The translations under genes and the position numbers were made by a program. The notes under the pieces are model-generated. The model did no database searches. It saw only the letters and a program-made list of their open reading frames with translations, and was not told the DNA's origin. From Methanomassiliicoccales archaeon LGM-DZ1 (GTDB lineage: Archaea; Thermoplasmatota; Thermoplasmata; Methanomassiliicoccales; Methanomethylophilaceae), in the NCBI GenBank assembly GCA_030168595.1, contig CP115556.1, forward strand, positions 248,001-312,000: a stretch of 64,000 nucleotides of DNA, in the 5' to 3' direction. Shown one piece after another: positions 1-64,000 of this stretch (the first letter of the stretch is position 1; every line of letters begins with the position of its first letter).

Positions 1-313
1 TTATGCCCTTCCCGGCGCAGCCTACCCCCGGGTCCGGGCCTCCCGCCTCTATGCAGGTCACGCCCGCGTCACCGGCGGCGGAAACGTCCTCCAGGCGCCT
101 GTCATGCGGGGCGGTCTCGGCCAGGTAGCCGACGACCGTGCGCAGGCCCTTCCCGGAGAGGAGGGAGCGGGAGGAATCGTGCTTCGGGTCGCACCCGATC
201 AGCGTGACCTTCTTCCCTCTCGAACCGAGGACATATGCCAGATTTGATGAGACGGTAGATTTGCCGATCCCGCCCTTGCCGTAGACGGCCACTGAGAATC
301 CTGCGGACAGCAT
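1..313 (-). CDS. NifH/BchL/CfbC-like P-loop ATPase (C-terminus outside window)
   Basis: Translating the minus strand from the ATG at 313 gives an N-terminus with the nitrogenase iron-protein P-loop GKGGIGKST at about residues 10-18, followed by IGCDPKHDSSR, the NifH-family Walker A' region. About 104 codons are present and the frame runs off the window start. The family supplies electrons, with ATP hydrolysis, to NifDK-like partners; in methanogens members include CfbC of coenzyme F430 synthesis and uncharacterised Nif-like proteins. The start lies 2 bp after the stop of the ABC ATPase gene, so it is probably the last visible gene of the metal-chelate transporter operon. The NifD-like partner, if any, is beyond the edge, so CfbC cannot be separated from other Nif-like proteins. 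Confidence 0.8.
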   Translation of the reverse strand, partial: MLSAGFSVAVYGKGGIGKSTVSSNLAYVLGSRGKKVTLIGCDPKHDSSRSLLSGKGLRTVVGYLAETAPHDRRLEDVSAAGDAGVTCIEAGGPDPGVGCAGKGI

Positions 314-315
314 GT

Positions 316-1092
316 TCACGGCTCCAGGCGGCGGTTGAGGAGGATCACCGGGCGCTCCTCGTGGGTGATGACCGTGGACCTCACCCTGTAGGTGTCGTAG
401 ATCGTCCTCTCCTCGATGACATCCTCCACAGTCCCGACCTTCTTGATCGTCCCGGGCGGGGCCATGAGCAGTATGCTGTCGGCGAACATCGAGGCGATGT
501 TCACGTTGTGGCTTATCATGATGACCATGACGCCTTTCCTCATCGCGATCTCGTGGAGCAGCGAGGTGACGAAAAGCTGATGACCCAGGTCCAGGTTCGC
601 GGTGGGCTCGTCGAGTATGATTATCTCGGTCTCCTGCACCAGGCCGCGCGCGATGGCGACGAGCTCGCGCTGTCCCGCGGAGAGCTCGTTGAACCTGCAC
701 TGGGCCAGATCGCCGATCCCCAAGACCTCCAGCACCGTCTTCACTTTGGCGATGTCCTCCGCCCTCGCCCTCCAGCGGTACTTGTTGGAGCGGCCGATCA
801 TCACGGTGTCGAAGACCGTCATCGAGAAGAGGTCCTCCGCCTGCACCGGGACGTAGGCGATCTTGGCGGAGATATCCTTCCTGCTCAGCGAGGACAGGTC
901 GGCGCCGTCGATCGATACCTTCCCCTTCATCGGCGGGAGGAGCCCGTCGATGCACTTGACCAGGGTGGACTTCCCCACCCCATTGGGCCCGATAATGCAG
1001 TTCAGCCCCGGGCCCTCGAGCGTGAAATCGGCGCCGCGGACGATCGCTTTCCCGCCGTAGCCGATGTCGACATCCTCCATCTTCACCTGCAT
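316..1092 (-). CDS. ABC transporter ATP-binding protein, FecE/BtuD type (chelate importer 1)
   Basis: A 258-residue ATPase with Walker A GPNGVGKST (about residues 35-43), the ABC signature LSAGQRELVAIARG and Walker B IIILDEPTANLDLG, followed by the switch histidine in MISHNV. This set is typical of the FecE/FhuC/BtuD group that drives uptake of siderophores, haem, cobamides or other metal chelates. It lies 4 bp downstream of its permease gene and 2 bp upstream of the NifH-like gene, in one minus-strand operon with the binding protein. The substrate cannot be read from the ATPase; iron chelate, cobamide or another tetrapyrrole are all possible. Confidence 0.93.
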   Translation of the reverse strand: MQVKMEDVDIGYGGKAIVRGADFTLEGPGLNCIIGPNGVGKSTLVKCIDGLLPPMKGKVSIDGADLSSLSRKDISAKIAYVPVQAEDLFSMTVFDTVMIGRSNKYRWRARAEDIAKVKTVLEVLGIGDLAQCRFNELSAGQRELVAIARGLVQETEIIILDEPTANLDLGHQLFVTSLLHEIAMRKGVMVIMISHNVNIASMFADSILLMAPPGTIKKVGTVEDVIEERTIYDTYRVRSTVITHEERPVILLNRRLEP

Positions 1093-1096
1093 CTTA

Positions 1097-2215
1097 TCAC
1101 CATGCCCTCCTGCGCTGCTTGACGATCAGGTACAGGAACATGGGGCCGCCGATGAGAGCGGTGACCACTCCGACCTGGAGCTCAGCAGGCGCGATTATCG
1201 TCCTGCCGACGAAATCGGCGACCTCCAGCAGCACCGCGCCGAACATCGCCGAGGAGATCACGAGGTAGCGGTTGTCCGCCCCCACGAATATCCTGCAGAT
1301 GTGCGGCGAGACCAATCCGACGAACCCGATGAGGCCGGTGAAGCTCACCACGACTGAGACCATCACTGAGACGACGAGGAGCAGGACGATCCTGAAGTCC
1401 TCGACGTCTATCCCCATGGACTTGGCCGAGTCGTCGCCGGCGGAGAGGATGTTCAGCTTCGCGGCGCACATCTGGGTGACTGCGACGCCTGCGACGGTCA
1501 CGGCCGCCATCAGCGCTATGCTGTTCCATTTGGCGTCGCTGACCGTTCCGACCGTCCAGGCGTAGATCTTAGCCAGGGAGTCGGGGTCGGCGTTGAGCTT
1601 GAACAGGGTGGTGAACGCGTTGAAAATGAACATGACGGCGATCCCCGCCATGATCATGGTCGTCGGGTCCGCGCCCTTGATCTTGGATATGGTCAGTATG
1701 ACAGCGAGGGGGATGAGGGAGAACACGAAGGCGTTGACCACTATCGCATAGTCCCCCGCCACCAGGGAGACTCCGGCGACCACCGCGATGGTGGCACCGA
1801 AGCCGGCCCCGCTCGATATGCCTGTGGTGTAAGGGTCGGCCAGAGGGTTCTTCAGGAGGGTCTGCATGGCGCATCCGGAGACCCCCAGGGCGCATCCGGT
1901 CACCAGGGCGGTGACGATGCGGGGCAGGCGCTCCTTCACCACGATGTAGTCGAGCTGCGTGTCCCCGATGTCCCCCGTGATGTGGTCCCAGAGGATGCTG
2001 TAGCATTCGGAGAACGGGATCTTCATCGTCCCGTATCCGAGCGAGAGCCCGGCGACCGCTACGGTCGCGGCGACGCAGACGAACATGAAGCCGAGCTTCC
2101 TGAGCGCCGAAGTGCGGTATTCCTTCACCGCCCGGAAGATGTCCGCAGCTTCCCCGGTGCCGTCGCACCAGAGCTTGGCCGATCTGACCACCGGGTCGTC
2201 GTCCGACATGTCCAT
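1097..2215 (-). CDS. FecCD-family ABC transporter permease (chelate importer 1)
   Basis: A 372-residue polytopic membrane protein of the FecCD/BtuC family. The hallmark segment around residues 100-150 (RLPRIVTALVTGCALGVSG, then QTLLKNPLADPYTTGISSGA) is clear, as is the late GLIGFVGLVSPHICR motif that contacts the ATPase. About 60 cytoplasmic residues precede the first membrane segment, as in the paralogue at 27314-28444. It lies between the binding-protein gene (18 bp upstream) and the ATPase gene (4 bp downstream). A second ATG two codons in is an equally good start. Confidence 0.93.
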   Translation of the reverse strand: MDMSDDDPVVRSAKLWCDGTGEAADIFRAVKEYRTSALRKLGFMFVCVAATVAVAGLSLGYGTMKIPFSECYSILWDHITGDIGDTQLDYIVVKERLPRIVTALVTGCALGVSGCAMQTLLKNPLADPYTTGISSGAGFGATIAVVAGVSLVAGDYAIVVNAFVFSLIPLAVILTISKIKGADPTTMIMAGIAVMFIFNAFTTLFKLNADPDSLAKIYAWTVGTVSDAKWNSIALMAAVTVAGVAVTQMCAAKLNILSAGDDSAKSMGIDVEDFRIVLLLVVSVMVSVVVSFTGLIGFVGLVSPHICRIFVGADNRYLVISSAMFGAVLLEVADFVGRTIIAPAELQVGVVTALIGGPMFLYLIVKQRRRAW

Positions 2216-2232
2216 GCCCCGCCGTCATCTCC

Positions 2233-3573
2233 TCAGGAGGTCCCGTATCCGGATCCGGTGTACGTGTATCCCTGCCTGGCGTCCGCTCCCGAGCGGATTC
2301 CGAAGCTGTCCAGGTACTCCTGGAGGCAGTCGAGGGCCTTCTCGGTGTCGAACATGTCGGGGTACAGGTACGAGGCGAGGATGTAGCATCCTGCCGGCCC
2401 GGCGGCATAAGGCATGATCTCGAACGAGATCGCGTACAGGGTCTGGTTCTTGTACTGGCTCGTCTCGGGGAACAGTGCCTTGTATATCTCCTCGACATAA
2501 CTGTTGAAGCCTTCGTAGGTGACGCTCGCCGGCTTCTGGAACATGACGATGACCTCATCAGTCGCGCTCGACGAGAATCCCTCGTAGCCGAGGCTGGTGA
2601 AGTTGGTCTTCCCGACGTAGGCTTCCTGGAAGTTGATGATCTCGTTGAACCAGAGAGCAGGTCCCTGATCGGACCCGAAAGCGGCGATGGTGCTCTGGTC
2701 CGTGCTGTATCCCCTGACCGCGGTCACCGTCTTCTTCTCGGTGATGCCGCTGAAGCTGTCGATGATGTTGTCGTACCACTCGCGGTAGTCGTCCGAGAGG
2801 GACTGGTCTCCGAGCATGCAGGCGACCTCGAGGATCCCCTCGATGCACCTGGGCCCCTGGCAGGGGACGATGACGATCGACACCTTATCGGCTATGCCCG
2901 ATTCATAGGCCTTGTCCCAGAGGTAATCGCTGTTCTGGCCTCCGGTCCATTGGAGAAGGGTGTCCAGCTTGCCCTCGCTGTTGAGCTTGGTCATGGTCTC
3001 GACGGTGATCTCCCTCCAGTTGCCGAGGGATTCCAGTTTGGTGATACCGGGGAACATGCTGTCGCCGTACATGGTGGGCGTCGTGGTATCGATGGCGGTC
3101 AGCATGCTGTAGGAATGGATGATCGGGAGGATCTGCAGCTGAAGATACTCCGCCCCGATGTTCTGCCCTATGGGATAGTTGACATAGGTCACATTCCCGT
3201 AGTAGTTAAGATAGTACATCCTCGCCGACTCCCTGTCGATGAACTTCTGTACGAGTGCGGCATCGTCCGCATCCACATCGCCGTCGTTGTCGGCATCCGC
3301 GAACGGATACTGGGTCTTCCAGTCGATGTGCTTCGTCTCATCCTCGTCGCTGTTGGCCTCGATGATCCTGTTTATGAGGTCCACATCATCGGAATCTATG
3401 GCGTCGCTTCCGTCGGCGTTGCCGAGGATCTTGAGGCGGACGTCATCCGAATCATAGGGGTTGAACGTCTTGTCGTTTCCGCCGTCGTCCCCGAGGACGG
3501 CTATGGCCGCTATCCCGGCGACGGCGATTATTACCGCGGCAGCCGCGGCGATGATGATCTTGCTTTGGATTAT
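2233..3573 (-). CDS. Dockerin-containing ABC substrate-binding protein (chelate importer 1), no canonical start codon
   Basis: From the in-frame GTG at 3384 this is a 383-residue protein, but the same frame continues upstream through an acidic stretch and a clear hydrophobic signal/anchor rich in A, I and V (about 3480-3565). Two dockerin-type calcium-binding repeats lie near the N-terminus (one contains DADNDGDVDADDA), followed by a BtuF/FepB-like binding domain. No ATG, GTG or TTG lies between the in-frame TAG at 3592-3594 and the signal segment; AUA at 3571-3573 or AUC at 3568-3570 would give the expected short N-terminus. A lost ATG or an assembly error is the alternative. First gene of the importer operon; the protein is probably membrane-anchored outside the cell. 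Confidence 0.8.
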   Translation of the reverse strand: MIQSKIIIAAAAAVIIAVAGIAAIAVLGDDGGNDKTFNPYDSDDVRLKILGNADGSDAIDSDDVDLINRIIEANSDEDETKHIDWKTQYPFADADNDGDVDADDAALVQKFIDRESARMYYLNYYGNVTYVNYPIGQNIGAEYLQLQILPIIHSYSMLTAIDTTTPTMYGDSMFPGITKLESLGNWREITVETMTKLNSEGKLDTLLQWTGGQNSDYLWDKAYESGIADKVSIVIVPCQGPRCIEGILEVACMLGDQSLSDDYREWYDNIIDSFSGITEKKTVTAVRGYSTDQSTIAAFGSDQGPALWFNEIINFQEAYVGKTNFTSLGYEGFSSSATDEVIVMFQKPASVTYEGFNSYVEEIYKALFPETSQYKNQTLYAISFEIMPYAAGPAGCYILASYLYPDMFDTEKALDCLQEYLDSFGIRSGADARQGYTYTGSGYGTS

Positions 3574-3583
3574 ACCACCAACA

Positions 3584-3610
3584 TTGGATGACTAATCCAA
3601 TCTATTAAAA
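3584..3610 (-). promoter_or_regulatory. Probable operator palindrome and TATA-like box upstream of chelate importer 1
   Basis: A perfect 6-5-6 inverted repeat (TTGGAT, GACTA, ATCCAA) occupies 3584-3600, next to an A/T-rich TTTTAATAG element (minus strand, 3602-3610). With the usual archaeal spacing of about 25 bp, transcription would start at or just after the palindrome, so a bound dimer would cover the start site. Metal-responsive repression (DtxR-like) is a reasonable inference for a chelate importer, but the regulator is not identified. Confidence 0.5.
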
Positions 3611-3718
3611 CGAAATCCGAAGCGTAAAACAATTACAGAATGCGGCAGGAATGGATTGGAAAGGCATCCCGCAGAAGTCACAGATCAGGGAAGATGTGCG
3701 GATAAAATACCGGCCGCA

Positions 3719-4357
3719 TCATTCTAGCATGCCGGTCAGACGGGCCATCTGGCCGTAGAATACCTGCCTGAACGTCCTGTCCGAAACGATCCTGCCGGCA
3801 GCTCTGATGGCTTCCTTCTGTTTATCGGAGAGATAACTCACAGGATATGTTCCGTGGAAAAGGATCAGTATTCCTTCGATGAAACAGCGCGAGTCCTCAG
3901 CCGACGTCCCGGGGAACCTGTTGGCTATGAGATCTGCCATGCGGTCATTGAACTCGAAGTACTTTTTCTTGAAGGCCGATATCCTTTCGATCCTGCAGCC
4001 CTCTTCGATGTTCCTCAGATCGCTGAACATCAGGAAAAGGTTCTGATAGCGGTCGGATACATCCGTTATGATCTTGCAGAGGCCGTTGGCCGTCAGAGAA
4101 GGCGCAGAATCTGTTCCCGCGAAGATCTCACCGTACCATCTGACGAAATAACGCTCGAAGAGGTCGAGCATTACCTCTTCCTTGGTCGCATAGTAGTTGT
4201 AGATGGACGGGCGCGTGAAGGAAGTCTTCTCCGATATGGCCTTGAAGGTCACTGCATCGAATCCTCCGGCCATGTAGATCTGCTCGCAGGCATTGACGAT
4301 CTCGTTGCGCCTTTCAGCGATCTGCTCTGCAGTCCTAGCACGGATGAAATCCTTCAT
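3719..4357 (-). CDS. TetR/AcrR-family transcriptional regulator
   Basis: A 212-residue protein with an N-terminal TetR DNA-binding domain: a first helix with RRNEIVNACEQIYMAGG, then the helix-turn-helix around FTRPSIYNYYATKEEVM at about residues 50-66. The remaining ~140 residues form the variable ligand-binding/dimerisation region. It stands alone between the chelate importer (same strand, 146 bp away) and IS copy 1, so its target is unclear; it may act on itself or a neighbour. An A/T-rich region upstream (4360-4440) would hold its promoter. Confidence 0.88.
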   Translation of the reverse strand: MKDFIRARTAEQIAERRNEIVNACEQIYMAGGFDAVTFKAISEKTSFTRPSIYNYYATKEEVMLDLFERYFVRWYGEIFAGTDSAPSLTANGLCKIITDVSDRYQNLFLMFSDLRNIEEGCRIERISAFKKKYFEFNDRMADLIANRFPGTSAEDSRCFIEGILILFHGTYPVSYLSDKQKEAIRAAGRIVSDRTFRQVFYGQMARLTGMLE

Positions 4358-4684
4358 CAGGGCACTGATTAGTTTGATGGAGATAAAAACGTAACGGGGC
4401 TGTGATTATTATTGTGCATCCCGTCCCCTTCGTGATTATTGCAATCAGGATTCTTTCCGGAAAGGCCTGGGTGCTGAAGGAAAACCTTCGACGTCTCCGT
4501 GTTTTTTCCGCAATAATGGCCACAATCTTAATCTGCTGAAAAGACCGCCCCATTCAAAAAGCGACCTGCTGATTCATAGTTGCAACAAAAAACCGCAGGC
4601 CGAGAGGAATATCGCCGACCTGAGATAAAGATTGGCGCCTCGGCAGGCCTCCGGGGAAGGTTGCGGCAGGGAGGCAAGGAAAGC

Positions 4685-5806
4685 TTGAGGATAGCGATCG
4701 GGATGGACCTGCACAAGAAGACCGCGGTATGCTGCGCGGTCCATGCGGGCCCGGGGAAGCCGAGCGAAGACGAGGAGGAGTTCCTGAGGCGCTTCAACAG
4801 GGACCACGGCACGCAGCCGTCGGAGCCCGAGGACATAGCGCGGATCGCGGAGGCGCTCCGCGGGCATGAGGCGCATGTCCTCATCGAGAACTCCACGAAG
4901 ACGCACGAGACCTACTGGGTCCTGACCAACCTCGGGATCGACACGGTCGTGGCGCAGGCCCAGGACCTCTACCGGATCACCAAGTCCGTGAAGAAGACCG
5001 ACGCCAACGATGCGGCCGAGCTCGCGGGGTACATGCGGCGGAGGCTGAACGGCGAGCGCGAGTTCGCCGTCTGCAAGATGCCGTCCCCGGTCTGGATGGA
5101 GCGGCGCGAGATATGCCGCGCGGTCCTCGCGGAGAAGAGGCACCTGGCGGACCTCAAGCGCCGGGCCAGGATGCACATGCTCCTCCACGGGATCAGGCTG
5201 AGCAAGGATTACTCCGACATCTTCTCGAAGAAGGCGATGAAGGAGATGTGGGACTCGAGGGACACCTGCCTGAGGCTCCTCGTGTCGGAGGCGAGGTCGA
5301 TAAAGGCCCGCACCGACGAGGAGGCCAGGCTGATCCGGGCGACGTTCGGGCACATCACCGACTTCGACCTGGTGATGAGCATCCCGGGGTTCGGCGCGGT
5401 CTCGGCCGCGTACGCGGTCTCTATGATCATCGACGTGAAGCGCTTCGGGTCGTCGGCCCAGCTGGCGGCGTACTTCGGCCTGGTGCCGAAGGTGCGCGAA
5501 TCGGCGGAGACCTCGCACCGGTGCGCGACCACGCACCGCGGCGACAGAGAGATGCGCAGGCTGCTGTGCCAGTCGGCGATCGTCCACGTCCGCACCGCCG
5601 AGGACTCGGTGGTCTCGGCCCTCTACAACAGGCTGAGGGCGAGGGGGGTCTCCCACCGGGAGGCCCAGGTGGCGGCCGCGCGCAAGCTGGTGACCGTGGT
5701 CTGGTCGGTGCTGAGGAACCGCAGGCCCTTCAGCACCGACAGGGAGCTCCTGGAACGCTCCGCCGAGATGGCGGAGGAAGCGGAGGGGGATCCGGCGGCG
5801 GACTGA
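4685..5806 (+). CDS. IS110-family (DEDD) transposase, copy 1
   Basis: The N-terminus RIAIGMDLHKKT is the RuvC-like start of IS110 transposases with the first catalytic Asp; IENSTKTHETYW carries the Glu and KKTDANDAAELA the Asp pair. The C-terminal Transposase_20 part includes PGFGAVSAAYAVSMI and the AYFGLVPKVRESAETS segment with the conserved Ser. I chose the TTG at 4685 because the family begins at this motif and an AAGGA lies just upstream; an ATG at 4580 would add 35 atypical residues. It differs from copy 2 by one residue (Arg versus Thr, codon at 5741-5743). The enzyme acts with an element-encoded bridge RNA in characterised relatives. Confidence 0.92.
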   Translation: MRIAIGMDLHKKTAVCCAVHAGPGKPSEDEEEFLRRFNRDHGTQPSEPEDIARIAEALRGHEAHVLIENSTKTHETYWVLTNLGIDTVVAQAQDLYRITKSVKKTDANDAAELAGYMRRRLNGEREFAVCKMPSPVWMERREICRAVLAEKRHLADLKRRARMHMLLHGIRLSKDYSDIFSKKAMKEMWDSRDTCLRLLVSEARSIKARTDEEARLIRATFGHITDFDLVMSIPGFGAVSAAYAVSMIIDVKRFGSSAQLAAYFGLVPKVRESAETSHRCATTHRGDREMRRLLCQSAIVHVRTAEDSVVSALYNRLRARGVSHREAQVAAARKLVTVVWSVLRNRRPFSTDRELLERSAEMAEEAEGDPAAD

Positions 5807-6116
5807 ACCCCTGATATGCGGGCGCCGAGCGCGGGCATCCCGGGGCCTTAATCGCCGAGCACCATTTGGCCGCCGCATCAGCGGCAGGCCGAAGCAAAAG
5901 ATGGCGCAAAGCCGAGGGACAGCCGGATACGCGGTGAGGTCCTCCGTCCCGGAGGGGCGGATGGGCGTGAATAAGATGGCGGCCCGGCGGAGATCCCGCC
6001 CGCACGAGAGCTGAGGCACAGCACCTGCAGAAGGCGGTCGCACAGCGGAAGCTACGCAAAGTTTAACCAAAACGGGGCTGATAATGTGGTTGGCGGGCGC
6101 TGCCTGAATGGAATAA
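5807..6116 (+). ncRNA. Candidate bridge RNA region, noncoding right end of IS copy 1
   Basis: 310 bp after the transposase stop contain no plausible gene and are rich in short inverted repeats. In IS1111-type elements the guide (bridge) RNA is encoded here and has loops pairing with donor and target DNA. Two of the five differences from copy 2 lie here, seven bases apart (5959 and 5965). A GAATAA at 5969-5974 repeats the element's right terminus and is followed by a segment loosely resembling its left terminus, as a donor-guide loop might. The RNA itself is inferred; no fold was computed. Confidence 0.5.
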
Positions 6117-6273
6117 TGCACTACAACTTGCAGTAAATTTTCAGTCATATCCCGAACTGCATCGATCCGCAGATAGCGTCATGTATTCCGTTCAGTCCGT
6201 CCCGGATATCGATTCATCCGACGGGGCAGAACGGAATCGAGGAATACGCAGATTTGCTTGATTGGTGTGATGA

Positions 6274-6350
6274 TGGTGGACAAGGCGCGATTCGAACGCG
6301 CGGCCTCTGCCTTGCGAAGGCAGCGATCTACCGGGCTGATCTACTTGCCC
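6274..6350 (-). tRNA. tRNA-Ala (anticodon CGC), 3' CCA encoded
   Basis: Reading the minus strand from 6350, the acceptor stem GGGCAAG pairs with CTTGTCC and contains G3:U70, the alanine identity pair. The anticodon stem CTGCC/GGCAG closes the loop TTCGCAA, giving anticodon CGC (codon GCG). The T arm has GTTCGAATC. Discriminator A is at 6277 and CCA at 6274-6276 is genome-encoded. No intron is seen. It lies 157 bp beyond the right end of IS copy 1. Confidence 0.95.
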
Positions 6351-6548
6351 AATGAAAATCCCGGCAAACTCCGCTAACAGAGCAAAGGATATAAAACTTT
6401 CAATCGGTCAGCGCGGATCCAGCCGACAGCCGGACCGCAAGTGCCAGCCATAATTATCAGAACAGGACGGGACGGCTGCAAAACATCCTCTCCGGTTTCA
6501 ATAAAGTTATTTCCCCGAGTGACTTCAGCTTTTGCAAAGGGAAAACTG

Positions 6549-7220
6549 ATGGCCACCAACGCGGAGCTCACGGAGATCTCGAGGCAGAAGATAACCGATG
6601 CCTTCTGGGACATTGTGTTCGAATCAGGCCTGAACGCAGCGAACGTGAGGACCGTCATGGCGCGCACAGGCATGAACCGCTCCACGTTCTATGAGCACTT
6701 CAGCAGCATCCAGGACCTCATGGAAAAGGTTTCGGAGGATATCCTCTCATTCATCCGGGAGAATGGAGAGAGGATAATCGAGGAGGAGATGATGACCGAG
6801 CCCCCGGACTTCGAAAGATTCGTCACCGATTTCTTCCAGAAGTTCAGCAGGAAGGCCATGTTCCTCATCGGGAGCGGCGCTGTCCCTGAATTCCTTCCGA
6901 AATTCAGGGACGCCCTCAAGCCGCTGGTCTTCAAGACTTACAGCATCGAATGCCCTAAAGAGGATGAGGGCCTCATCATGTCATTCGTCATGTCTGCCCT
7001 CATGGGAGCGTCCTACAACCTTCTCGACATCGGCCCCGATACCGACATCTACGCTATGCTCAGGAAGGCGCAGGGGCTCATACTCAACGGCATCAGGCAG
7101 TACATCAAAGACGCTCATCGAGCCTTCGGGCGATACAGGAGAATTCTTCCTGACGGAGATGAAATGTGCGGCGATCAGCAGGGCTGCCGAGAACATCATC
7201 AGGCCTGCGTACCCGATTAA
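6549..7220 (+). CDS. TetR-family regulator with an atypical C-terminal tail
   Basis: The ATG at 6549 (after AAAGG) gives 223 residues; the TetR helix-turn-helix is at about 10-55 (VRTVMARTGMNRSTFYEHF). The regular helical part ends at about IRQYIKDAH; the last ~37 residues are encoded antisense to the conserved part of the convergent membrane-protein gene and look unlike a TetR C-terminus. This indicates that the original stop and intergenic spacer were lost, probably by a deletion near 7110. The likely target is the palindromic operator at 7926-7970 upstream of that membrane protein. Confidence 0.82.
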   Translation: MATNAELTEISRQKITDAFWDIVFESGLNAANVRTVMARTGMNRSTFYEHFSSIQDLMEKVSEDILSFIRENGERIIEEEMMTEPPDFERFVTDFFQKFSRKAMFLIGSGAVPEFLPKFRDALKPLVFKTYSIECPKEDEGLIMSFVMSALMGASYNLLDIGPDTDIYAMLRKAQGLILNGIRQYIKDAHRAFGRYRRILPDGDEMCGDQQGCREHHQACVPD

Positions 7221-7898
7221 ACATCCGTAATCGGGGGAAGATGTCCCTATGGATGTCAGCGAGTCGATGTCTACAAATCCAGTCAGCGAGAAGCAGTAGA
7301 AGTAATCGCACCAATCCGCGCCTGCCCCTGCCATCACCATCGTCGGGAAACTGAGGATCCCCAGCATCGATGACAGCAGACTCAATGCTGACAGGCCTCC
7401 TCCGAACATCAGCATCTTCTTCGGATCGGAGAACAGGCTTACTCCCAGGTATGCAATGCTCGCGAATCCCATTGCAAGAAGGAACATACCCATGTATCCC
7501 ACGGGAAGGAACGCATACCCGTCCAGGTCCCCGTTCTTCAGAAGGACCAGCGCCATGTGGACGAAGAGCAGGACGGTTTCCACTGCAGCAGCCGCGAGGG
7601 CGATGGCGGCCAGCCTGTACTTGATCCTGCCGGCGACAACGCACTGCCCTCTCATTCTCGGGATGATCTCGAGCAACGCCGCAGACCCCAGCCCGCAGAT
7701 CATCGCCGGAACCACTCCGGTGGCTTTGAAGTACATCCGGCTGTACATGGATCCCATTCCGGCATTGTAGTTCGTCGTCGACACTGCGATATTGTTCACG
7801 AAGAGGCAGAGGAAGCAGCCCATTACCAGAGAAAATGCGATAATGGGGCGCAGCCTCAGGAAATACCTCTTGACGTAGTGTTTGAATTCGCTTTCCAT
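6981..7898 (-). CDS. Polytopic membrane protein (possible ABC-2-type permease) with read-through tail
   Basis: From the ATG at 7898 this is 305 residues with about six hydrophobic segments (near residues 20-40, 60-80, 95-120, 130-155, 165-190, 230-250). The arrangement resembles ABC-2-type permeases or other small exporters, but no family motif is decisive. The last ~43 residues (7110-6981) are antisense to the TetR gene and are probably not native. An in-frame extension to 8066 crosses the operator and promoter and was rejected. It is controlled from 7926-7970 by inverted repeats typical of TetR sites. No ATPase gene is adjacent. Confidence 0.7.
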   Translation of the reverse strand: MESEFKHYVKRYFLRLRPIIAFSLVMGCFLCLFVNNIAVSTTNYNAGMGSMYSRMYFKATGVVPAMICGLGSAALLEIIPRMRGQCVVAGRIKYRLAAIALAAAAVETVLLFVHMALVLLKNGDLDGYAFLPVGYMGMFLLAMGFASIAYLGVSLFSDPKKMLMFGGGLSALSLLSSMLGILSFPTMVMAGAGADWCDYFYCFSLTGFVDIDSLTSIGTSSPDYGCLIGYAGLMMFSAALLIAAHFISVRKNSPVSPEGSMSVFDVLPDAVEYEPLRLPEHSVDVGIGADVEKVVGRSHEGRHDE

Positions 7899-7925
7899 GA
7901 AGATCACTTGTTTTCCGCGATTAAC

Positions 7926-7970
7926 TTGTACAACATTGTGTTGTATAATTTGCACAACACTATGTCTTGT
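7926..7970 (-). promoter_or_regulatory. Probable TetR operator: two inverted repeats upstream of the membrane protein gene
   Basis: ACAACA-TTG-TGTTGT (7930-7944) is a perfect dyad that extends imperfectly to 7926-7948. A second, imperfect dyad with the same half-site follows at 7954-7970 (ACAACAC...TCTTGT). Both lie within 75 bp upstream of the ATG at 7898 in an A/T-rich promoter stretch. The neighbouring TetR protein (6549-7220) is the natural candidate regulator. Confidence 0.65.
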
Positions 7971-8188
7971 AAATATAGCTTTGCTTGATCCCGGAAGGAA
8001 CCTGGCACGGACGTGCTGTACGGCAAATGAACTCCCTTCAGCCGCAGACTGAATGCTAATTCGCATGCCCGGGCATTTCAGGAATCATCTGCATGAATCG
8101 GCCCCTGAATGAAGCCGCAGAATGTGCCAGATTGCATAAACAGCATCTCCGCAAAGGTCTATACCCATGTTCGGAGATACTGTGCGGA

Positions 8189-8644
8189 ATGCCGATGAAG
8201 AGATTCTACCTGGCCGGACCGCTGTTCTGCGATTCTGAGAGGACCTACAATCTGAAGCTCAGGGACGCGTTCGCCGAAGAAGGCCTCGAACTCGTCCTTC
8301 CCCAGGAATGCCCGGCGGAGATAGACGCTGCCCGCATGGATGATGCAGAATACGCTTCCTCGAAGGCAGCGGAGGTGTTCCGCAGCGACATAGAGCTCCT
8401 GGAGTCCTGCGACGGTCTGGTGCTCAACCTCGACGGGAGGGTCCCCGACGAAGGGGCATGCGTCGAGCTCGGCTATGCGCTGGCGCGCGGGAAACCCTGC
8501 TTCGGCATCAAGACCGATGTCCGCACCGCCGAGTACGGGATAGACAACATGATGATCTCGGGGCCTCTGGCCGGACGCACCGCCCGCAGCGTCGGGGAGC
8601 TTCTGGCACTTATTACAGAAGAGGGGCGCAGGGCCCCGAGGTAA
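8189..8644 (+). CDS. Nucleoside 2-deoxyribosyltransferase family protein
   Basis: The N-terminal motif KRFYLAGPLF and the segment VPDEGACVELGYALARGKP, with the Glu used as nucleophile in this family, identify a nucleoside 2-deoxyribosyltransferase-like hydrolase/transferase of the small Rossmann-like type. The family cleaves or exchanges the N-glycosidic bond of deoxynucleosides or nucleotides. The start at 8189 (or the ATG at 8195) puts the first strand at the N-terminus; upstream ATGs add ~30 unrelated residues. 151 residues is normal for the family. It stands alone, convergent with the NfeD/SPFH pair. Confidence 0.85.
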   Translation: MPMKRFYLAGPLFCDSERTYNLKLRDAFAEEGLELVLPQECPAEIDAARMDDAEYASSKAAEVFRSDIELLESCDGLVLNLDGRVPDEGACVELGYALARGKPCFGIKTDVRTAEYGIDNMMISGPLAGRTARSVGELLALITEEGRRAPR

Positions 8645-8652
8645 GAGGTTTC

Positions 8653-9102
8653 TCAGTCCTTCTTGGGGACCACGTGCACGTGGACCCCCTCGGAACTGTC
8701 TACAATGACCTTCGTGCCGGCCGAGATAGGCTCGTCGGAATCCGCGCTCCAGGTATCAGAGCCGATCTTGACCTTGCCGCGGATGTTATCCGGCGTGACC
8801 TTGACCGTCACGACCCCCTCCTTCCCGACCAGGGACTCGGAGACCGTCGTCGACGGGGGCTCCGGAGCGCCCAGGCGCTTGTAGAGGTATATCGTGCCGG
8901 CGGTCACGGGCACGGCCGCGACTATGGCCACCGCCGCGGTCACCCAGGTGAACAGGTCGTCCTGATCGGCCAGCCCGAACGCCCCGACGATGACGAGCAC
9001 CCCGCCCGGGATGAGCAGATACCCTCCGGGGAAGAACGCTTCCGCAGTCAGGAGGATCAGCCCGAAGGCCAGGATGATCACGGCGGCGACCAGCTCCTCC
9101 AT
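8653..9102 (-). CDS. NfeD-like membrane protein (SPFH partner)
   Basis: 149 residues with three hydrophobic segments in the first 75 (VAAVIILAFGLILLTAEAFF and two more) and a C-terminal OB-fold-like NfeD domain (LVGKEGVVTVKVTPDNIRGKVKIG...). This is the short NfeD type without the ClpP-like protease domain. It lies 3 bp downstream of an SPFH gene, the usual pairing; NfeD proteins are thought to assist stomatin-like proteins in membrane organisation or proteolysis. Confidence 0.9.
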   Translation of the reverse strand: MEELVAAVIILAFGLILLTAEAFFPGGYLLIPGGVLVIVGAFGLADQDDLFTWVTAAVAIVAAVPVTAGTIYLYKRLGAPEPPSTTVSESLVGKEGVVTVKVTPDNIRGKVKIGSDTWSADSDEPISAGTKVIVDSSEGVHVHVVPKKD

Positions 9103-9105
9103 GGC

Positions 9106-10191
9106 TCACACCCTCGGCGCTTCAGGCGCGGCCATGGCGGATGACTCGTCCAGGTCGTCCTGCACGTTCTTCTTGAAGGAGTCGGTCTCGTTCCTGATGT
9201 CCTCCTGGGTCGGGATGGGGCCGAGCACCTCGTCAGGGTCGCCGACGGCCTTCTTCACGCTGTCGATGTCGGACACGGCACGGTCCGGGACCCTCTGGGC
9301 GGAGCCCATGTAGTCCGAGATCCCCTCGACCAGCCTGGTGAGCTCCATCGGGAAGAAGAACTTCGAAGATTGGCCCTCGCCGACGGCCTTCAGGGTGTCC
9401 ATCGACAGGACGGACAGGGCCTTGGAGTCCATGGCCGCGGCTCCGACAGACATGATCCTGAGCTTCTGGGCCTCTCCCTGGGCCTCCAGGATGGTCGCCG
9501 TCCTCTTTCCTTCGGCCTCGAGGATCATCGACTGCCTGGTACCCTCGGCCTCGAGGATCTTGGACTTCTTCTTACCCTCGGCCTCCAGGATGGCGGCCCT
9601 CTTCTGGCCGTCCGCTTCAAGGATGGCGGCGCGCCTCTTCCTCTCAGCGGAGGTCTGCTCCTCCATGGAGTCCTTGACCTTGGCGGCCGGGTCGACCTCC
9701 TTGATCTCGACGTTCTCCACTCTGACGCCCCACTTGTCGGTGGCCTCGTCGAGGGTGTCCCTGAGCTGGACGTTGATGCTCTCCCTGTTGGAGAGGATCT
9801 CGTCAAGCTCCATCTGGCCGATGACGGAACGCAGTGTGGTCTGAGCGAGGTTGACAGTCGCTATGTGGTAGTCGGTGACCTCGAAGAACGCCTTCTCCGG
9901 GTCTATGACCTTGATGTAGATGATTGCGTCCACGGAGACAGGAGAGTTGTCCTTGGTGATGACCTCCTGCTTGGGGACGTCCAGGACCTCTGTGCGGAGG
10001 TCCAGCTTGACCACCTGGTTGATCAGGGGGCAGACAAAGTTCAGTCCCTGGTTCAGTACGCGCACGAACTTCCCCAGGCGCATGTATATCGCCTGCTCGT
10101 AGGGCTGCACGATCTTCACTCCGCTCGCCACTGCCACGACAATGGCGAAGAGGATCACGATTGCAATCGATATTACGGTCGCTGCGTCCAT
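9106..10191 (-). CDS. SPFH/band-7 (stomatin/slipin-like) membrane protein
   Basis: 361 residues: an N-terminal membrane hairpin (AIVILFAIVVAVASGVKIV), then the band-7 domain (VQPYEQAIYMRLGKFVRVL, LRTEVLDVPKQEVITKDN, NRESINVQLRDTLDEATDKWGVRVENVEIKEV). A coiled-coil stretch of about 75 residues follows, made of repeated ILEAEGK/ILEADGQ units. Such proteins oligomerise at the membrane. It is the upstream gene of a two-gene operon with nfeD. Confidence 0.92.
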   Translation of the reverse strand: MDAATVISIAIVILFAIVVAVASGVKIVQPYEQAIYMRLGKFVRVLNQGLNFVCPLINQVVKLDLRTEVLDVPKQEVITKDNSPVSVDAIIYIKVIDPEKAFFEVTDYHIATVNLAQTTLRSVIGQMELDEILSNRESINVQLRDTLDEATDKWGVRVENVEIKEVDPAAKVKDSMEEQTSAERKRRAAILEADGQKRAAILEAEGKKKSKILEAEGTRQSMILEAEGKRTATILEAQGEAQKLRIMSVGAAAMDSKALSVLSMDTLKAVGEGQSSKFFFPMELTRLVEGISDYMGSAQRVPDRAVSDIDSVKKAVGDPDEVLGPIPTQEDIRNETDSFKKNVQDDLDESSAMAAPEAPRV

Positions 10192-10364
10192 CGGTTAAAC
10201 ACCTATGGAAATGTATGCATCTGCGCATATTATACTGATTCGATGTTACGGACCGGCGATCCGATGATTGACATCATGGGGAAGATGAACAAAAAGGGAG
10301 ATGGCTGGGCCCCGGGATTCCCGGGGCCGGCGGAGTTTCCCCCGCTCCCGGTTAAAAGGTTTGA

Positions 10365-13300
10365 TCAGTACTTCCCGCTGCGCTGTGCGAGGAAGACCGC
10401 TCCGAAGACGGCGATAACAATGACAACCGCGACGATGAGCGCGAAGATGAACTCATCATCATTGTCGTCGGAGGGCTCTTCGTACATGATTGCGTAAGTC
10501 GAGAAGTGGCCAGTGGTGAAGGTGACCGTTCCGTCATCCGAGTAGTCGCAGTCGAAGGTCTCAGCCACCTGTCCGTCGTAGATGTATGCGATGTATAGGC
10601 CGGCTGCGTCCCTTCCATCGGCAAGGGCGTAGGGGAGGGTGACGGTCGCGGTTCCCTCACCGAAGTTGGTGTTGGAGCCGAAACTGATGCTGTACACAGT
10701 TCCGTCTCCGACGATGTTCCTGACCGCATCGGTCAGTTCGTCGGTGGGAATCTCATCGGCAGTGAGCTCTGCAGCCCCGGTACCGAAGTTCCTGATGGCC
10801 GCATTGTCGAACACAACAGTGATGCCGCTGCCGATGGAGACCTCCAGGGTAACGTTCTCGTCGGATTCGGCGGAGCTGACGATCGCCTGTATGCTGTCGG
10901 AGGAGATCGGAGCACCATCCGCGTCAACATTGACGGAAATGATGTCAGTTTCACTGTCGGCATCGGGAATGACAACGTCCCAAGTTGCAACGAGGGTCAC
11001 ATCGTGGGCAGGCATCTCGAACGGGAAGGTGCAGGCACTGCCGTTGAGGAGCCATCCTGCGAAGACGTAGCTGCCTTCCCTGACGGGGTCGGCGGGCGCG
11101 GTCACAGAGGAGTTGTACTCGACGGTAAGCTCGGAGAGTAGGACATCGCCCGCCGTGAGGTAGGTGAGGACGTAGCTGTTGATGCTGTAGGTGTAGGTCA
11201 CGACGTTCTTCGAGACATCGGAGGCGATGGTGATCGTCTGGGTCTGTGCAGGCGCGGTGTATCCGTCGATCGCAGGGATCTCGGGGGTGACATCGGTGCC
11301 GAAGACGGCCTTGCCGGTGGCGGCATCAGCGATCTCATTGCCGTCGGCGTCCACGTACTTCACAGTGTAACCGTAGCTGTTGATCGTGTAGACGTAGGTC
11401 ACGACATTCTTCGTTTCATCGGAGGCGATGGTGATCGTCTGGGTCTGTGCAGGCGCGGTGTATCCGTCGATCGCAGGGATCTCGGGGGTGACATCGGTGC
11501 CGAAGACGGCCTTGCCGGTGGCGGCATCAGCGATCTCATTGCCGTCGGCGTCCACGTACTTCACAGTGTAACCGTAGCTGTTGATCGTGTAGACGTAGGT
11601 CACGACATTCTTCGTTTCATCGGAGGCGATGGTGATCGTCTGGGTCTGTGCAGGCGCGGTGTATCCGTCGATCGCAGGGATCTCGGGGGTGACATCGGTG
11701 CCGAAGACGGCCTTGCCGGTGGCGGCATCAGCGATCTCATTGCCGTCGGCGTCCACGTACTTCACAGTGTAACCGTAGCTGTTGATCGTGTAGACGTAGG
11801 TCACGACATTCTTCGTTTCATCGGAGGCGATGGTGATCGTCTGGGTCTGTGCAGGCGCGGTGTATCCGTCGATCGCAGGGATCTCGGGGGTGACATCGGT
11901 GCCGAAGACGGCCTTGCCGGTGGCGGCATCAGCGATCTCATTGCCGTCGGCGTCCACGTACTTCACAGTGTAACCGTAGCTGTTGATCGTGTAGACGTAG
12001 GTCACGACATTCTTCGTTTCATCGGAGGCGATGGTGATCGTCTGGGTCTGTGCAGGCGCGGTGTATCCGTCGATCGCGGGGATCTCGGGGGTGACATCGG
12101 TGCCGAAGACAGCTTCTGCAGCGACAGCGTCCCTGATGGAGTTGCCGTCGGCGTCCACGCACTTCACGGTGTATCCGTAGCTGTTGATAGCGTAGGTGTA
12201 GGTGTAGACGTTCTCGGCCTCGACCTCAGTGATCTTGACAGATCCCTGAGTTGCAGGCGCAGTGTAGCCATCGACATCGATGATAGGCGCTTCGACGGTG
12301 GCTCCGTAGTCTGCCTTGCCGGTGGCGGCATCGGCGATCTCGTTGCCGTCGGCGTCCACGTACTTCACGGTATAGGAGTACTGGTTGACGGCGGTGGTAG
12401 CCTCAATCTCGACGTCCTTCGCGGGCATCGTGAACTTGCCGTCCTCGATGGCGACATCGTCGGATGACCAATCGGAAACGGTGTAGCCGGTCTTCGCATA
12501 CTTCTCGGCGACAGCGACCGCGGACTTGTAGTCGTAGGAGACTGCGCCTTCGAGAACCACTCCGTCGACCAGATAGGTGACCTTGTAGCTATTGATGGCG
12601 TAGGTGTAGGTCACGATGTTCTTCGTCTCATCGGAGGCGATAGTGATCGTCTGGGTCTGTGCAGGCGCGGTGTATCCGTCGATCGCAGGGATCTCCGGAG
12701 TAACAATGCTGCCGAAGACAGCTTCTGCAGCGGTCGAGTCCTTGATGGACTTGCCGTCAGCGTCCACGTACTTCACGGTATAACCGTAGCTGTTGATGGT
12801 GTATGGGTAAGAGAAGACATTGTCGGCCTCATTCTCAGTAATCTTGAGGATTACCTGAACCGTAGGCGCAGTGTAGCCATCGACAGCGATGATAGGCGCT
12901 TCGACGGTGGCTCCATAGTTTGCCTTACCGGTAAAGTCAGGAGCAATCTCGTTGCCGTCGGCGTCCACGTACTTCACGGTGTACCCGTAGGTGTTGATAG
13001 TGTAGACGTAGGTCACAACGTTGCTCTCAGGGTCAGCCGTGATGGTAAGGCTCTGAATCTCAGGCGCGGTATAACCGACAACAGCCGCAAGAGGGGCTTC
13101 GAAAGTCATACCGAAATCAGCGGTGCCGCTGACTGCCTCAGCAAGAACGTTCTTGTCCTTGTCAAGATAGTTGATGGTGTAACCGTACTTGTTAGGAGTC
13201 TTAGTGGCCTTGAAAGTGACATCGGAAGTGCCGATGACGAACTTGCCGTCAGTGACCTCGATGTCATCAGTGGACCATGGGGTGATCGTGTATCCGGTCT

Positions 13301-15923
13301 CCTCAAGAGCCTCGCGGACTGAAACTTCTGACTTGTAATCGTAGTTCTCGATCTCGCCGACTGCCTCGCCATTGACGAGGTAGGTGACCTTGTACTGGTT
13401 GATGACGAGCTTTCCGTCATCGTTCCAGGAATAGCCGATAGGAGCAGACAGCTTAACATCAGCGGCCTTGGTCATTGTTGCATTGCCGTTGTACAGAATC
13501 GGATATTCGCTGAAGGTTCCGCCGTTGATCTCGATGGTGCCATTATCATCCGACACGCTGAGGAAGTAGCCCTTGAAATCTCCGCCCGAAATCGTCAGCT
13601 TTCCGATATCAGTGGCAGCATCGCATCCGCAATTGATGATTGCGCGGTAGACCTTGCCGTCGTCTGCGATCGCATCGAAGATGCCGCCGGTGATGGTTGC
13701 AATGTTGTGGTTCAGAACGCAAGCCTGCGTGACGTTCTCGAAGGTTCCTCCGTTGATTTCGAGGACCCCGCCGTCGTCGTTCTTGACGGTGTTGATGCCG
13801 CCGGAGAACGAACCGCCGGCGATGGTCAGCGAGGGAGCGGCCTGGTTGGTGCCCTCGACATAACCGCTCCTGGAATCAGTGGCGGGGTAGTCGTAGTATC
13901 CGTTCTCAATGAGGCTCGAGAAGTGCCCAGTGGAGTAGACAGTGGCATCCATGATTGTCATAGAGCCGTGGTTCACCAGGTTGTAGTACGAGTTGCCGTT
14001 GCCGGATTCTTTCGTGTTGTCTGCTTCTGCAGAGCGGATGAAAGTACCGTTCAGGATGGTCACGGTGCCGTTGTTGAAGACATCGGCCTTGCCGTTGGTG
14101 ACGTTATCCACTGTTCCTTTGCCGTTCGAGCTGTCCTTAATGGTGAGCTCGGCCCCGGACGCTACTGCGATCGTGTCGGACGATACATTGGTCAGCTTGT
14201 AACCGTTGAGGTCGAGTGTGACAGAGCCTCCGTAGTCCTTGGCCACGATGATGTCGGCAGTGACGTCGCCGGAGAGGGTGACGTCGGCGTCGTCCGTCAG
14301 GATGATCCTTCCGATAGCCCCGGAGATCTCCAGCTTGCCGAGGTCTGTGGGTTCGTTCTTGTCGCCCTCGCAGTAGATAACGGCCGTGGCCGAATCGGAG
14401 ACCTTGTAGGTTCCTCCAATGATCGAAGCATTCCCGTAGGTCATGACACAGTACTGGGCGACGTTGGAGAAGGTTCCTCCGGCAATCTTGAGGATTCCTC
14501 CGTCGTCATTCTTGACGGTATTTTTACCGCCTGTGAATGAGCCTCCGGTGATGGTCAGCTCGGGGTTAGCCGCGTTGATGCCCTCGACATAACCTTCCCT
14601 GGAGTTGGTACTGGTGTAATTGTAGTATCCGTTCTCGATGAGGCTGGAGAAGCTTCCGCTGTTCTCGAAGGTGCCGTTCTCGATGGTCATGATGCCGTGG
14701 TTGAGGACGGTGTAGTAGGAATTGCCGTTGGCGGAACCGTTGGTGTGATTCTCGCCGATGGTGCCTGCTTCCAGAGAGCGGGTGAACTTACCGTTCTCGA
14801 TGACGACAGTGCCGTTGTTGAAGACGTCGGCCTTCCCGTTGGTGAGGTTGTCGACGGTGCCGTTCCCAGTGATAGTAAGGCTGGCCCCGAGCGCCACTGT
14901 GATGGTGTCATCGGAGGCGTTGGTCAGCTTGTGGCCGTTCAGGTCGATGGTGGCGGCGCCGCTGCCGCATACGATCACATCGGTAGTGACGTCTCCCGAG
15001 AGGGTAACGTCGGCGTCGTTCGCCAGTATGATCTTGCCGAGGTTCCCGGAGATCTCCAGCTTGCCGAGATCGGTGGGAGTGTCCTTGTCGCCCTCGCAGT
15101 AGATGGTCGCTGTGGCCGAATCGGAGATCTTGAAGGTTCCGCCAGTGATAGAGGCGTTCGAGTAGGTCATTACACAGAACTGCGTGACGTTCTCGAAAGT
15201 GCCGCCGACGATGGTGAGTTCCCCACCGTCATCGTTCTTGATGGTGTTGATGCCACCGGAGAACGAACCGCCAGATATTGTGAGCTCGGGCATATCGGCG
15301 TTGACGCCGTCGATATGTCCTTTCCGGGAATCGGTACTGGAATAATCGTAGTAGCCGTTATCGATCAGGCTCGAGAAGTGCCCAGTGGAGTAGACAGTGG
15401 CATCCCCGATGGTCATCTTCCCGTGGTTGACGATGTTGTAGTAGGAGTTGCCTCCGCTGTCATTGGCGTCTTTGCCGGCCTCCATCGAGCGGGTGAAGGT
15501 GCCGTTCTGGATCGTGACGGTGCCGTTGTTGAACACGTCCGCCTTCCCGTGGGAGAGGTTGTCGACGGTCCCGTTCCCGGTTATGGTGAGCTCGGCTCCG
15601 AGCGCAACGGTGATTGTGTCGTCCGAAACATTGGTCAGCTTGTGGCCGTTGAGATCGAGGACCACATTGCCAGCAGCGATCGTTACGTCTTCTTCGACGT
15701 CTTTGGCAAGCTGTATGTGGTCTCCATTCCCTGCTTTCTCGAGAGCGGCTGCGTCGAGAGCGGCTGCGATGGTCGCATACTTTCCGTCCCCGTCGCCCAC
15801 AACGAGGGTCTGGTATGCATCATCTGCAGCTGAATCCTCAGAGCCCTGTACGACCGCAGCCGCGGCGAAAACCATCGCCAGCGCGGCGATCGCAGACAGG
15901 ATCGCTAGTTTCTTCGCATTCAT
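10365..15923 (-). CDS. Giant surface protein: beta-helix-like modules, MucBP-like repeats, C-terminal membrane anchor
   Basis: From the ATG at 15923 (MNAKKLA) this is 1852 residues. In order: signal peptide (to about residue 30); three successive ~200-residue modules rich in TISGGSF, GTVDNL and VFNNGTV turns, suggesting a right-handed beta-helix; about a dozen ~67-residue MucBP-like repeats (YTVKYVDADGNEI); one Flg_new/Listeria-Bacteroides-type repeat with YVFAGWLLNG; a C-terminal domain; and a transmembrane helix (FALIVAVVIVIAVFGAVFLAQ) ending in a short basic tail. It is therefore probably a cell-surface adhesin-like protein. Several repeats are identical at DNA level (11216-12109). An in-frame ATG at 16025 was rejected because the signal peptide starts at 15923. 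Confidence 0.88.
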   Translation of the reverse strand: MNAKKLAILSAIAALAMVFAAAAVVQGSEDSAADDAYQTLVVGDGDGKYATIAAALDAAALEKAGNGDHIQLAKDVEEDVTIAAGNVVLDLNGHKLTNVSDDTITVALGAELTITGNGTVDNLSHGKADVFNNGTVTIQNGTFTRSMEAGKDANDSGGNSYYNIVNHGKMTIGDATVYSTGHFSSLIDNGYYDYSSTDSRKGHIDGVNADMPELTISGGSFSGGINTIKNDDGGELTIVGGTFENVTQFCVMTYSNASITGGTFKISDSATATIYCEGDKDTPTDLGKLEISGNLGKIILANDADVTLSGDVTTDVIVCGSGAATIDLNGHKLTNASDDTITVALGASLTITGNGTVDNLTNGKADVFNNGTVVIENGKFTRSLEAGTIGENHTNGSANGNSYYTVLNHGIMTIENGTFENSGSFSSLIENGYYNYTSTNSREGYVEGINAANPELTITGGSFTGGKNTVKNDDGGILKIAGGTFSNVAQYCVMTYGNASIIGGTYKVSDSATAVIYCEGDKNEPTDLGKLEISGAIGRIILTDDADVTLSGDVTADIIVAKDYGGSVTLDLNGYKLTNVSSDTIAVASGAELTIKDSSNGKGTVDNVTNGKADVFNNGTVTILNGTFIRSAEADNTKESGNGNSYYNLVNHGSMTIMDATVYSTGHFSSLIENGYYDYPATDSRSGYVEGTNQAAPSLTIAGGSFSGGINTVKNDDGGVLEINGGTFENVTQACVLNHNIATITGGIFDAIADDGKVYRAIINCGCDAATDIGKLTISGGDFKGYFLSVSDDNGTIEINGGTFSEYPILYNGNATMTKAADVKLSAPIGYSWNDDGKLVINQYKVTYLVNGEAVGEIENYDYKSEVSVREALEETGYTITPWSTDDIEVTDGKFVIGTSDVTFKATKTPNKYGYTINYLDKDKNVLAEAVSGTADFGMTFEAPLAAVVGYTAPEIQSLTITADPESNVVTYVYTINTYGYTVKYVDADGNEIAPDFTGKANYGATVEAPIIAVDGYTAPTVQVILKITENEADNVFSYPYTINSYGYTVKYVDADGKSIKDSTAAEAVFGSIVTPEIPAIDGYTAPAQTQTITIASDETKNIVTYTYAINSYKVTYLVDGVVLEGAVSYDYKSAVAVAEKYAKTGYTVSDWSSDDVAIEDGKFTMPAKDVEIEATTAVNQYSYTVKYVDADGNEIADAATGKADYGATVEAPIIDVDGYTAPATQGSVKITEVEAENVYTYTYAINSYGYTVKCVDADGNSIRDAVAAEAVFGTDVTPEIPAIDGYTAPAQTQTITIASDETKNVVTYVYTINSYGYTVKYVDADGNEIADAATGKAVFGTDVTPEIPAIDGYTAPAQTQTITIASDETKNVVTYVYTINSYGYTVKYVDADGNEIADAATGKAVFGTDVTPEIPAIDGYTAPAQTQTITIASDETKNVVTYVYTINSYGYTVKYVDADGNEIADAATGKAVFGTDVTPEIPAIDGYTAPAQTQTITIASDETKNVVTYVYTINSYGYTVKYVDADGNEIADAATGKAVFGTDVTPEIPAIDGYTAPAQTQTITIASDVSKNVVTYTYSINSYVLTYLTAGDVLLSELTVEYNSSVTAPADPVREGSYVFAGWLLNGSACTFPFEMPAHDVTLVATWDVVIPDADSETDIISVNVDADGAPISSDSIQAIVSSAESDENVTLEVSIGSGITVVFDNAAIRNFGTGAAELTADEIPTDELTDAVRNIVGDGTVYSISFGSNTNFGEGTATVTLPYALADGRDAAGLYIAYIYDGQVAETFDCDYSDDGTVTFTTGHFSTYAIMYEEPSDDNDDEFIFALIVAVVIVIAVFGAVFLAQRSGKY
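11216..12109 (-). repeat. 201-bp tandem DNA repeat (~4.4 units) in the surface-protein gene
   Basis: The sequence repeats with an exact 201-bp period (67 codons); for example ccgtagctgt recurs at 11371, 11572, 11773 and 11974. Units are identical to each other from 11216 until a single change near 12078. Flanking repeats encode similar protein with divergent codons, so the identical block is a recent expansion or homogenisation and is likely to vary in copy number. Confidence 0.92.
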
Positions 15924-16315
15924 ATTATCATACTCTGCATCTTCGGAGCATCTCCTGCCTTTCCCACCCATCACAGAAGATGTACAGGTGCTCTTCAGGT
16001 GTTGAATAAAGGTCTGAGGTAACACAGCCTGCCGCTACCGCATGAGCCATCGCGCATGCGAACGATTCATTGCGGCAGTCAGTCCCCATAAACGACCATT
16101 CCTTGTTTCAAGGTAGGCTACAGGCCTTTGTCGGCCTGCGGTCGGACTCAGCCGCCTCCCGAACCCAGAGAAAGACCGCCCCATTCAAAAAGCGACCTGC
16201 TGATTCATAGTTGCAACAAAAAACCGCAGGCCGAGAGGAATATCGCCGACCTGAGATAAAGATTGGCGCCTCGGCAGGCCTCCGGGGAAGGTTGCGGCAG
16301 GGAGGCAAGGAAAGC

Positions 16316-17437
16316 TTGAGGATAGCGATCGGGATGGACCTGCACAAGAAGACCGCGGTATGCTGCGCGGTCCATGCGGGCCCGGGGAAGCCGAGCGAAG
16401 ACGAGGAGGAGTTCCTGAGGCGCTTCAACAGGGACCACGGCACGCAGCCGTCGGAGCCCGAGGACATAGCGCGGATCGCGGAGGCGCTCCGCGGGCATGA
16501 GGCGCATGTCCTCATCGAGAACTCCACGAAGACGCACGAGACCTACTGGGTCCTGACCAACCTCGGGATCGACACGGTCGTGGCGCAGGCCCAGGACCTC
16601 TACCGGATCACCAAGTCCGTGAAGAAGACCGACGCCAACGATGCGGCCGAGCTCGCGGGGTACATGCGGCGGAGGCTGAACGGCGAGCGCGAGTTCGCCG
16701 TCTGCAAGATGCCGTCCCCGGTCTGGATGGAGCGGCGCGAGATATGCCGCGCGGTCCTCGCGGAGAAGAGGCACCTGGCGGACCTCAAGCGCCGGGCCAG
16801 GATGCACATGCTCCTCCACGGGATCAGGCTGAGCAAGGATTACTCCGACATCTTCTCGAAGAAGGCGATGAAGGAGATGTGGGACTCGAGGGACACCTGC
16901 CTGAGGCTCCTCGTGTCGGAGGCGAGGTCGATAAAGGCCCGCACCGACGAGGAGGCCAGGCTGATCCGGGCGACGTTCGGGCACATCACCGACTTCGATC
17001 TGGTGATGAGCATCCCGGGGTTCGGCGCGGTCTCGGCCGCGTACGCGGTCTCGATGATCATCGACGTGAAGCGCTTCGGGTCGTCGGCCCAGCTGGCGGC
17101 GTACTTCGGCCTGGTGCCGAAGGTGCGCGAATCGGCGGAGACCTCGCACCGGTGCGCGACCACGCACCGCGGCGACAGAGAGATGCGCAGGCTGCTGTGC
17201 CAGTCGGCGATCGTCCACGTCCGCACCGCCGAGGACTCGGTGGTCTCGGCCCTCTACAACAGGCTGAGGGCGAGGGGGGTCTCCCACCGGGAGGCCCAGG
17301 TGGCGGCCGCGCGCAAGCTGGTGACCGTGGTCTGGTCGGTGCTGAGGAACCGCAGGCCCTTCAGCACCGACACGGAGCTCCTGGAACGCTCCGCCGAGAT
17401 GGCGGAGGAAGCGGAGGGGGATCCGGCGGCGGACTGA
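16316..17437 (+). CDS. IS110-family (DEDD) transposase, copy 2
   Basis: Identical to the transposase of copy 1 except Thr in place of Arg near the C-terminus (codon 17372-17374) and two synonymous changes. It carries the same N-terminal GMDLHKKT catalytic start, KTDANDAAE acidic pair and C-terminal Transposase_20 region. Start at the TTG 16316 for the same reasons as in copy 1. The reading frame is intact, so both copies could be active. Confidence 0.92.
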   Translation: MRIAIGMDLHKKTAVCCAVHAGPGKPSEDEEEFLRRFNRDHGTQPSEPEDIARIAEALRGHEAHVLIENSTKTHETYWVLTNLGIDTVVAQAQDLYRITKSVKKTDANDAAELAGYMRRRLNGEREFAVCKMPSPVWMERREICRAVLAEKRHLADLKRRARMHMLLHGIRLSKDYSDIFSKKAMKEMWDSRDTCLRLLVSEARSIKARTDEEARLIRATFGHITDFDLVMSIPGFGAVSAAYAVSMIIDVKRFGSSAQLAAYFGLVPKVRESAETSHRCATTHRGDREMRRLLCQSAIVHVRTAEDSVVSALYNRLRARGVSHREAQVAAARKLVTVVWSVLRNRRPFSTDTELLERSAEMAEEAEGDPAAD

Positions 17438-17747
17438 ACCCCTGATATGCGGGCGCCGAGCGCGGGCATCCCGGGGCCTTAATCGCCGAGCACCATTTGG
17501 CCGCCGCATCAGCGGCAGGCCGAAGCAAAAGATGGCGCAAAGCCGAGGGACAGCCGGATACGCGGTGAGGTCCTCCGTCCCGGAGGGGCTGATGGACGTG
17601 AATAAGATGGCGGCCCGGCGGAGATCCCGCCCGCACGAGAGCTGAGGCACAGCACCTGCAGAAGGCGGTCGCACAGCGGAAGCTACGCAAAGTTTAACCA
17701 AAACGGGGCTGATAATGTGGTTGGCGGGCGCTGCCTGAATGGAATAA
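17438..17747 (+). ncRNA. Candidate bridge RNA region, noncoding right end of IS copy 2
   Basis: Counterpart of 5807-6116. It differs from it only at 17590 (T for G) and 17596 (A for G). If this region encodes a guide RNA, both changes could fall in one loop and alter pairing to target or donor DNA. Inference from position and IS1111-type architecture only. Confidence 0.5.
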
Positions 17748-18158
17748 CTGAACGAACAGGCCAGCGGCTCTTCGGCCTCTACCTGGCAAAAGTATCTAAC
17801 CTAGAGTAATTTAATATTTCGACGGATAACATCCAGAAAGTTATAATTCGGTTTACAATCGCCATATTTTTCTAAGCAATTTATCCCTATAAACAATTGT
17901 AAACCAGTACATTTCCACGGATATGCGGCATCTCCGGAACTTCCCCTGAAACCGCGCATGAATGCCGTTTCCCGTATCGCTGATTCCTTTCTGCGGCATG
18001 ATCGCGGCCGGCACAATACAGGTAAGAAACCAATATCGGGCTCGCCGGCGGTTCCCGGGCAGTCCTTCTGATCCTCTTATTCTCGCAGTATTCTCATAGC
18101 TTGGTTTATCTAAAAGCAGACCATCGCTCTCCCGTAGCCCCCGCGGGCAGGAAGTACC
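17748..18158. other. Intergenic region without a convincing gene
   Basis: 411 bp between IS copy 2 and gpmA. The first ~40 bp contain a GC-rich half-palindrome matching the left flank of the IS; 17790-17910 is unusually A/T-rich. Short open frames on the minus strand have no recognisable features. The last 50 bp (TTGGTTTATCTAAAAG near 18100) should hold the gpmA promoter. Confidence 0.6.
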
Positions 18159-18905
18159 ATGAAGCAGCTTGTGCTTGTCAGACACGGAGAGAGCGAGTGG
18201 AACAGCCTCAACCTTTTCACGGGCTGGACCGACGTGGACCTTTCCGAGAAGGGAAGGAAAGAGGCCGCCGAGGCAGGCCGTCTCATGAAGGCAGAGGGCA
18301 TGGCTTTCGACAAGGTGTACACCTCATACCTGAAAAGGGCGATCCACACCGCACATCTGGCACTTGCCGAGATGGACCTCGAGTGGATCGAGGAGGAGAA
18401 GTCCTGGAGGATCAACGAGCGCCATTACGGCGCCCTTCAGGGGCTCAACAAGTCCGAGACCGCGGAGAAGTACGGGGAGGAGCAGGTCAGAATCTGGAGG
18501 CGCTCCTATTCCGTGAGGCCGCCTGCCCTGGCCGAGGACGACCCCAGGAACCCGGCCCGCGAGCCCAGGTATGCTGGCACTCCTGCCGAGGGCCATCCGC
18601 TCACCGAGAGCTTGGCCGATACCGTGGCTAGGGCGGTCCCCTACTACGAGTCCAGGATAAAGAAGGACATCGAGAACGGCAGGAAGGTCGTGGTCTTCGC
18701 TCACGGGAACTCCATCCGCGCCCTGGTCAAGTACCTCGACGGCATGAGCGACGAGGAGATCACCAAGGTCAACATACCGACCGGCGTGCCGCTCGTCTAC
18801 ACCTTCGACGATGCGATGAATGTCGTCTCGAAGAGGTACCTCGGGGACCAGGAGGCACTGGCCGCCAAGCAGGCGGCCGTCGCCGCCCAGGGCAAAAAAC
18901 AATGA
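18159..18905 (+). CDS. gpmA: 2,3-bisphosphoglycerate-dependent phosphoglycerate mutase
   Basis: 248 residues with the histidine-phosphatase signature [10 protein letters not shown] at residues 5-14 (phosphorylated His) and the second catalytic His in [37 protein letters not shown] is diagnostic of the dPGM family rather than general phosphatases. It interconverts 3- and 2-phosphoglycerate in glycolysis/gluconeogenesis. Many archaea use the cofactor-independent enzyme, so this form is probably bacterial in origin. Monocistronic, with a terminator hairpin at 18916-18939. Confidence 0.93.
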
Positions 18906-18915
18906 GAACCATGGT

Positions 18916-18939
18916 CCGGGCCGTATGATGCCGGCCCGG
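18916..18939 (+). terminator. GC-rich hairpin after gpmA
   Basis: CCGGGCCG (18916-18923) pairs with CGGCCCGG (18932-18939), 8 bp with an 8-nt loop, 10 bp after the gpmA stop. No strong T tract follows, but a TATA-like ATTATATAA for the next gene does. Confidence 0.5.
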
Positions 18940-18991
18940 GCTGCGAACATTATATAACCTGCGTTCATGGATGGGCATACGAAGTGTTCAT

Positions 18992-19312
18992 ATGAGCGAT
19001 GTCAAAGTCACTGTCGACCCCGGAGTATGCAAGCTCGGCACCGTCATCAACGCCAAGATGAGCGATGACATGATGCATGTGGATTTCCAGGTCGAGTCCG
19101 CCTGCCCGCACATAAACAAGCTCGCCCAGGAGGTCAAGTCCGTCGAGTACATGGACGTCATGGGCAAGAACATGCTGGAGAACCCCTTCTACCAGGCAGC
19201 TGCCAAATGCTGCCCCCACGCCGCATGCCCCGTCCCCTGCGCCTTCAACAAGGCCCTCGAAGTGGCCGCCGACCTCGGCCTCAAGAGGAACGTTGAGTTC
19301 AAGATCGAGTGA
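18992..19312 (+). CDS. Small conserved Cys-rich protein of unknown function
   Basis: 106 residues from the ATG at 18992 (MSDVKVTV); an upstream in-frame ATG at 18971 adds seven residues and overlaps the TATA region. The protein has a Cys near the N-terminus (GVCKLG), a central ACPHINKLA and a C-terminal cluster KCCPHAACPVPCAF, in total six to seven Cys with adjacent His, suggesting metal or Fe-S binding. I believe similar uncharacterised proteins (DUF6951-like) occur in methanogens, but this is from memory. It has its own promoter and a terminator, with an MtaA-like gene convergent downstream. Confidence 0.75.
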   Translation: MSDVKVTVDPGVCKLGTVINAKMSDDMMHVDFQVESACPHINKLAQEVKSVEYMDVMGKNMLENPFYQAAAKCCPHAACPVPCAFNKALEVAADLGLKRNVEFKIE

Positions 19313-19319
19313 ATTCCCG

Positions 19320-19347
19320 GCAGGGCGCCTTATAGCATGCGCCCTGC
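19320..19347 (+). terminator. Hairpin terminator between convergent genes
   Basis: GCAGGGCGC (19320-19328) pairs perfectly with GCGCCCTGC (19339-19347), and CTTTTATT follows at 19356. It lies 8 bp after the stop of the Cys-rich protein gene and could also serve the convergent gene ending at 19406. Confidence 0.65.
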
Positions 19348-19405
19348 TCTCTGATCTTTTATTCTGAAATTCTGAACGGCACCGCTCCTTCAGGCGGAAG
19401 GACCG

Positions 19406-20413
19406 TCACGCATCCGAGTAATGTGCCAGAGCACGGAGGTTCTCATCGGATGCCGACGGCGGCACCCCGCATCCAGGAGCGATGATCCTGTATCCTGCTT
19501 CTGCAGATGCAAGCGCCTCAGCCTTCACATCTTTCGGCGTTCCGGTGTACAGCGGGCTGACGGGCCCGATACCCCCGATGAGGACCGTCCTTCCCTCCGC
19601 CTCCCTGACCGCCGTTGCGGTGTCGGTCTGCACATCGATCGATATCCCGTCGGCTCCGATGCGGGCCATTTTTCCTACCGTCTCCGTGCAGTCCCCGCAG
19701 ATATGCAGCGTTTTGCAGCACTTCAGGGAGGAATAAATCGAACGCAGGCGGTCCCCGCACACGGCATCGAACTCATCCGGAGGAAGTATGTCGGGGGATG
19801 CGAGGCCGTCCGTTATCTGCACGCAGTCGGCGGCCTCGGCGCAGAGCTTCGCTTCCGCGGCTATGAGCGGCTGCACCGCCGAGATCCACCTGCCGATCAG
19901 CGGCATGTCGGACATGGTCCCCATGACCAGGTTCTCGATGCCCAGCAGGAGGCCGACGACCGACACCGGCCCGGCGACTCCGGATACGGAGAAGAGGTCC
20001 GGGCGCTCCTTCCCGGCCAGGCGCAGGGCCTCCGGGGCCAATCCGATCAAAGGAGAGGCGGCGAACTCCTCCGGAGAGGGCATGTCGGGCACGTCCGGGA
20101 CGGCCCCGCTGTCCCTGTAAGGCGATCCGACGACCATCGGCTGGCTGCTCTTCCCGCAGTCCCTCACCCTGCATCCCAGCGACTGGGCCTCCGCGGTGAT
20201 GGAGAACGGCACGCGGACGGTCGGGAACCCGAACGACCTCGAGGGCTCCAGCGCCAGCCTCGCCATGAGGTCGGCCCGGTAGTTGGCCTCCGGCCAGGCG
20301 GCCCCGCACCTGTCCATCTGGGAGACGGTCGCCGATTGGGTGAAGACGGCGGCAGGAGGCCGCTCTCCGTTCCCATCCGAAAATGCTCTGATGATGCGCT
20401 CCCTCGGTTCCAT
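19406..20413 (-). CDS. MtaA/MtbA-like methylcobamide:CoM methyltransferase (uroporphyrinogen decarboxylase family)
   Basis: 335 residues of the UroD superfamily. The zinc-binding arrangement of MtaA/MtbA enzymes is visible: HICGDC in the second half and PGCGVPP near the C-terminus, giving His-X-Cys plus a distal Cys. MtaA/MtbA transfer the methyl group from methylated corrinoid protein to coenzyme M, the step after MtaB/MtaC (here at 40-42 kb). The N-terminus (EPRERIIRAFSDG) is typical of the family. Whether it serves methanol, methylamines or another substrate cannot be told from sequence. Divergent from a GNAT gene. Confidence 0.82.
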   Translation of the reverse strand: MEPRERIIRAFSDGNGERPPAAVFTQSATVSQMDRCGAAWPEANYRADLMARLALEPSRSFGFPTVRVPFSITAEAQSLGCRVRDCGKSSQPMVVGSPYRDSGAVPDVPDMPSPEEFAASPLIGLAPEALRLAGKERPDLFSVSGVAGPVSVVGLLLGIENLVMGTMSDMPLIGRWISAVQPLIAAEAKLCAEAADCVQITDGLASPDILPPDEFDAVCGDRLRSIYSSLKCCKTLHICGDCTETVGKMARIGADGISIDVQTDTATAVREAEGRTVLIGGIGPVSPLYTGTPKDVKAEALASAEAGYRIIAPGCGVPPSASDENLRALAHYSDA

Positions 20414-20450
20414 GAACAGAGGACGCTTCTGAAACGCTTATCTTTTCCGC

Positions 20451-20726
20451 ATGCCATCCTCTGCCATGGAGCCTGAAATAACCCAGGACCGCTGCCGCTG
20501 CCGCATCTCGGCGATGACGGACGGGAAGGAGGTCGGATACCTCACCTATTCCATCGAAGACGGCAGGATGGACATCGAGCACACCGTGGTCGATCCCGCA
20601 TGCAGGGGGCAAGGCATAGCCGGCATGATGGTCGACCGCGCTGAATCGTTCGCCGCCGAGGAAGGGCTGAAGCTGACGGCCTCGTGCTCTTACGCGGCGA
20701 AGAGGCTGGCGGACGGCGGGAAGTAA
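20451..20726 (+). CDS. GNAT-like small N-acetyltransferase (YjdJ type)
   Basis: 91 residues. The segment VDPACRGQGIAGMMVDRAESFA matches the acetyl-CoA pyrophosphate-binding motif of small single-domain GNAT proteins, preceded by GYLTYSIEDGRMDIEHT. An ATG five codons in (20466) is an alternative start. The 3' end overlaps the convergent msrAB gene by 37 bp. The acceptor substrate is unknown. Confidence 0.78.
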   Translation: MPSSAMEPEITQDRCRCRISAMTDGKEVGYLTYSIEDGRMDIEHTVVDPACRGQGIAGMMVDRAESFAAEEGLKLTASCSYAAKRLADGGK

Positions 20727-21706
20727 ACTCGCCACATCTCCCTCTTCGGGCCGACGAGCGGGATGAGCTTCCCGTAGCCTTTCCTCTCCATGTCCTCGAT
20801 CGGGATGAACATGAGGGAGGCGCTGTTCATGCAGTACCTCACGCCGTTGGGCGATGAGCGGTCGCCGTAGAAAACATGTCCCAGATGGCTGTCGGAGACC
20901 CTCCCGCGGACCTCCAGCCTGGTCACCGGGAGGGAGTGGTCCTCGCGGATGACGACCGCGCTCGGGTCTATCGGGCGCGAGAAGGCCGGCCATCCGCAGT
21001 GGGAGTTGAACTTGTCCGAGGATACGAAAAGGGGCTCCCCGCTCACCCTGTCCACGAATATCCCGCGCCTGAACTCCGCATCGTACTCGTTATCGAAGGG
21101 AGGCTCGGTCGCGGCATGCTGGGTCACCTCGTACTGCTCCGGCGTGAGCCTCTCCCTGATCTCCTCTTCGGCGGGGCGCCGGTAATCGCCCGGGTCGAAT
21201 ATCCTGCCCGCGGCCGCATCGATGGTCCAGGGCTCGATGTGGCAGTAGCCGTGCTCGTTCCTGTCCAGGTACTTCTGGTGGTACTCCTCGGCGCGGACGA
21301 ACCTCTTCAGCGGCTCGAGCACGGTCATGAACGGGCTGTGCCTCCGTGCCTCGACCGCCGATATCCTGCGGACGGTCTCCTCCGACTCAGGATCCCCTTC
21401 TTTCCAGAATATGCATGACTGGTACTGCGGCCCGTAGTCCCCGCCCTGCCTGTCCTTCAGGGTCGGGTCTATGGACGAGTAGAACACGTAGACGAGGAAG
21501 TCCAGGCTGACCTCGGCGGGATCGTAGACCACGTGCACGGTCTCCCGGTAGCCGGTGGTCCTGCGGCAGACCGCCTCATAGGTGGGCTCCACGGACGGGT
21601 CCCCGTTGGCATATCCGGCCTCGGTGGACACGACGCCGCGGACGGATGACATCAGCTTCTCGGTCCCCCAGAAGCAGCCCCCTGCGAACCAGATCTCCTT
21701 CTCCAT
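20690..21706 (-). CDS. msrAB: Bifunctional peptide-methionine sulfoxide reductase MsrA-MsrB
   Basis: 338 residues. The N-terminal MsrA domain carries GGCFWGTEKLM (catalytic Cys at residue 11) and GDYGPQYQS; the C-terminal MsrB domain, from about residue 195 (RLTPEQYEVTQHAATEPPF), carries FNSHCGWPAFSRP, SDSHLGHVF and the catalytic Cys in RYCMNSASLMF. It repairs S- and R-methionine sulfoxides. The zinc-binding CxxC pairs of many MsrB proteins are absent. Fused MsrAB is common in bacteria and found in some methanogens, suggesting lateral acquisition. Confidence 0.95.
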   Translation of the reverse strand: MEKEIWFAGGCFWGTEKLMSSVRGVVSTEAGYANGDPSVEPTYEAVCRRTTGYRETVHVVYDPAEVSLDFLVYVFYSSIDPTLKDRQGGDYGPQYQSCIFWKEGDPESEETVRRISAVEARRHSPFMTVLEPLKRFVRAEEYHQKYLDRNEHGYCHIEPWTIDAAAGRIFDPGDYRRPAEEEIRERLTPEQYEVTQHAATEPPFDNEYDAEFRRGIFVDRVSGEPLFVSSDKFNSHCGWPAFSRPIDPSAVVIREDHSLPVTRLEVRGRVSDSHLGHVFYGDRSSPNGVRYCMNSASLMFIPIEDMERKGYGKLIPLVGPKREMWRVYFPPSASLFAA

Positions 21707-21734
21707 CGGACGATGTACCGTCTGCCGGCGATAA

Positions 21735-22169
21735 TTACATTGCCGTCCCGTCTCGGCGGACCCTGAAGACGGCCGGGACCTGATGGCAGAGCTCCTGGCA
21801 ACAGAAGACCATTATGGAATCGTCTAACGAGGCGATGAACCGCTCCTCGCCCAGCAGGCAGGCGGGGTCCTCCACGCAGACGGCCAGCGGGCCTTCTGCA
21901 CCTGCCAGGACCTCCTCCAACGGGTGGCCCCGGCCGCACATTGCCGTCGGGAGGCCCGGAGCCTCCTGCGCGATCCTGTCCCTCACCTCGGCGAGGAGCT
22001 CCTCCTTGGGCACCCTGCGCCTGCCGAGGAGGATGCGCCCCCTGCCCCCGGGCGAGATCAGCGTGCGGACGGAATCCGCCGGCATGCCGCTGATGCAGGA
22101 CCGCTCCCCTTCCATGACCCAGTCTATGCCGGCCGCGGTAATCATGGTTTCGCTTGATGCCGATGACAA
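21735..22169 (-). CDS. Hypothetical protein with several cysteines
   Basis: 144 residues, not recognised. Cys are spread through SCISGMP, AMCGRGHPLEEVL, AVCVEDPACLLG and VFCCQELCHQ, which could bind metal. The start may be ATG 22169 or the internal ATG nine codons later. It lies 28 bp upstream of msrAB on the same strand and could be co-transcribed. The complementary strand also has open frames but without recognisable content, so the call is moderate. Confidence 0.5.
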   Translation of the reverse strand: MSSASSETMITAAGIDWVMEGERSCISGMPADSVRTLISPGGRGRILLGRRRVPKEELLAEVRDRIAQEAPGLPTAMCGRGHPLEEVLAGAEGPLAVCVEDPACLLGEERFIASLDDSIMVFCCQELCHQVPAVFRVRRDGTAM

Positions 22170-22223
22170 AAAGTCCGCGTGGCGATAGAAGTATTTTTAG
22201 GGATGACCGAAATTCACTCAAAC

Positions 22224-22952
22224 ATGCCACTTCTTGAGATCAAGGACTTGCATGTCTCCGCCGGAGGCCGCGAGATCCTGAAAGGTGTCAACCTGTCGGT
22301 CGAAGAGGGAGAGACCTGCGTCCTCTTCGGACCCAACGGTTCCGGGAAATCGACCCTCATGAGCGCGATCATGGGATTCGGACAGACCACGGTCACCCGC
22401 GGGGCCATCATATTCAAGGGCAAGGACATCACGCACATGACCGTCGACCAGCGTGCGAAACTCGGCATCGGGATCATGATGCAGAGGCCCCCTAACGTCA
22501 TCGGCGTCAAGCTGGGGACCCTCGTGGAGGCCACCGCCGCCAACGGGAAGGGGACCACGGGGCGCGAGAAGGAGTTCCGCATGTCCGATTTCATGGACAG
22601 GGACGTCAACGTCGGGTTCTCCGGAGGGGAGATCAAGAGGTCCGAGCTCCTGCAGCTCGCCGCTCAGGAGCCCGACTTCGTCATGCTCGACGAGCCGGAG
22701 TCCGGGGTCGACCTGGAGAACATCGGCCTCATCGGCAGGAAGGTCCATGAGCTCATCTACGGGACGGAGACAGGCATCGTCCGCAAGAGGAAGGTCTCGG
22801 CGTTCGTCATCACCCACACCGGGCAGATCCTCGACTACATGAGCGCGGACAGGGCGTTCGTGCTCATCCACGGGAAGGTCGTCCGCGAAGGCGACCCCGA
22901 CAAGATCCTCGGCGAGATCAAGAAGAACGGATACGGAGTTGACGACGAATGA
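22224..22952 (+). CDS. sufC: SufC/SmsC-type Fe-S assembly ATPase
   Basis: 242 residues from ATG 22224. Walker A is GPNGSGKST (about residues 37-45), the SufC-type signature is SGGEIKRSELLQ and Walker B is VMLDEPESGVDL. SufC powers the SufB scaffold in cytosolic Fe-S cluster assembly. Its stop overlaps the sufB start (ATGA). No SufD, SufS or SufE gene is near, matching the two-gene minimal SUF (SMS) systems of methanogens and other anaerobes, which use free sulfide. Confidence 0.95.
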   Translation: MPLLEIKDLHVSAGGREILKGVNLSVEEGETCVLFGPNGSGKSTLMSAIMGFGQTTVTRGAIIFKGKDITHMTVDQRAKLGIGIMMQRPPNVIGVKLGTLVEATAANGKGTTGREKEFRMSDFMDRDVNVGFSGGEIKRSELLQLAAQEPDFVMLDEPESGVDLENIGLIGRKVHELIYGTETGIVRKRKVSAFVITHTGQILDYMSADRAFVLIHGKVVREGDPDKILGEIKKNGYGVDDE

Positions 22953-24169
22953 CCCAGCGCGATGATTCTGAGATAAAGAAGGCACTCGGCAAGAAGGCCG
23001 CGTTCGGGTCGGACATCGACCTGGACCGCTACGAAGAGGGCGAGAGGGACAAGGCGGCCCCGATAGAGAACCTGGCCGATGCCCCCGACGACCTCAAGCT
23101 CAAGATGATCAACGTCGGCGTGGACACCGACGATTCCGCCCGCTCCGGGACCATCCTGTTCATGGACAACGGCATGACCCACTGCTCCAACAGGGCGCAG
23201 GAGGGGGTCATCATCGAGCCCACCAGGCTGGCGTTCAAGCATTACCCCTGGGTCAAGGGCTACTACTGGAAGGCCGTCGACCCTGCCAAGGACAAATACA
23301 CCGCCAAGACCTATGAGGAGGACTCGGACGGCTACTTCATCTACGTCAAGCCGGGATACCACCTCAAATACCCCGTCCAGACCTGCATGATGCTGGGGCA
23401 GGACAAGTCCATACAGAACCTGCACAACATCATCATCGTCGACGACAACGCGTCCCTCGACATCATAACCGGATGCACCTCGGTCCATCATGCCAACGAC
23501 GCCCTCCACGTCGGCGTCTCCGAGATGTACGTCGGGGAGAACTCCTCGATGTCCTTCACCATGATCCACAGCTGGAACACCCAGACCGCCGTCAGGCCGA
23601 GGACCAACGTCATGCTGAAGAAAGGCGCCAGGTACGTCAACAACTACATCGTCCTGGACCCTGTCGGCACCGTGCAGACCTTCCCCACCGCCTACCTCGA
23701 CGGCGAAGGGGCGACCTGCAGCTTCAACACCATGTGCATCGCGCACGGCAACTCCAACATCGACACCGGGGGATGCGCGGTCATGAACGCTCCCAACACC
23801 GGCGCGGAGATCCTCAGCAGGAACATCACCTACGGAGGCAAGATGATCGCCCGCGGGAGGCTGGAGGGCAACGCGCCCGGGGCCAAGGCCCACCTGGAGT
23901 GCAAGTCCATCATCCTGAAGGACGGCGGCTCCACCCAGGCCATCCCCGAACTGATCGCCACCTGCGCCGACGTCGACATGACCCACGAGGCGGCGGTCGG
24001 AAAGATCGCCCAGGACCAGATCGAGTACCTCATGTCCCGCGGCCTCACCGAGGACCAGGCGGTCTCGATGATCGTCCGCGGCTTCCTGGTCGGCGGCATC
24101 AAAGGGCTGCCGTCGAACCTCCAGAAGGAGATCGACGCCGCCATCGACAAGGCCAGCGCCGGGAACTGA
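22949..24169 (+). CDS. sufB: SufB/SmsB-type Fe-S cluster scaffold
   Basis: 406 residues of the SufBD family. The central beta-helix region is recognisable (ASLDIITGCTSVHHANDALHVGVSEMYVGENSSMSFTMIHSW, given in parts) and the C-terminal part has EILSRNITYGGKMIARG and a segment with LECKSIILKDG. It forms the SufB-SufC complex on which Fe-S clusters are built. As the only SufBD protein here, it probably forms a SufB2C2 complex. Overlaps sufC by 4 bp. Confidence 0.93.
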   Translation: MTQRDDSEIKKALGKKAAFGSDIDLDRYEEGERDKAAPIENLADAPDDLKLKMINVGVDTDDSARSGTILFMDNGMTHCSNRAQEGVIIEPTRLAFKHYPWVKGYYWKAVDPAKDKYTAKTYEEDSDGYFIYVKPGYHLKYPVQTCMMLGQDKSIQNLHNIIIVDDNASLDIITGCTSVHHANDALHVGVSEMYVGENSSMSFTMIHSWNTQTAVRPRTNVMLKKGARYVNNYIVLDPVGTVQTFPTAYLDGEGATCSFNTMCIAHGNSNIDTGGCAVMNAPNTGAEILSRNITYGGKMIARGRLEGNAPGAKAHLECKSIILKDGGSTQAIPELIATCADVDMTHEAAVGKIAQDQIEYLMSRGLTEDQAVSMIVRGFLVGGIKGLPSNLQKEIDAAIDKASAGN

Positions 24170-24178
24170 AACCTTTTC

Positions 24179-24209
24179 GGGCGGGAACCGGCCCGCCCAT
24201 TGCTTTTTT
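24179..24209 (+). terminator. Terminator after sufCB
   Basis: GGGCGGG (24179-24185) pairs with CCCGCCC (24192-24198) and is followed by six T at 24204-24209, 10 bp after the sufB stop. Confidence 0.75.
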
Positions 24210-24370
24210 CCACGTCTGGGTCTTTTCCTGTCACGCACCCCTTCGAGAATTCAGCCGCTGCAAGCCACGTCTATTCTTCCGCTCAAAGCGGAATGCGCCC
24301 CGGCTTGCCTGGGACTTATGGATGTCAGCCGACGCCGGCATTCGGGGATGAGAACTGAAGAGAAAGGTCA

Positions 24371-24390
24371 GGCCCGGAGGTTTCCGGGCC
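24371..24390 (-). terminator. Hairpin downstream of the symporter operon
   Basis: GGCCCGGA (24371-24378) pairs perfectly with TCCGGGCC (24383-24390) around a 4-nt loop, 46 bp after the minus-strand stop at 24436. On the minus strand a CCTTTCTCTT run follows. Confidence 0.55.
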
Positions 24391-24435
24391 GATAAGAAAA
24401 ATCGGAAAAGGTTTACGCGGCCGGAAGGAAGGAGG

Positions 24436-24657
24436 TCACTCCTCCTCGACCTTCTTGCCGGCGATGATGTCTCCGCGCTTCTCTATGAAATAATAGGCGA
24501 AGGAGATCGAGACGAACCCGATGATGAGGGGCACGAACATCGCGTTGTTCTCGCCGCCGTGGTACAGGTAGCCCGTTATCACTCCCAGGATGAAAGTGAT
24601 GATGATGCAGGCGCGGATGTACGCGGTGCACTTCTCTGCCGTGAGCTCGGAACTCAT
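24436..24657 (-). CDS. Small two-helix membrane protein after the symporter
   Basis: 73 residues with two hydrophobic helices (ACIIITFILGVITGYLY and FVPLIIGFVSISFAYYF) and a charged C-terminus (KKVEEE). It begins one base after the stop of the AGCS symporter and is surely co-transcribed. Function unknown; small partner subunits of this kind often stabilise or regulate a transporter, but that is inference. Confidence 0.72.
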   Translation of the reverse strand: MSSELTAEKCTAYIRACIIITFILGVITGYLYHGGENNAMFVPLIIGFVSISFAYYFIEKRGDIIAGKKVEEE

Positions 24658-24658
24658 C

Positions 24659-26110
24659 TCAATCCCACTCCGTCACGCCGGTGCTGTCCGACAGGGCATC
24701 CTTGTGGAAGACCGGTTCCTCCACGCCCTCCGCCTTCTGCTTCCGGTAATCCCGGTAGGCCTCGAAGACCTTCCTGCTGAGAAGCGCCACGATGGTCATG
24801 TTGACCGCCGCCATGGCCGCCATGAAGGTATCGCTGAACGAGTCGACCAGGGACACGTCCTCCACGCACGCGGCGCAGAATGCGACCGCGATGACGAGCA
24901 GCCTGATGCAGTTGATGACCCTCTTGTCATCCTTGATGAACCTGGCGTTCGACTCGCTCATGGTGTAATATCCGATGAGGCTGGTGAACGCGAAGATGAA
25001 CATGAACAGCGCGATGATGTAGTTGGTGATGTCGTTGCCAACGCTCTCCGAGGCGATGCTCTGGACGAGCACGGACCCCTTCTCGCCGAATGCGAGGATG
25101 CTTTCGAAGTTCCCGTAGGAGAGGATGACGACAGCGGTGAAGGTGCACACGATGAGGGTATCAACCAGAACGCCGAAGGACTGGATCATCCCCTGCTTGA
25201 TGGGATGCTTCACGTCCGCGGTGGCCGCGACATTGGCGACCGAACCGAGACCTGCCTCGTTGGAGAACACTCCCCTCTTGAGGCCGGTCAGGACCACTGT
25301 CCCGATCATTCCGCCGAGAGCGCTGGGCACGGTGAAGGCATACTCGAATATCATCTTGAACGCGTGGGGCACTCCGCCGAGGTTGAAGCAGATGAGAACG
25401 ACGGCGAAGACGAGCCACAGGAGCGCCATGTAAGGGACCACGCCCGCAGAGAACTTGGCAGCGGCCTTGAGCCCGCGGAAGATGATGAGCGCGGCGATGG
25501 CCGCGATGATAAGCGCGAACACGATGTGGTTATTGTCGAATTCGAAGGCCCCGCAGAGGGCATTGGAGGCGTTCGTGGACTGGACGGCGACGAAGCCGAT
25601 CCCGAAAGTGAGCACAAGGAGAATTGCGGCAAGGATACCGAGATTCCTGTTGCCCAGTCCCTTAGAAGCATAGTATGCCGGGCCGCCGTAGAAGTGGCCG
25701 TCCCCCTTCCTCTCCTTGTAGATCTGCGCGAGCGTGGACTCCATGAAGCTGCTCGCGGATCCGATGATGGCGAAGATCCACATCCAGAAGACCGCTCCGG
25801 GCCCTCCGGTAACTATTGCGGTGGCGACACCGGCGATGTTTCCTACGCCGATGCGCGCGCCCATTCCTATGCAGAAGGCCTCGAAGGAGGAGATCTTATT
25901 GGTCTTCCTCCCCTCCGAGACGCCAGAGAGGGCAAGCCTCGACGTCTCCCTGATCTTGGCGATCTGCAGCCCCTTCAGCTTATAGGTGAAGATGAGGCCG
26001 AGGCCGATCAGGAAAACGAACGAAATTCCCCAGAAATAATCGTTGAGGAAGGCTATGCCGTCATTGACGCTATCACTTAAACTGTCAATAAACGAATCTA
26101 ATCCCGACAT
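24659..26110 (-). CDS. Alanine/glycine:cation symporter (AGCS family)
   Basis: 483 residues with about eleven membrane segments. The AGCS signature region GARIGVGNIAGVATAIVTGG (about residues 89-108), the GGPAYYASKGLGNR segment and SNEAGLGSVANVAATADVKHP in the middle are characteristic. It probably imports alanine or glycine with Na+. It heads a two-gene minus-strand operon with the small membrane protein. The upstream region 26111-26376 is A/T-rich and carries the promoter. Confidence 0.92.
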   Translation of the reverse strand: MSGLDSFIDSLSDSVNDGIAFLNDYFWGISFVFLIGLGLIFTYKLKGLQIAKIRETSRLALSGVSEGRKTNKISSFEAFCIGMGARIGVGNIAGVATAIVTGGPGAVFWMWIFAIIGSASSFMESTLAQIYKERKGDGHFYGGPAYYASKGLGNRNLGILAAILLVLTFGIGFVAVQSTNASNALCGAFEFDNNHIVFALIIAAIAALIIFRGLKAAAKFSAGVVPYMALLWLVFAVVLICFNLGGVPHAFKMIFEYAFTVPSALGGMIGTVVLTGLKRGVFSNEAGLGSVANVAATADVKHPIKQGMIQSFGVLVDTLIVCTFTAVVILSYGNFESILAFGEKGSVLVQSIASESVGNDITNYIIALFMFIFAFTSLIGYYTMSESNARFIKDDKRVINCIRLLVIAVAFCAACVEDVSLVDSFSDTFMAAMAAVNMTIVALLSRKVFEAYRDYRKQKAEGVEEPVFHKDALSDSTGVTEWD

Positions 26111-26376
26111 TAGCTATCACACCGAAACCTGCGCGTCAAGCGCTCGGCGTCAGAGCGTGCAGGTCGAGTCGAATGCAATCACACGACTGGATGGGCAAAA
26201 CAGATGTTCGTAAATAAAAGTATCCGAAAAAATTGCTGCGGATTTCGTAGATTTTTTGATATTATGCCATGCCTAAAATGAATTACTTACGATAAAATGC
26301 GTAATCCCGAAACGAAAATTGCAATTCCCGGGGCATTCGCCCCGCAGTTTATTTGAAAATCAAGGCAGGAAGGCCA

Positions 26377-27312
26377 TTACTTCCTTTCATCCTCATTTTC
26401 TCTGCGTCCTGTTCTTTTCCCGAAGCGGCCACTGAGAAAGGCGGATGAATGATTCTTGGCATTCGATATCCTCGCCTCCTTCCCCTTGTAGTTCCCCACC
26501 TGATAGATCGTCCCGGGGTCCCTGTCAAGTTCGGCCGCATCGTCTGAGTGGAAGATGATATACGGCCTTCCGTCCACATTGCGGACCTCCGACCTGACCC
26601 CGTACACATCCTGGATGTTCTTCTCGGTGATGACCTGCTCCGGCGTTCCGTCCGAGTGGACATGCCCATCGGACAGGAGTATCACGCGGTCGCAGAACCT
26701 CGAGGCCACATTGAGGTCATGGCAGATGGTCAGCACGATGATGCCGTTCCTGTGGGCGATCTCGCGGAGGATCTTCATGACGTACATTTGGTAGTACACG
26801 TCGAGGTTCGCGGTCGGCTCGTCCAGCATAAGGATGTCCGGCTCCTGGGCCAATCCCCTGGCGATCATGACCTTCTGATGCTGCCCTGCCGACAGTTCGT
26901 CGAATTGGCGCATCGCGAATTCCGACATATGCATCAGATCGAGGCAGTTGGCAGCGATCCTGATGTCATCGTCGGAGGTGTTGAAGCCGGAAACCGGATA
27001 GCGCCCCATGAGGACGGTGTCCATGACGCTCATCGAGAAAGTCTCGTTGGACACCTGAGGGACGTAGGCGACGAACCTGGCTATGTCCTTGTAGTCCATC
27101 TCGGCAATATCTGTGCCCCCGATGTACACATGGCCGCCGCTGGGGTCGATGATCTTGTTGATCGTGTACATGAGGGTGGATTTCCCGACCCCGTTCGGGC
27201 CGAGGATCCCCACCAGGCCGGGGCGGTCGATGGTGATGTTTATGCCGCTCCAGACGTTGGTCCTGCCGTCGTAGGAAGCGGACAGGTCCTTGGTGACTAT
27301 CGGTACGACCAT
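26377..27312 (-). CDS. ABC transporter ATP-binding protein, FecE/BtuD type (chelate importer 2)
   Basis: 311 residues: Walker A LGPNGVGKSTLMY (about residue 35-47), signature LSAGQHQKVMIARGL, Walker B ILMLDEPTANLDVYY, switch His in ICHDLNV. A ~45-residue C-terminal extension rich in basic residues (GKRTGRRENEDERK) distinguishes it from the importer 1 ATPase. One base separates it from the permease gene, giving tight coupling. Paralogous to 316-1092. Confidence 0.92.
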   Translation of the reverse strand: MVVPIVTKDLSASYDGRTNVWSGINITIDRPGLVGILGPNGVGKSTLMYTINKIIDPSGGHVYIGGTDIAEMDYKDIARFVAYVPQVSNETFSMSVMDTVLMGRYPVSGFNTSDDDIRIAANCLDLMHMSEFAMRQFDELSAGQHQKVMIARGLAQEPDILMLDEPTANLDVYYQMYVMKILREIAHRNGIIVLTICHDLNVASRFCDRVILLSDGHVHSDGTPEQVITEKNIQDVYGVRSEVRNVDGRPYIIFHSDDAAELDRDPGTIYQVGNYKGKEARISNAKNHSSAFLSGRFGKRTGRRENEDERK

Positions 27313-27313
27313 T

Positions 27314-28444
27314 TCACCACGCCCCTTTCTTCTGCGAGATGATGAGGATCAGGAACAGCGGCCCTCCGATCATGGCGGTTATGATGCCGATCTGCAGGCT
27401 GTAGCCGGCGACCGTGTACCCGATGATGTCGCACAGCACCATGAGGCTGGCGCCTATCATCGCCGAGGCGGGCAGGAGGATGCGGTTGTCCGAGCCAACG
27501 AATATGCGCGCGATGTGAGGGGAGACCAGCCCGACAAAGCCGATGACCCCGGTGAAGCTGACAGTCCCCGCCGCTATGAGGGAGACGAGGATCATGATGA
27601 CAATCCTGACGCGGTCGACGTTGATCCCCAGGGACTTGGCATAGGAATCCCCGGAGTTGAGGGCGTTGAGGACCTTGGTGCAGAAGAACAGCGCCACCGC
27701 GCCCAGTAGGGCGATGCAGGCCAGCATGGGCACCTCGTCCCAAGTGGTCATACCGATGCTCCCGACGCTCCAGGTGTACACAGATGATGCCGAATTAGGA
27801 TCGGCGGTGAGCATCATGAACGCCTGGAAGGCATTGAAGATGTACATGACGGAGATCCCGACGAGGATCATCATGGCAGGAGTGGGCCTCCTCCATTTGG
27901 CCAGGACGAGGATGATGGCCGCCGGCACCATAGCGAACACGAAGGCGTTGACGATACGGCCGTAATAACCGCCCACGATGGTGATCCCCATCGTCATGGC
28001 CAGCGTGGCGCCGAACAGGGCGCCGGCAGAGATGCCGGTGGTGTACGGATCGGCCAGGGGGTTCTTCATCATGCTTTGCATGGCCGCACCGGCAGCCGAG
28101 AGGCCGACGCCTACGAAGATGGCCGTCAGGAGCCTCGGCATGCGCTGGTTCCAGACGATGTTATCGTAAGAGTAGTTCTCGATATCTCCCGTGAGATGGT
28201 GCCAGAGGGTGGTGTACACATCGCCGAAGGATATCGGATAGGAGCCGATTCCCAGTTTGATCCCGATGAGGATGAGCAGGATGGCCGCCGATCCGATGAG
28301 GAAAAGCATCTTGGTGTAACGGAATGCCTTGTACTGCTTGAAGGCAGTCTCTGCAGGAGCATCGCCTTCGCTCACTGCGCGTTTGGAGATGCTCGATAGG
28401 CTCACGTTCTCCCTGATTATCTTCAATCTTTCCCGTATTTTCAT
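27314..28444 (-). CDS. FecCD-family ABC transporter permease (chelate importer 2)
   Basis: From the ATG at 28444 (MKIRERLKII) it has 376 residues, matching the importer 1 permease in length; an upstream ATG at 28561 would add 39 unlikely residues. Family motifs are RMPRLLTAIFVGVGLSAAG, MKNPLADPYTTGISAGALFG and GVIGFVGLVSPHIAR. A ~60-residue cytoplasmic N-terminus precedes the first membrane helix. It sits between its binding-protein gene and its ATPase gene. Confidence 0.92.
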   Translation of the reverse strand: MKIRERLKIIRENVSLSSISKRAVSEGDAPAETAFKQYKAFRYTKMLFLIGSAAILLILIGIKLGIGSYPISFGDVYTTLWHHLTGDIENYSYDNIVWNQRMPRLLTAIFVGVGLSAAGAAMQSMMKNPLADPYTTGISAGALFGATLAMTMGITIVGGYYGRIVNAFVFAMVPAAIILVLAKWRRPTPAMMILVGISVMYIFNAFQAFMMLTADPNSASSVYTWSVGSIGMTTWDEVPMLACIALLGAVALFFCTKVLNALNSGDSYAKSLGINVDRVRIVIMILVSLIAAGTVSFTGVIGFVGLVSPHIARIFVGSDNRILLPASAMIGASLMVLCDIIGYTVAGYSLQIGIITAMIGGPLFLILIISQKKGAW

Positions 28445-28589
28445 GCTTTTCGGCTCCGGTCCGCGGCATTTTCCCGCGGCACAGCGGGCAACGGATTCGT
28501 TTCGTACCCGCCGGCATACCATAGACCTATATCGAGAGGAGGAGCCGTGCCCCATGAGCACTGGCCCCTCTGAAAGGAGTTTGGAAGTT

Positions 28590-30116
28590 TCAGATCCCGT
28601 TCATGATGTTCCTGGCATCATCCTCTCCGCAGTAGAGGAGGTTCATCCCGTAGACGCCGTCGGAAGATTCGAAGGCCCAGGAGCCGCTGATGCCGATCTT
28701 CTGGCAGTAAGCATCGACGTATTCCCCGATCTTCTCCTTGGCGGCCGCGTCGTCGCTGCAGCCGAAGTACGCCTTGAACTCATCAGGGTACAGGTAGTAG
28801 CACATGATGAGCTGGTTCAGGACCTCGGATACACCGCTGCTGAACGAGTAGCCGGTGATGCATATGTCGCACTTGCTGAGGAACTCCTCCTGCGCAGCGG
28901 ATTCTGTTCCGGCTATCCTCTCCAGCCACTTGTTGTAGATCTCCTTCATGTATGCCTGGGACGACTGGTAATTATCGGACCCGGTGGCCTTGGTGACGAC
29001 CTGGAAGGGCGTTCCGATCATGAGAATCAGGTGCTTGAGGTTGTACTTCTCGACCATAGTGCTTACCTCTTCCGTAGATATCGTGTTCCCATGGCCCCCG
29101 GTGGTTCCTCCGTTGAGGAACGCTTCGGTGGAATCGTAAGGGTCGAGAACCATCAGGTTGGTGTACTCGCCGGAATATTCGCCGAGGATCGACAGCTCGT
29201 CGAGGTAGCCGTAGCAGGCAGTGGATCCGATCTTCCCTGCAGATTTCTTCTCATCGGGGACGCTGTTGACGATATCTATCACTTTATCGTGGACGCCCTC
29301 ATACCAGTCGTAGTAAGACTGGCTCTCGGCCGTCTTCTTGAGCAGGAACCCGGCGGTCATAAGGCCGTAGAGGGTAGCGCCGTACTCCCACGAGCCGATG
29401 CGGATGACGCTGACATCGGTGCCCTTGAACACAGTCTCCATGCTAGAGCCGTAGCTGTCCGCGGTCCCGCAGACAACATTGACGCCGCCGTTGTCATCGG
29501 AGGCCTTCAGGATCTTCTCGGTATCTGGCTCATTGCAGCTGCCGACGTCGACGAGACTGTTGAAGTCGAGAGTGCTCTTGTACTCCTCATGGTACTTCCC
29601 GGTGGTGATCCTGTTGTCGGTCCCGACAATCAGATCCTGGCCGCCCATAGCGAGAACAGTGTCCAGGGGAGGAGCGATAAGGGTTATGACCTTGTTGTTG
29701 TGGGTCATATCGTAGGACACCACATTGTAATCGACGTTCACGTAATGGACCTCGCCGACCTCGGACCAGTCGCCGCTCGTGAGGGCAGACAGGATGGCAT
29801 TGACCTTGTCCACGTCGTCAGAGTCGATCTTGCCGTCATAATTGGCGTCGTACATGTAGTAGTCCTCATACTTGTACGAGTCCGATTCGTCCACCTTGTC
29901 ATCGATGAACTTCTGGATGGCTGTCGCATCTGCAGATGAGAACTCGGTATCGAGATCAGCGTTGCCGAGGACCGTGAGATACGTGCCGGGGTAGGCATCG
30001 AGGCTCAGGTTAACACCGTCGTCATCGTCGTCGCCGCTGAGGGCAAAATATGCCCCTGCGGCCACCACAGCGACCACAGCCACGGCGATGATCGCGAGAA
30101 TTTTGTTGTCCATCAT
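28590..30116 (-). CDS. Dockerin-containing ABC substrate-binding protein (chelate importer 2)
   Basis: 508 residues: N-terminal signal/anchor (MDNKILAIIAVAVVAVVAAGAYF, about 5-25), an acidic DDDDDG linker, two dockerin-like calcium-binding repeats (VLGNADLDTEFSSADATAIQK; ANYDGKIDSDDVDKVNAIL), then a BtuF/FepB-like binding domain starting near VVSYDMTHNNKVITLIAPP. Same architecture as 2233-3573, but with a normal ATG. It probably captures a metal chelate at the cell surface. First gene of the operon with the permease and ATPase. Confidence 0.88.
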   Translation of the reverse strand: MMDNKILAIIAVAVVAVVAAGAYFALSGDDDDDGVNLSLDAYPGTYLTVLGNADLDTEFSSADATAIQKFIDDKVDESDSYKYEDYYMYDANYDGKIDSDDVDKVNAILSALTSGDWSEVGEVHYVNVDYNVVSYDMTHNNKVITLIAPPLDTVLAMGGQDLIVGTDNRITTGKYHEEYKSTLDFNSLVDVGSCNEPDTEKILKASDDNGGVNVVCGTADSYGSSMETVFKGTDVSVIRIGSWEYGATLYGLMTAGFLLKKTAESQSYYDWYEGVHDKVIDIVNSVPDEKKSAGKIGSTACYGYLDELSILGEYSGEYTNLMVLDPYDSTEAFLNGGTTGGHGNTISTEEVSTMVEKYNLKHLILMIGTPFQVVTKATGSDNYQSSQAYMKEIYNKWLERIAGTESAAQEEFLSKCDICITGYSFSSGVSEVLNQLIMCYYLYPDEFKAYFGCSDDAAAKEKIGEYVDAYCQKIGISGSWAFESSDGVYGMNLLYCGEDDARNIMNGI

Positions 30117-30266
30117 TTCACCTGTTTCGGGACACCCCTTCCGCAGCCGCGCATACGGCGGAAATGCGGCCGTGCGGCCTCTCCGAACTGGGACCTTGTA
30201 TCAGACGCTCGTTAATAATACTTTCTTGTAAATAGTAACACGCTACGCATACCAACGGAAAATGAG

Positions 30267-31802
30267 TCACACCCAATCCCGATTGACCGATGACCGCTGC
30301 TTGCTCCGCTGATCCCGATTCTGTCGGTACTCCGTCCGGTGCCGATCCCTAGTCAGCAGCCATCCAAATCGCCGTCCGAATGTCCGCAATCGCCATGAAC
30401 AGTCCTCCTGATCTGCTGATTCATTCCGGCCGGGCTTCGTTGCAGAGACTCTTTTGAATTCTGCATACGCGATGATCATAAGGCACACTCCTCCGAAGAC
30501 GTGCACAGCCACCATGCACCAGAGGATCGCCCATATCGAATACTGGCACGCCACGGCATAAAGCCCCAGTTTGATGAAACCCCATACCAAGTAGAAGTCC
30601 ATGGGGATCTTCGCCTTCTTCATCGATTGAAGCAGTGACGAGGCCATGCCCATCATGGCACCGAACGGGAGGACGAAGACCGAGATCCTCAGCGCCTTCA
30701 CGAAATCGGGGCGCACTTCCCTCATGGACTCCTCGACGGTCATGACGGACATCAGCGGTTCCGCGAACACATACATGAGCACCAGCATCACCAGTGAGAT
30801 CGACAGCGTCAGTTTCATAGTATAAAGGAAAGCAGCGCGCATCTTGTCCGTCTGCGCTTGGCCGTAGGCGGCAGAGCAGACCGGCACCATGGACCTGTCC
30901 AAAGCATGTGCGGGAAGCTGCGCGAGGCCCATGTACCTCCAGGGATAATTGTACAGCATCACGGCGTTCGTCCCGCCTGCGATGATGATGAACACCCTCT
31001 GCAGGAGATCGGTCAGATCGGAAATGATCTGCTGTCCTGTCTTCGGACCGCCGACCCCTAAGACCTCCCTCAAATCGGCCTTGGCAGGATGCAGGATGCT
31101 CCTGCGGGAGATCTCCACAACAGTCTTCTTGGTTTTGTACCAGTATATTCCAATCAAAAGGGACACCGCAGTAGAGGCAACAGTTGCAACGCCTGCTCCC
31201 ATGACGTCCAATCCCAGAGCATAAATGAAGAGCGGGTCGAGGATCATATTGAAAACGGCGGCGCTCATCTGCATGAGGGTCGATTTGCGGGCGGCCCCCT
31301 CTCCCCTCAGGATCCCTCCCAGAACCGCTTCCGAAAGCAGGACCGGAGAGAGCAGGATGTAAGGCAGCATGTACAGAACGGCCTCGTCCATGACGTCCTC
31401 CGCCCCCATGAAGCGGACAGCCTGCTTGAGGAAGACGGCTGTGAGAACCGAAGCGATAAGAGAAAGCAGCAGGCCCAAGAACACGGCGGCCCCGGCGAGC
31501 CTTTCTGCGGCCTCCCTTTCGCCCCGGCCTAGACGGAAGGCAATCGTCGTGGTAGCGCCGAGTGCGATGCCGATGCCCGCAGCCGTCATCAGGTTGTAGA
31601 TAGGCACGACAGTCGATACGGCGGAAGCAGATGCGGTCCCCAATCCTGAGACCCAGAAGGTGTCCACGAATTGGTTGATCTGAATGACCGCCTCAGCGAT
31701 GATGAAAGCAACGAACATGCTGCGGATGGCCCTCTTCGGCTCGCCGAGCATTAGCTGAAGGTTCGAATCGCGATCATCCATTCCTTTGTGTATCGGCTTC
31801 AT
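30267..31802 (-). CDS. MATE-family efflux transporter
   Basis: 511 residues with twelve hydrophobic segments arranged as two halves. It starts near LMLGEPKRAIRSMFVAFIIAEAVIQINQFVDTFWVSGLG, a pattern typical of archaeal/bacterial MATE (NorM/DinF) proteins that extrude cationic compounds with H+ or Na+. The last ~55 residues, from about RNESADQEDCSWRL, are Arg-rich and hydrophilic and may be a read-through extension rather than native C-terminus. A gap of 4 bp to the CbiX-like gene upstream suggests co-transcription. Confidence 0.85.
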   Translation of the reverse strand: MKPIHKGMDDRDSNLQLMLGEPKRAIRSMFVAFIIAEAVIQINQFVDTFWVSGLGTASASAVSTVVPIYNLMTAAGIGIALGATTTIAFRLGRGEREAAERLAGAAVFLGLLLSLIASVLTAVFLKQAVRFMGAEDVMDEAVLYMLPYILLSPVLLSEAVLGGILRGEGAARKSTLMQMSAAVFNMILDPLFIYALGLDVMGAGVATVASTAVSLLIGIYWYKTKKTVVEISRRSILHPAKADLREVLGVGGPKTGQQIISDLTDLLQRVFIIIAGGTNAVMLYNYPWRYMGLAQLPAHALDRSMVPVCSAAYGQAQTDKMRAAFLYTMKLTLSISLVMLVLMYVFAEPLMSVMTVEESMREVRPDFVKALRISVFVLPFGAMMGMASSLLQSMKKAKIPMDFYLVWGFIKLGLYAVACQYSIWAILWCMVAVHVFGGVCLMIIAYAEFKRVSATKPGRNESADQEDCSWRLRTFGRRFGWLLTRDRHRTEYRQNRDQRSKQRSSVNRDWV

Positions 31803-31806
31803 GTAT

Positions 31807-32649
31807 TTAATAATAAGAAATCAAATAATCGTAACAATCATCGCTGCCGTATAATGCAACAGCGAGATGTTTCACAAAGATCTGGCACAATGCCTTTCCT
31901 GCATATCCGGGAGTCCGTCGCCATCCTTCGGGGATCTTAGATTCCATGACCTCTATCATAAGGCCGTCCGCTCCGAGCGGGGCGGCCATCGTCATTTCCT
32001 CCCCTTCCGAAGCTCCGGCAAGTATCTGTGCAGAGCGCTCCGTCCATACGATCGTGAGCGGAACTGCGATGATCCTGCCTGCAACCTCCGCTCTAAGCCT
32101 GCTCAGAGCCTTCCCGATGCTTCCCGTCTCGGACAGCGACGCTTCCTCGACCGTGTATCCTTTCTCCCTCAGCCTCTCGGCATGCTTGGCGGAATCCTTG
32201 GCGGAGTATGACATGGAAGAACCGTGCCTGATCAGCAGGATTCCGTCCCCGGAACGGCCTCCGGCCTCCATTATCCTCTTCTCCAACAGTTCAGTCACCT
32301 TGATGTGCCAGTTGAATGAGGTCGAGAACCTGACGGCCGCCTCGTGCCCTTCGGAATCATAGGTGAACGAGCAGCAGTTATCCGGCATTCCCATCGCCTT
32401 CGGCATCCTGTGAACCGAAAGCTCTCCCTCCGAAACTACCAGCGGCAGGACGACGATAGGGTCTGCATGCATGGCGGTCAGCTCATCCAATGCTTCCGTT
32501 TCCGAAGGGTGCCCTCTGTAAAAGGCCCCGGCCACGTTGGAATGCCCCCTTTCCGCCAATCTGCGGACGCACTCTTCCGTGACCCTGCGGCATTCTGGTA
32601 TCTCTGAATCGAAGCCCAGGACCATGACCCCTGTAATCATCGGCGGCAC
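31807..32649 (-). CDS. CbiX-like (sirohydrochlorin chelatase family) protein
   Basis: 280 residues, two chelatase-like halves. The first half has VVLPLVVSEGELSVHRMPKAMG, matching the CbiX region with a metal-ligand His. The second has ILLIRHGSS, the conserved HGS motif, and VPLTIVWTERSAQI. The first-half equivalent of HGS is replaced by GFDSE, so one site may be degenerate. The family inserts Co or Ni into sirohydrochlorin (cobamide or F430 synthesis). Its place back to back with CooC/CooT-like nickel genes favours a nickel role. A start three codons in (MITGV) is possible. Confidence 0.7.
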   Translation of the reverse strand: MPPMITGVMVLGFDSEIPECRRVTEECVRRLAERGHSNVAGAFYRGHPSETEALDELTAMHADPIVVLPLVVSEGELSVHRMPKAMGMPDNCCSFTYDSEGHEAAVRFSTSFNWHIKVTELLEKRIMEAGGRSGDGILLIRHGSSMSYSAKDSAKHAERLREKGYTVEEASLSETGSIGKALSRLRAEVAGRIIAVPLTIVWTERSAQILAGASEGEEMTMAAPLGADGLMIEVMESKIPEGWRRTPGYAGKALCQIFVKHLAVALYGSDDCYDYLISYY

Positions 32650-32724
32650 TATCGATTACGAATTGAAAAATCAATCGCAATTAGTATGTTTTAAATTAAT
32701 CATAATTATTACCAGACAGAGACA
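32650..32724. promoter_or_regulatory. Divergent promoter between the CbiX-like and CooC-like genes
   Basis: 75 bp of A/T-rich sequence with TTTTAAATTAATCATAATT (32688-32706) serving the plus-strand gene and GATTGATTTTTCAATTCG elements on the minus strand. CGATT (32652-32656) and AATCG (32672-32682) half-sites form a loose dyad that could allow joint control by one regulator. Confidence 0.45.
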
Positions 32725-33498
32725 ATGAAGAAGATCATCGCGACCGGGAAAGGCGGAGTGGGAAAGACCACCACCATGTCGACCGTGGCCACCATCATGG
32801 CCCGTGCAGGGAAGAAGGTCATCGTCTTCGACACAGACCCCAGCATGAACCTCGCGATGACGCTGGGCATTCCCTTCCTGGAGACTCCTACCATAACAGA
32901 GGACAAGGCTGAGATCAGCGATGAACTGGAAGAAGAGGGCGCCGAAGCGATCGGGAAAGAAGTCATAGAGAAGCATTCACGGGTGAATCCTGACGGCATC
33001 AGGATAGTGGTCATGGGCGCCGTACCCGAGGGCGGCAGCGGGTGCCTATGCTCCGCGATAGCGCTGGTGAAGGTCCTGCTGAACTATCTCGAATCGGACG
33101 CCTGCGAGGAGAAGTACGATATCGCTATCGTCGACTCCCAGGCAGGACCGGAGATCTTCGGGCGCGGACTGGCAAAGGAATTCGACCTCAATATGATCCT
33201 GTCGGAGCCCACCCCGAAGTCTGCCGAGGTCTCCAGGCAGGTTATGAAACTGGCCAGGGACCTCGATGTCAGAAGGAATCTGCTGGTGGTCAACAAGTCC
33301 GAGAACCCGACGGATGCCGCCAGGATGGCTGAAATGGTCGGAGTAGGTCCTGAAGATACCGTCCGCATCAGTTACGACCGCGCAGTCATACAGGCCGACT
33401 GGGACAACAGGACTCTGCTGGATGCCTATCCGAACAGCAATGCCGTGAAAGATCTGACCGCCGTCGAGAAGAGGATCGAATCCATTGTAGGGATGTGA
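32725..33498 (+). CDS. CooC-like nickel-maturation ATPase (MinD/ParA superfamily)
   Basis: 257 residues with a deviant Walker A GKGGVGKTT at residues 8-16, VFDTDPSMNLA, and a GCLC motif at about residue 98, the CxC pair that binds metal at the CooC dimer interface. CooC family members insert nickel into carbon monoxide dehydrogenase; other members serve other nickel enzymes. It begins a three-gene run with a CooT-like protein (4 bp downstream). No cooS gene is in the window, so the client enzyme is unknown. Confidence 0.85.
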   Translation: MKKIIATGKGGVGKTTTMSTVATIMARAGKKVIVFDTDPSMNLAMTLGIPFLETPTITEDKAEISDELEEEGAEAIGKEVIEKHSRVNPDGIRIVVMGAVPEGGSGCLCSAIALVKVLLNYLESDACEEKYDIAIVDSQAGPEIFGRGLAKEFDLNMILSEPTPKSAEVSRQVMKLARDLDVRRNLLVVNKSENPTDAARMAEMVGVGPEDTVRISYDRAVIQADWDNRTLLDAYPNSNAVKDLTAVEKRIESIVGM

Positions 33499-33502
33499 GG
33501 AA

Positions 33503-33697
33503 ATGTGCGAGTTCACTGTATACCTGGACGGACATGATGATGAGAACGTAGTGGCCGAGAAGGTCATCAAAGTGACATCCAAACCCGATCACATCACCCT
33601 GATGGACACTTCCGGGAAGACCTACAAGTTCCCGAGCGCAGAGATCACCAAGGTTGACACCATCATGACCGAGCTCTGGCTGCAGACCAGGGCCTGA
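33503..33697 (+). CDS. CooT-like small nickel-binding protein
   Basis: 64 residues starting with MCEFTVYL; the conserved Cys at position 2 is the nickel ligand in CooT-family dimers. The rest (VIKVTSKPDHITLMDTSGKTYKFP, then AEITKVDTIMTELWL) fits the small beta-barrel fold of that family. The position 4 bp after a cooC-like gene strongly supports the call. Confidence 0.78.
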   Translation: MCEFTVYLDGHDDENVVAEKVIKVTSKPDHITLMDTSGKTYKFPSAEITKVDTIMTELWLQTRA

Positions 33698-33768
33698 GAA
33701 ACTGCTTCCTCTCCGGGCCCGGCCTGGAACGAAGAATGTTATTTATTCATAAATTAGTATTACCGCAC

Positions 33769-34500
33769 ATGGACCCCTATTACGATCAAGACCCAGAGTT
33801 CGTCAGAAGCCAGTGCAGGATGCTCTACGGCCACGAGACCTGGCTGGAGAACCCTAGAAAAGAAGACGGGAAGATCGTCATAGACGGCAACTACGGCCAC
33901 CACATGGTCAACGACAGGCCTATGCCGATAGACTACGCGAACGTCGCCATCTTCGACGCCAAAGGCAAGGCCGACATCAAATATGAGCAGGGGCCGGAGG
34001 ACAACTGCCTCCGCGTGAAGTTCCCCGACGTCGGGGCCGGTCCGTACACCGTCTACTACACCTCGGACTCCGTGCCGTGGATCGAGAACGACGAGGGCTG
34101 GTCCCGCGGGATCAAAAGGGACTTCAGGAACGTGAAATACTCCGCAGCCTACAGTTTGGCGTGCAAGGCGATCGTCTCGGATGATGGAAAAGCACCCGAT
34201 GTGCTCTTCTCCGACCTCGACATCACCGTCGATACCGCTAAGCCCAAGGCAGGTTCGAAAGTGAAGACCCAGATATTCTATGAAGGGAAACCCAAAGCGA
34301 ACCTCAGAGTGAACGTCGTGAAGAAGGGCGCCTCCGATACAGTGAAGTTCATTACTGACGCTGACGGAAGGTTCGAGTTCCCTGTGGACTCCCCCGGCAC
34401 CTACATGATCGCCGCCAAGTACGCCGATACGTCCAAGGCCGTCGAGGACGAGTTCGACGAGGCCGTCTACGAAATCACCCTGCTCGTCTACGCCCAGTGA
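33769..34500 (+). CDS. DUF4198-like protein, probably nickel-associated
   Basis: 243 residues from ATG 33769 (MDPYYDQD). The sequence HETWLENPR near residue 20, a long beta-rich middle and a C-terminal Ig/carboxypeptidase-regulatory-like domain (KAGSKVKTQIFYEGKPKANLRVNVV... DADGRFEFPVDSPGTYMIAAKY) match DUF4198 proteins, often found with nickel/cobalt uptake genes. No signal peptide is seen, which is unusual for the family. The A/T-rich stretch 33738-33762 looks like its own promoter, giving a near-leaderless transcript; an ATG at 33736 inside that promoter was rejected. Confidence 0.72.
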   Translation: MDPYYDQDPEFVRSQCRMLYGHETWLENPRKEDGKIVIDGNYGHHMVNDRPMPIDYANVAIFDAKGKADIKYEQGPEDNCLRVKFPDVGAGPYTVYYTSDSVPWIENDEGWSRGIKRDFRNVKYSAAYSLACKAIVSDDGKAPDVLFSDLDITVDTAKPKAGSKVKTQIFYEGKPKANLRVNVVKKGASDTVKFITDADGRFEFPVDSPGTYMIAAKYADTSKAVEDEFDEAVYEITLLVYAQ

Positions 34501-34571
34501 AACATCTCGGGGGCCATGCCCCCGTTCTCGCATTTTCAGCATAGGCAGATTCGGAGAAAGGAGGGGACCCG

Positions 34572-35879
34572 ACGGAAGAGAACATCAGGCATCATTTCAA
34601 CAGGGACTGGAAAAGCTACGAGAACTACACCGAGAAGTCCCTGGAATACGACCGGAAGAACTGGCAGGCGCTGTACTCGGAAGTCCTCGCCGAACACGGC
34701 AGAAGGATCCTGAACGTCGGATGCGGGCCCGGCACCGAGGCTCTCGCGCTCGCCGACATGGGTTACGACGTGACCGCCCTGGATTTCGCGGAGAACATGA
34801 TCGAGGCCGTGCGCCGGAACTCAGACAGATGGGGCATACCGGTGACAGCAGTCCGCGGAGACGCCGAGGACCTGCCCTTCGCCGACGGATCGTTCGATGC
34901 CATCGTCAGCAACTACGCTCTCTGGGCGATCCCGCACCCCGAGAAGGCCATGTCCGAATGGATGAGGGTCCTCGCCCCTTCCGGCATCGTCGCCTATGTC
35001 GATTCCGGAAAATACAACAGAGATTCCCTTGTCAGCCGGATCTGGAGGAAACAGGCTTTCAGGATGCGCGCCAAGGACGGCAACGCCCACGCCATAGAGC
35101 CGGATCCCGATGAGCAGAAGAGCCTGGAATCGCTGTGGTCCAGGGATGCGGACCGTCCGGCCGAGGACCTCCGCATGATGAAGGCCGCAGGTTTCTCCGA
35201 TGTCATGGCCATAAGGGACGTGCAGAAGAAGGTCTTCAAAGGGAAGCGTTACATAGAATACGGCTACCTGAAGAACACTTTCCTGATCTCAGGCGTAAAA
35301 AGGGAGCAATGCCTCCTCTCATACCCTGCTGACAGTGTAAGTGTATCCATTGTGCAGGACGGTCATCTTCGCGACCGTTCCGTCGGAATCGACCCAGTAC
35401 GTCGCGGTGCCGTCCTCGCTGCTTGTCGAGGTGTCCGATACCGTCCATATGCCGAGGTCCCCGTCGGTGCCGATCTGGGTATAGCCGCTCTCCGGCACTT
35501 TGCTCTCGGCGTTGATGATGATAATATACTCATCGTCCACCGAGTCGTCCCCGCACGATGCCTTCAGCGTGAATCCGATCAGATCCTCCCAGTCGGATTC
35601 ATTATAGTTCTTGTACTCGACGGTGCCGCTGCAGGCGGTTTCCGTTCCGTTGAATACCGCAGTGTCCGACAGGGAGTACTCGGGGTCATCGCCGTCATCC
35701 GTCAACGACAGCATCATGTACCCCATGAGCGCCACCCCCATGCTCAGGATGACGACCACAACCGCCAATCCGGCATACTGGGTATTCTGCATCGGACGCC
35801 TTTCAGAGCTTCATGCTGGTCCAGCAGAGCTCGCGGTTCTCCGTGTACAGGGAACCGTCCTCCTGCATCACGGTCCTGA
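34572..35879 (+). CDS. Class I SAM-dependent methyltransferase, ACG start and missing native stop
   Basis: The Rossmann core has motif I ILNVGCGPGTEALALA, an acidic strand-2 end in VTALDFAENMIEAV, GDAEDLPFADGSFDAIVSNYALW and a regular C-terminal half up to YLKNTFLISGVKR (about 35300). No ATG/GTG/TTG precedes the conserved N-terminus after the in-frame stop at 34542; an ACG at 34572 lies 5 nt after a strong AAAGGAGGGG Shine-Dalgarno and gives a normal start. The frame then runs ~190 codons beyond the core, antisense to the convergent gene, so the original stop was lost. Substrate unknown (UbiE-like small-molecule type). It may be decaying or use non-AUG initiation. Confidence 0.75.
   Translation, partial: TEENIRHHFNRDWKSYENYTEKSLEYDRKNWQALYSEVLAEHGRRILNVGCGPGTEALALADMGYDVTALDFAENMIEAVRRNSDRWGIPVTAVRGDAEDLPFADGSFDAIVSNYALWAIPHPEKAMSEWMRVLAPSGIVAYVDSGKYNRDSLVSRIWRKQAFRMRAKDGNAHAIEPDPDEQKSLESLWSRDADRPAEDLRMMKAAGFSDVMAIRDVQKKVFKGKRYIEYGYLKNTFLISGVKREQCLLSYPADSVSVSIVQDGHLRDRSVGIDPVRRGAVLAACRGVRYRPYAEVPVGADLGIAALRHFALGVDDDNILIVHRVVPARCLQRESDQILPVGFIIVLVLDGAAAGGFRSVEYRSVRQGVLGVIAVIRQRQHHVPHERHPHAQDDDHNRQSGILGILHRTPFRASCWSSRARGSPCTGNRPPASRS
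35319..35792 (-). CDS. Hypothetical protein with N-terminal membrane anchor
   Basis: 157 residues: one N-terminal hydrophobic helix (AGLAVVVVILSMGVALMGYMML, about 7-28), then a hydrophilic, beta-rich domain probably outside the cell (SDTAVFNGTETACSGTVEYKN ... SSEDGTATYWVDSDGTVAKM). Not recognised. It follows another hypothetical gene on the same strand by 10 bp and is overlapped antisense by the methyltransferase's read-through tail. Confidence 0.7.
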   Translation of the reverse strand: MQNTQYAGLAVVVVILSMGVALMGYMMLSLTDDGDDPEYSLSDTAVFNGTETACSGTVEYKNYNESDWEDLIGFTLKASCGDDSVDDEYIIIINAESKVPESGYTQIGTDGDLGIWTVSDTSTSSEDGTATYWVDSDGTVAKMTVLHNGYTYTVSRV

Positions 35880-36219
35880 CGTCCCTGAAGACGACGTTGT
35901 CCTTGCCGAGGAAGATCCTCTCGGACCTGCCGCCCCCGTTGAACTCGTAGATGTTGGCATAAACATGCCCGAACTGGGTCTTGATGTTTTCCGCGCCTTT
36001 CTTCTCCAGGCCTTCGAGGCTGAAGATGTAGGAACCGCAGTCCTTGGTGGTATGGAGCTCTCCCTTGGGAACAGCGTTGACCTCCAGCTTGACCGTGACG
36101 CTGTCGCCGTCGATCTTGGCGACCGTGTACTTCTCGATGGAGGGCTCATTGTGCGATCTCCCGCCGCGGGATGCGGTAAGCTGGTATGCGAACCATGTTC
36201 CTTCGGTAATCTCTGACAT
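35803..36219 (-). CDS. Hypothetical protein
   Basis: 138 residues, mainly beta-strand pattern, no signal or membrane segment, two isolated Cys (KDCGSY, ELCWTS). Not recognised. Its upstream region contains TTTATAAAAC (minus strand near 36250), a good archaeal TATA box, so it is likely expressed with the downstream membrane-anchored hypothetical. Confidence 0.68.
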   Translation of the reverse strand: MSEITEGTWFAYQLTASRGGRSHNEPSIEKYTVAKIDGDSVTVKLEVNAVPKGELHTTKDCGSYIFSLEGLEKKGAENIKTQFGHVYANIYEFNGGGRSERIFLGKDNVVFRDVRTVMQEDGSLYTENRELCWTSMKL

Positions 36220-36421
36220 TTAGCTCTCCCGGAGTTCCTTAGGGAACCGCCGTTTATAAAACTGTGTATAAACAAGATGTCGGCTGGGTCATGCTGCACA
36301 GCATTCTTCCGGATAACACACGGCAGGGAGATGGATAATCTCTCAGCCATCCGGCGGGAGATGTGCGGAACAGATTAGAATCCAACATCTGGCACATCTG
36401 CAGGACAGCGTCCGGCGAAGT

Positions 36422-37783
36422 TCATTCCGAGATACGGTGATGATGGTTCGCCGGGCCCTTCTCTCCCGTCCTCAGCCGTATGCCGTATTCGGCCCAGGCC
36501 GCCATGAGCGCCACGCCGAACACCTCGCAGAGGTCGAACCCCCACCAGATGGCGTCCGGCGATACCAGGACCATCCCGCCGAACCAGAATGCCACGATGA
36601 TGAGCATGTTGCGGATGATGGTGCTGAACAGCGAGGCCCTCGCCATGCCTATGGACTGCAGCAGCGCTGATGATATGTTGATGCCGGCGAACAGCACCGC
36701 CACCACCAGGAGGATCCTGGCCACGTGGATCATGTCCCCGCGCATGCCGATGGTGCTATCATCGTAGGTGAACAGGATCACCGCCCAATCCATGGCAGCG
36801 AAGAAGATGACGGCCAGGACCAGCGTGATCGCGGCAGCGGCCTTCATGGAGTAGGCATAAGCCGCTCTGAGCTTCTCGTAGTTGCGGGCGGAGAATGCGG
36901 CTGAGGCCACCGGTACCAGAGCGCCGGCCAGGGCCACCGACGGCACCAGGATGAGGTCGACATACTTGTACGCGGTCACATAGACAGCGAAACCGTACGA
37001 GCCCCAGCAGTAGACCACGAAGTAGTTGAGCAGGAAGTTGACGCTGTACATCACATCGAGCTCCACTGTCTTCGGGATGCCGACGGCCAGGAAGTCGTCG
37101 AGGTCGTCCCTTTTCACCGGGTATTTCCTCAGTTTCACATCGGCATAGACCGATTCCGGCTTGACGAAGTACCAGTAGATGAACGGGATGAGCGAGATGG
37201 CGGTGGCCATGACGGTCGCCCAGGACAGGCCGGCGATCCCCCAGTCGAAGACGAACGTGAACAGGGGGTCGAACACTATATTCAGCAGGGCGGCTATGAC
37301 AAGGATGTACATCGATTTGCGGGATGCGCCCTCTCCTCTCAGGATACCGGCGCAGACCCCCTGCATCACGAGGATCCAGGCGCAGATGTAGAACGGGAAC
37401 CCGTAGTCGCTTCCTTCGGCATAGGTATCGTCCCCTCCCACCAGCTGGAGTATGGGGTCCCCGATCAGCAGGAACACCGGGACGCAGATCAGGCCGACCG
37501 CGAGCATGAACTTCAGGGACACGGTGGCCACCCTGTCCACCCCTTCCTTGTTCTTGCGGGCGATCTTGGCCGCTATGGTAGAGGAAATTCCGATTCCGAC
37601 GCCTGACCCGATGCCGACGATGATCAGGTAGAACGAGGCCACTATGCCGACGGCGGCGAGAGCGGTCTCGCCGAGCGACGAGCACCAGAAGGTGTCGACG
37701 AAGGTGTTGAGCTGCGCCACCATCAGGGACACGAACATCGGCAGTGCCATGGCCACTATCGCTTTGCGGTAGTCGCCAAGCAT
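36422..37783 (-). CDS. MATE-family efflux transporter
   Basis: 453 residues, twelve hydrophobic segments, starting with LGDYRKAIVAMALPMFVSLMVAQLNTFVDTFWCSSLGE, the MATE N-terminal pattern. FDPLFTFVFDWGIAGLSWAT in the middle and GILRGEGASRKSMY are also typical. It resembles the MATE protein at 30267-31802 and ends at the usual family length, without that protein's Arg-rich tail. Single gene. Substrate unknown. Confidence 0.9.
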   Translation of the reverse strand: MLGDYRKAIVAMALPMFVSLMVAQLNTFVDTFWCSSLGETALAAVGIVASFYLIIVGIGSGVGIGISSTIAAKIARKNKEGVDRVATVSLKFMLAVGLICVPVFLLIGDPILQLVGGDDTYAEGSDYGFPFYICAWILVMQGVCAGILRGEGASRKSMYILVIAALLNIVFDPLFTFVFDWGIAGLSWATVMATAISLIPFIYWYFVKPESVYADVKLRKYPVKRDDLDDFLAVGIPKTVELDVMYSVNFLLNYFVVYCWGSYGFAVYVTAYKYVDLILVPSVALAGALVPVASAAFSARNYEKLRAAYAYSMKAAAAITLVLAVIFFAAMDWAVILFTYDDSTIGMRGDMIHVARILLVVAVLFAGINISSALLQSIGMARASLFSTIIRNMLIIVAFWFGGMVLVSPDAIWWGFDLCEVFGVALMAAWAEYGIRLRTGEKGPANHHHRISE

Positions 37784-37920
37784 GGTCTTGGCATCCTGTG
37801 TCAGTTGTTTTTCGGCCGTTTCGAGTCCCTCCAGCAGACCTAAGGGCTCGGAACTATATCGTTTTTCATGAGCGACAGGGAGCGCGGCCGGCCCGGAGGA
37901 CGGGCCGAAGGCCGCAGACC

Positions 37921-38850
37921 TCAGTCGCTGTCCAGGTCTCCCCAGAGGCCTTTGGAGAAATAGCGCTCCCCGCGGTCGGGGAATATGGTGACGATGTCGC
38001 TGTCCTTCACCTGCTCCGCGAGCTTCAGCGAGGCCCAGAGCGCCGCTCCCGACGACGACCCGGCCATGACGCCCTCGCGCCTCGCCAGCTCCCGGCAGGT
38101 GTCCATGGCGTCGGAGTCCCTGACCTTGATCACTCTGTCCACCAGGCTGATGTCCATGGTGTCGGCGATGAAGTCGTTGCCGATGCCCTCTATGTCGTAG
38201 TCGCCGTGCTCCCCGCCGCCGATAGTGGACCCGACCGGGTCCGCAAGGACCCCTTCGACGGACGGTTTCCTTTCCTTCAGGTACTTCACCACGCCCGTGA
38301 AGGTCCCTCCGGAGCCGGCGCCCGCCACGAAGTAATCTATGCGCCCGTCGAGGTCGCGGTAGATCTCCGGCCCCGTGGTCGCGTAATGGGCGGCGGGGTT
38401 GGACATGTTCCGGAACTGCTTCATCATGTGGGTATGCTCCGGGTCCCCGGCGACGATCTCGTTGGCCTTGCGCTCGGCCCCGAGCATCCCCTCGGACCTC
38501 GGCGTGTGGACGATCTCCGCGCCCAGCGCCTTCATGATGGCCAGTTTCTCCTTGGAGAACTTCAGGGGCACCACGAACACCACCCTGTACCCGCGGTTCA
38601 GTGCTGCGAGGGCGATGCCGATGCCGGTGTTCCCGGCGGTCGCCTCGATGATGGTGTCCCCTCTGTGCAGGGTACCCTGCGCCTCCGCGTCGGCAATCAT
38701 GCGCATCCCGACGCGGTCCTTGACGGAACCTCCGGGGTTGAACAGCTCCATCTTGGCGAATATCCTGTTCCCATTCGGGATATCGAAGTTGTTTATCTTC
38801 AGGATCGGGGTGTTCCCGATCCCGTCCTGTATCGAATTGAGGTATCTCGT
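37921..38850 (-). CDS. Cysteine synthase/cystathionine beta-synthase-like PLP enzyme, ACG start
   Basis: 309 residues if started at ACG 38850. The N-terminus then reads RYLNSIQDGIGNTPILKI, the exact family start; PLP-lysine motif FNPGGSVKDRV, ATAGNTGIGIA and GSGGTFTGVVKYLKE follow, and SSSGAALWASL near the C-terminus. Between the stop of the upstream gene (38884) and this point there is no ATG, GTG or TTG; the first ATG (38760) would remove the conserved N-terminus. An AAGGGGAG precedes the ACG. Next to a gamma-lyase it probably performs the beta-synthase step of reverse transsulfuration, though O-acetylserine sulfhydrylase is possible. Confidence 0.85.
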   Translation of the reverse strand, partial: TRYLNSIQDGIGNTPILKINNFDIPNGNRIFAKMELFNPGGSVKDRVGMRMIADAEAQGTLHRGDTIIEATAGNTGIGIALAALNRGYRVVFVVPLKFSKEKLAIMKALGAEIVHTPRSEGMLGAERKANEIVAGDPEHTHMMKQFRNMSNPAAHYATTGPEIYRDLDGRIDYFVAGAGSGGTFTGVVKYLKERKPSVEGVLADPVGSTIGGGEHGDYDIEGIGNDFIADTMDISLVDRVIKVRDSDAMDTCRELARREGVMAGSSSGAALWASLKLAEQVKDSDIVTIFPDRGERYFSKGLWGDLDSD

Positions 38851-38883
38851 ATGCTCCCCTTCTCTTCCTGTTTCCGAAACAGT

Positions 38884-40029
38884 TCAGATCTTCGAGGCAT
38901 CGAGCGCCCGGCCGATGTCCTCCAGGATGTCGTCCCTGTCCTCGATGCCGACGGACAGCCTGACCAGCCCGTCGGTGATCCCGACCTTCTCCCTGATCTC
39001 CTTCGGGATCGATGCGTGGGTCATGCTCGCAGGATGGCAGATGAGGGACTCCACCCCGCCCAGGGACTCCGCCAGGGCGATGAGCTTCACCGAGTTCAGG
39101 AACTTCCGGTAATCATACCCGGGCGCGAACTCGAACGATATCATCCCTCCGCCGGAGCTCGCCTGGCGGCGGTTCACCTCATACCCTGGGTCTGTCGGGA
39201 GCCCCGGATAGTGGACCTTGGCTATCCTCGGGTCGGCGGCGAGATGCTCCGCTATGTACTGGGCGTTGGAGCAGTGCCTCTCCATCCTGACCCCCAGGGT
39301 CTTGAGGCTCCTGATGAGCAGGTAGGAATCGAATGGTCCCAGGACGCCTCCCGAAGCGTTCTGTATGAACGCCAGGCGCTCCGCCAGCCCTTTGTCCTTC
39401 ACCACCGCGAGCCCGGCGACCACGTCGGAGTGCCCTCCGATGTACTTGGTGGCCGAGTGGACCACGATGTCGGCGCCGAGATCGAGGGGCTTCTGCAGAT
39501 AGGGCCCCATGAAGGTGTTGTCCACGATGGTCAGCAGCCCGTGCCTTCTCGCCGCCTGCGCGGCGGCGGCGATGTCCGTGACGGTCATCAGCGGGTTCGC
39601 GGGGCTCTCGATGAGGACGGCCTTCGCATCTGCCGTAATCTCTGATTCGAATTTCTCTGCATCCTCGGTGTGGACTATGGAATATGAGATCCCGAAATTG
39701 CTGAACACCTTGTCGAGGATGCGGAACGTCCCTCCGTAGACGTTGGAGGAGATGAGGATCCTGTCCCCGCTCCGGAAGAGCGAGAGGACGGCGGCGATGG
39801 CCGCCATCCCGGAGGCGAACGCGAAGCCCGCGGTGCCGTGCTCCAGGACGGCGATCTCCCTCTCGAGCGCAGCCCTGGTGGGGTTGCCGGTCCTCGAATA
39901 TTCGTATCCCAGGCAGCGCCCCAGCTCCGGCTGCCTGAATGTGGCGGTCTGGTAGATAGGCACGTTCACTGCCCCTGTGAGGGGGTCTTCCTTCCCGTAT
40001 CCGTGGATCAGCTGGGTATCTTCCCTCAA
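38884..40029 (-). CDS. Cystathionine gamma-lyase/synthase family PLP enzyme
   Basis: 381 residues of the Cys/Met-metabolism PLP family: YSRTGNPTRAALEREIAVLE, the active-site lysine in VVHSATKYIGGHSDVVAG and SLGGVESLICHPASMTHASI near the C-terminus. It is the first gene of a pair with the beta-synthase-like enzyme 33 bp downstream, an arrangement known as mccBA in reverse transsulfuration (homocysteine to cysteine). A gamma-synthase or methionine gamma-lyase activity cannot be excluded from sequence alone. Confidence 0.9.
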   Translation of the reverse strand: MREDTQLIHGYGKEDPLTGAVNVPIYQTATFRQPELGRCLGYEYSRTGNPTRAALEREIAVLEHGTAGFAFASGMAAIAAVLSLFRSGDRILISSNVYGGTFRILDKVFSNFGISYSIVHTEDAEKFESEITADAKAVLIESPANPLMTVTDIAAAAQAARRHGLLTIVDNTFMGPYLQKPLDLGADIVVHSATKYIGGHSDVVAGLAVVKDKGLAERLAFIQNASGGVLGPFDSYLLIRSLKTLGVRMERHCSNAQYIAEHLAADPRIAKVHYPGLPTDPGYEVNRRQASSGGGMISFEFAPGYDYRKFLNSVKLIALAESLGGVESLICHPASMTHASIPKEIREKVGITDGLVRLSVGIEDRDDILEDIGRALDASKI

Positions 40030-40156
40030 TATGATCTCCTGAGTTTCCTCAGCGTTATCAATAGTTAAGCACTATTAATAATTTAACAATAGATTAGTCG
40101 CGATTAAGAAGGAAGGCCGCGCAGGAATCACACGGCCGATAGAGTAGAGAAAACAG

Positions 40157-40176
40157 CCCCCGGCCGGAGCCGGGGG
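40157..40176 (-). terminator. Terminator of the mtaCB operon
   Basis: CCCCCGGC (40157-40164) pairs perfectly with GCCGGGGG (40169-40176) around CGGA; on the minus strand CTGTTTTCTC follows. It is 36 bp after the mtaB stop at 40212. Confidence 0.75.
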
Positions 40177-40211
40177 TAAAGGGTTTTTGGCAATCAACTC
40201 TCGCTCAGATC

Positions 40212-41612
40212 TCAGAATCCGTAGTTCTTGAGGTTGAGGTTGGGGATGGTGCCGACGTACTTGGCCGCGCACTGCTCCGCGAACTTGTCGGTCTCGGTGG
40301 GCAGGGCGTTGATGTCCGTCTTGCACTTCTCGAGGACCTCGTACTGCTTCTTGGTGAGAGGCAGGAGCTTGGAGTTGTATCCGCCCTCGATGAGCTCGAT
40401 GGCCTTGAGCGCAGCGGCCCTGGACCTGAGGTAGTAGTCGTTGCCCTCGGCAGCGATGGCCTTTCCGATCTCGAACGCGTTGTTGTAAGCCAGGATGAAG
40501 GCCTCAGGCGACCTGGTCAGGTCGGTGATGGTGTAGAGGTCCCTCAGGGTCTTGGCCTGCTTGGTCTGGATAGCGGTGTTCATCAGAGCGCACTCGTATC
40601 CGAGGGATCCGAGCCAGCACTGGACAGAGGATCCGCCGAACTCGGGGTGGTACTCGACGGACTCGTTGGACCAGGCGTCGCAGCAGGCGGCGATCAGGTT
40701 GCCCTGCAGGTCGCAGTGGGCGCACTGGCAGTTCTTACCCTCGCAGGTGATGGGCTTTCCGTCGATCGCTTTGCAGATGACTCCCTCGTATCCGCAGTCC
40801 TTGTCGGGTCCGAGCGCACCGCACTCGCGGGCCACAAGGGACCTGGAAGCGGAGATGGCGCGGGTGACCGCGGAGAAGGTCTTCTGGACATCCTGGTCGA
40901 GCATTCCGCCGGACATGAACATGGCGACGTTCGCTCCGGAGCAGTCGGTGTCTCCGCCGGGAACGACCCTGTTCCTCTTGGCGACGTCGACCATTCCGTT
41001 CCAGACGTACTCCATGTCGTAGCAGGCGAGGTATCCGACACCGTAGAGGAAGGCGACGACGTCTCCCTGGGTGACGGCGTAGTCAGCGCACTCTTTTCCG
41101 CCGACAGACTCGACGGAGAGGTTGGATGCACCGTTCTCGCAGGCGATGTCGCAGCAGGACCAGAAGTCCTCGGGGTAGGCGTGGACGGTGTCCATGCCGG
41201 TCCTGAGTCCGTGGTCGTGCTCCCTCTTGTCGGGGATGGTCTGCCTGGTTCCGGTCAGGATGCCGTACTCCTCGTGGTACTTCTCGCAGAGCTCGTTCTG
41301 GCCCTCGACGACGGGGATGGAGAGCTTGGGGTCGGACATCTGGGAAACCCACTCGGTCTCGATGAAGAGGGCGGGCATTCCGGCGGTAACGGCCCTGTTG
41401 AGCTCGTCGGTGGTGATGTAGTCGCAGTACTCTTTCCTGAGGGTCTCAGGATCCTTCTCCCTTCCGGGCCTGGGGGCGTGGTTGATCTCGGGGATGACCA
41501 TGCCGGCTCCGAATTTGAGGCCGTATCCCTGGGGAGAGGGATGGACGGCGGTTCCCATGACCATGTCGTCCGCGTTCTTGTAAGCCATTGAGGTGTATTT
41601 GATCGATGCCAT
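40212..41612 (-). CDS. mtaB: Methanol:corrinoid protein methyltransferase MtaB
   Basis: 466 residues, the normal length for MtaB. The protein begins IKYTSMAYKNADDMVMGTAVHP and carries the zinc-site region with DTDCSGANVAMFMSGG and the Cys-rich GKNCQCAHCDLQGN. MtaB activates methanol at zinc and transfers its methyl group to the cob(I)amide of MtaC. It follows mtaC by one base, so the operon order is mtaC-mtaB, the reverse of the order in several Methanosarcina loci. Strong expression is expected for this catabolic enzyme. Confidence 0.96.
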   Translation of the reverse strand: MASIKYTSMAYKNADDMVMGTAVHPSPQGYGLKFGAGMVIPEINHAPRPGREKDPETLRKEYCDYITTDELNRAVTAGMPALFIETEWVSQMSDPKLSIPVVEGQNELCEKYHEEYGILTGTRQTIPDKREHDHGLRTGMDTVHAYPEDFWSCCDIACENGASNLSVESVGGKECADYAVTQGDVVAFLYGVGYLACYDMEYVWNGMVDVAKRNRVVPGGDTDCSGANVAMFMSGGMLDQDVQKTFSAVTRAISASRSLVARECGALGPDKDCGYEGVICKAIDGKPITCEGKNCQCAHCDLQGNLIAACCDAWSNESVEYHPEFGGSSVQCWLGSLGYECALMNTAIQTKQAKTLRDLYTITDLTRSPEAFILAYNNAFEIGKAIAAEGNDYYLRSRAAALKAIELIEGGYNSKLLPLTKKQYEVLEKCKTDINALPTETDKFAEQCAAKYVGTIPNLNLKNYGF

Positions 41613-41613
41613 T

Positions 41614-42429
41614 TCAGTTGCCTCCCACGATGTTGTCCCAGTCTTCCCTGATCTTCTTCCAGTCGTATCCGTCGAGGATCTTCTGGGCGATGAGCGGGGT
41701 CTGAGGCGCCTTCCTGGAGTAGATTCCGAGGTCGTAGCTGTTCGCGAACTCCCTGTTGACTGCTCCTCCGCATCCCATCAGGGGGATGTTCCAGCCTTTC
41801 TTGACGAACTCGGCCGCCTCCTTGGGGAAAGCGGACATGGTAGTGGTCATCAGAGCGGTTCCGGAGACGAAGATGGGCGGGGTTCCCGCGTCCTTGAGCT
41901 CCTGGACCTTGGCGACGACGTCGGTGATCGGAACGTCACGTCCCATGTCGACGACGGTGTAGTTGGCGGCCCTCATCATGACGGCAGCGATGTTCTTTCC
42001 GATGTCGTGGGGGTCTCCCTCGACAGCGTGCATAACGCAGAGGGCCTTGGTCTGCCTTCCGCCCTGGATCTTCTTCTCGGCAACCTTGATTCCCATTTCC
42101 ATGGTCTTGGCGGCCATCATGATCTCGGGGAGGTAGTACACGTGCTCAGCGTACAACTTGGCGACGATGTCCATACCGGCGACGAGTCCGTCGTTGATGA
42201 TGACGAGGGGGTCGACGCCCTTGGCGAGAGCATCGGACACAGCGGGCATGACCTCCTTGAACTTCATGTACATGACCTTCTCGGCCACGTTCTTCAGTAT
42301 GGGGTCGGTCGGGAGCATTTTCTTGGCCATCTCTTCGGGAGAGAGGTCGTTCTCCAGCTGGAGATCGTAGCGGGTCAGGATTTTAGAGAAATCCACACCT
42401 TCGATGCTGATCAATTCTTCTTCCTCCAA
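41614..42429 (-). CDS. mtaC: Methanol-specific corrinoid protein MtaC
   Basis: 271 residues: an N-terminal helical cap domain (residues ~1-125) and a C-terminal Rossmann corrinoid-binding domain with the base-off/His-on motif EGDPHDIGKN (cobalt-ligand His), the distal VSGTALMTTTM and GCGGAVN. It carries the methyl group between MtaB and an MtaA-type enzyme and needs reactivation by a RamA-type protein when its cobalt is oxidised; such a gene lies at 44898. First gene of mtaCB. Confidence 0.96.
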   Translation of the reverse strand: MEEEELISIEGVDFSKILTRYDLQLENDLSPEEMAKKMLPTDPILKNVAEKVMYMKFKEVMPAVSDALAKGVDPLVIINDGLVAGMDIVAKLYAEHVYYLPEIMMAAKTMEMGIKVAEKKIQGGRQTKALCVMHAVEGDPHDIGKNIAAVMMRAANYTVVDMGRDVPITDVVAKVQELKDAGTPPIFVSGTALMTTTMSAFPKEAAEFVKKGWNIPLMGCGGAVNREFANSYDLGIYSRKAPQTPLIAQKILDGYDWKKIREDWDNIVGGN

Positions 42430-42666
42430 CAGGACGCTTCTTGTCCTGATGTGTAAAACATGCTGATTTCGGTATTTAATTCTATTTCCTAATGGATATC
42501 CAACACCGTCATTTTTAGAATAGATTTAAATAATAGATTAGTGGAATATACATCCAATCATAAATTGTATATTGATTCGGACTGCGTTCGAAACAGAAAC
42601 AGTTAAATAACGACAGGCACCGGCCCGCCGTCAACTGATTAATAATCGGTCTGCCTAATCGGATGC
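42430..42666. promoter_or_regulatory. Divergent promoter region between mtaCB and the GTPase/ramA cluster
   Basis: 237 A/T-rich bp. On the minus strand an ATTTAAAT box near 42524-42531 would direct mtaC with a ~70-nt leader. On the plus strand GTTAAATAA (42602-42610) would direct the first GTPase gene with a leader of about 30 nt. The shared region allows coordinate control of methanol methyltransferase and its accessory cluster. Confidence 0.6.
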
Positions 42667-43254
42667 ATGCGGATAATCATCCTGGGAGGCTTCCTGGGCA
42701 GCGGGAAGACCAGCCTTCTGATCAGGCTCGCCGCCCAGTTCACGGAGAAAGGGCAGAACGTTGCCATAATCGTCAACGAGTCCGGATCGTCCGGGGTCGA
42801 CGGCGAGACCCTGAAGCAGCGCGGGTATGATTCTTATGAGCTCCCCGAGGGCTGCATATGCTGCACCCTGGCGGGGTCCCTGCAGGACACCATCAGGCAG
42901 ATCGAGAAGGAGAGGTCGCCGGACGTCATCATCATCGAGCCTACCGGGCTCGCCATGCCTGGAAAGGTAAAGGAGATGGCGGAGCAGACAGGCGCCGGGG
43001 AGGAGAAGGACATCGTCATCGGCATCGCCGATGTTCAGAGGTTCAAGGACCTCATCAAGAAGAGAGAAGGATTCTTCGTCGAGCAGATGAAGGGCTCGGA
43101 CTTCATACTCATCAACAAATCCGACCTCGCAAGGCCCGGGGACATGGAGAGCGCGATGGCCTGGCTGTCGGAACGCTTCCCCGAGACCGAGGTCATCCCG
43201 GTGTCCGTCAAGACCGGCGAGAACCTCGGCAGGGTCTATGAGCTGATGGCCTGA
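42667..43254 (+). CDS. Short G3E-family (CobW/HypB-like) GTPase 1
   Basis: 195 residues: P-loop GGFLGSGKTSLL at the N-terminus, GVDGETLKQRGYDSYELPEGCICCTLAGSLQ with the metal-binding CxCC at about residues 62-65, the EPTGLAMPGKV segment and base-specificity motif NKSDL. The G3E family delivers metals or cofactors to enzymes. The protein stops right after the GTPase domain; the CobW C-terminal domain found in most relatives is missing. It is divergent from mtaC and followed by a paralogue and a His/Cys-rich protein, suggesting a metallochaperone for the methanol methyltransferase system. Confidence 0.88.
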   Translation: MRIIILGGFLGSGKTSLLIRLAAQFTEKGQNVAIIVNESGSSGVDGETLKQRGYDSYELPEGCICCTLAGSLQDTIRQIEKERSPDVIIIEPTGLAMPGKVKEMAEQTGAGEEKDIVIGIADVQRFKDLIKKREGFFVEQMKGSDFILINKSDLARPGDMESAMAWLSERFPETEVIPVSVKTGENLGRVYELMA

Positions 43255-43418
43255 ACCGTCCCGCCCTGCCCCTCCTCCCTACTTATAGGATAAGAATAGA
43301 ATATAGGGAGTATGAGAACAGCCAGGTACGGCCGGACCGCAGGCCGTCCTGCATCCCGTACTACCACTGTTATGCGGTCAGAAAACTCTATTTATACTTC
43401 TTTTTATTAGTTTCGGGT

Positions 43419-44006
43419 ATGATTGTCTACATCATCGGCGGCTTCCTCGGAAGCGGAAAGACCAGTCTGCTCATGAGGCTCGCCACCATGCTCGGCCAGA
43501 AGAAGGAGAGGGTCGCGATCGTCGTCAACGAGTCGGGCGAGATCGGCGTCGATGGGGCGACCCTCAAGGCCCAGGGATACGATGCCATCGAGCTCCCGCA
43601 GGGATGCATCTGCTGCACCCTCGCCGGGACCCTCCAGAACGCGCTCAGGAACATCAAGAACGACATCGACCCAGACATCATCATCATCGAGCCGACCGGG
43701 CTCGCTCTCCCCGGGAAGGTCAAGAACCTCGTCCGCTCCTCCTGCATCGACGAGGACAAGGACGTCGTCATCGGCATCGCCGATGTGCAGAGGTTCCACG
43801 ACCTGGTCACCAAGAGGGAGGACTTCTTCACCGGCCAGATGCGCGCCTCGGACTTCATCCTCATCAACAAGTCCGACCTCGCGAAACCCGGGCAGATCGA
43901 GGAGGCCTCCGCCTGGCTCCATGAGCGCTTCCCCGAGACCAAGGTCATCCCGGTGTCCGTCAAGACCGGGGACAACCTCGACAAGGTCTACGAGATGATA
44001 GAATGA
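43419..44006 (+). CDS. Short G3E-family (CobW/HypB-like) GTPase 2
   Basis: Same length (195) and layout as the preceding gene: P-loop GGFLGSGKTSLLMRL, GVDGATLKAQGYDAIELPQGCICCTLAGTLQ, EPTGLALPGKVKNL and NKSDLAKPG. The two proteins are clearly tandem duplicates, near-identical in motif blocks. It has its own promoter (TTTATAC near 43392) and overlaps the His/Cys-rich gene by 4 bp (ATGA), so it may work directly with that protein. The Cys at residue ~110 (RSSCIDEDKD) is absent from copy 1. Confidence 0.88.
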   Translation: MIVYIIGGFLGSGKTSLLMRLATMLGQKKERVAIVVNESGEIGVDGATLKAQGYDAIELPQGCICCTLAGTLQNALRNIKNDIDPDIIIIEPTGLALPGKVKNLVRSSCIDEDKDVVIGIADVQRFHDLVTKREDFFTGQMRASDFILINKSDLAKPGQIEEASAWLHERFPETKVIPVSVKTGDNLDKVYEMIE

Positions 44007-44743
44007 GCGAGGAGCACGAGCACCACCACGAGAACTCCATCGAGGAGGCCGGGGGCGCCGCCGCCGGCTTCACCGGGAAGATCTTCAACTTCAACACCGA
44101 CGCCGAGGCAAGGCTCGCCGATGCCCTGATGGCCGTCGGAAAGTACGTCCAGGGCGAATCTGGCTGTCTTCTCGGCCACATCAAGGCCGCAGTCTACAAG
44201 GACGACGGCACCGGGATAACCCTGAACCTCATCGACATGGACAACGGGGTCGAGCACCACGGCACCATGGCCCGCCAGGACGAGGTCAAGTTCAACTTCA
44301 TGTGCGCCGTCCTCGACGTCGATGAGCACGAGCTCACCCATGTCATGCTGCATGCCATCGATGATTCCGGGCTCGACTACGCCATCGACCCGGAATCGCT
44401 GAAGCATCACCATCACCACCATCACCATGACGGGGATGAGGATGACGACCATGATGAGGAGGAAGAGCATGAGCATCACCACCATGACGATGATGAGGAA
44501 AAGCACCATCACGGATGCTGCTGCCATGATGACGATGACCATGATGAGGACGGGCACCACCACCATGACGGTTGCTGCTGCCATGATGACGAGGACATGA
44601 GTTCCCTTCTCGACGAGAACGGGAAGCTGAGGCCCGACCACCATCACGACCATCATGATGAGCACGAGCACCACCACCATGACGATGATGACGGAGAAGA
44701 GCACCATCACGGGTGCTGCTGCCACAAGCATCATGACGAGTGA
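44003..44743 (+). CDS. His/Cys-rich putative metal-binding protein
   Basis: 246 residues. About residues 1-134 form an ordinary folded-looking domain (FTGKIFNFNTDAEARLADALMAVGKYVQGE...; VEHHGTMARQDEVKF), followed by ~110 residues of His, Asp and Glu runs with an eight-His stretch and three GCCCH motifs at about residues 171, 190 and 236. These could store or hand over zinc, cobalt or nickel. I do not recognise the N-terminal domain. Translationally coupled to GTPase 2 and upstream of ramA. Confidence 0.82.
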   Translation: MSEEHEHHHENSIEEAGGAAAGFTGKIFNFNTDAEARLADALMAVGKYVQGESGCLLGHIKAAVYKDDGTGITLNLIDMDNGVEHHGTMARQDEVKFNFMCAVLDVDEHELTHVMLHAIDDSGLDYAIDPESLKHHHHHHHHDGDEDDDHDEEEEHEHHHHDDDEEKHHHGCCCHDDDDHDEDGHHHHDGCCCHDDEDMSSLLDENGKLRPDHHHDHHDEHEHHHHDDDDGEEHHHGCCCHKHHDE

Positions 44744-44824
44744 CAGTCCAGTCCCCGATCAGGTCCGCAAGAGCCAGACATCCTAAATAGGATGAACTGT
44801 CCTCTAAGTAGTGTTAAACGACTT

Positions 44825-44845
44825 CGGCCGGCTCTGCGCCGGCCG
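44825..44845 (+). promoter_or_regulatory. Strong hairpin in the leader of ramA
   Basis: CGGCCGGC (44825-44832) pairs perfectly with GCCGGCCG (44838-44845). It lies between a TATA-like CCTAAATAGG (44782-44791) and the ramA start. It could be a terminator for the upstream gene, but no T tract follows, so a structured 5' leader is more likely. Confidence 0.45.
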
Positions 44846-44897
44846 CGGGGGAAAACCGTTTCCGTGCCAACCGGCGGCACATCAAGAAGGAGTCTCT

Positions 44898-46520
44898 ATG
44901 AGCATAGGAATCGCCATCGATGTAGGAACATCAGGCAGCAGAGCGCACGCCATCGACCTATCCAACAACAAAGTGCTGAAAACCGTCACGACCGAATGCC
45001 ACCCCCTGCCTGGCGCCAACGTGATGGACCATCTCACATTCTGCATCAACAACGGCAACCAGGTGGCCCATGAGATCCTCATCGACACCGAGAACAAGGT
45101 CATCAACGCGCTCGGCATCGACAAGCACCAGATCGAGAAGGTTTCCATCTGCGGCAACCCGATCCAGATGTCCCTGTTCCAGGGGATCCCCGTCGACGAC
45201 CTCGCCTTCGCAGGCGAGAACGCCAAGAAGGCCAGGGGGATCAAGGAGCAGAAGAGGGATGCGGGGGTGTTCTCCGCCGTCGACGTCGGCCTCGACGTCC
45301 CCGACGGCACCGAGCTCTACGTCCCGCCGGCGATCAGGCACGAGATCGGTGCCGACGCCCTCGCCATGATGTACAAGTCCGGATTCCTGGAGCAGAAGGC
45401 CAACTGCATGGTCACCGACTACGGTACCAACGCCGAGATGGCCCTCAAGGTCGGCGACGACATCTACACCGGGTCCGCCGCCGCGGGTCCGGCCATGGAG
45501 GGGCAGTCCATCCGCTGCGGGATGCTGGCGGCCCCCGGCGCCATCAGCGACCTCGAGTACGATTTCTCGTGGAGATGCAAGGTCCTCGACGACAGCATCT
45601 CCCCCCAGGACGGGGACCTCATAAACTTCGCCCTGGAGCAGGAGATGGAGAAGGGCCCGATGGACGGCAAGGCGAAGGGGATCACCGGGACCGGCGTCAT
45701 CGCGGCTGTGGCCGTCGCCCAGTACGAGCACCTCTGGCGGAAGGGGCAGCTCACCACCTCAGACGGCAGGATGCACCTCCAGGACGGCATCTACGTCGAT
45801 TCCCACGACATATCCGAGGCAGCCAAGGCCATCGGCGCCATGAGGGCGGGGCATTTCACCCTCCTGGAACATGCCGGTATCAAGTTCGACGACATGCACA
45901 CCATGTACATGGCGGGCGCGTCCGGAACTTATGTGGATGCCATGAAGGCCCGCGACGTCGGCCTCATACCCCCGACCTCGACCGAGATCTACCAGTGGGG
46001 CAACACTTCCCTGGCGCTCGCCGAGGACGTCCTGAGGGACCCGGAGCTCCTCGACAAACTGCAGGACATCGCCAACGGCATCCGCGCCAACCACGTCATG
46101 TTCGCGTCGGACCACGTCTTCGAGCAGATCTACATGCAGGAGCTCTCCTTCTGGGAGGAGGGCATGAGCCTCGAGGAATACAACAGGAACAATGCTGTCG
46201 AGGGCATCCAGGCCCTTCCGAAGGCCCGCGGGCACGCCAACGTCCACCGCATGGTCACCAGGGACATCCAGGACCTCGGAGTGAACGGCCTCACGATCAT
46301 CCACGACATCGGGACCCAGCTCGTCGGGAAGATGGACGGCTGCACCGTCTGCAGGAAGTGCGAGAGGAACTGCCCCGAGAAGGCCCTGACCATCTCCGAC
46401 GACGGAGTGGCCACCGTGCAGACCAAGAACTGCCTCGGCACCGCCTGCTACAGGTGCGAGCGCGAGTGCCCCTCCAAGGTGTTCAAGTACGGCACCCTGA
46501 GGCTGGCTGAGAAGGCCTGA
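44898..46520 (+). CDS. ramA: RamA-type corrinoid-protein reductive activase
   Basis: 540 residues from ATG 44898 (after AAGGAG). An ASKHA-like ATPase part begins IAIDVGTSGSRAHAIDL; the middle has VTDYGTNAEMALKVGDDIYTGSAAAGPAMEG; the C-terminus has two [4Fe-4S] motifs, CTVCRKCERNCPEKA and CLGTACYRCERECPSK. RamA reduces inactive cob(II)amide of methyltransferase corrinoid proteins to cob(I)amide with ATP. The substrate here is probably MtaC, encoded divergently 2.5 kb away, though methylamine corrinoid proteins elsewhere are possible. Length matches the family. Confidence 0.92.
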   Translation: MSIGIAIDVGTSGSRAHAIDLSNNKVLKTVTTECHPLPGANVMDHLTFCINNGNQVAHEILIDTENKVINALGIDKHQIEKVSICGNPIQMSLFQGIPVDDLAFAGENAKKARGIKEQKRDAGVFSAVDVGLDVPDGTELYVPPAIRHEIGADALAMMYKSGFLEQKANCMVTDYGTNAEMALKVGDDIYTGSAAAGPAMEGQSIRCGMLAAPGAISDLEYDFSWRCKVLDDSISPQDGDLINFALEQEMEKGPMDGKAKGITGTGVIAAVAVAQYEHLWRKGQLTTSDGRMHLQDGIYVDSHDISEAAKAIGAMRAGHFTLLEHAGIKFDDMHTMYMAGASGTYVDAMKARDVGLIPPTSTEIYQWGNTSLALAEDVLRDPELLDKLQDIANGIRANHVMFASDHVFEQIYMQELSFWEEGMSLEEYNRNNAVEGIQALPKARGHANVHRMVTRDIQDLGVNGLTIIHDIGTQLVGKMDGCTVCRKCERNCPEKALTISDDGVATVQTKNCLGTACYRCERECPSKVFKYGTLRLAEKA

Positions 46521-46523
46521 GAT

Positions 46524-46568
46524 CCGGGGAGGCACCGCCTCCCCCGGCAAACCGTTTCAAGATTTTTT
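46524..46568 (+). terminator. Terminator after ramA
   Basis: CCGGGGAGGC (46524-46533) pairs with GCCTCCCCCGG (46537-46547) apart from one extra C, and six T follow at 46563-46568. It starts 4 bp after the ramA stop. Confidence 0.75.
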
Positions 46569-46699
46569 CGGGATCTAAAAATGTTCCAGATCCCAGATTT
46601 TCCTGCCGGATCAGAACATGCAGGATCCGCTGCCTGAACGGAAAGGATTCAAGATCCGCAGCTATGCGGAACAGATATGCCAGATAAAGAAAACTCAGG

Positions 46700-46783
46700 T
46701 GCAGAGGCGGGGATTCGAACCCCGGAAACGCTAAGTACAGGATCCTAAGTCCTGCGCCTTTGACCTGGCTCGGCTACCCCTGC
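46700..46783 (-). tRNA. tRNA-Leu (anticodon UAG)
   Basis: 84 nt read from 46783: acceptor stem GCAGGGG pairs with CCTCTGC (one G-U); anticodon stem CAGGA/TCCTG encloses CTTAGGA, giving anticodon TAG for CUA/CUN leucine codons. The long variable arm and the D-arm sequence TAGCCGAGCC are class II features of tRNA-Leu. T arm GGTTCGAATCC. Discriminator A at 46700; CCA is not encoded. No intron. Confidence 0.95.
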
Positions 46784-46925
46784 AGCTGAACCGCAGATGC
46801 TTACCTGGTTTATATCGTTCGCGTCTGCTCCCGCGTGCACGGAGCATGACACATCCCTGAGGACAGGCCTGCTTCACGCTCCCCTGATACGGGGGTGGGG
46901 CATCGGCTTCCGAGCCGGATCCTCT

Positions 46926-47750
46926 TCAGAAGCGCCTTCTGTGCCCGCTGCCCCCGTTCCCTTTCCTCGCTTTCAAGGCGGCCTTCGGGTCGTAGGACTT
47001 CAGCCATTTCACGAGATCGGCGTCGGCATCGGTCCACTGCGGCGTCTCCCCCCTGTCTATGTACTCGTGGTACCATGCCTCGGCATCCTCCATGGGCTTG
47101 GCCATGTCCGGACGGTCGACGGCGATGACCGCGCAGTTCTCCGGCGAAGGGACCCAGTTCCCGGGACGGTCGTAATCCTGGTCCTCCAGGAAGCCGACGG
47201 CGAAGACGATCCTGTCGAGATCGGAAAGCTGGGCGTACAGCCCCGCCTGGAGCATATAGGTCTCCGGGATGACCGATACCTTCCCCTCGGAGTCCAGCCA
47301 TTTGGGGCGGTTGCCGGAGGTCTTGATCTCCAGGACGGCCTGCCTCCTCCCTTCGTACCCGATATAGCCGTCGACCAGACCGCCGAAGACCTTGCTGTCG
47401 TGGAAATGATCGTATCCGCATTTCTCGCGGGGGACCGGCTCCTCCACCGTCAGCTGCTCCGACTGCGGTATACCCAGTATGCCGGGAAGGAGGGATTGGG
47501 CGTTCTTCCTCACGTAATTCCTGATCACCGGTTCCAGGGCGTTCCCCGCATCGATGTACTTGTTCCTGGGGTCCCCCGGATATATGCCGGCGAGTTCCAG
47601 GGATACTTTGAAGGGGGTGGAGAGGTCGCTGACGCCCAGGATGGGGCCCAGTTTCGTCCCTGAGATCTTCTTCTTCCGGTAAAGATCGAAGACGACCACC
47701 CTGTCGCTGTCGTCGATCTCGACGATGTTCGCTCTGCCGTCGAATGCCAT
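46926..47750 (-). CDS. YqaJ-like PD-(D/E)XK nuclease domain protein
   Basis: 274 residues from ATG 47750 (MAFDGRANI). The pattern GTKLGPILGVSDLSTPF, a central EPVIRNYVRKN, GGLVDGYIGYEGRRQAVLEIKTSG (catalytic D and E-x-K) and QAGLYAQLS (conserved Gln) matches the YqaJ/lambda-exonuclease-like PD-(D/E)XK fold. Such proteins often come from phages or act in recombination, but none of the neighbours is viral. The C-terminus is short and basic (GHRRRF). An in-frame extension to 47921 was rejected. Confidence 0.78.
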   Translation of the reverse strand: MAFDGRANIVEIDDSDRVVVFDLYRKKKISGTKLGPILGVSDLSTPFKVSLELAGIYPGDPRNKYIDAGNALEPVIRNYVRKNAQSLLPGILGIPQSEQLTVEEPVPREKCGYDHFHDSKVFGGLVDGYIGYEGRRQAVLEIKTSGNRPKWLDSEGKVSVIPETYMLQAGLYAQLSDLDRIVFAVGFLEDQDYDRPGNWVPSPENCAVIAVDRPDMAKPMEDAEAWYHEYIDRGETPQWTDADADLVKWLKSYDPKAALKARKGNGGSGHRRRF

Positions 47751-47924
47751 GCTCGGACTATCCGTTCTCTGGGTATATACACGGAACGGTCTGCATGCAG
47801 CGGGAGCGCCGATATCAGGTCTGTTCCGGCGGTCTGCGGGCAGAACGCATATGCCTGTGTCCCCGCCATATATGTCCATTCCCGCGCGCATAATATAAAG
47901 GAAGATTCCATGCGGAAGCATGTT

Positions 47925-47945
47925 GGAAGGGTTTTCGGCCCTTCC
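47925..47945 (+). promoter_or_regulatory. Hairpin in the iorA leader
   Basis: GGAAGGG (47925-47931) and CCCTTCC (47939-47945) form a perfect 7-bp stem ending 5 bp before an ATG at 47951 and 14 bp before the preferred start. It could hide or shape the ribosome-binding region. A TATA-like CATAATATAAAG lies at 47889-47900. Confidence 0.45.
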
Positions 47946-47959
47946 GGGAAATGAATCGC

Positions 47960-49777
47960 ATGGCAGATCTTCTAGCAGAAAACGGGAAGCAGCTGCTCCT
48001 CGGGAACGAGGCGATCACCCGCGGCCTGTTCGAGGCTGGGGTCAGGTTCGCCTCGACATATCCAGGCACTCCTTCGTCAGAGGTCGGGAACCTCCTCGAG
48101 GTATATTCGGACAAGGCCGGCATGTACTTCGAGTTCTCGTCCAACGAGAAGACAGCGGTCGAGGTGGCCGCGGCCGCCGCATCGTCGGGCGTCAGGTCGT
48201 TCACGTTCATGAAGCATGTCGGGCTTAACGTGGCCGCCGATCCCATGATGACCCTCGCCTACGCCGGCGTCAGGGCGGGTATGCTCATCATGTCCGCAGA
48301 TGACCCTTCGGCGCACAGCTCGCAGAACGAGCAGGACAACAGGTACTACTCGACCCTCGCCCTCATCCCGATGGTGGAGCCTTCGAACCCCCAGGAGGCG
48401 AAGGACTTCATCGCCCCCGCTTACGAGATATCGGAGCGGCTCGGCCTCCCGCTGCTCTACAGGACCACCACCCGCGTCAACCACGCCAGGTCCCCTGTCG
48501 AGCTCGGGAAGATCCGCACCGATACCCCCGCCAAGGGACACTTCGACAAGGACGACGCCTGCTTCGTCAACATCCCGGCCTACGCCATCCACAACCGCGT
48601 CAGGCTGCTGGAGAAGATGAAGGCGGCCGAAGAGCTCTCCGAGAGCTCCCCCCTGAACCGCATCGAGGGCAGCGGGGACGTCGGCGTCATCACCTCCGGC
48701 GTCGCCTACTGCTATGTGAAGGAGTTCGTCTCCGGCGTCTCCATCCTCAAACTGGGGTTTACCAACCCGGTGCCGGAGAAGAAGATCGCCGATTTCGTCA
48801 GAGGCAAGAGGATGGTCATCGTCGCCGAGGAGCTCGAGCCCTTCCTCGAGGACCAGGTCCTCAGGATCTGCGCCCAGAACGGCATCTCCGTCCCGGTGCA
48901 CGGCAAGAGGGACGGCACCCTCCCGAGGGAATGGGAGTACTCCCCGGACACCATGAAGAGGCTGAAAGGCCTCGTTGATGTCAGGGAGACCCCCGAGCCC
49001 ATGCCCAAGAGCTCGCTGAAGATCCCCGGAAGGCCCCCGTCGCTCTGCGCCGGATGCCCCCACCGCGGGATGTACGCCGCCGTGAAGAAGGCCGTCGGCA
49101 AGACCCCCGTGGTCTACTGCTCCGACATCGGCTGCTACACCCTCGGCGTCCAGCCTCCCTTCCGCACCGCGGACTTCATCATCTGCATGGGCGGGGGCGC
49201 AGGGGCCGCCGGAGGCTTCGCGCAGGCCACCGACCAGAAGCCGATCTCGTTCATCGGGGACTCCACCTTCTTCCACGCGGGCGTCCCCCCGCTGACCTCG
49301 GCGCTGTTCAACCACCACAACATCGTCATGGTCATCCTGGACAACCGCACCACGGCCATGACCGGCCACCAGCCCAACCCCGGCACCGGGCGCCACTTCG
49401 GAGGCATTGACACCGATGCCGTCGACATCGAGGGCGTCGTGAAGGGCCTGGGAGTGAAGTTCGTCCGCACCGTCAACCCGTACAACGTCAGGGCGGCCGC
49501 GGACGTCATGAAGGAGGCCCTCGCGTTCGACGGGGTCGCAGTGGTCATCAGCAAGTGCCCCTGCCCCCTGCTCCTTAAGAAGGAGAAGAGGCTAGAGAAG
49601 AAGGTCTGCGTTGTGGACCAGGACAGGTGCGTCAGATGCTACACCTGCCTGAACACCATCGCCTGCCCCGCCCTCATCAAGAAGGACGGCGCGGTGCAGG
49701 TGGACCCGTCCCAGTGCATCGGGTGCGGGATGTGCGCCGATGTCTGCCCCAAGAAGTGCATAGAGGTGAGGCAATGA
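47960..49777 (+). CDS. iorA: Indolepyruvate:ferredoxin oxidoreductase, alpha subunit
   Basis: 605 residues from ATG 47960 (MADLLAENGKQLLLGNEAITRG); ATG 47951 is an alternative. It has the pyruvate-oxidoreductase N-terminal domain, the TPP-binding part (CAGCPHRGMYAAVKK; CMGGGAGAAGGFAQ; IGDSTFFHAGVPPL) and a C-terminal ferredoxin domain with two [4Fe-4S] motifs (CVRCYTCLNTIACP, CIGCGMCADVCPKKC). With IorB it oxidatively decarboxylates aryl pyruvates to aryl-CoA, reducing ferredoxin, or runs in reverse for aromatic amino-acid synthesis. Overlaps iorB by 4 bp. Confidence 0.95.
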   Translation: MADLLAENGKQLLLGNEAITRGLFEAGVRFASTYPGTPSSEVGNLLEVYSDKAGMYFEFSSNEKTAVEVAAAAASSGVRSFTFMKHVGLNVAADPMMTLAYAGVRAGMLIMSADDPSAHSSQNEQDNRYYSTLALIPMVEPSNPQEAKDFIAPAYEISERLGLPLLYRTTTRVNHARSPVELGKIRTDTPAKGHFDKDDACFVNIPAYAIHNRVRLLEKMKAAEELSESSPLNRIEGSGDVGVITSGVAYCYVKEFVSGVSILKLGFTNPVPEKKIADFVRGKRMVIVAEELEPFLEDQVLRICAQNGISVPVHGKRDGTLPREWEYSPDTMKRLKGLVDVRETPEPMPKSSLKIPGRPPSLCAGCPHRGMYAAVKKAVGKTPVVYCSDIGCYTLGVQPPFRTADFIICMGGGAGAAGGFAQATDQKPISFIGDSTFFHAGVPPLTSALFNHHNIVMVILDNRTTAMTGHQPNPGTGRHFGGIDTDAVDIEGVVKGLGVKFVRTVNPYNVRAAADVMKEALAFDGVAVVISKCPCPLLLKKEKRLEKKVCVVDQDRCVRCYTCLNTIACPALIKKDGAVQVDPSQCIGCGMCADVCPKKCIEVRQ

Positions 49778-50370
49778 AGTACTCAGTCCAGATCGTCGGG
49801 GTCGGAGGGCAGGGGGTCCTGCTCGCCTCCATGGTGCTCGGGAACGCCGCGATGCGCGCCGGGCACAGGGTGATGATGAGCGAGGTCCACGGGATGGCCC
49901 AGAGGGGCGGCAGCGTCACCTCCACCGTCAGGTTCGGGGACGAGGTCTACAGCCCCCTCGAGGCAGCCGGCAATGCCGACCTCATCATGGCCTTCGAGCC
50001 GGTCGAGGCCGTCCGCAGCCTTCCGATGGGGAACCGCGGATCGGTCGTCCTCATGAACCTCGATCCGGTCTACCCCGGGAACGTGGCCGCCGGGTTCGAT
50101 ACCTATCCGGACATCGGCAGCCTGGTCGCCGAAGCGAAGAAGAGCTGCAGCCGCGTCCTCACCGTCAGGGCAACGGAGATTGCCGTGAAGGCCGGCAAGG
50201 CCGTGGCCGCCAATGCCGTCATGATCGGCGCCGTGGCCGCCGCCGATGGGTTCCCGATCGGGAAGGACCTGCTCAAGGAGGTCCTCCTCGAGACCGTCCC
50301 GGCCAAGTTCAGGGACCTCAACGCCGCCGCCTTCGACATGGGCTACGACGCGATGAAGAACAGCGCCTGA
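49774..50370 (+). CDS. iorB: Indolepyruvate:ferredoxin oxidoreductase, beta subunit
   Basis: 198 residues of the pyruvate-ferredoxin gamma-type domain: VQIVGVGGQGVLLASMVLG at the N-terminus, EVHGMAQRGGSVTSTVRFG and NAVMIGAVAAADGFPI. It is the partner of IorA, to which it is translationally coupled (ATGA). No aryl-CoA synthetase gene is adjacent. Followed after about 250 bp by the trp operon. Confidence 0.94.
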   Translation: MKYSVQIVGVGGQGVLLASMVLGNAAMRAGHRVMMSEVHGMAQRGGSVTSTVRFGDEVYSPLEAAGNADLIMAFEPVEAVRSLPMGNRGSVVLMNLDPVYPGNVAAGFDTYPDIGSLVAEAKKSCSRVLTVRATEIAVKAGKAVAANAVMIGAVAAADGFPIGKDLLKEVLLETVPAKFRDLNAAAFDMGYDAMKNSA

Positions 50371-50539
50371 TCCGAGGGATTTCTTCCCGGCAAACCTCTT
50401 CCCAAACCACTTCCTGCTTCTGTTCTCATTCCGATTTCTGCGCTGAACCGCTCCTGGCATGCAGTCTCTCCAGCGTATTCTGCACCGGTGTACCCTGCAT
50501 TTTTGCGCATAATAATGCATATTTATGTTCATTAATACC

Positions 50540-50623
50540 ATTTTTAAGACATAGATTTATATCCCTGAGCCAGATTCCAAGTATCGTTCTTAAAACATCA
50601 TTAATGTACATAAGAATACAGAG
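50540..50623 (+). promoter_or_regulatory. Promoter region of the trp operon with a TGTACA site
   Basis: A/T-rich sequence with GATTTATATCC (about 50547-50557) as a candidate TATA box. A TGTACA lies at 50605-50610 within an ATTAATGTACATAA context just before the trpE start. TGTACA is the core recognised by TrpY in Methanothermobacter; here only one copy is seen, so TrpY-type control is only a suggestion. No attenuator-like leader peptide is visible. Confidence 0.45.
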
Positions 50624-52096
50624 ATGAGAAAAATGCTCACACCAACCATCGAGGAGGTCAGGAAGTACGCCGCGGACGGCAGGTACGACATCTGCCCCGT
50701 GCGCAGGGAGATCCTCTCCGACTTCAGGACCCCCATCGAGGTCATGAGGGCGCTGATGAACGTCTCGGGCCACTGCTACATGTTCGAGAGCGCGGATGCG
50801 ACCAAGAGGAGGGGACGCTACACCTTCCTCGGGTTCGACCCCAAGATGGGGATCAGCATCCGCAACGGGAAGATGAAGGTCGGCGACCTCGAGTTCGAGA
50901 CCCGCGACCCCAACAGCTACATCAGGCAGGTCCTCGGCAAGTACAGGAGCCCGAAGGTCGACGGGTTCCCCCCGTTCACCGGCGGCCTCGTCGGATACTT
51001 CTCCTACGACTATCTGAAATACGCCGAGCCGTCGCTGGACCTGGACGCGAAGGATGATGAGATGTTCAACGACATCGACCTCATGCTCTTCGACAGGGTC
51101 GTGGTCTTCGACAACTTCGCCCAGAAGCTCCTCCTGATCGCCAACGTGAACCTGAGCAGGCTGGACACCGATTACAACCGCGCCGAGTCCGACATCCGCC
51201 AGATGGAGGAGATCGTCAGGCACGGGGCGCCCAAGCCGGACCTCTCCGGCCGCCTGAAGTCCGAGATCAGGCCGTTCTTCACCGAGGAGCAGTACTGCTC
51301 CATGATCGAGAAGGCCAAGGAGCGCATCTACGAGGGGGACATCTTCCAGGTGGTCCTCTCGAACAGGCTGGAGGCCGACTACGAGGGCAGCCTCTTCAAC
51401 ACCTACAGGGTGCTGAGGACGGTCAACCCCTCCCCCTACATGTTCTACTTCTCCGGTTCCGACATGGAAGTCGCCGGCGCCTCGCCGGAGACCCTGGTCA
51501 AGCTGGAGGACGGCATCCTGCACACCTTCCCCCTGGCCGGCACCCGCCCCCGCGGGAAGACCGAGGAAGAGGACAGGGAGCTCGCCGAGGGCCTGCTGAA
51601 GGACCCCAAGGAGCTCGCCGAGCACAACATGCTGGTGGACCTCGGCAGGAACGACATCGGGAAGATCTCCGAGTTCGGGACGGTGAAGGTGGAGAGGTTC
51701 CACTGCATCGAGCGCTACTCCCATGTGATGCACATCGGGTCCAGCGTCCGCGGAGAGATCGCCCGCGGTAAGGACGCTCTCGACGCGGTCGGCGCCGTCC
51801 TCCCGGCCGGGACCCTGTCCGGGGCCCCCAAGATCAGGGCGTGCCAGATCATCAACTCCCTGGAGAACTGCAAGCGCGGGATCTACGGCGGCGGGTTCGG
51901 CTACATCGGCTTCGGCGGGAACCTGGACCTCTGCATCGGCATCCGCCTCGCCTACAAGAAGAACGGCAAGGTCTTCATCAGGTCGGGCGCAGGGATCGTC
52001 GCCGATTCCCAGCCGCACAGAGAATACAAGGAATGCCTCGACAAGGCCGCGGCCGTGGTCTTCGCCCTGAAGAAAGCGGAGGATGAGGACCTGTGA
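50624..52096 (+). CDS. trpE: Anthranilate synthase component I
   Basis: 490 residues; start MRKMLTP at 50624 or the ATG three codons later. The N-terminal regulatory domain has YMFESADATKRRGRYTFLGFDP, and the chorismate-binding domain has IYEGDIFQVVLSNR, FPLAGTRPRGKTEEED, LVDLGRNDIGKIS and SGAPKIRACQII with GGGFGYIGF. It forms anthranilate from chorismate with TrpG, to which it is coupled by a 4-bp overlap. First gene of trpEGDCFBA. Confidence 0.95.
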   Translation: MRKMLTPTIEEVRKYAADGRYDICPVRREILSDFRTPIEVMRALMNVSGHCYMFESADATKRRGRYTFLGFDPKMGISIRNGKMKVGDLEFETRDPNSYIRQVLGKYRSPKVDGFPPFTGGLVGYFSYDYLKYAEPSLDLDAKDDEMFNDIDLMLFDRVVVFDNFAQKLLLIANVNLSRLDTDYNRAESDIRQMEEIVRHGAPKPDLSGRLKSEIRPFFTEEQYCSMIEKAKERIYEGDIFQVVLSNRLEADYEGSLFNTYRVLRTVNPSPYMFYFSGSDMEVAGASPETLVKLEDGILHTFPLAGTRPRGKTEEEDRELAEGLLKDPKELAEHNMLVDLGRNDIGKISEFGTVKVERFHCIERYSHVMHIGSSVRGEIARGKDALDAVGAVLPAGTLSGAPKIRACQIINSLENCKRGIYGGGFGYIGFGGNLDLCIGIRLAYKKNGKVFIRSGAGIVADSQPHREYKECLDKAAAVVFALKKAEDEDL

Positions 52097-52695
52097 TACT
52101 GCTCATCGACAACTACGACAGCTTCTCCTACAACCTGTACCAGTGCATCGGAGAGCTTGACCCAGACATCCGCGTGGTCAGGAACGACGAGATGACCGTG
52201 AAGCAGATCGACGCCCTCGCCCCCCAGGCCATCATCATCTCCCCCGGCCCTGGCAGGCCGGAGGACGCGGGCGTGAGCGTGGACACCGTCAGGGAGCTGG
52301 GCGGGAAGTACCCCATCCTGGGCGTCTGCCTCGGCCACCAGGCTATATGCCAGGCGTACGGGGCGAAGATTGTCCACGCCAAGCACCTGATGCACGGCAA
52401 GACGTCCGAAGCAAAGATCGACACGGAGGACCCCATATTCAGGGGGCTCCCGGAGCGCATCACCGTGGCGAGGTACCACTCGCTGGCGGCGGACCCGTCG
52501 ACGATGCCGGAATGCCTGGAGACCATAGCAGAGACGGACGACGGCGAAATTATGGCCGTGAGGCTGAAGGGGGGCCGCGTCTACGGCCTCCAGTTCCATC
52601 CCGAGTCGGTGATGACCCCCGAGGGGACGAAGATACTGGCCAACTTCCTTGCGATAGCGGGAATCGAGACCGGGAAGAAGGAGCGGACAATATGA
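52093..52695 (+). CDS. trpG: Anthranilate synthase component II (glutamine amidotransferase)
   Basis: 200 residues; it begins [16 protein letters not shown] and carries [11 protein letters not shown], the nucleophile motif GVCLGHQAI and the C-terminal [14 protein letters not shown] with catalytic His and Glu. Start GTG at 52093 overlaps the trpE stop. It supplies ammonia to TrpE. Overlaps trpD by 4 bp. Confidence 0.95.
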
Positions 52696-53708
52696 TAAAA
52701 GAAGCAATCATCAAGATCGTTGACAAGAAGGACCTCACCTACGATGAGGCCTACCAGGTCATGGACGAGATCATGACCGGCAAGACCACGCCCACCCAGA
52801 ACGCAGCGTTCCTGGCGGCGCTGTCCACCAAGAGCACCAAGGCCGAGACCATCGACGAGATATCCGGGTGCGCCGCAGCCATGCGCGACCATGCGCTGAA
52901 GGTGGACAACCCCTACAAGACCCTAGAGATCGTGGGGACCGGCGGGGACGGTGCCGGGAGCTTCAACATCTCCACCACCTCCGCGTTCGTCATCTCCGCA
53001 TCCAAAGCCAAGGTGTCCAAGCACGGCAACCGGGCGGCGTCCTCCAAGTCGGGGGCGGCCGACGTCCTCGAGGCGCTGGGGGTCAACATCCACCAGAGCC
53101 CGGAGAAGGCCGTCAGCCTCCTGAAGGACCCTGGCATGTGCTTCTTCTTCGCCCAGGACTACCACAGCTCGATGAAGTACGTCGGGCCCATAAGGAAGGA
53201 GCTCGGGATCAGGACCGTCTTCAACATCCTCGGCCCGCTCACCAACCCCGGCCGCCCCGCCTACATGGTGCTCGGCGTCTACGACAGGTCCCTTGTCGAC
53301 CCGCTCGCCCGCGTGCTGACCCAGCTGGGCGTCGAAAAGGGCATGGTGGTCTACGGGCAGGACGGGTTCGACGAGATCTCCTGCAGCGCCCCGACCTCCG
53401 TGTGCGAGGTCAACGGGGGGAAGTACGACTCCTACGAGATCGCCCCCGAAGACTTCGGGATAGGGAGATGCATGAAATCCGATGCCTCCGGCGGTTCCCC
53501 CGAGGCCAACGCCAAGATCACCCGCAACATCCTGAGCGGAGAATACGGGCCTAAGCGCGACATCGTCCTCCTGAACTCCGCGGCCGGCCTCTACTGCGCC
53601 GGCAAGGCGGCGGACATGGCCGACGGCGTCGAACTGGCCAGGAAACTGCTGGCCGACGGTTCCGCGCTCAGGCAGCTCGACTCCCTGAAGGAGCTGTCCA
53701 ACATCTGA
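52692..53708 (+). CDS. trpD: Anthranilate phosphoribosyltransferase
   Basis: 338 residues from ATG 52692. Motifs: [34 protein letters not shown] (PRPP pyrophosphate loop), [17 protein letters not shown] and [13 protein letters not shown]. It joins anthranilate to PRPP. The gene is separate from trpG and starts in its stop (ATGA). Confidence 0.96.
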
Positions 53709-53712
53709 GAAC

Positions 53713-54507
53713 ATGAGCAGCAGCATCATCGACGACATAGCGGCCGACACGAGGGCCAGGGTGGAGGAGTCCCGCAGGCGCGTGCCCATGAAGGTCCTCC
53801 GCGAGAGGGCCCGCATGATGGGGTCCGATACCGGCTTCCCCTTCGAGAAGGCCCTCCGTTCGCGCGGCGGCATCTCCTTCATCTGCGAGGTGAAGAAGGC
53901 GTCCCCCTCCAAGGGCATAATAGCCAGGGACTTCCCGTACCTCAGCATTGCCGAGGACTACGAGGCCGGAGGGGCCAACGCCATCTCCGTGCTCACCGAG
54001 CCCCGCTGGTTCCTGGGGAGCACCGAGTACCTGCGCGAGATCGCCTCGTCGGTGAAGATACCGTGCCTGAGGAAGGACTTCGTGGTCGACGAGTACATGA
54101 TCTACGAGGCCAAGGCCCTGGGCGCGTCCGCAGTCCTGCTCATCAGCTCCCTGCTCGACGATGACAGGCTGTCCTACTTCATCCGCACGGCCGACAGCCT
54201 GGGACTTTCAGCATTGGTGGAATGCCGCGACGCCTTCGACATCGGCAGGTCCGTCTCCGCCGGCGCGAGGATAATCGGCGTGAACAACCGCAACCTGGCC
54301 GACTTCTCCGTCGACCCGAGGAACAGCGCCCGCCTGAGGTCGCTGGTCCCGGACGACGTGATATTCGTGGGGGAGAGCGGGATCAGGACCCCGGAGGACG
54401 TCCGCACGCTCGCGGACTCGGGGGCGGACGCCGTCCTCATAGGGGAGACGCTCATGCGCTCCACGGACAGGAAAGGCATGCTGGCACATCTGAGGGGAGT
54501 CTGTTGA
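53713..54507 (+). CDS. trpC: Indole-3-glycerol-phosphate synthase
   Basis: 264 residues: FICEVKKASPSKGII near residue 55, LRKDFVVDEYMIYEAKALGAS with the catalytic Lys, IIGVNNRNLADFSVD and VGESGI. A (beta/alpha)8 barrel closing the indole ring. Starts 4 bp after trpD; its stop overlaps the trpF start. Confidence 0.95.
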   Translation: MSSSIIDDIAADTRARVEESRRRVPMKVLRERARMMGSDTGFPFEKALRSRGGISFICEVKKASPSKGIIARDFPYLSIAEDYEAGGANAISVLTEPRWFLGSTEYLREIASSVKIPCLRKDFVVDEYMIYEAKALGASAVLLISSLLDDDRLSYFIRTADSLGLSALVECRDAFDIGRSVSAGARIIGVNNRNLADFSVDPRNSARLRSLVPDDVIFVGESGIRTPEDVRTLADSGADAVLIGETLMRSTDRKGMLAHLRGVC

Positions 54508-55154
54508 CCAAGGTCAAGTTCTGCGGCAACCGGACCCCTGAGGACGTGAGCTTCGTCAACGAGGCCCGCCCGGACTATGCCGGGTTCATCCTGGCGAAGG
54601 GCTTCCGCAGGACCGTCGACGACATTACGGCCGAGAAGCTGGCGGAGGCCGTCCGCCCGGGGATTTCCCGCGTAGGCGTCTTCGTGGACGATGCGCCGGA
54701 GAGGGTCGCCCGCTTCCTCAACGAAGGGATCGTGGACATAGCCCAGCTCCACGGCAGCGAGACGGAAGAATACATAGGCCGCCTCAGGGGGATGACCTCC
54801 GGGACGGTCATGAAATGCTTCCGCCCGGAGACCGCAGAAGATGTACGCCTGGCCATGGGGTCCTCGGCGGACCTCGTGATGCTGGACGGGGGTTCCGGGT
54901 CCGGGAGGGCCTTCGACTGGTCGCTCCTGCGGGAAGCCGACAGGGACTATTTCCTGGCCGGGGGGCTGACGCCGGAGAACGTCGGGGACGCCGTGAGGCG
55001 CCTGAGGCCGTTCGCGGTGGACACCAGCTCCGGGACGGAGACCGAAGGTAAGAAGGACATCCGCAGGATGCGGAGGTTCATGGATGCAGTGCGGGATGCG
55101 GACAGGGATGTCCCCGCCCGGGACGGACGCCCCGAATGCGCAGAAGATGATTGA
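54504..55154 (+). CDS. trpF: Phosphoribosylanthranilate isomerase
   Basis: 216 residues from a TTG overlapping the trpC stop (TTGA). It begins [29 protein letters not shown] with the catalytic Cys; [14 protein letters not shown] and the catalytic Asp in [14 protein letters not shown] follow, and [11 protein letters not shown] near the end. The family more often has CG-[IL]-[TK] than CGNRT, a small departure. The ~20-residue Arg/Asp-rich tail is longer than usual and runs into the trpB start. Confidence 0.92.
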
Positions 55155-55155
55155 G

Positions 55156-56338
<1,183 letters not shown>

Positions 56339-56346
<8 letters not shown>

Positions 56347-57115
56347 ACTGTCCCAGGCGTTCGGCCACGGCAAGGCGTTCATCCCGTTCATCACCTGCGG
56401 GGACCCGGACCTGGAGACCACTGGGAAGATCATCAGGGAGGCCGTGAGGAACGGCGCCGACCTCATCGAGCTCGGGATACCCTTCTCCGACCCCACCGCC
56501 GAGGGCCCCGTCATCATGGAGGCCGACAGGCGCGCCCTTGCGGGCGGGGTGACCACCGACGACATCCTCTCCTTCGCCAAGGAGCTCAGGAAGGACGTGA
56601 AGGTCCCGATGATCTTCATGACCTATGCCAACGTCGTGTACTCCTACGGCCCCGACAGGTTCTGCGAGAAGGCCGCCGAGGCCGATGTCCGCGGGCTCCT
56701 CCTGTGCGATGTTCCGTATGAGGAGAAGCAGGACTTCCTCCCGGCATGCGAGAAGCACGGCATCAGCCTGATATCGATGATCGCGCCCACCTCCGAGAAC
56801 AGGATCGGCATGATCGCCAAGGAGGCCCAGGGCTTCATCTACATCGTGTCCTCGCTCGGGGTCACCGGCGTGAGGAAGAGCATCACCACCGATATATCCC
56901 CCATGGTGGACGTCATCAGGAAGAACACGAACGTGCCCTGCGCGGTCGGGTTCGGCATATCCACCCCCGAACAGGCCAGGAAGATGGCATCTCTGTCCGA
57001 CGGCGCCATCGTCGGGAGCGCGATCATAAAGATCATCGATGCGGGAGGGCCCGACATGGTGAAGAAGGTCGGAGAGTACGTCAAGTCCATGAAGGACGCG
57101 ATCTCCGACCTCTGA
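56339..57115 (+). CDS. trpA: Tryptophan synthase alpha subunit
   Basis: 258 residues from ATG 56339. [15 protein letters not shown], the catalytic Glu in [32 protein letters not shown] and [15 protein letters not shown] are all family motifs, with [12 protein letters not shown] near the end. It cleaves indole-3-glycerol phosphate and passes indole to TrpB. Last gene of the operon, followed by a terminator hairpin. Confidence 0.96.
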
Positions 57116-57116
57116 A

Positions 57117-57140
57117 GGGGACCGGCCGCCGGCCGGCCCT
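57117..57140 (+). terminator. Terminator of the trp operon
   Basis: CCGGCC (57122-57127) pairs with GGCCGG (57131-57136), extended by GGG/CCC; a pyrimidine-rich stretch (TTCCTGCTTTCTTATACTT) follows. The tandem TATACTTCC repeats at 57152 and 57164 probably act as the promoter of the flavodoxin gene. Confidence 0.65.
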
Positions 57141-57190
57141 TCCTGCTTTCTTATACTTCCTTTTATACTTCCTCGGACATATCTTACATC

Positions 57191-57712
57191 ATGTCCGATA
57201 TTCTGGTCGCATACTATTCCCGCGCCGGGGAGAACTACTTCGGCGGATCCAAGCGCTACATCAAGGTCGGCAACACCAAAAGAGCGGCGGAGTCCATCGC
57301 TGCCTCCGTCGGGGCGGATATCTTCGAGATCCGCCAGAAGGTCCCGTATTCGGATGTCTACGACGAGTGCATCGCGCAGGCCAAGGACGACCTGAGGAAG
57401 AAGGCGAGGCCCGAGATAGAGGGCTTCCCGGAGAAGACCGGGTACCGGACGATGGTCCTGGCATACCCGAACTACTGGGGCACCGTGCCCATGGCCGTCC
57501 TCACGTTCCTGGAGGGCTTCAGCACCGGCGGCATGAGGATCCTCCCGCTGTGCACCAACGAAGGAAGCGGTATGGGCCGGAGCGAATCCGACATAAAGGC
57601 CGCATGCCCCGATGCGGAGATCGGGGAAGGCCTCGAGGTCCCCGGCAGCAGCGTCGGAACGGCCGGGGCCGAGAAGAGGATCTCCGATTGGCTGAAAGCG
57701 GCCGGCCTCTGA
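57191..57712 (+). CDS. Flavodoxin family protein
   Basis: 173 residues. The FMN phosphate loop YYSRAGENYFGGSKRYIKVGNTKRAAE has the long insertion typical of the flavodoxin_4 type; VLAYPNYWGTVPMAVLTFLE is the second FMN-contact loop. It may act as a low-potential electron carrier or an NAD(P)H-dependent reductase. Single gene with its own promoter. Confidence 0.9.
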   Translation: MSDILVAYYSRAGENYFGGSKRYIKVGNTKRAAESIAASVGADIFEIRQKVPYSDVYDECIAQAKDDLRKKARPEIEGFPEKTGYRTMVLAYPNYWGTVPMAVLTFLEGFSTGGMRILPLCTNEGSGMGRSESDIKAACPDAEIGEGLEVPGSSVGTAGAEKRISDWLKAAGL

Positions 57713-57828
57713 ACGGCGGCCGGGAATCATCAGCGTGATGATGCAGGAAGAAAAGAAGCTCCCCGGGATATGGCACGAACCCGGGGAGCCAGGAGGACAT
57801 CGGCTTCTGAGAGCCTCTTAAGAATGAT

Positions 57829-58578
57829 TCAGGAAAGCGTCTTGCCGGACAGGCTGCCGACGGTCTCCGGAACGGAATCCCCGGACCTCTTGGCAGAGCT
57901 GCTGCCTGCGGCGGCCTTCCTCGCCAGATGCTCGGAGGAGATTATCGGAGCATCCTCGATGAAACCGAATATCAAGTTCACAACAGCGGCATCGACGGCG
58001 CGGAGCGCCTCGTCCATGGTCCTGTAGCCCATGCTGAGGGCGTTCTCGTTGTTGACCTTGATGACGGTCTTGCAGATGGAGTGGAGTCTCCTGTAACCCT
58101 CGGCGGCCTTGAAGGCCCTGTCGGATTCGAAGGAGAAGGGCATGATGGCCATCGCGGAAGCGTCGACCCCGACCCTGTCGCAGAGCTCTGCGATGACCGG
58201 CGCGGCGCCTGTCCCTGTTCCTCCTCCCATCCCTGCCACGATCAGAGCGTAATCGTATCCTCTGACGGCGGCCATGATCTCGTCCTCGTGGATTTGGGCG
58301 CACTTCTTGCCGAGCGCGGCGTCCCCGCGGGTGCCGAGACCCTGGGTCACTGCCTTGCATATGTATATGCGGCGGTCGGCGGAGGTCTGCTGAAGGGCCT
58401 CCCTGTCGGTGTTTATGGCGATGATATCCGCACGGCATGCCCTTTCGTAGAGCGCCGAAGCGATACGGCATCCTGCGCCTCCGACAGCGATCACCGCTAT
58501 CCGGGGGTCGCCCCCGATCGCGATATCTGACGCGATATCGTTCCCCATACCTGCAATTCCCGACATGTTCCATCCCAT
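57829..58578 (-). CDS. Truncated FtsZ-like GTPase without the C-terminal domain
   Basis: 249 residues. FtsZ GTP-binding elements are clear: IAVIAVGGAGCRIASAL (T1), INTDREAL (T3), the signature AGMGGGTGTGAAPVIAE (about residues 115-130) and MPFSFESDRAFKAAEGYRRL. The match ends soon after VIKVNNENAL, where FtsZ would start its T7 loop and C-terminal domain (family length ~350-400). The T7 Asp-containing loop that completes the neighbour's GTPase site is not recognisable. A Ser/Ala-rich tail follows. It may be a regulator or a non-polymerising paralogue. Cotranscribed with an upstream RHH gene (77 bp). Confidence 0.8.
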   Translation of the reverse strand: MGWNMSGIAGMGNDIASDIAIGGDPRIAVIAVGGAGCRIASALYERACRADIIAINTDREALQQTSADRRIYICKAVTQGLGTRGDAALGKKCAQIHEDEIMAAVRGYDYALIVAGMGGGTGTGAAPVIAELCDRVGVDASAMAIMPFSFESDRAFKAAEGYRRLHSICKTVIKVNNENALSMGYRTMDEALRAVDAAVVNLIFGFIEDAPIISSEHLARKAAAGSSSAKRSGDSVPETVGSLSGKTLS

Positions 58579-58655
58579 CGAAGACGTTTCTGCAAATGCG
58601 TTTCAGCCGATAGGCGGCTGTCCATCCCTTCTGACTGGCTGGCCTGTACCGTCTT

Positions 58656-59012
58656 TCAGAGCATCTGCGCTTTCTGCTGCGCGGCCCTGAAGGCGTCTGC
58701 TGCGGAGCTTTCCTTGGCATCCTTGGGGATGATCTGATCCAGGACGAGCTGCCTGATGAAGGACTCCTCGTCGAAGATTATCCCCTGCTTCTTCATGTTG
58801 TCAAGGGTCAAGAGCTGAACCTGGCTCAGTCTGACGTATATCCCATCCTCGCCCGACCTCTGCTCAGATTCCGCTCCGACGCTCCTGATGGCGCTGCGGA
58901 TGGCCTCCGAACGGGAGTCGATGCCGGTCTCCGACATGTACTGGTTGAGGATCTTGATGTCCTCATCAGTGAGTCTCAGAGAGATCAGCGTCATCTTGTC
59001 GTTCTCAGCCAT
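58656..59012 (-). CDS. Ribbon-helix-helix regulator upstream of the FtsZ-like gene
   Basis: 118 residues from ATG 59012 (MAENDKMTLISLRL); an ATG at 59048 would add 12 residues. The N-terminal ~45 residues are a CopG/RHH domain (TLISLRLTDEDIKILNQYM ... DSRSEAIRSAIRSV). A C-terminal region of unknown fold follows. An RHH regulator (CdrS) controls ftsZ in haloarchaea, so a related role is plausible; the extra C-terminal region makes this protein longer. Upstream tandem repeats at 59122-59154 look like its operator. Confidence 0.82.
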   Translation of the reverse strand: MAENDKMTLISLRLTDEDIKILNQYMSETGIDSRSEAIRSAIRSVGAESEQRSGEDGIYVRLSQVQLLTLDNMKKQGIIFDEESFIRQLVLDQIIPKDAKESSAADAFRAAQQKAQML

Positions 59013-59098
59013 TTCACATCGCCTTTGCGAGTGCACTCTAGGTCCCATCCCTTCGTGCGTGGGCAGTTTCCTGCTTGGAGAATCTATATGGTGTCCTA

Positions 59099-59154
59099 CT
59101 ATTTATAATGTGATACACGGAGATATCTCTTCGATATCTCTCAGATATCTCTTG
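59099..59154 (-). promoter_or_regulatory. Promoter and triple 11-bp repeat upstream of the RHH gene
   Basis: A TATA-like CATTATAAATAG (minus strand, 59099-59110) is flanked upstream by three head-to-tail 11-bp repeats: GATATCTCTTC (59122-59132), GATATCTCTCA (59133-59143) and GATATCTCTTG (59144-59154). One helical turn per unit and a palindromic GATATC core in each fit cooperative binding of RHH dimers. The rest of 59155-59340 is featureless up to the leuS promoter (CTTATATTATACC, about 59338-59350). Confidence 0.6.
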
Positions 59155-59383
59155 TATTTCAAGAGAAAGGGCATCTGTTTCAGAAAATGCGCCGAAAGCG
59201 ACCGTTTTCCGAATACAGTACCATTATACACCGGCTGATATAAAGCCTATCTGCCGGATGACAGCATTCGATTCGGGCACGTAATACGCAGACTGCTCCC
59301 TCGATCGCCCATCCGCTGTCATGCCTGCGAGTGACATGCTTATATTATACCAAACAATCGCGCGGGCATTATAAGGTGTGCAG

Positions 59384-62290
59384 ATGAGCCGCGATTACGC
59401 CGAAATGGAGAAGAAGTGGCAGGCCAAATGGGCCGAGAGAAAGCTCAACGAGTCCGAGAGGATCGACGGCAAGCCGAAGTTCATGATGATCTTCGCGTAC
59501 CCCGGGCTCACAGGGTACCTTCACGTCGGCCATCTGAGGGGATACTCCTACACCGACGCCATAACCCGCTACAAGAGGATGACGGGTTACAATGTGCTCT
59601 TCCCCGTGGGGACCCATGCTTCGGGGAACGGAGCGATCAGCCTCTGCAGGAAGATTGTGTCCAAGGACCCCAAGACCATAGACTACCTGCTCCGCAACGG
59701 CGCCACCCAGGAGGAGATCGATTCGATCAAGGAGCCGATGGACGTCGTCCATTTCTTCAACAACGTCTATCAGAACGACTACTGGAGGAGGTTCGGTTTC
59801 CTCTCCGATTGGAGGAGGTTCACCTGCACCCTCTATCCCGACTACTCCAAGTTCATCGAGTGGCAGTTCTCCAAGCTGAAGGACGCCGGCCTGCTCATAC
59901 AGAAGCCGTATTACGCCCCCTTCTGCCCCCAGGACGGGCCTGTCGCCGTGGACCCCAGCGAGACGGACATCTCCAAGGGAGGCCTCGCCGAGACGCAGGA
60001 GTACACCCTCCTGAAGTTCCGCTGCGACGAGAAAGGGTTCTTCCTGGTGGCGGCCACCCTCCGCCCGGAGACGGTCTTCGGGCAGGTCTGCTTCTGGGCC
60101 CGCCCCGACATCACGTACTCCGTCATCTCCAAGAACGGAGAGAAATGGGTGGTATCGAAGGAGTGCGAGGAGAAGCTCGGCCTGCAGTTCGACGGCGTCT
60201 CTCACGTCGGAGAGATCGCCGGGAAGGACCTCATCGGCCTGAAGTGCGTCACCCCGATGACCGGCAGGGTCATCCCGGTCTTCCCGGCAGGGTTCGTCAA
60301 CCCCGACGTCGGCACCGGGCTGGTCACCTCCTGCCCGTCCGACGCCCCCGACGATTGGAACTCCCTCGCGGAGGCCAAGGCGAACCCCGACCTGGAGAAG
60401 GTCTACGGCATCCCCAGGGATGTCATCGACTCCGTGAATCCCATCTCCATCATCTCCATCAAGGGATACGGGGACTTCCCTGCCGAGGACATCATCGAGA
60501 AGCTCGGCATTCCGAAGGTCTCCGACCCCGAGAAGAAGAGGCAGCTGCTGGACGAGGCCAAGAAGCAGGTGTACAAGGACGGCTACCACATGGGCGTCAT
60601 GAGGGAGGCCGCCGGGGACCTGGCCGGCGTCCGTGTGGAGAAGGCCAAGGACATCTGCCAGCAGAGGATGCTCGATTCCGGCGAGGCGGAGATCTTCCGC
60701 GACCTCACCATGGAAGTGGTCTGCAGGTGCGGGCGCAGGGTCCACATCAAGAGGATCGACGACCAGTGGTTCATCAACTATGCGGACAGGAAGCTCACCG
60801 AGGCGACCAAGGAGAACGCCAAGAAGATGACCATCTTCCCCAAGATGTACTATGAGAACGTTCAGAACGTCCTCGACTGGTACCGCGAGAGGGCATGCGT
60901 CAGGCTCGGCAACTGGCTGGGCACCAAGTTCCTCTATGATAAGAAATGGACCATCGAGCCCATCTCCGATTCCACCCTGTACCCCGTATATTACACGATT
61001 TCCCTGTACGCCAACTCCAAGCAGATAACCCCCGAGCAGATGAAGCCCGAGTTCTTCGACTACGTCATCCTCGAGAAGGGAGATGCTGCCGCGGTGTCCG
61101 CGTCTACCGGGATAAGCGCCGGTCTCCTCGATAAGATCAGGAAGGACGTGCAGTACTGGTACCCCCTGGACATCAACCTGGGCGGGAAAGAGCACATGAC
61201 CGTCCACTTCCCGGTGTTCCTGCTGAACCACCGCGCCGTGCTGCCGGACAAGATGCAGCCGCGCGGGATCCTGGTCAACTGGTACGTCACCGGGAAGAAC
61301 AAGGACAAGATCTCCAAGTCCAAGGGCGGCGCGCAGCCCATCCCCGGAGCCGTCGCGAAGTACGGCGCGGACTCCATGAGGCTGTACTACGCCAACGTCG
61401 CTTCCATGGACTCCGATGTCGAGTGGGACGAGGATATCGTCTTCACCTACAGGCAGAGGCTGGAGAGCATCATGAGCTCCGTGGAGGACCTCATCGGGCA
61501 GGAGGCCGACGTCCCCTCGGGCGACATCGACGCCTGGCTCATCTCCAGGTTCAACACCCACCTTGCCGAGATCAGGGAGGCCATGGACAGGTACGACCTC
61601 AGGGCGATGACCACTGTCGTGTATTACGACATGGCGAACGACATGCGCTGGTACGCCCGCCGCAGCGGCAGGAACAAGGACACCGTGAGGAAGGCGCTCC
61701 GCATCTGGATCAACGCCATGATGCCGGTGACCCCGCATGTGGCCGAGGAGCTGTGGTCTGAGGCCGGCTTCGAGGGACTCGCCTCGGAGGCCCAGCTCCC
61801 CGAAGCGGATTCCTCCATGAGGGATGCATCCGCGGAATACGGCGAGGGCCTCATCCAGGAGGTCATCTCCGACATCAACGAGATCAGGAAGATGGCCAAG
61901 ACCGAGGTGAAGAAGGCATACGTTTACACGACCCCGGCCTGGAAGGTATCGGTGCTCAAGGACGCCATCTCCATGGCCGAGAACAAAGAGCTCACCATCC
62001 CCGCCCTCACCAAGAAGTGCATGGCGGACGAGAACCTGAGGAAGATGGGCAAATCCGTCTCCGAATTCGCCAAGAAGACCGCCATGGACCTGATGCGCTC
62101 GAACCCCGAGGACAGGAAGGCCCTCGCCGGGCTCGACGAGGAATCCCTTCTGAAATCCGCCGTCGGCTTCATCGCGGCCGAGACCGGGATGGAGACCGAG
62201 GTGTTCGGAGCCGACGAGGAGAACAAGTACGACCCGTCCGGGAAGGCGCGTGTAGCGGTCCCCGGAAGGCCTGCGATATACCTCAAGTGA
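59384..62290 (+). CDS. leuS: Leucyl-tRNA synthetase, archaeal type
   Basis: 968 residues from ATG 59384 preceded by AAGGTG. Class I motifs: YLHVGHLRGYSYTD (HIGH-type, about residues 46-49) and KISKSKGGAQP (KMSKS-type, about 642-646). The CP1 editing domain lies between, with residues such as TLRPETVFGQVCFW. The arrangement is the archaeal/eukaryotic one. A terminator follows. Confidence 0.96.
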   Translation: MSRDYAEMEKKWQAKWAERKLNESERIDGKPKFMMIFAYPGLTGYLHVGHLRGYSYTDAITRYKRMTGYNVLFPVGTHASGNGAISLCRKIVSKDPKTIDYLLRNGATQEEIDSIKEPMDVVHFFNNVYQNDYWRRFGFLSDWRRFTCTLYPDYSKFIEWQFSKLKDAGLLIQKPYYAPFCPQDGPVAVDPSETDISKGGLAETQEYTLLKFRCDEKGFFLVAATLRPETVFGQVCFWARPDITYSVISKNGEKWVVSKECEEKLGLQFDGVSHVGEIAGKDLIGLKCVTPMTGRVIPVFPAGFVNPDVGTGLVTSCPSDAPDDWNSLAEAKANPDLEKVYGIPRDVIDSVNPISIISIKGYGDFPAEDIIEKLGIPKVSDPEKKRQLLDEAKKQVYKDGYHMGVMREAAGDLAGVRVEKAKDICQQRMLDSGEAEIFRDLTMEVVCRCGRRVHIKRIDDQWFINYADRKLTEATKENAKKMTIFPKMYYENVQNVLDWYRERACVRLGNWLGTKFLYDKKWTIEPISDSTLYPVYYTISLYANSKQITPEQMKPEFFDYVILEKGDAAAVSASTGISAGLLDKIRKDVQYWYPLDINLGGKEHMTVHFPVFLLNHRAVLPDKMQPRGILVNWYVTGKNKDKISKSKGGAQPIPGAVAKYGADSMRLYYANVASMDSDVEWDEDIVFTYRQRLESIMSSVEDLIGQEADVPSGDIDAWLISRFNTHLAEIREAMDRYDLRAMTTVVYYDMANDMRWYARRSGRNKDTVRKALRIWINAMMPVTPHVAEELWSEAGFEGLASEAQLPEADSSMRDASAEYGEGLIQEVISDINEIRKMAKTEVKKAYVYTTPAWKVSVLKDAISMAENKELTIPALTKKCMADENLRKMGKSVSEFAKKTAMDLMRSNPEDRKALAGLDEESLLKSAVGFIAAETGMETEVFGADEENKYDPSGKARVAVPGRPAIYLK

Positions 62291-62297
62291 AACCTCT

Positions 62298-62326
62298 GCG
62301 GGGCTTTCCGCCCCGCTTTTCCTTTT
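62298..62326 (+). terminator. Terminator after leuS
   Basis: GCGGGGC (62298-62304) pairs with GCCCCGC (62310-62316), followed by TTTTCCTTTT. Starts 8 bp after the leuS stop. Confidence 0.78.
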
Positions 62327-62613
62327 GATCCGAGACGGGGTTTCCGCGTATCTCATGCGAGGTCTCTCGTCCGGCGGTCCTCCTGCCTGCCGAAGATGCC
62401 CCGGCTGCCTCTTCCGAACATCTGGCACATTCGGAATGATGGGTCCGGAGAGACCGATTCGTATACGACAGCAGTTCTGCCCGTACGCGGCCGCTGCAGT
62501 GCATCTGCGGGGCGCGGACGTCTGCCGAAGCCCTCTCTCCGCATTTACCGTAACTGGCCGGACGGGATGACAGCGCCATCCCTCCGGCGGCCCGCCCTGA
62601 AGCAGTGCGGGCT
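62327..62613. other. Intergenic region without a convincing gene
   Basis: Between the leuS terminator and the convergent ubiX-like gene. It contains an inverted repeat TTCCGAA/TTCGGAA (62412-62418 and 62430-62436) enclosing a dispersed AACATCTGGCACAT motif. Open frames on both strands lack recognisable features. Confidence 0.55.
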
Positions 62614-63165
62614 TCAGTCGGAAGAGCCCCATCTCTCGAAGAGGTCCTGGTCTATGCCGGCCTGCATCAGGCATCTGCCGACAATGAAATCGACCATGTC
62701 GGACACCGTCTTGGGGTTGGGGTAGAACGCAGGGTTGGCGTCGAGGATCACGACGCCCAGCCTGGCAAGCTTCAGCTCATTCTCCAGCATTATGGCGCTC
62801 TTGGGGGTCTCCCTGGGAACGAGGACGGTCTTCCTCCCTTCCTTGAGAGCGCACATGAAGGCCCTGGAGATCAGGTCGTCGCCCATCCCGGCCGCGAACT
62901 TCGCCACCGAGGACTCGGTGCAGGGAACGACGAACATTATGTCGTAATCGAACGTGCCGGACGCGATTGGTGCCATGAGGTCGTCCTGGGAATAGACCTC
63001 ATCGGCCATCTTCTCCACCTCCTCGACGGAATGCCCGGTCTCAGCGGGGATTATCTTCTTGGCGGTGTCCGACATTACCAGGATCTTCTCGCCCGGGAGC
63101 TCCTGCAGGAGCCTTATGCCGTAGATGGCGCCCGAGGCGCCCGTCATGGCGACGACGGACTTCAT
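62614..63165 (-). CDS. ubiX: UbiX-like flavin prenyltransferase
   Basis: 183 residues from ATG 63165. MTGASGAIYGIRLLQEL is the flavin-binding start, followed by VPCTESSVAKFAAGMGDDLISRA and LVPRETPKSAIMLENELKLARLGVVIL, all typical of UbiX/Pad1. It makes prenylated FMN for UbiD-type decarboxylases. No ubiD gene is in the window. The start overlaps the stop of the upstream nuclease gene by 4 bp. Confidence 0.92.
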   Translation of the reverse strand: MKSVVAMTGASGAIYGIRLLQELPGEKILVMSDTAKKIIPAETGHSVEEVEKMADEVYSQDDLMAPIASGTFDYDIMFVVPCTESSVAKFAAGMGDDLISRAFMCALKEGRKTVLVPRETPKSAIMLENELKLARLGVVILDANPAFYPNPKTVSDMVDFIVGRCLMQAGIDQDLFERWGSSD

Positions 63166-64000
63166 CTCAGCCTCACCGTCTCGAGGTTCTGGGGAGCGAC
63201 CGTCGAGATCCTGAACTTCTGGGATATCGAAGATGCCAGATCGACGCACTTGCGGTCCTCTCCGTGGACGATGATGATCTTCTTCGGCCTCGGCTCGAGC
63301 TTCTTGATGTAGTCCATGAGCTGGTTGCGGTCCGAGTGCCCCGAGAAGCCGTCGACGGTCTCGCGGTTCATCTTGATCTGGACGGTCACCGGCTTGCCCT
63401 TGAAGGGCAGGGTGATGTCCGCCCTCCCGCGCTGGATCGTCCTTCCGAGGCTGTTCTCGCTCTGGTACCCGACGAACAGGAGCCAGTTGCGCTCATCGTC
63501 CGCCCATTCCCTGAAGTACTCCAGGACCGGCCCTCCGGACATCATACCGCCTGTCGCGAGGACGATGCACGGGTCGGGGGAGTGGCATATCTCCTCTCTC
63601 ATGGCCGCGGTCTCGACCCTGTGGAATATCGGCGACAGGAAGGGGTTCTCGTTCTTGTTGAAGATCTTCTCCTTCAGGGCGCTGTTCAGGTACTCCGGGT
63701 AGGCAGTATGGATGGCGGTGGCCTCCCATATCATACCGTCGAGATAGACCGGCAGCTGCGGGATCCTGCCTTCCCTTTCAAGCTCCTCTATGACGAGCAT
63801 GACCTCCTGTGAACGCCCGACGGCGAAGACGGGGATGAGGATCTTCCCGCCTTTGCTGCATCCTTCCTGGATGAACTCTCCGAGCTCGTCGGACGCATCT
63901 TTCCTGGAGGGCTGGAAGTCCTTCTTCCCTCCGTAGGTTGACTCGAGGACCATGGACTCGAGCCGGGGGAACTTGGTGTTCGCCGGGTTGAAGAGCCAGG
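63162..64000 (-). CDS. Archaeal CPSF-like beta-CASP nuclease (FttA/aCPSF type), N-terminus outside window
   Basis: The C-terminal ~279 residues of a metallo-beta-lactamase/beta-CASP protein. It shows VLESTYGG, IPVFAVGRSQEVMLVIEEL, ATGGMMSGGPVLEYFREW, the His motif GFSGHSDRNQLMDYI and the final VHGE motif. These fit aCPSF1/FttA, the archaeal transcription-termination and 3'-processing nuclease, though aCPSF2 cannot be excluded because the KH domains that define aCPSF1 would be outside the window. It is upstream of and overlapping ubiX. Confidence 0.88.
   Translation of the reverse strand, partial: WLFNPANTKFPRLESMVLESTYGGKKDFQPSRKDASDELGEFIQEGCSKGGKILIPVFAVGRSQEVMLVIEELEREGRIPQLPVYLDGMIWEATAIHTAYPEYLNSALKEKIFNKNENPFLSPIFHRVETAAMREEICHSPDPCIVLATGGMMSGGPVLEYFREWADDERNWLLFVGYQSENSLGRTIQRGRADITLPFKGKPVTVQIKMNRETVDGFSGHSDRNQLMDYIKKLEPRPKKIIIVHGEDRKCVDLASSISQKFRISTVAPQNLETVRLR

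Follow-up and report, generated by a model that had tools for sequence, protein, structure and literature searches.

The window analysed here, a stretch of 64,000 nucleotides from the genome of the Methanomassiliicoccales archaeon LGM-DZ1, contains two adjacent genes on the same strand, coding for a short FtsZ and for a ribbon-helix-helix (RHH) protein. The features of this locus are collected in Table 1, together with the only other FtsZ homologue of the genome. Hereafter, G000 designates the source genome, f1 its own family Methanomethylophilaceae (order Methanomassiliicoccales, class Thermoplasmata) and g1 its own genus.

Table 1. Features of the short FtsZ locus, in positions of the window, and the second FtsZ homologue, in positions of the genome.
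Feature	Position	Strand	Description and basis
Short FtsZ	57829..58578	-	249 aa; N-terminal GTPase domain complete, T7 loop and C-terminal domain absent
FtsZ signature GGGTGTG	58207..58227	-	Residues 118-124; sequence, alignment
Prolonged core helix H7	57889..58017	-	Residues 188-230; predicted model and sequence alignment
Low-complexity tail, low model confidence	57832..57888	-	Residues 231-249; predicted model
RHH gene	58656..59012	-	118 aa; 77 bp upstream of short FtsZ, same strand; one chain with two RHH units
First RHH unit	58872..58991	-	About residues 8-47; Pfam and profile comparison
Second RHH unit	58728..58847	-	About residues 56-95; seen only by profile comparison, single-sequence Pfam negative
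TATA-like box ATTATAAATA of presumed RHH-ftsZ promoter	59100..59109	-	Read from sequence
Three GATATCTC copies, exact 11-bp spacing	59120..59151	.	Just upstream of TATA-like box; candidate RHH operator
Second FtsZ homologue	G000:C1:1073734-1074576 (L207:4235-5077)	-	280 aa; T7 deleted, GTP loops lost

The original prediction, made from the letters of the sequence, described the FtsZ signature and GTP loops of the short protein as intact, and this is borne out. The Tubulin/FtsZ GTPase family (PF00091) matches residues 26-181 over nearly its full length (profile positions 1-186 of 190, E 1e-32), glycines G118, G119 and G122 are invariant in 49 of 49 aligned short homologues, and the GTP-pocket residues of these homologues are nearly invariant. 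The predicted absence of the T7 loop and C-terminal domain holds as well. A Pfam search of the protein returned no FtsZ_C match (PF12327), the ftsZ equivalog model TIGR00065 is covered only from positions 18 to 204 of 353 (154.8 bits, for a cut-off of 295.2 bits), and no T7 sequence of the NLDFADV type was found in either the alignment or the model. Moreover, the GID-type C-terminal motif through which FtsZ binds SepF (PMC8178401) is missing, the tail ending in GSLSGKTLS.

The structure of the short FtsZ was modelled with AlphaFold2 using 27 homologues as input. The N-terminal FtsZ domain is predicted very confidently, with ten-residue block means of 93-98 over residues 31-210. The best 50 Foldseek matches of the model are FtsZ structures only; the top match aligns over 187 columns at 1.2 A, and identity to solved FtsZs is about 29-35% over about 185 residues, with an rmsd of 1.2-1.7 A for most top matches. 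A low-complexity tail had been proposed to replace the C-terminal half. Such a tail exists, and disorder in the model is confined to the roughly 20 final residues, but it is preceded by a prolonged H7, mostly confidently predicted as a single unbroken helix of 43 residues, in the place that the T7 loop and C-terminal domain occupy in canonical FtsZ. The sequence of this helix extension is poorly conserved across the family, and an amphipathic or membrane-binding character is not convincing (median shuffle p 0.10 across the family).

One copy of the short form per genome is found in its own family, five sister families and additional families of the class Thermoplasmata. Run against the whole class, the short-FtsZ profile matched 44 of 46 own-family genomes, the other two being draft assemblies of about 170-180 contigs. 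Full-length homologues in sister genomes, named by the original prediction as grounds for abandoning it, are not what is observed: all 20 sister genomes examined encode a protein of 238-295 aa that likewise ends after the GTPase domain, and so do the profile matches inspected in families f7, f8, f10, f13, f20 and f26. The nearest named record (L127), a Candidatus Methanomethylophilaceae archaeon from sheep colon, has the same pair of RHH and short FtsZ genes. That a frameshift or an assembly error cut off the missing half, the other pitfall named, is practically out of the question, since the truncation recurs in dozens of independent genomes and profile searches of the closed genome found no displaced half, with FtsZ_C neither near the short FtsZ gene nor over the cut-off anywhere. 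One weak FtsZ_C match (G000:C1:1295687, E 0.24) sits in a prepilin-peptidase-like region and was rejected. The short FtsZ is confirmed as a genuine and conserved FtsZ without its C-terminal half.

In a tree restricted to the GTPase domain, the short forms all fall in one clade (97/71; 98% of bootstrap trees), for which the SH-aLRT of 71 is modest support. Two long-branch short sequences were omitted from this tree, and support is 89/77 when both are included. Short forms of the own family group together at 100/99. The short clade as a whole branches outside FtsZ1 and among FtsZ2-type references, one of which is Haloferax FtsZ2. The simplest reading of these data is that the C-terminal half was lost once, anciently, in the short FtsZ lineage. 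Conservation of the short form shows selection and is not proof of a division role.

The short form is decaying in two congeners: in G007 (L053 1441-2169) GGHAGTE stands in place of the G-box, and in G005 (L054 1216-1920) part of the domain is lost. Given this decay, GTP binding by the short FtsZ is not indispensable everywhere. Several Thermoplasmata genomes of genus g50 in family f18 (e.g. G084 and G098), with a completeness of at least 96%, have no short-FtsZ profile match at all. Ferroplasma and Picrophilus are published FtsZ-less genera, with which the absence in g50 agrees.

The RHH gene next to the short FtsZ, also pointed out originally, scores 22.5 bits with RHH_1, above the curated cut-off, and hhalign pairs the two halves of the RHH family as RHH units, with a probability of 97.9. 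In each of the 49 loci of the order, and in 14 further loci of the class, an RHH gene directly precedes the short FtsZ. Strand, spacing and conservation suggest that the two genes are co-transcribed, and the RHH protein most likely autoregulates the RHH-ftsZ operon. The GATATCTC array is located in the divergent intergenic region between this operon and a leucyl-tRNA synthetase-like gene; its position at the promoter points to autoregulation, but no such array was found upstream of homologous operons.

The likeness to CdrS that had been suggested proves apt, as the profile of the RHH family recognises a 61-aa CdrS-like gene located 2 bp before Haloferax FtsZ2. The CdrS-FtsZ2 operon of haloarchaea (PMC7439475; PMC8406309) likewise has an RHH gene immediately before the FtsZ2-side gene. 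In contrast to that operon, the RHH protein described here has two RHH units and scores 21.9 bits with the CdrS model NF058555, far below the cut-off of 100, and the FtsZ is half-length. In a euryarchaeote (L161:4446-4760), an obvious two-unit RHH protein precedes a full-length FtsZ2-type gene; a two-unit RHH is therefore not exclusive to the short form.

The source genome is closed (1,768,094 bases, 99.7% complete), and gene absences in it rest on profile searches. The Tubulin-domain profile has a single match, the short FtsZ gene, and FtsZ_C has none over the cut-off. A full-length ftsZ, which the original prediction suggested looking for elsewhere in the genome, is not there; the one further homologue is a relic that lacks both the T7 loop and the GTP loops. 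Among 37 genomes of the own family f1, FtsZ_C exceeds the cut-off only in the incomplete genome G021, through a degenerate second FtsZ, and G025 has one additional match below threshold. By comparison, each of 24 out of 24 genomes from the five sister families of the order contains 2-7 FtsZ_C domains. These searches show that the canonical FtsZ genes have all been lost in Methanomethylophilaceae. Most sister-family genomes contain five to eight FtsZ genes, and in sister families (e.g. L208, L212, L223) tandem FtsZ1-type pairs occur with an RHH-FtsZ2-type gene a few kilobases off, divergently transcribed.

The second FtsZ, the only other tubulin-family gene of the source genome, is a very divergent two-domain FtsZ2 relic that matches no Pfam family. 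There is a 4-nt overlap between it and its own RHH gene, and it adjoins ribosomal protein genes L1, L10 and L12 (gene identities taken from the sequences). The predicted model confidently shows a two-domain FtsZ (pLDDT 88.7, pTM 0.89), with TM up to 0.78 against solved FtsZ. This homologue accompanies the short FtsZ in nearly every well-assembled own-family genome examined, and is preceded by an RHH gene in most genomes examined. Its T7 loop is lost in 23 of 23 own-family genomes examined while the two-domain fold is kept, and erosion has gone in steps. G025 and G021 retain the T7 length with replaced residues (SVGMSKL and SVSVSKL, respectively), G024, G028, G016, G023 and G033 have a deleted T7 and an intact or almost intact G-box, and in genus g1 the G-box is eroded as well (FVGGQTAD in G000). 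A six-frame scan found no canonical T7 motif among own-family loci, its one T7-pattern match being in an unrelated protein. The equivalent RHH-linked gene of the sister families has both T7 loop and G-box intact. The second FtsZ is taken to be orthologous to this FtsZ2-type gene because both are linked to an RHH gene and have the same fold; the tree does not firmly join the two.

Other division proteins also go undetected in the genus of the source organism. Every sister genome has SepF, as do many own-family genera; none was found in 13 genomes of genus g1 or in the nine g4 genomes searched, and a family-specific SepF profile confirms this absence, with two sub-threshold matches only (E 0.08-0.12). 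PRC-barrel proteins, the partners of SepF in archaeal division (PMC11188069), were not detected in the 13 g1 genomes and the three g4 genomes searched, and were found in other genera of the family. Thermoplasmata with FtsZ and without SepF and PRC-barrel proteins are mentioned in the same paper (PMC11188069). An ESCRT/Cdv system was considered as a replacement. Snf7 has no match over the cut-off in 61 genomes, with a model so insensitive that it barely detects Sulfolobus, and Vps4_C has none in G000. Vps4_C matches outside G000 fall in ORFs of about 600-770 aa, a length that suggests CDC48/VAT-type ATPases. ESCRT/Cdv was rejected as the replacement on these negatives, of which the Snf7 result is weak given the insensitivity of its model.

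What could such a protein do? From the established structure of FtsZ, the short form would bind GTP and expose the upper face of the filament interface, which carries the nucleotide; it should be lacking the lower face, as well as the T7 residues by which a subunit triggers hydrolysis in its neighbour. A protein without lower face and T7 could therefore cap or pair, and would not build a normal protofilament. Our leading but tentative reading, quite possible though short of probable, is that FtsZ2-type subunits are end-capped or partnered by the short FtsZ in a GTP-dependent manner, and that it has outlasted the polymer-forming FtsZs. Where these survive, in the sister families, the short form would regulate them. 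The original prediction that it caps or regulates real FtsZ is plausible there, with 2-7 full-length FtsZs per genome, but impossible in the source organism because no real FtsZ exists in it. In that organism, the only candidate of its own kind, and the putative natural partner, is the eroded two-domain FtsZ2 with its retained C-terminal half. With the GTP half in one gene and the C-terminal half in the other, the two might form a GTP-switched hetero-complex rather than a treadmilling filament.

In its stronger form this becomes a split FtsZ in Methanomethylophilaceae, in which the GTP half and the C-terminal half (a T7-less pseudo-GTPase FtsZ2) would constitute an obligate, putative hetero-complex, a proposal that we consider rather unlikely as it stands. 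Each gene would then sit in its own RHH operon and division would proceed without canonical FtsZ, in g1 also without SepF or PRC-barrel proteins. Since the partner has lost its T7 loop, any interface between the short FtsZ and the FtsZ2 relic is different from the known one.

The constancy of the RHH neighbour, the most constant feature of the locus, could instead point to a signalling GTPase acting with the RHH protein as a GTP-dependent transcription co-regulator of division or envelope genes, with no cytoskeletal role. The candidate operator array at the promoter fits this idea, as does the two-unit architecture of the linked RHH, which at 118 aa is roughly double the size of the Haloferax CdrS-like gene (61 aa). 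However, RHH genes also stand before ordinary polymer-type FtsZ2 in haloarchaea and in the sister families. The linkage thus predates the loss of the C-terminal half and does not single out the short form, and we regard this role as unlikely.

It is quite unlikely that both remaining FtsZ genes are outgoing relics in cells dividing by an unrelated mechanism, the short gene having a minor role or none. Such a view would account for the failure to detect canonical FtsZ, SepF and PRC-barrel proteins in genus g1, for the strong erosion of the second FtsZ and for the decay of the short form in two congeners. It sits poorly with a gene that is kept across nearly the whole family with a nucleotide pocket almost free of variation, for far longer than a neutral relic would last.

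Self-assembly of the short FtsZ into a division filament through a new interface, with the prolonged H7 replacing the T7 loop and C-terminal domain, is improbable. It is the sole tubulin-family protein with an intact GTP pocket found in the genome, and the continuous helix is mostly predicted with confidence; yet the extension is neither well conserved nor convincingly amphipathic, and the sister families have the short form alongside full sets of FtsZ, so that it did not arise as a replacement.

The short form shares with canonical FtsZ (FtsZ1 and FtsZ2 of archaea) a complete GTPase domain with the tubulin signature. Unlike them, it has no T7 loop, C-terminal domain or SepF-binding motif, and H7 is prolonged instead. 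With the first two of these absent, it is an FtsZ fragment-like protein and not a canonical FtsZ. MciZ is a short peptide that inhibits FtsZ at the protofilament end, bound to the C-terminal domain (FtsZ:MciZ complex, PDB 4u39). It offers an example of filament-end capping of the kind proposed for the short form, which differs in being an FtsZ domain itself. FtsZl1, an archaeal FtsZ-like protein, also lacks the known FtsZ C-terminal domain; it is described (Makarova and Koonin 2010, PMC2875224) as departing from the known FtsZ structure between S6 and T7 and as having a helical C-terminal domain together with a coiled coil. The short form, in contrast, retains the entire GTPase domain as far as H7, with no coiled coil and no helical C-terminal domain, and by this description it is not FtsZl1. 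A genome paper on the order (PMC4153887) nowhere discusses FtsZ or division proteins, and the text of a survey (PMC8178401) does not name the order. No earlier report of the short FtsZ family was found in the literature searched, which covered few subscription journals.

Division in prokaryotes relies almost universally on FtsZ, whose T7 loop and C-terminal domain are regarded as essential to the filament. Here, a family of animal-gut methanogens has lost every FtsZ with a T7 loop and C-terminal domain, and retains a version reduced to the GTPase domain that is conserved over a large part of the class. Surveys based on domain searches would score such genomes as FtsZ-positive. The stepwise losses form an ordered series, in which the dismantling of the division machinery and the nature of its replacement may be followed.
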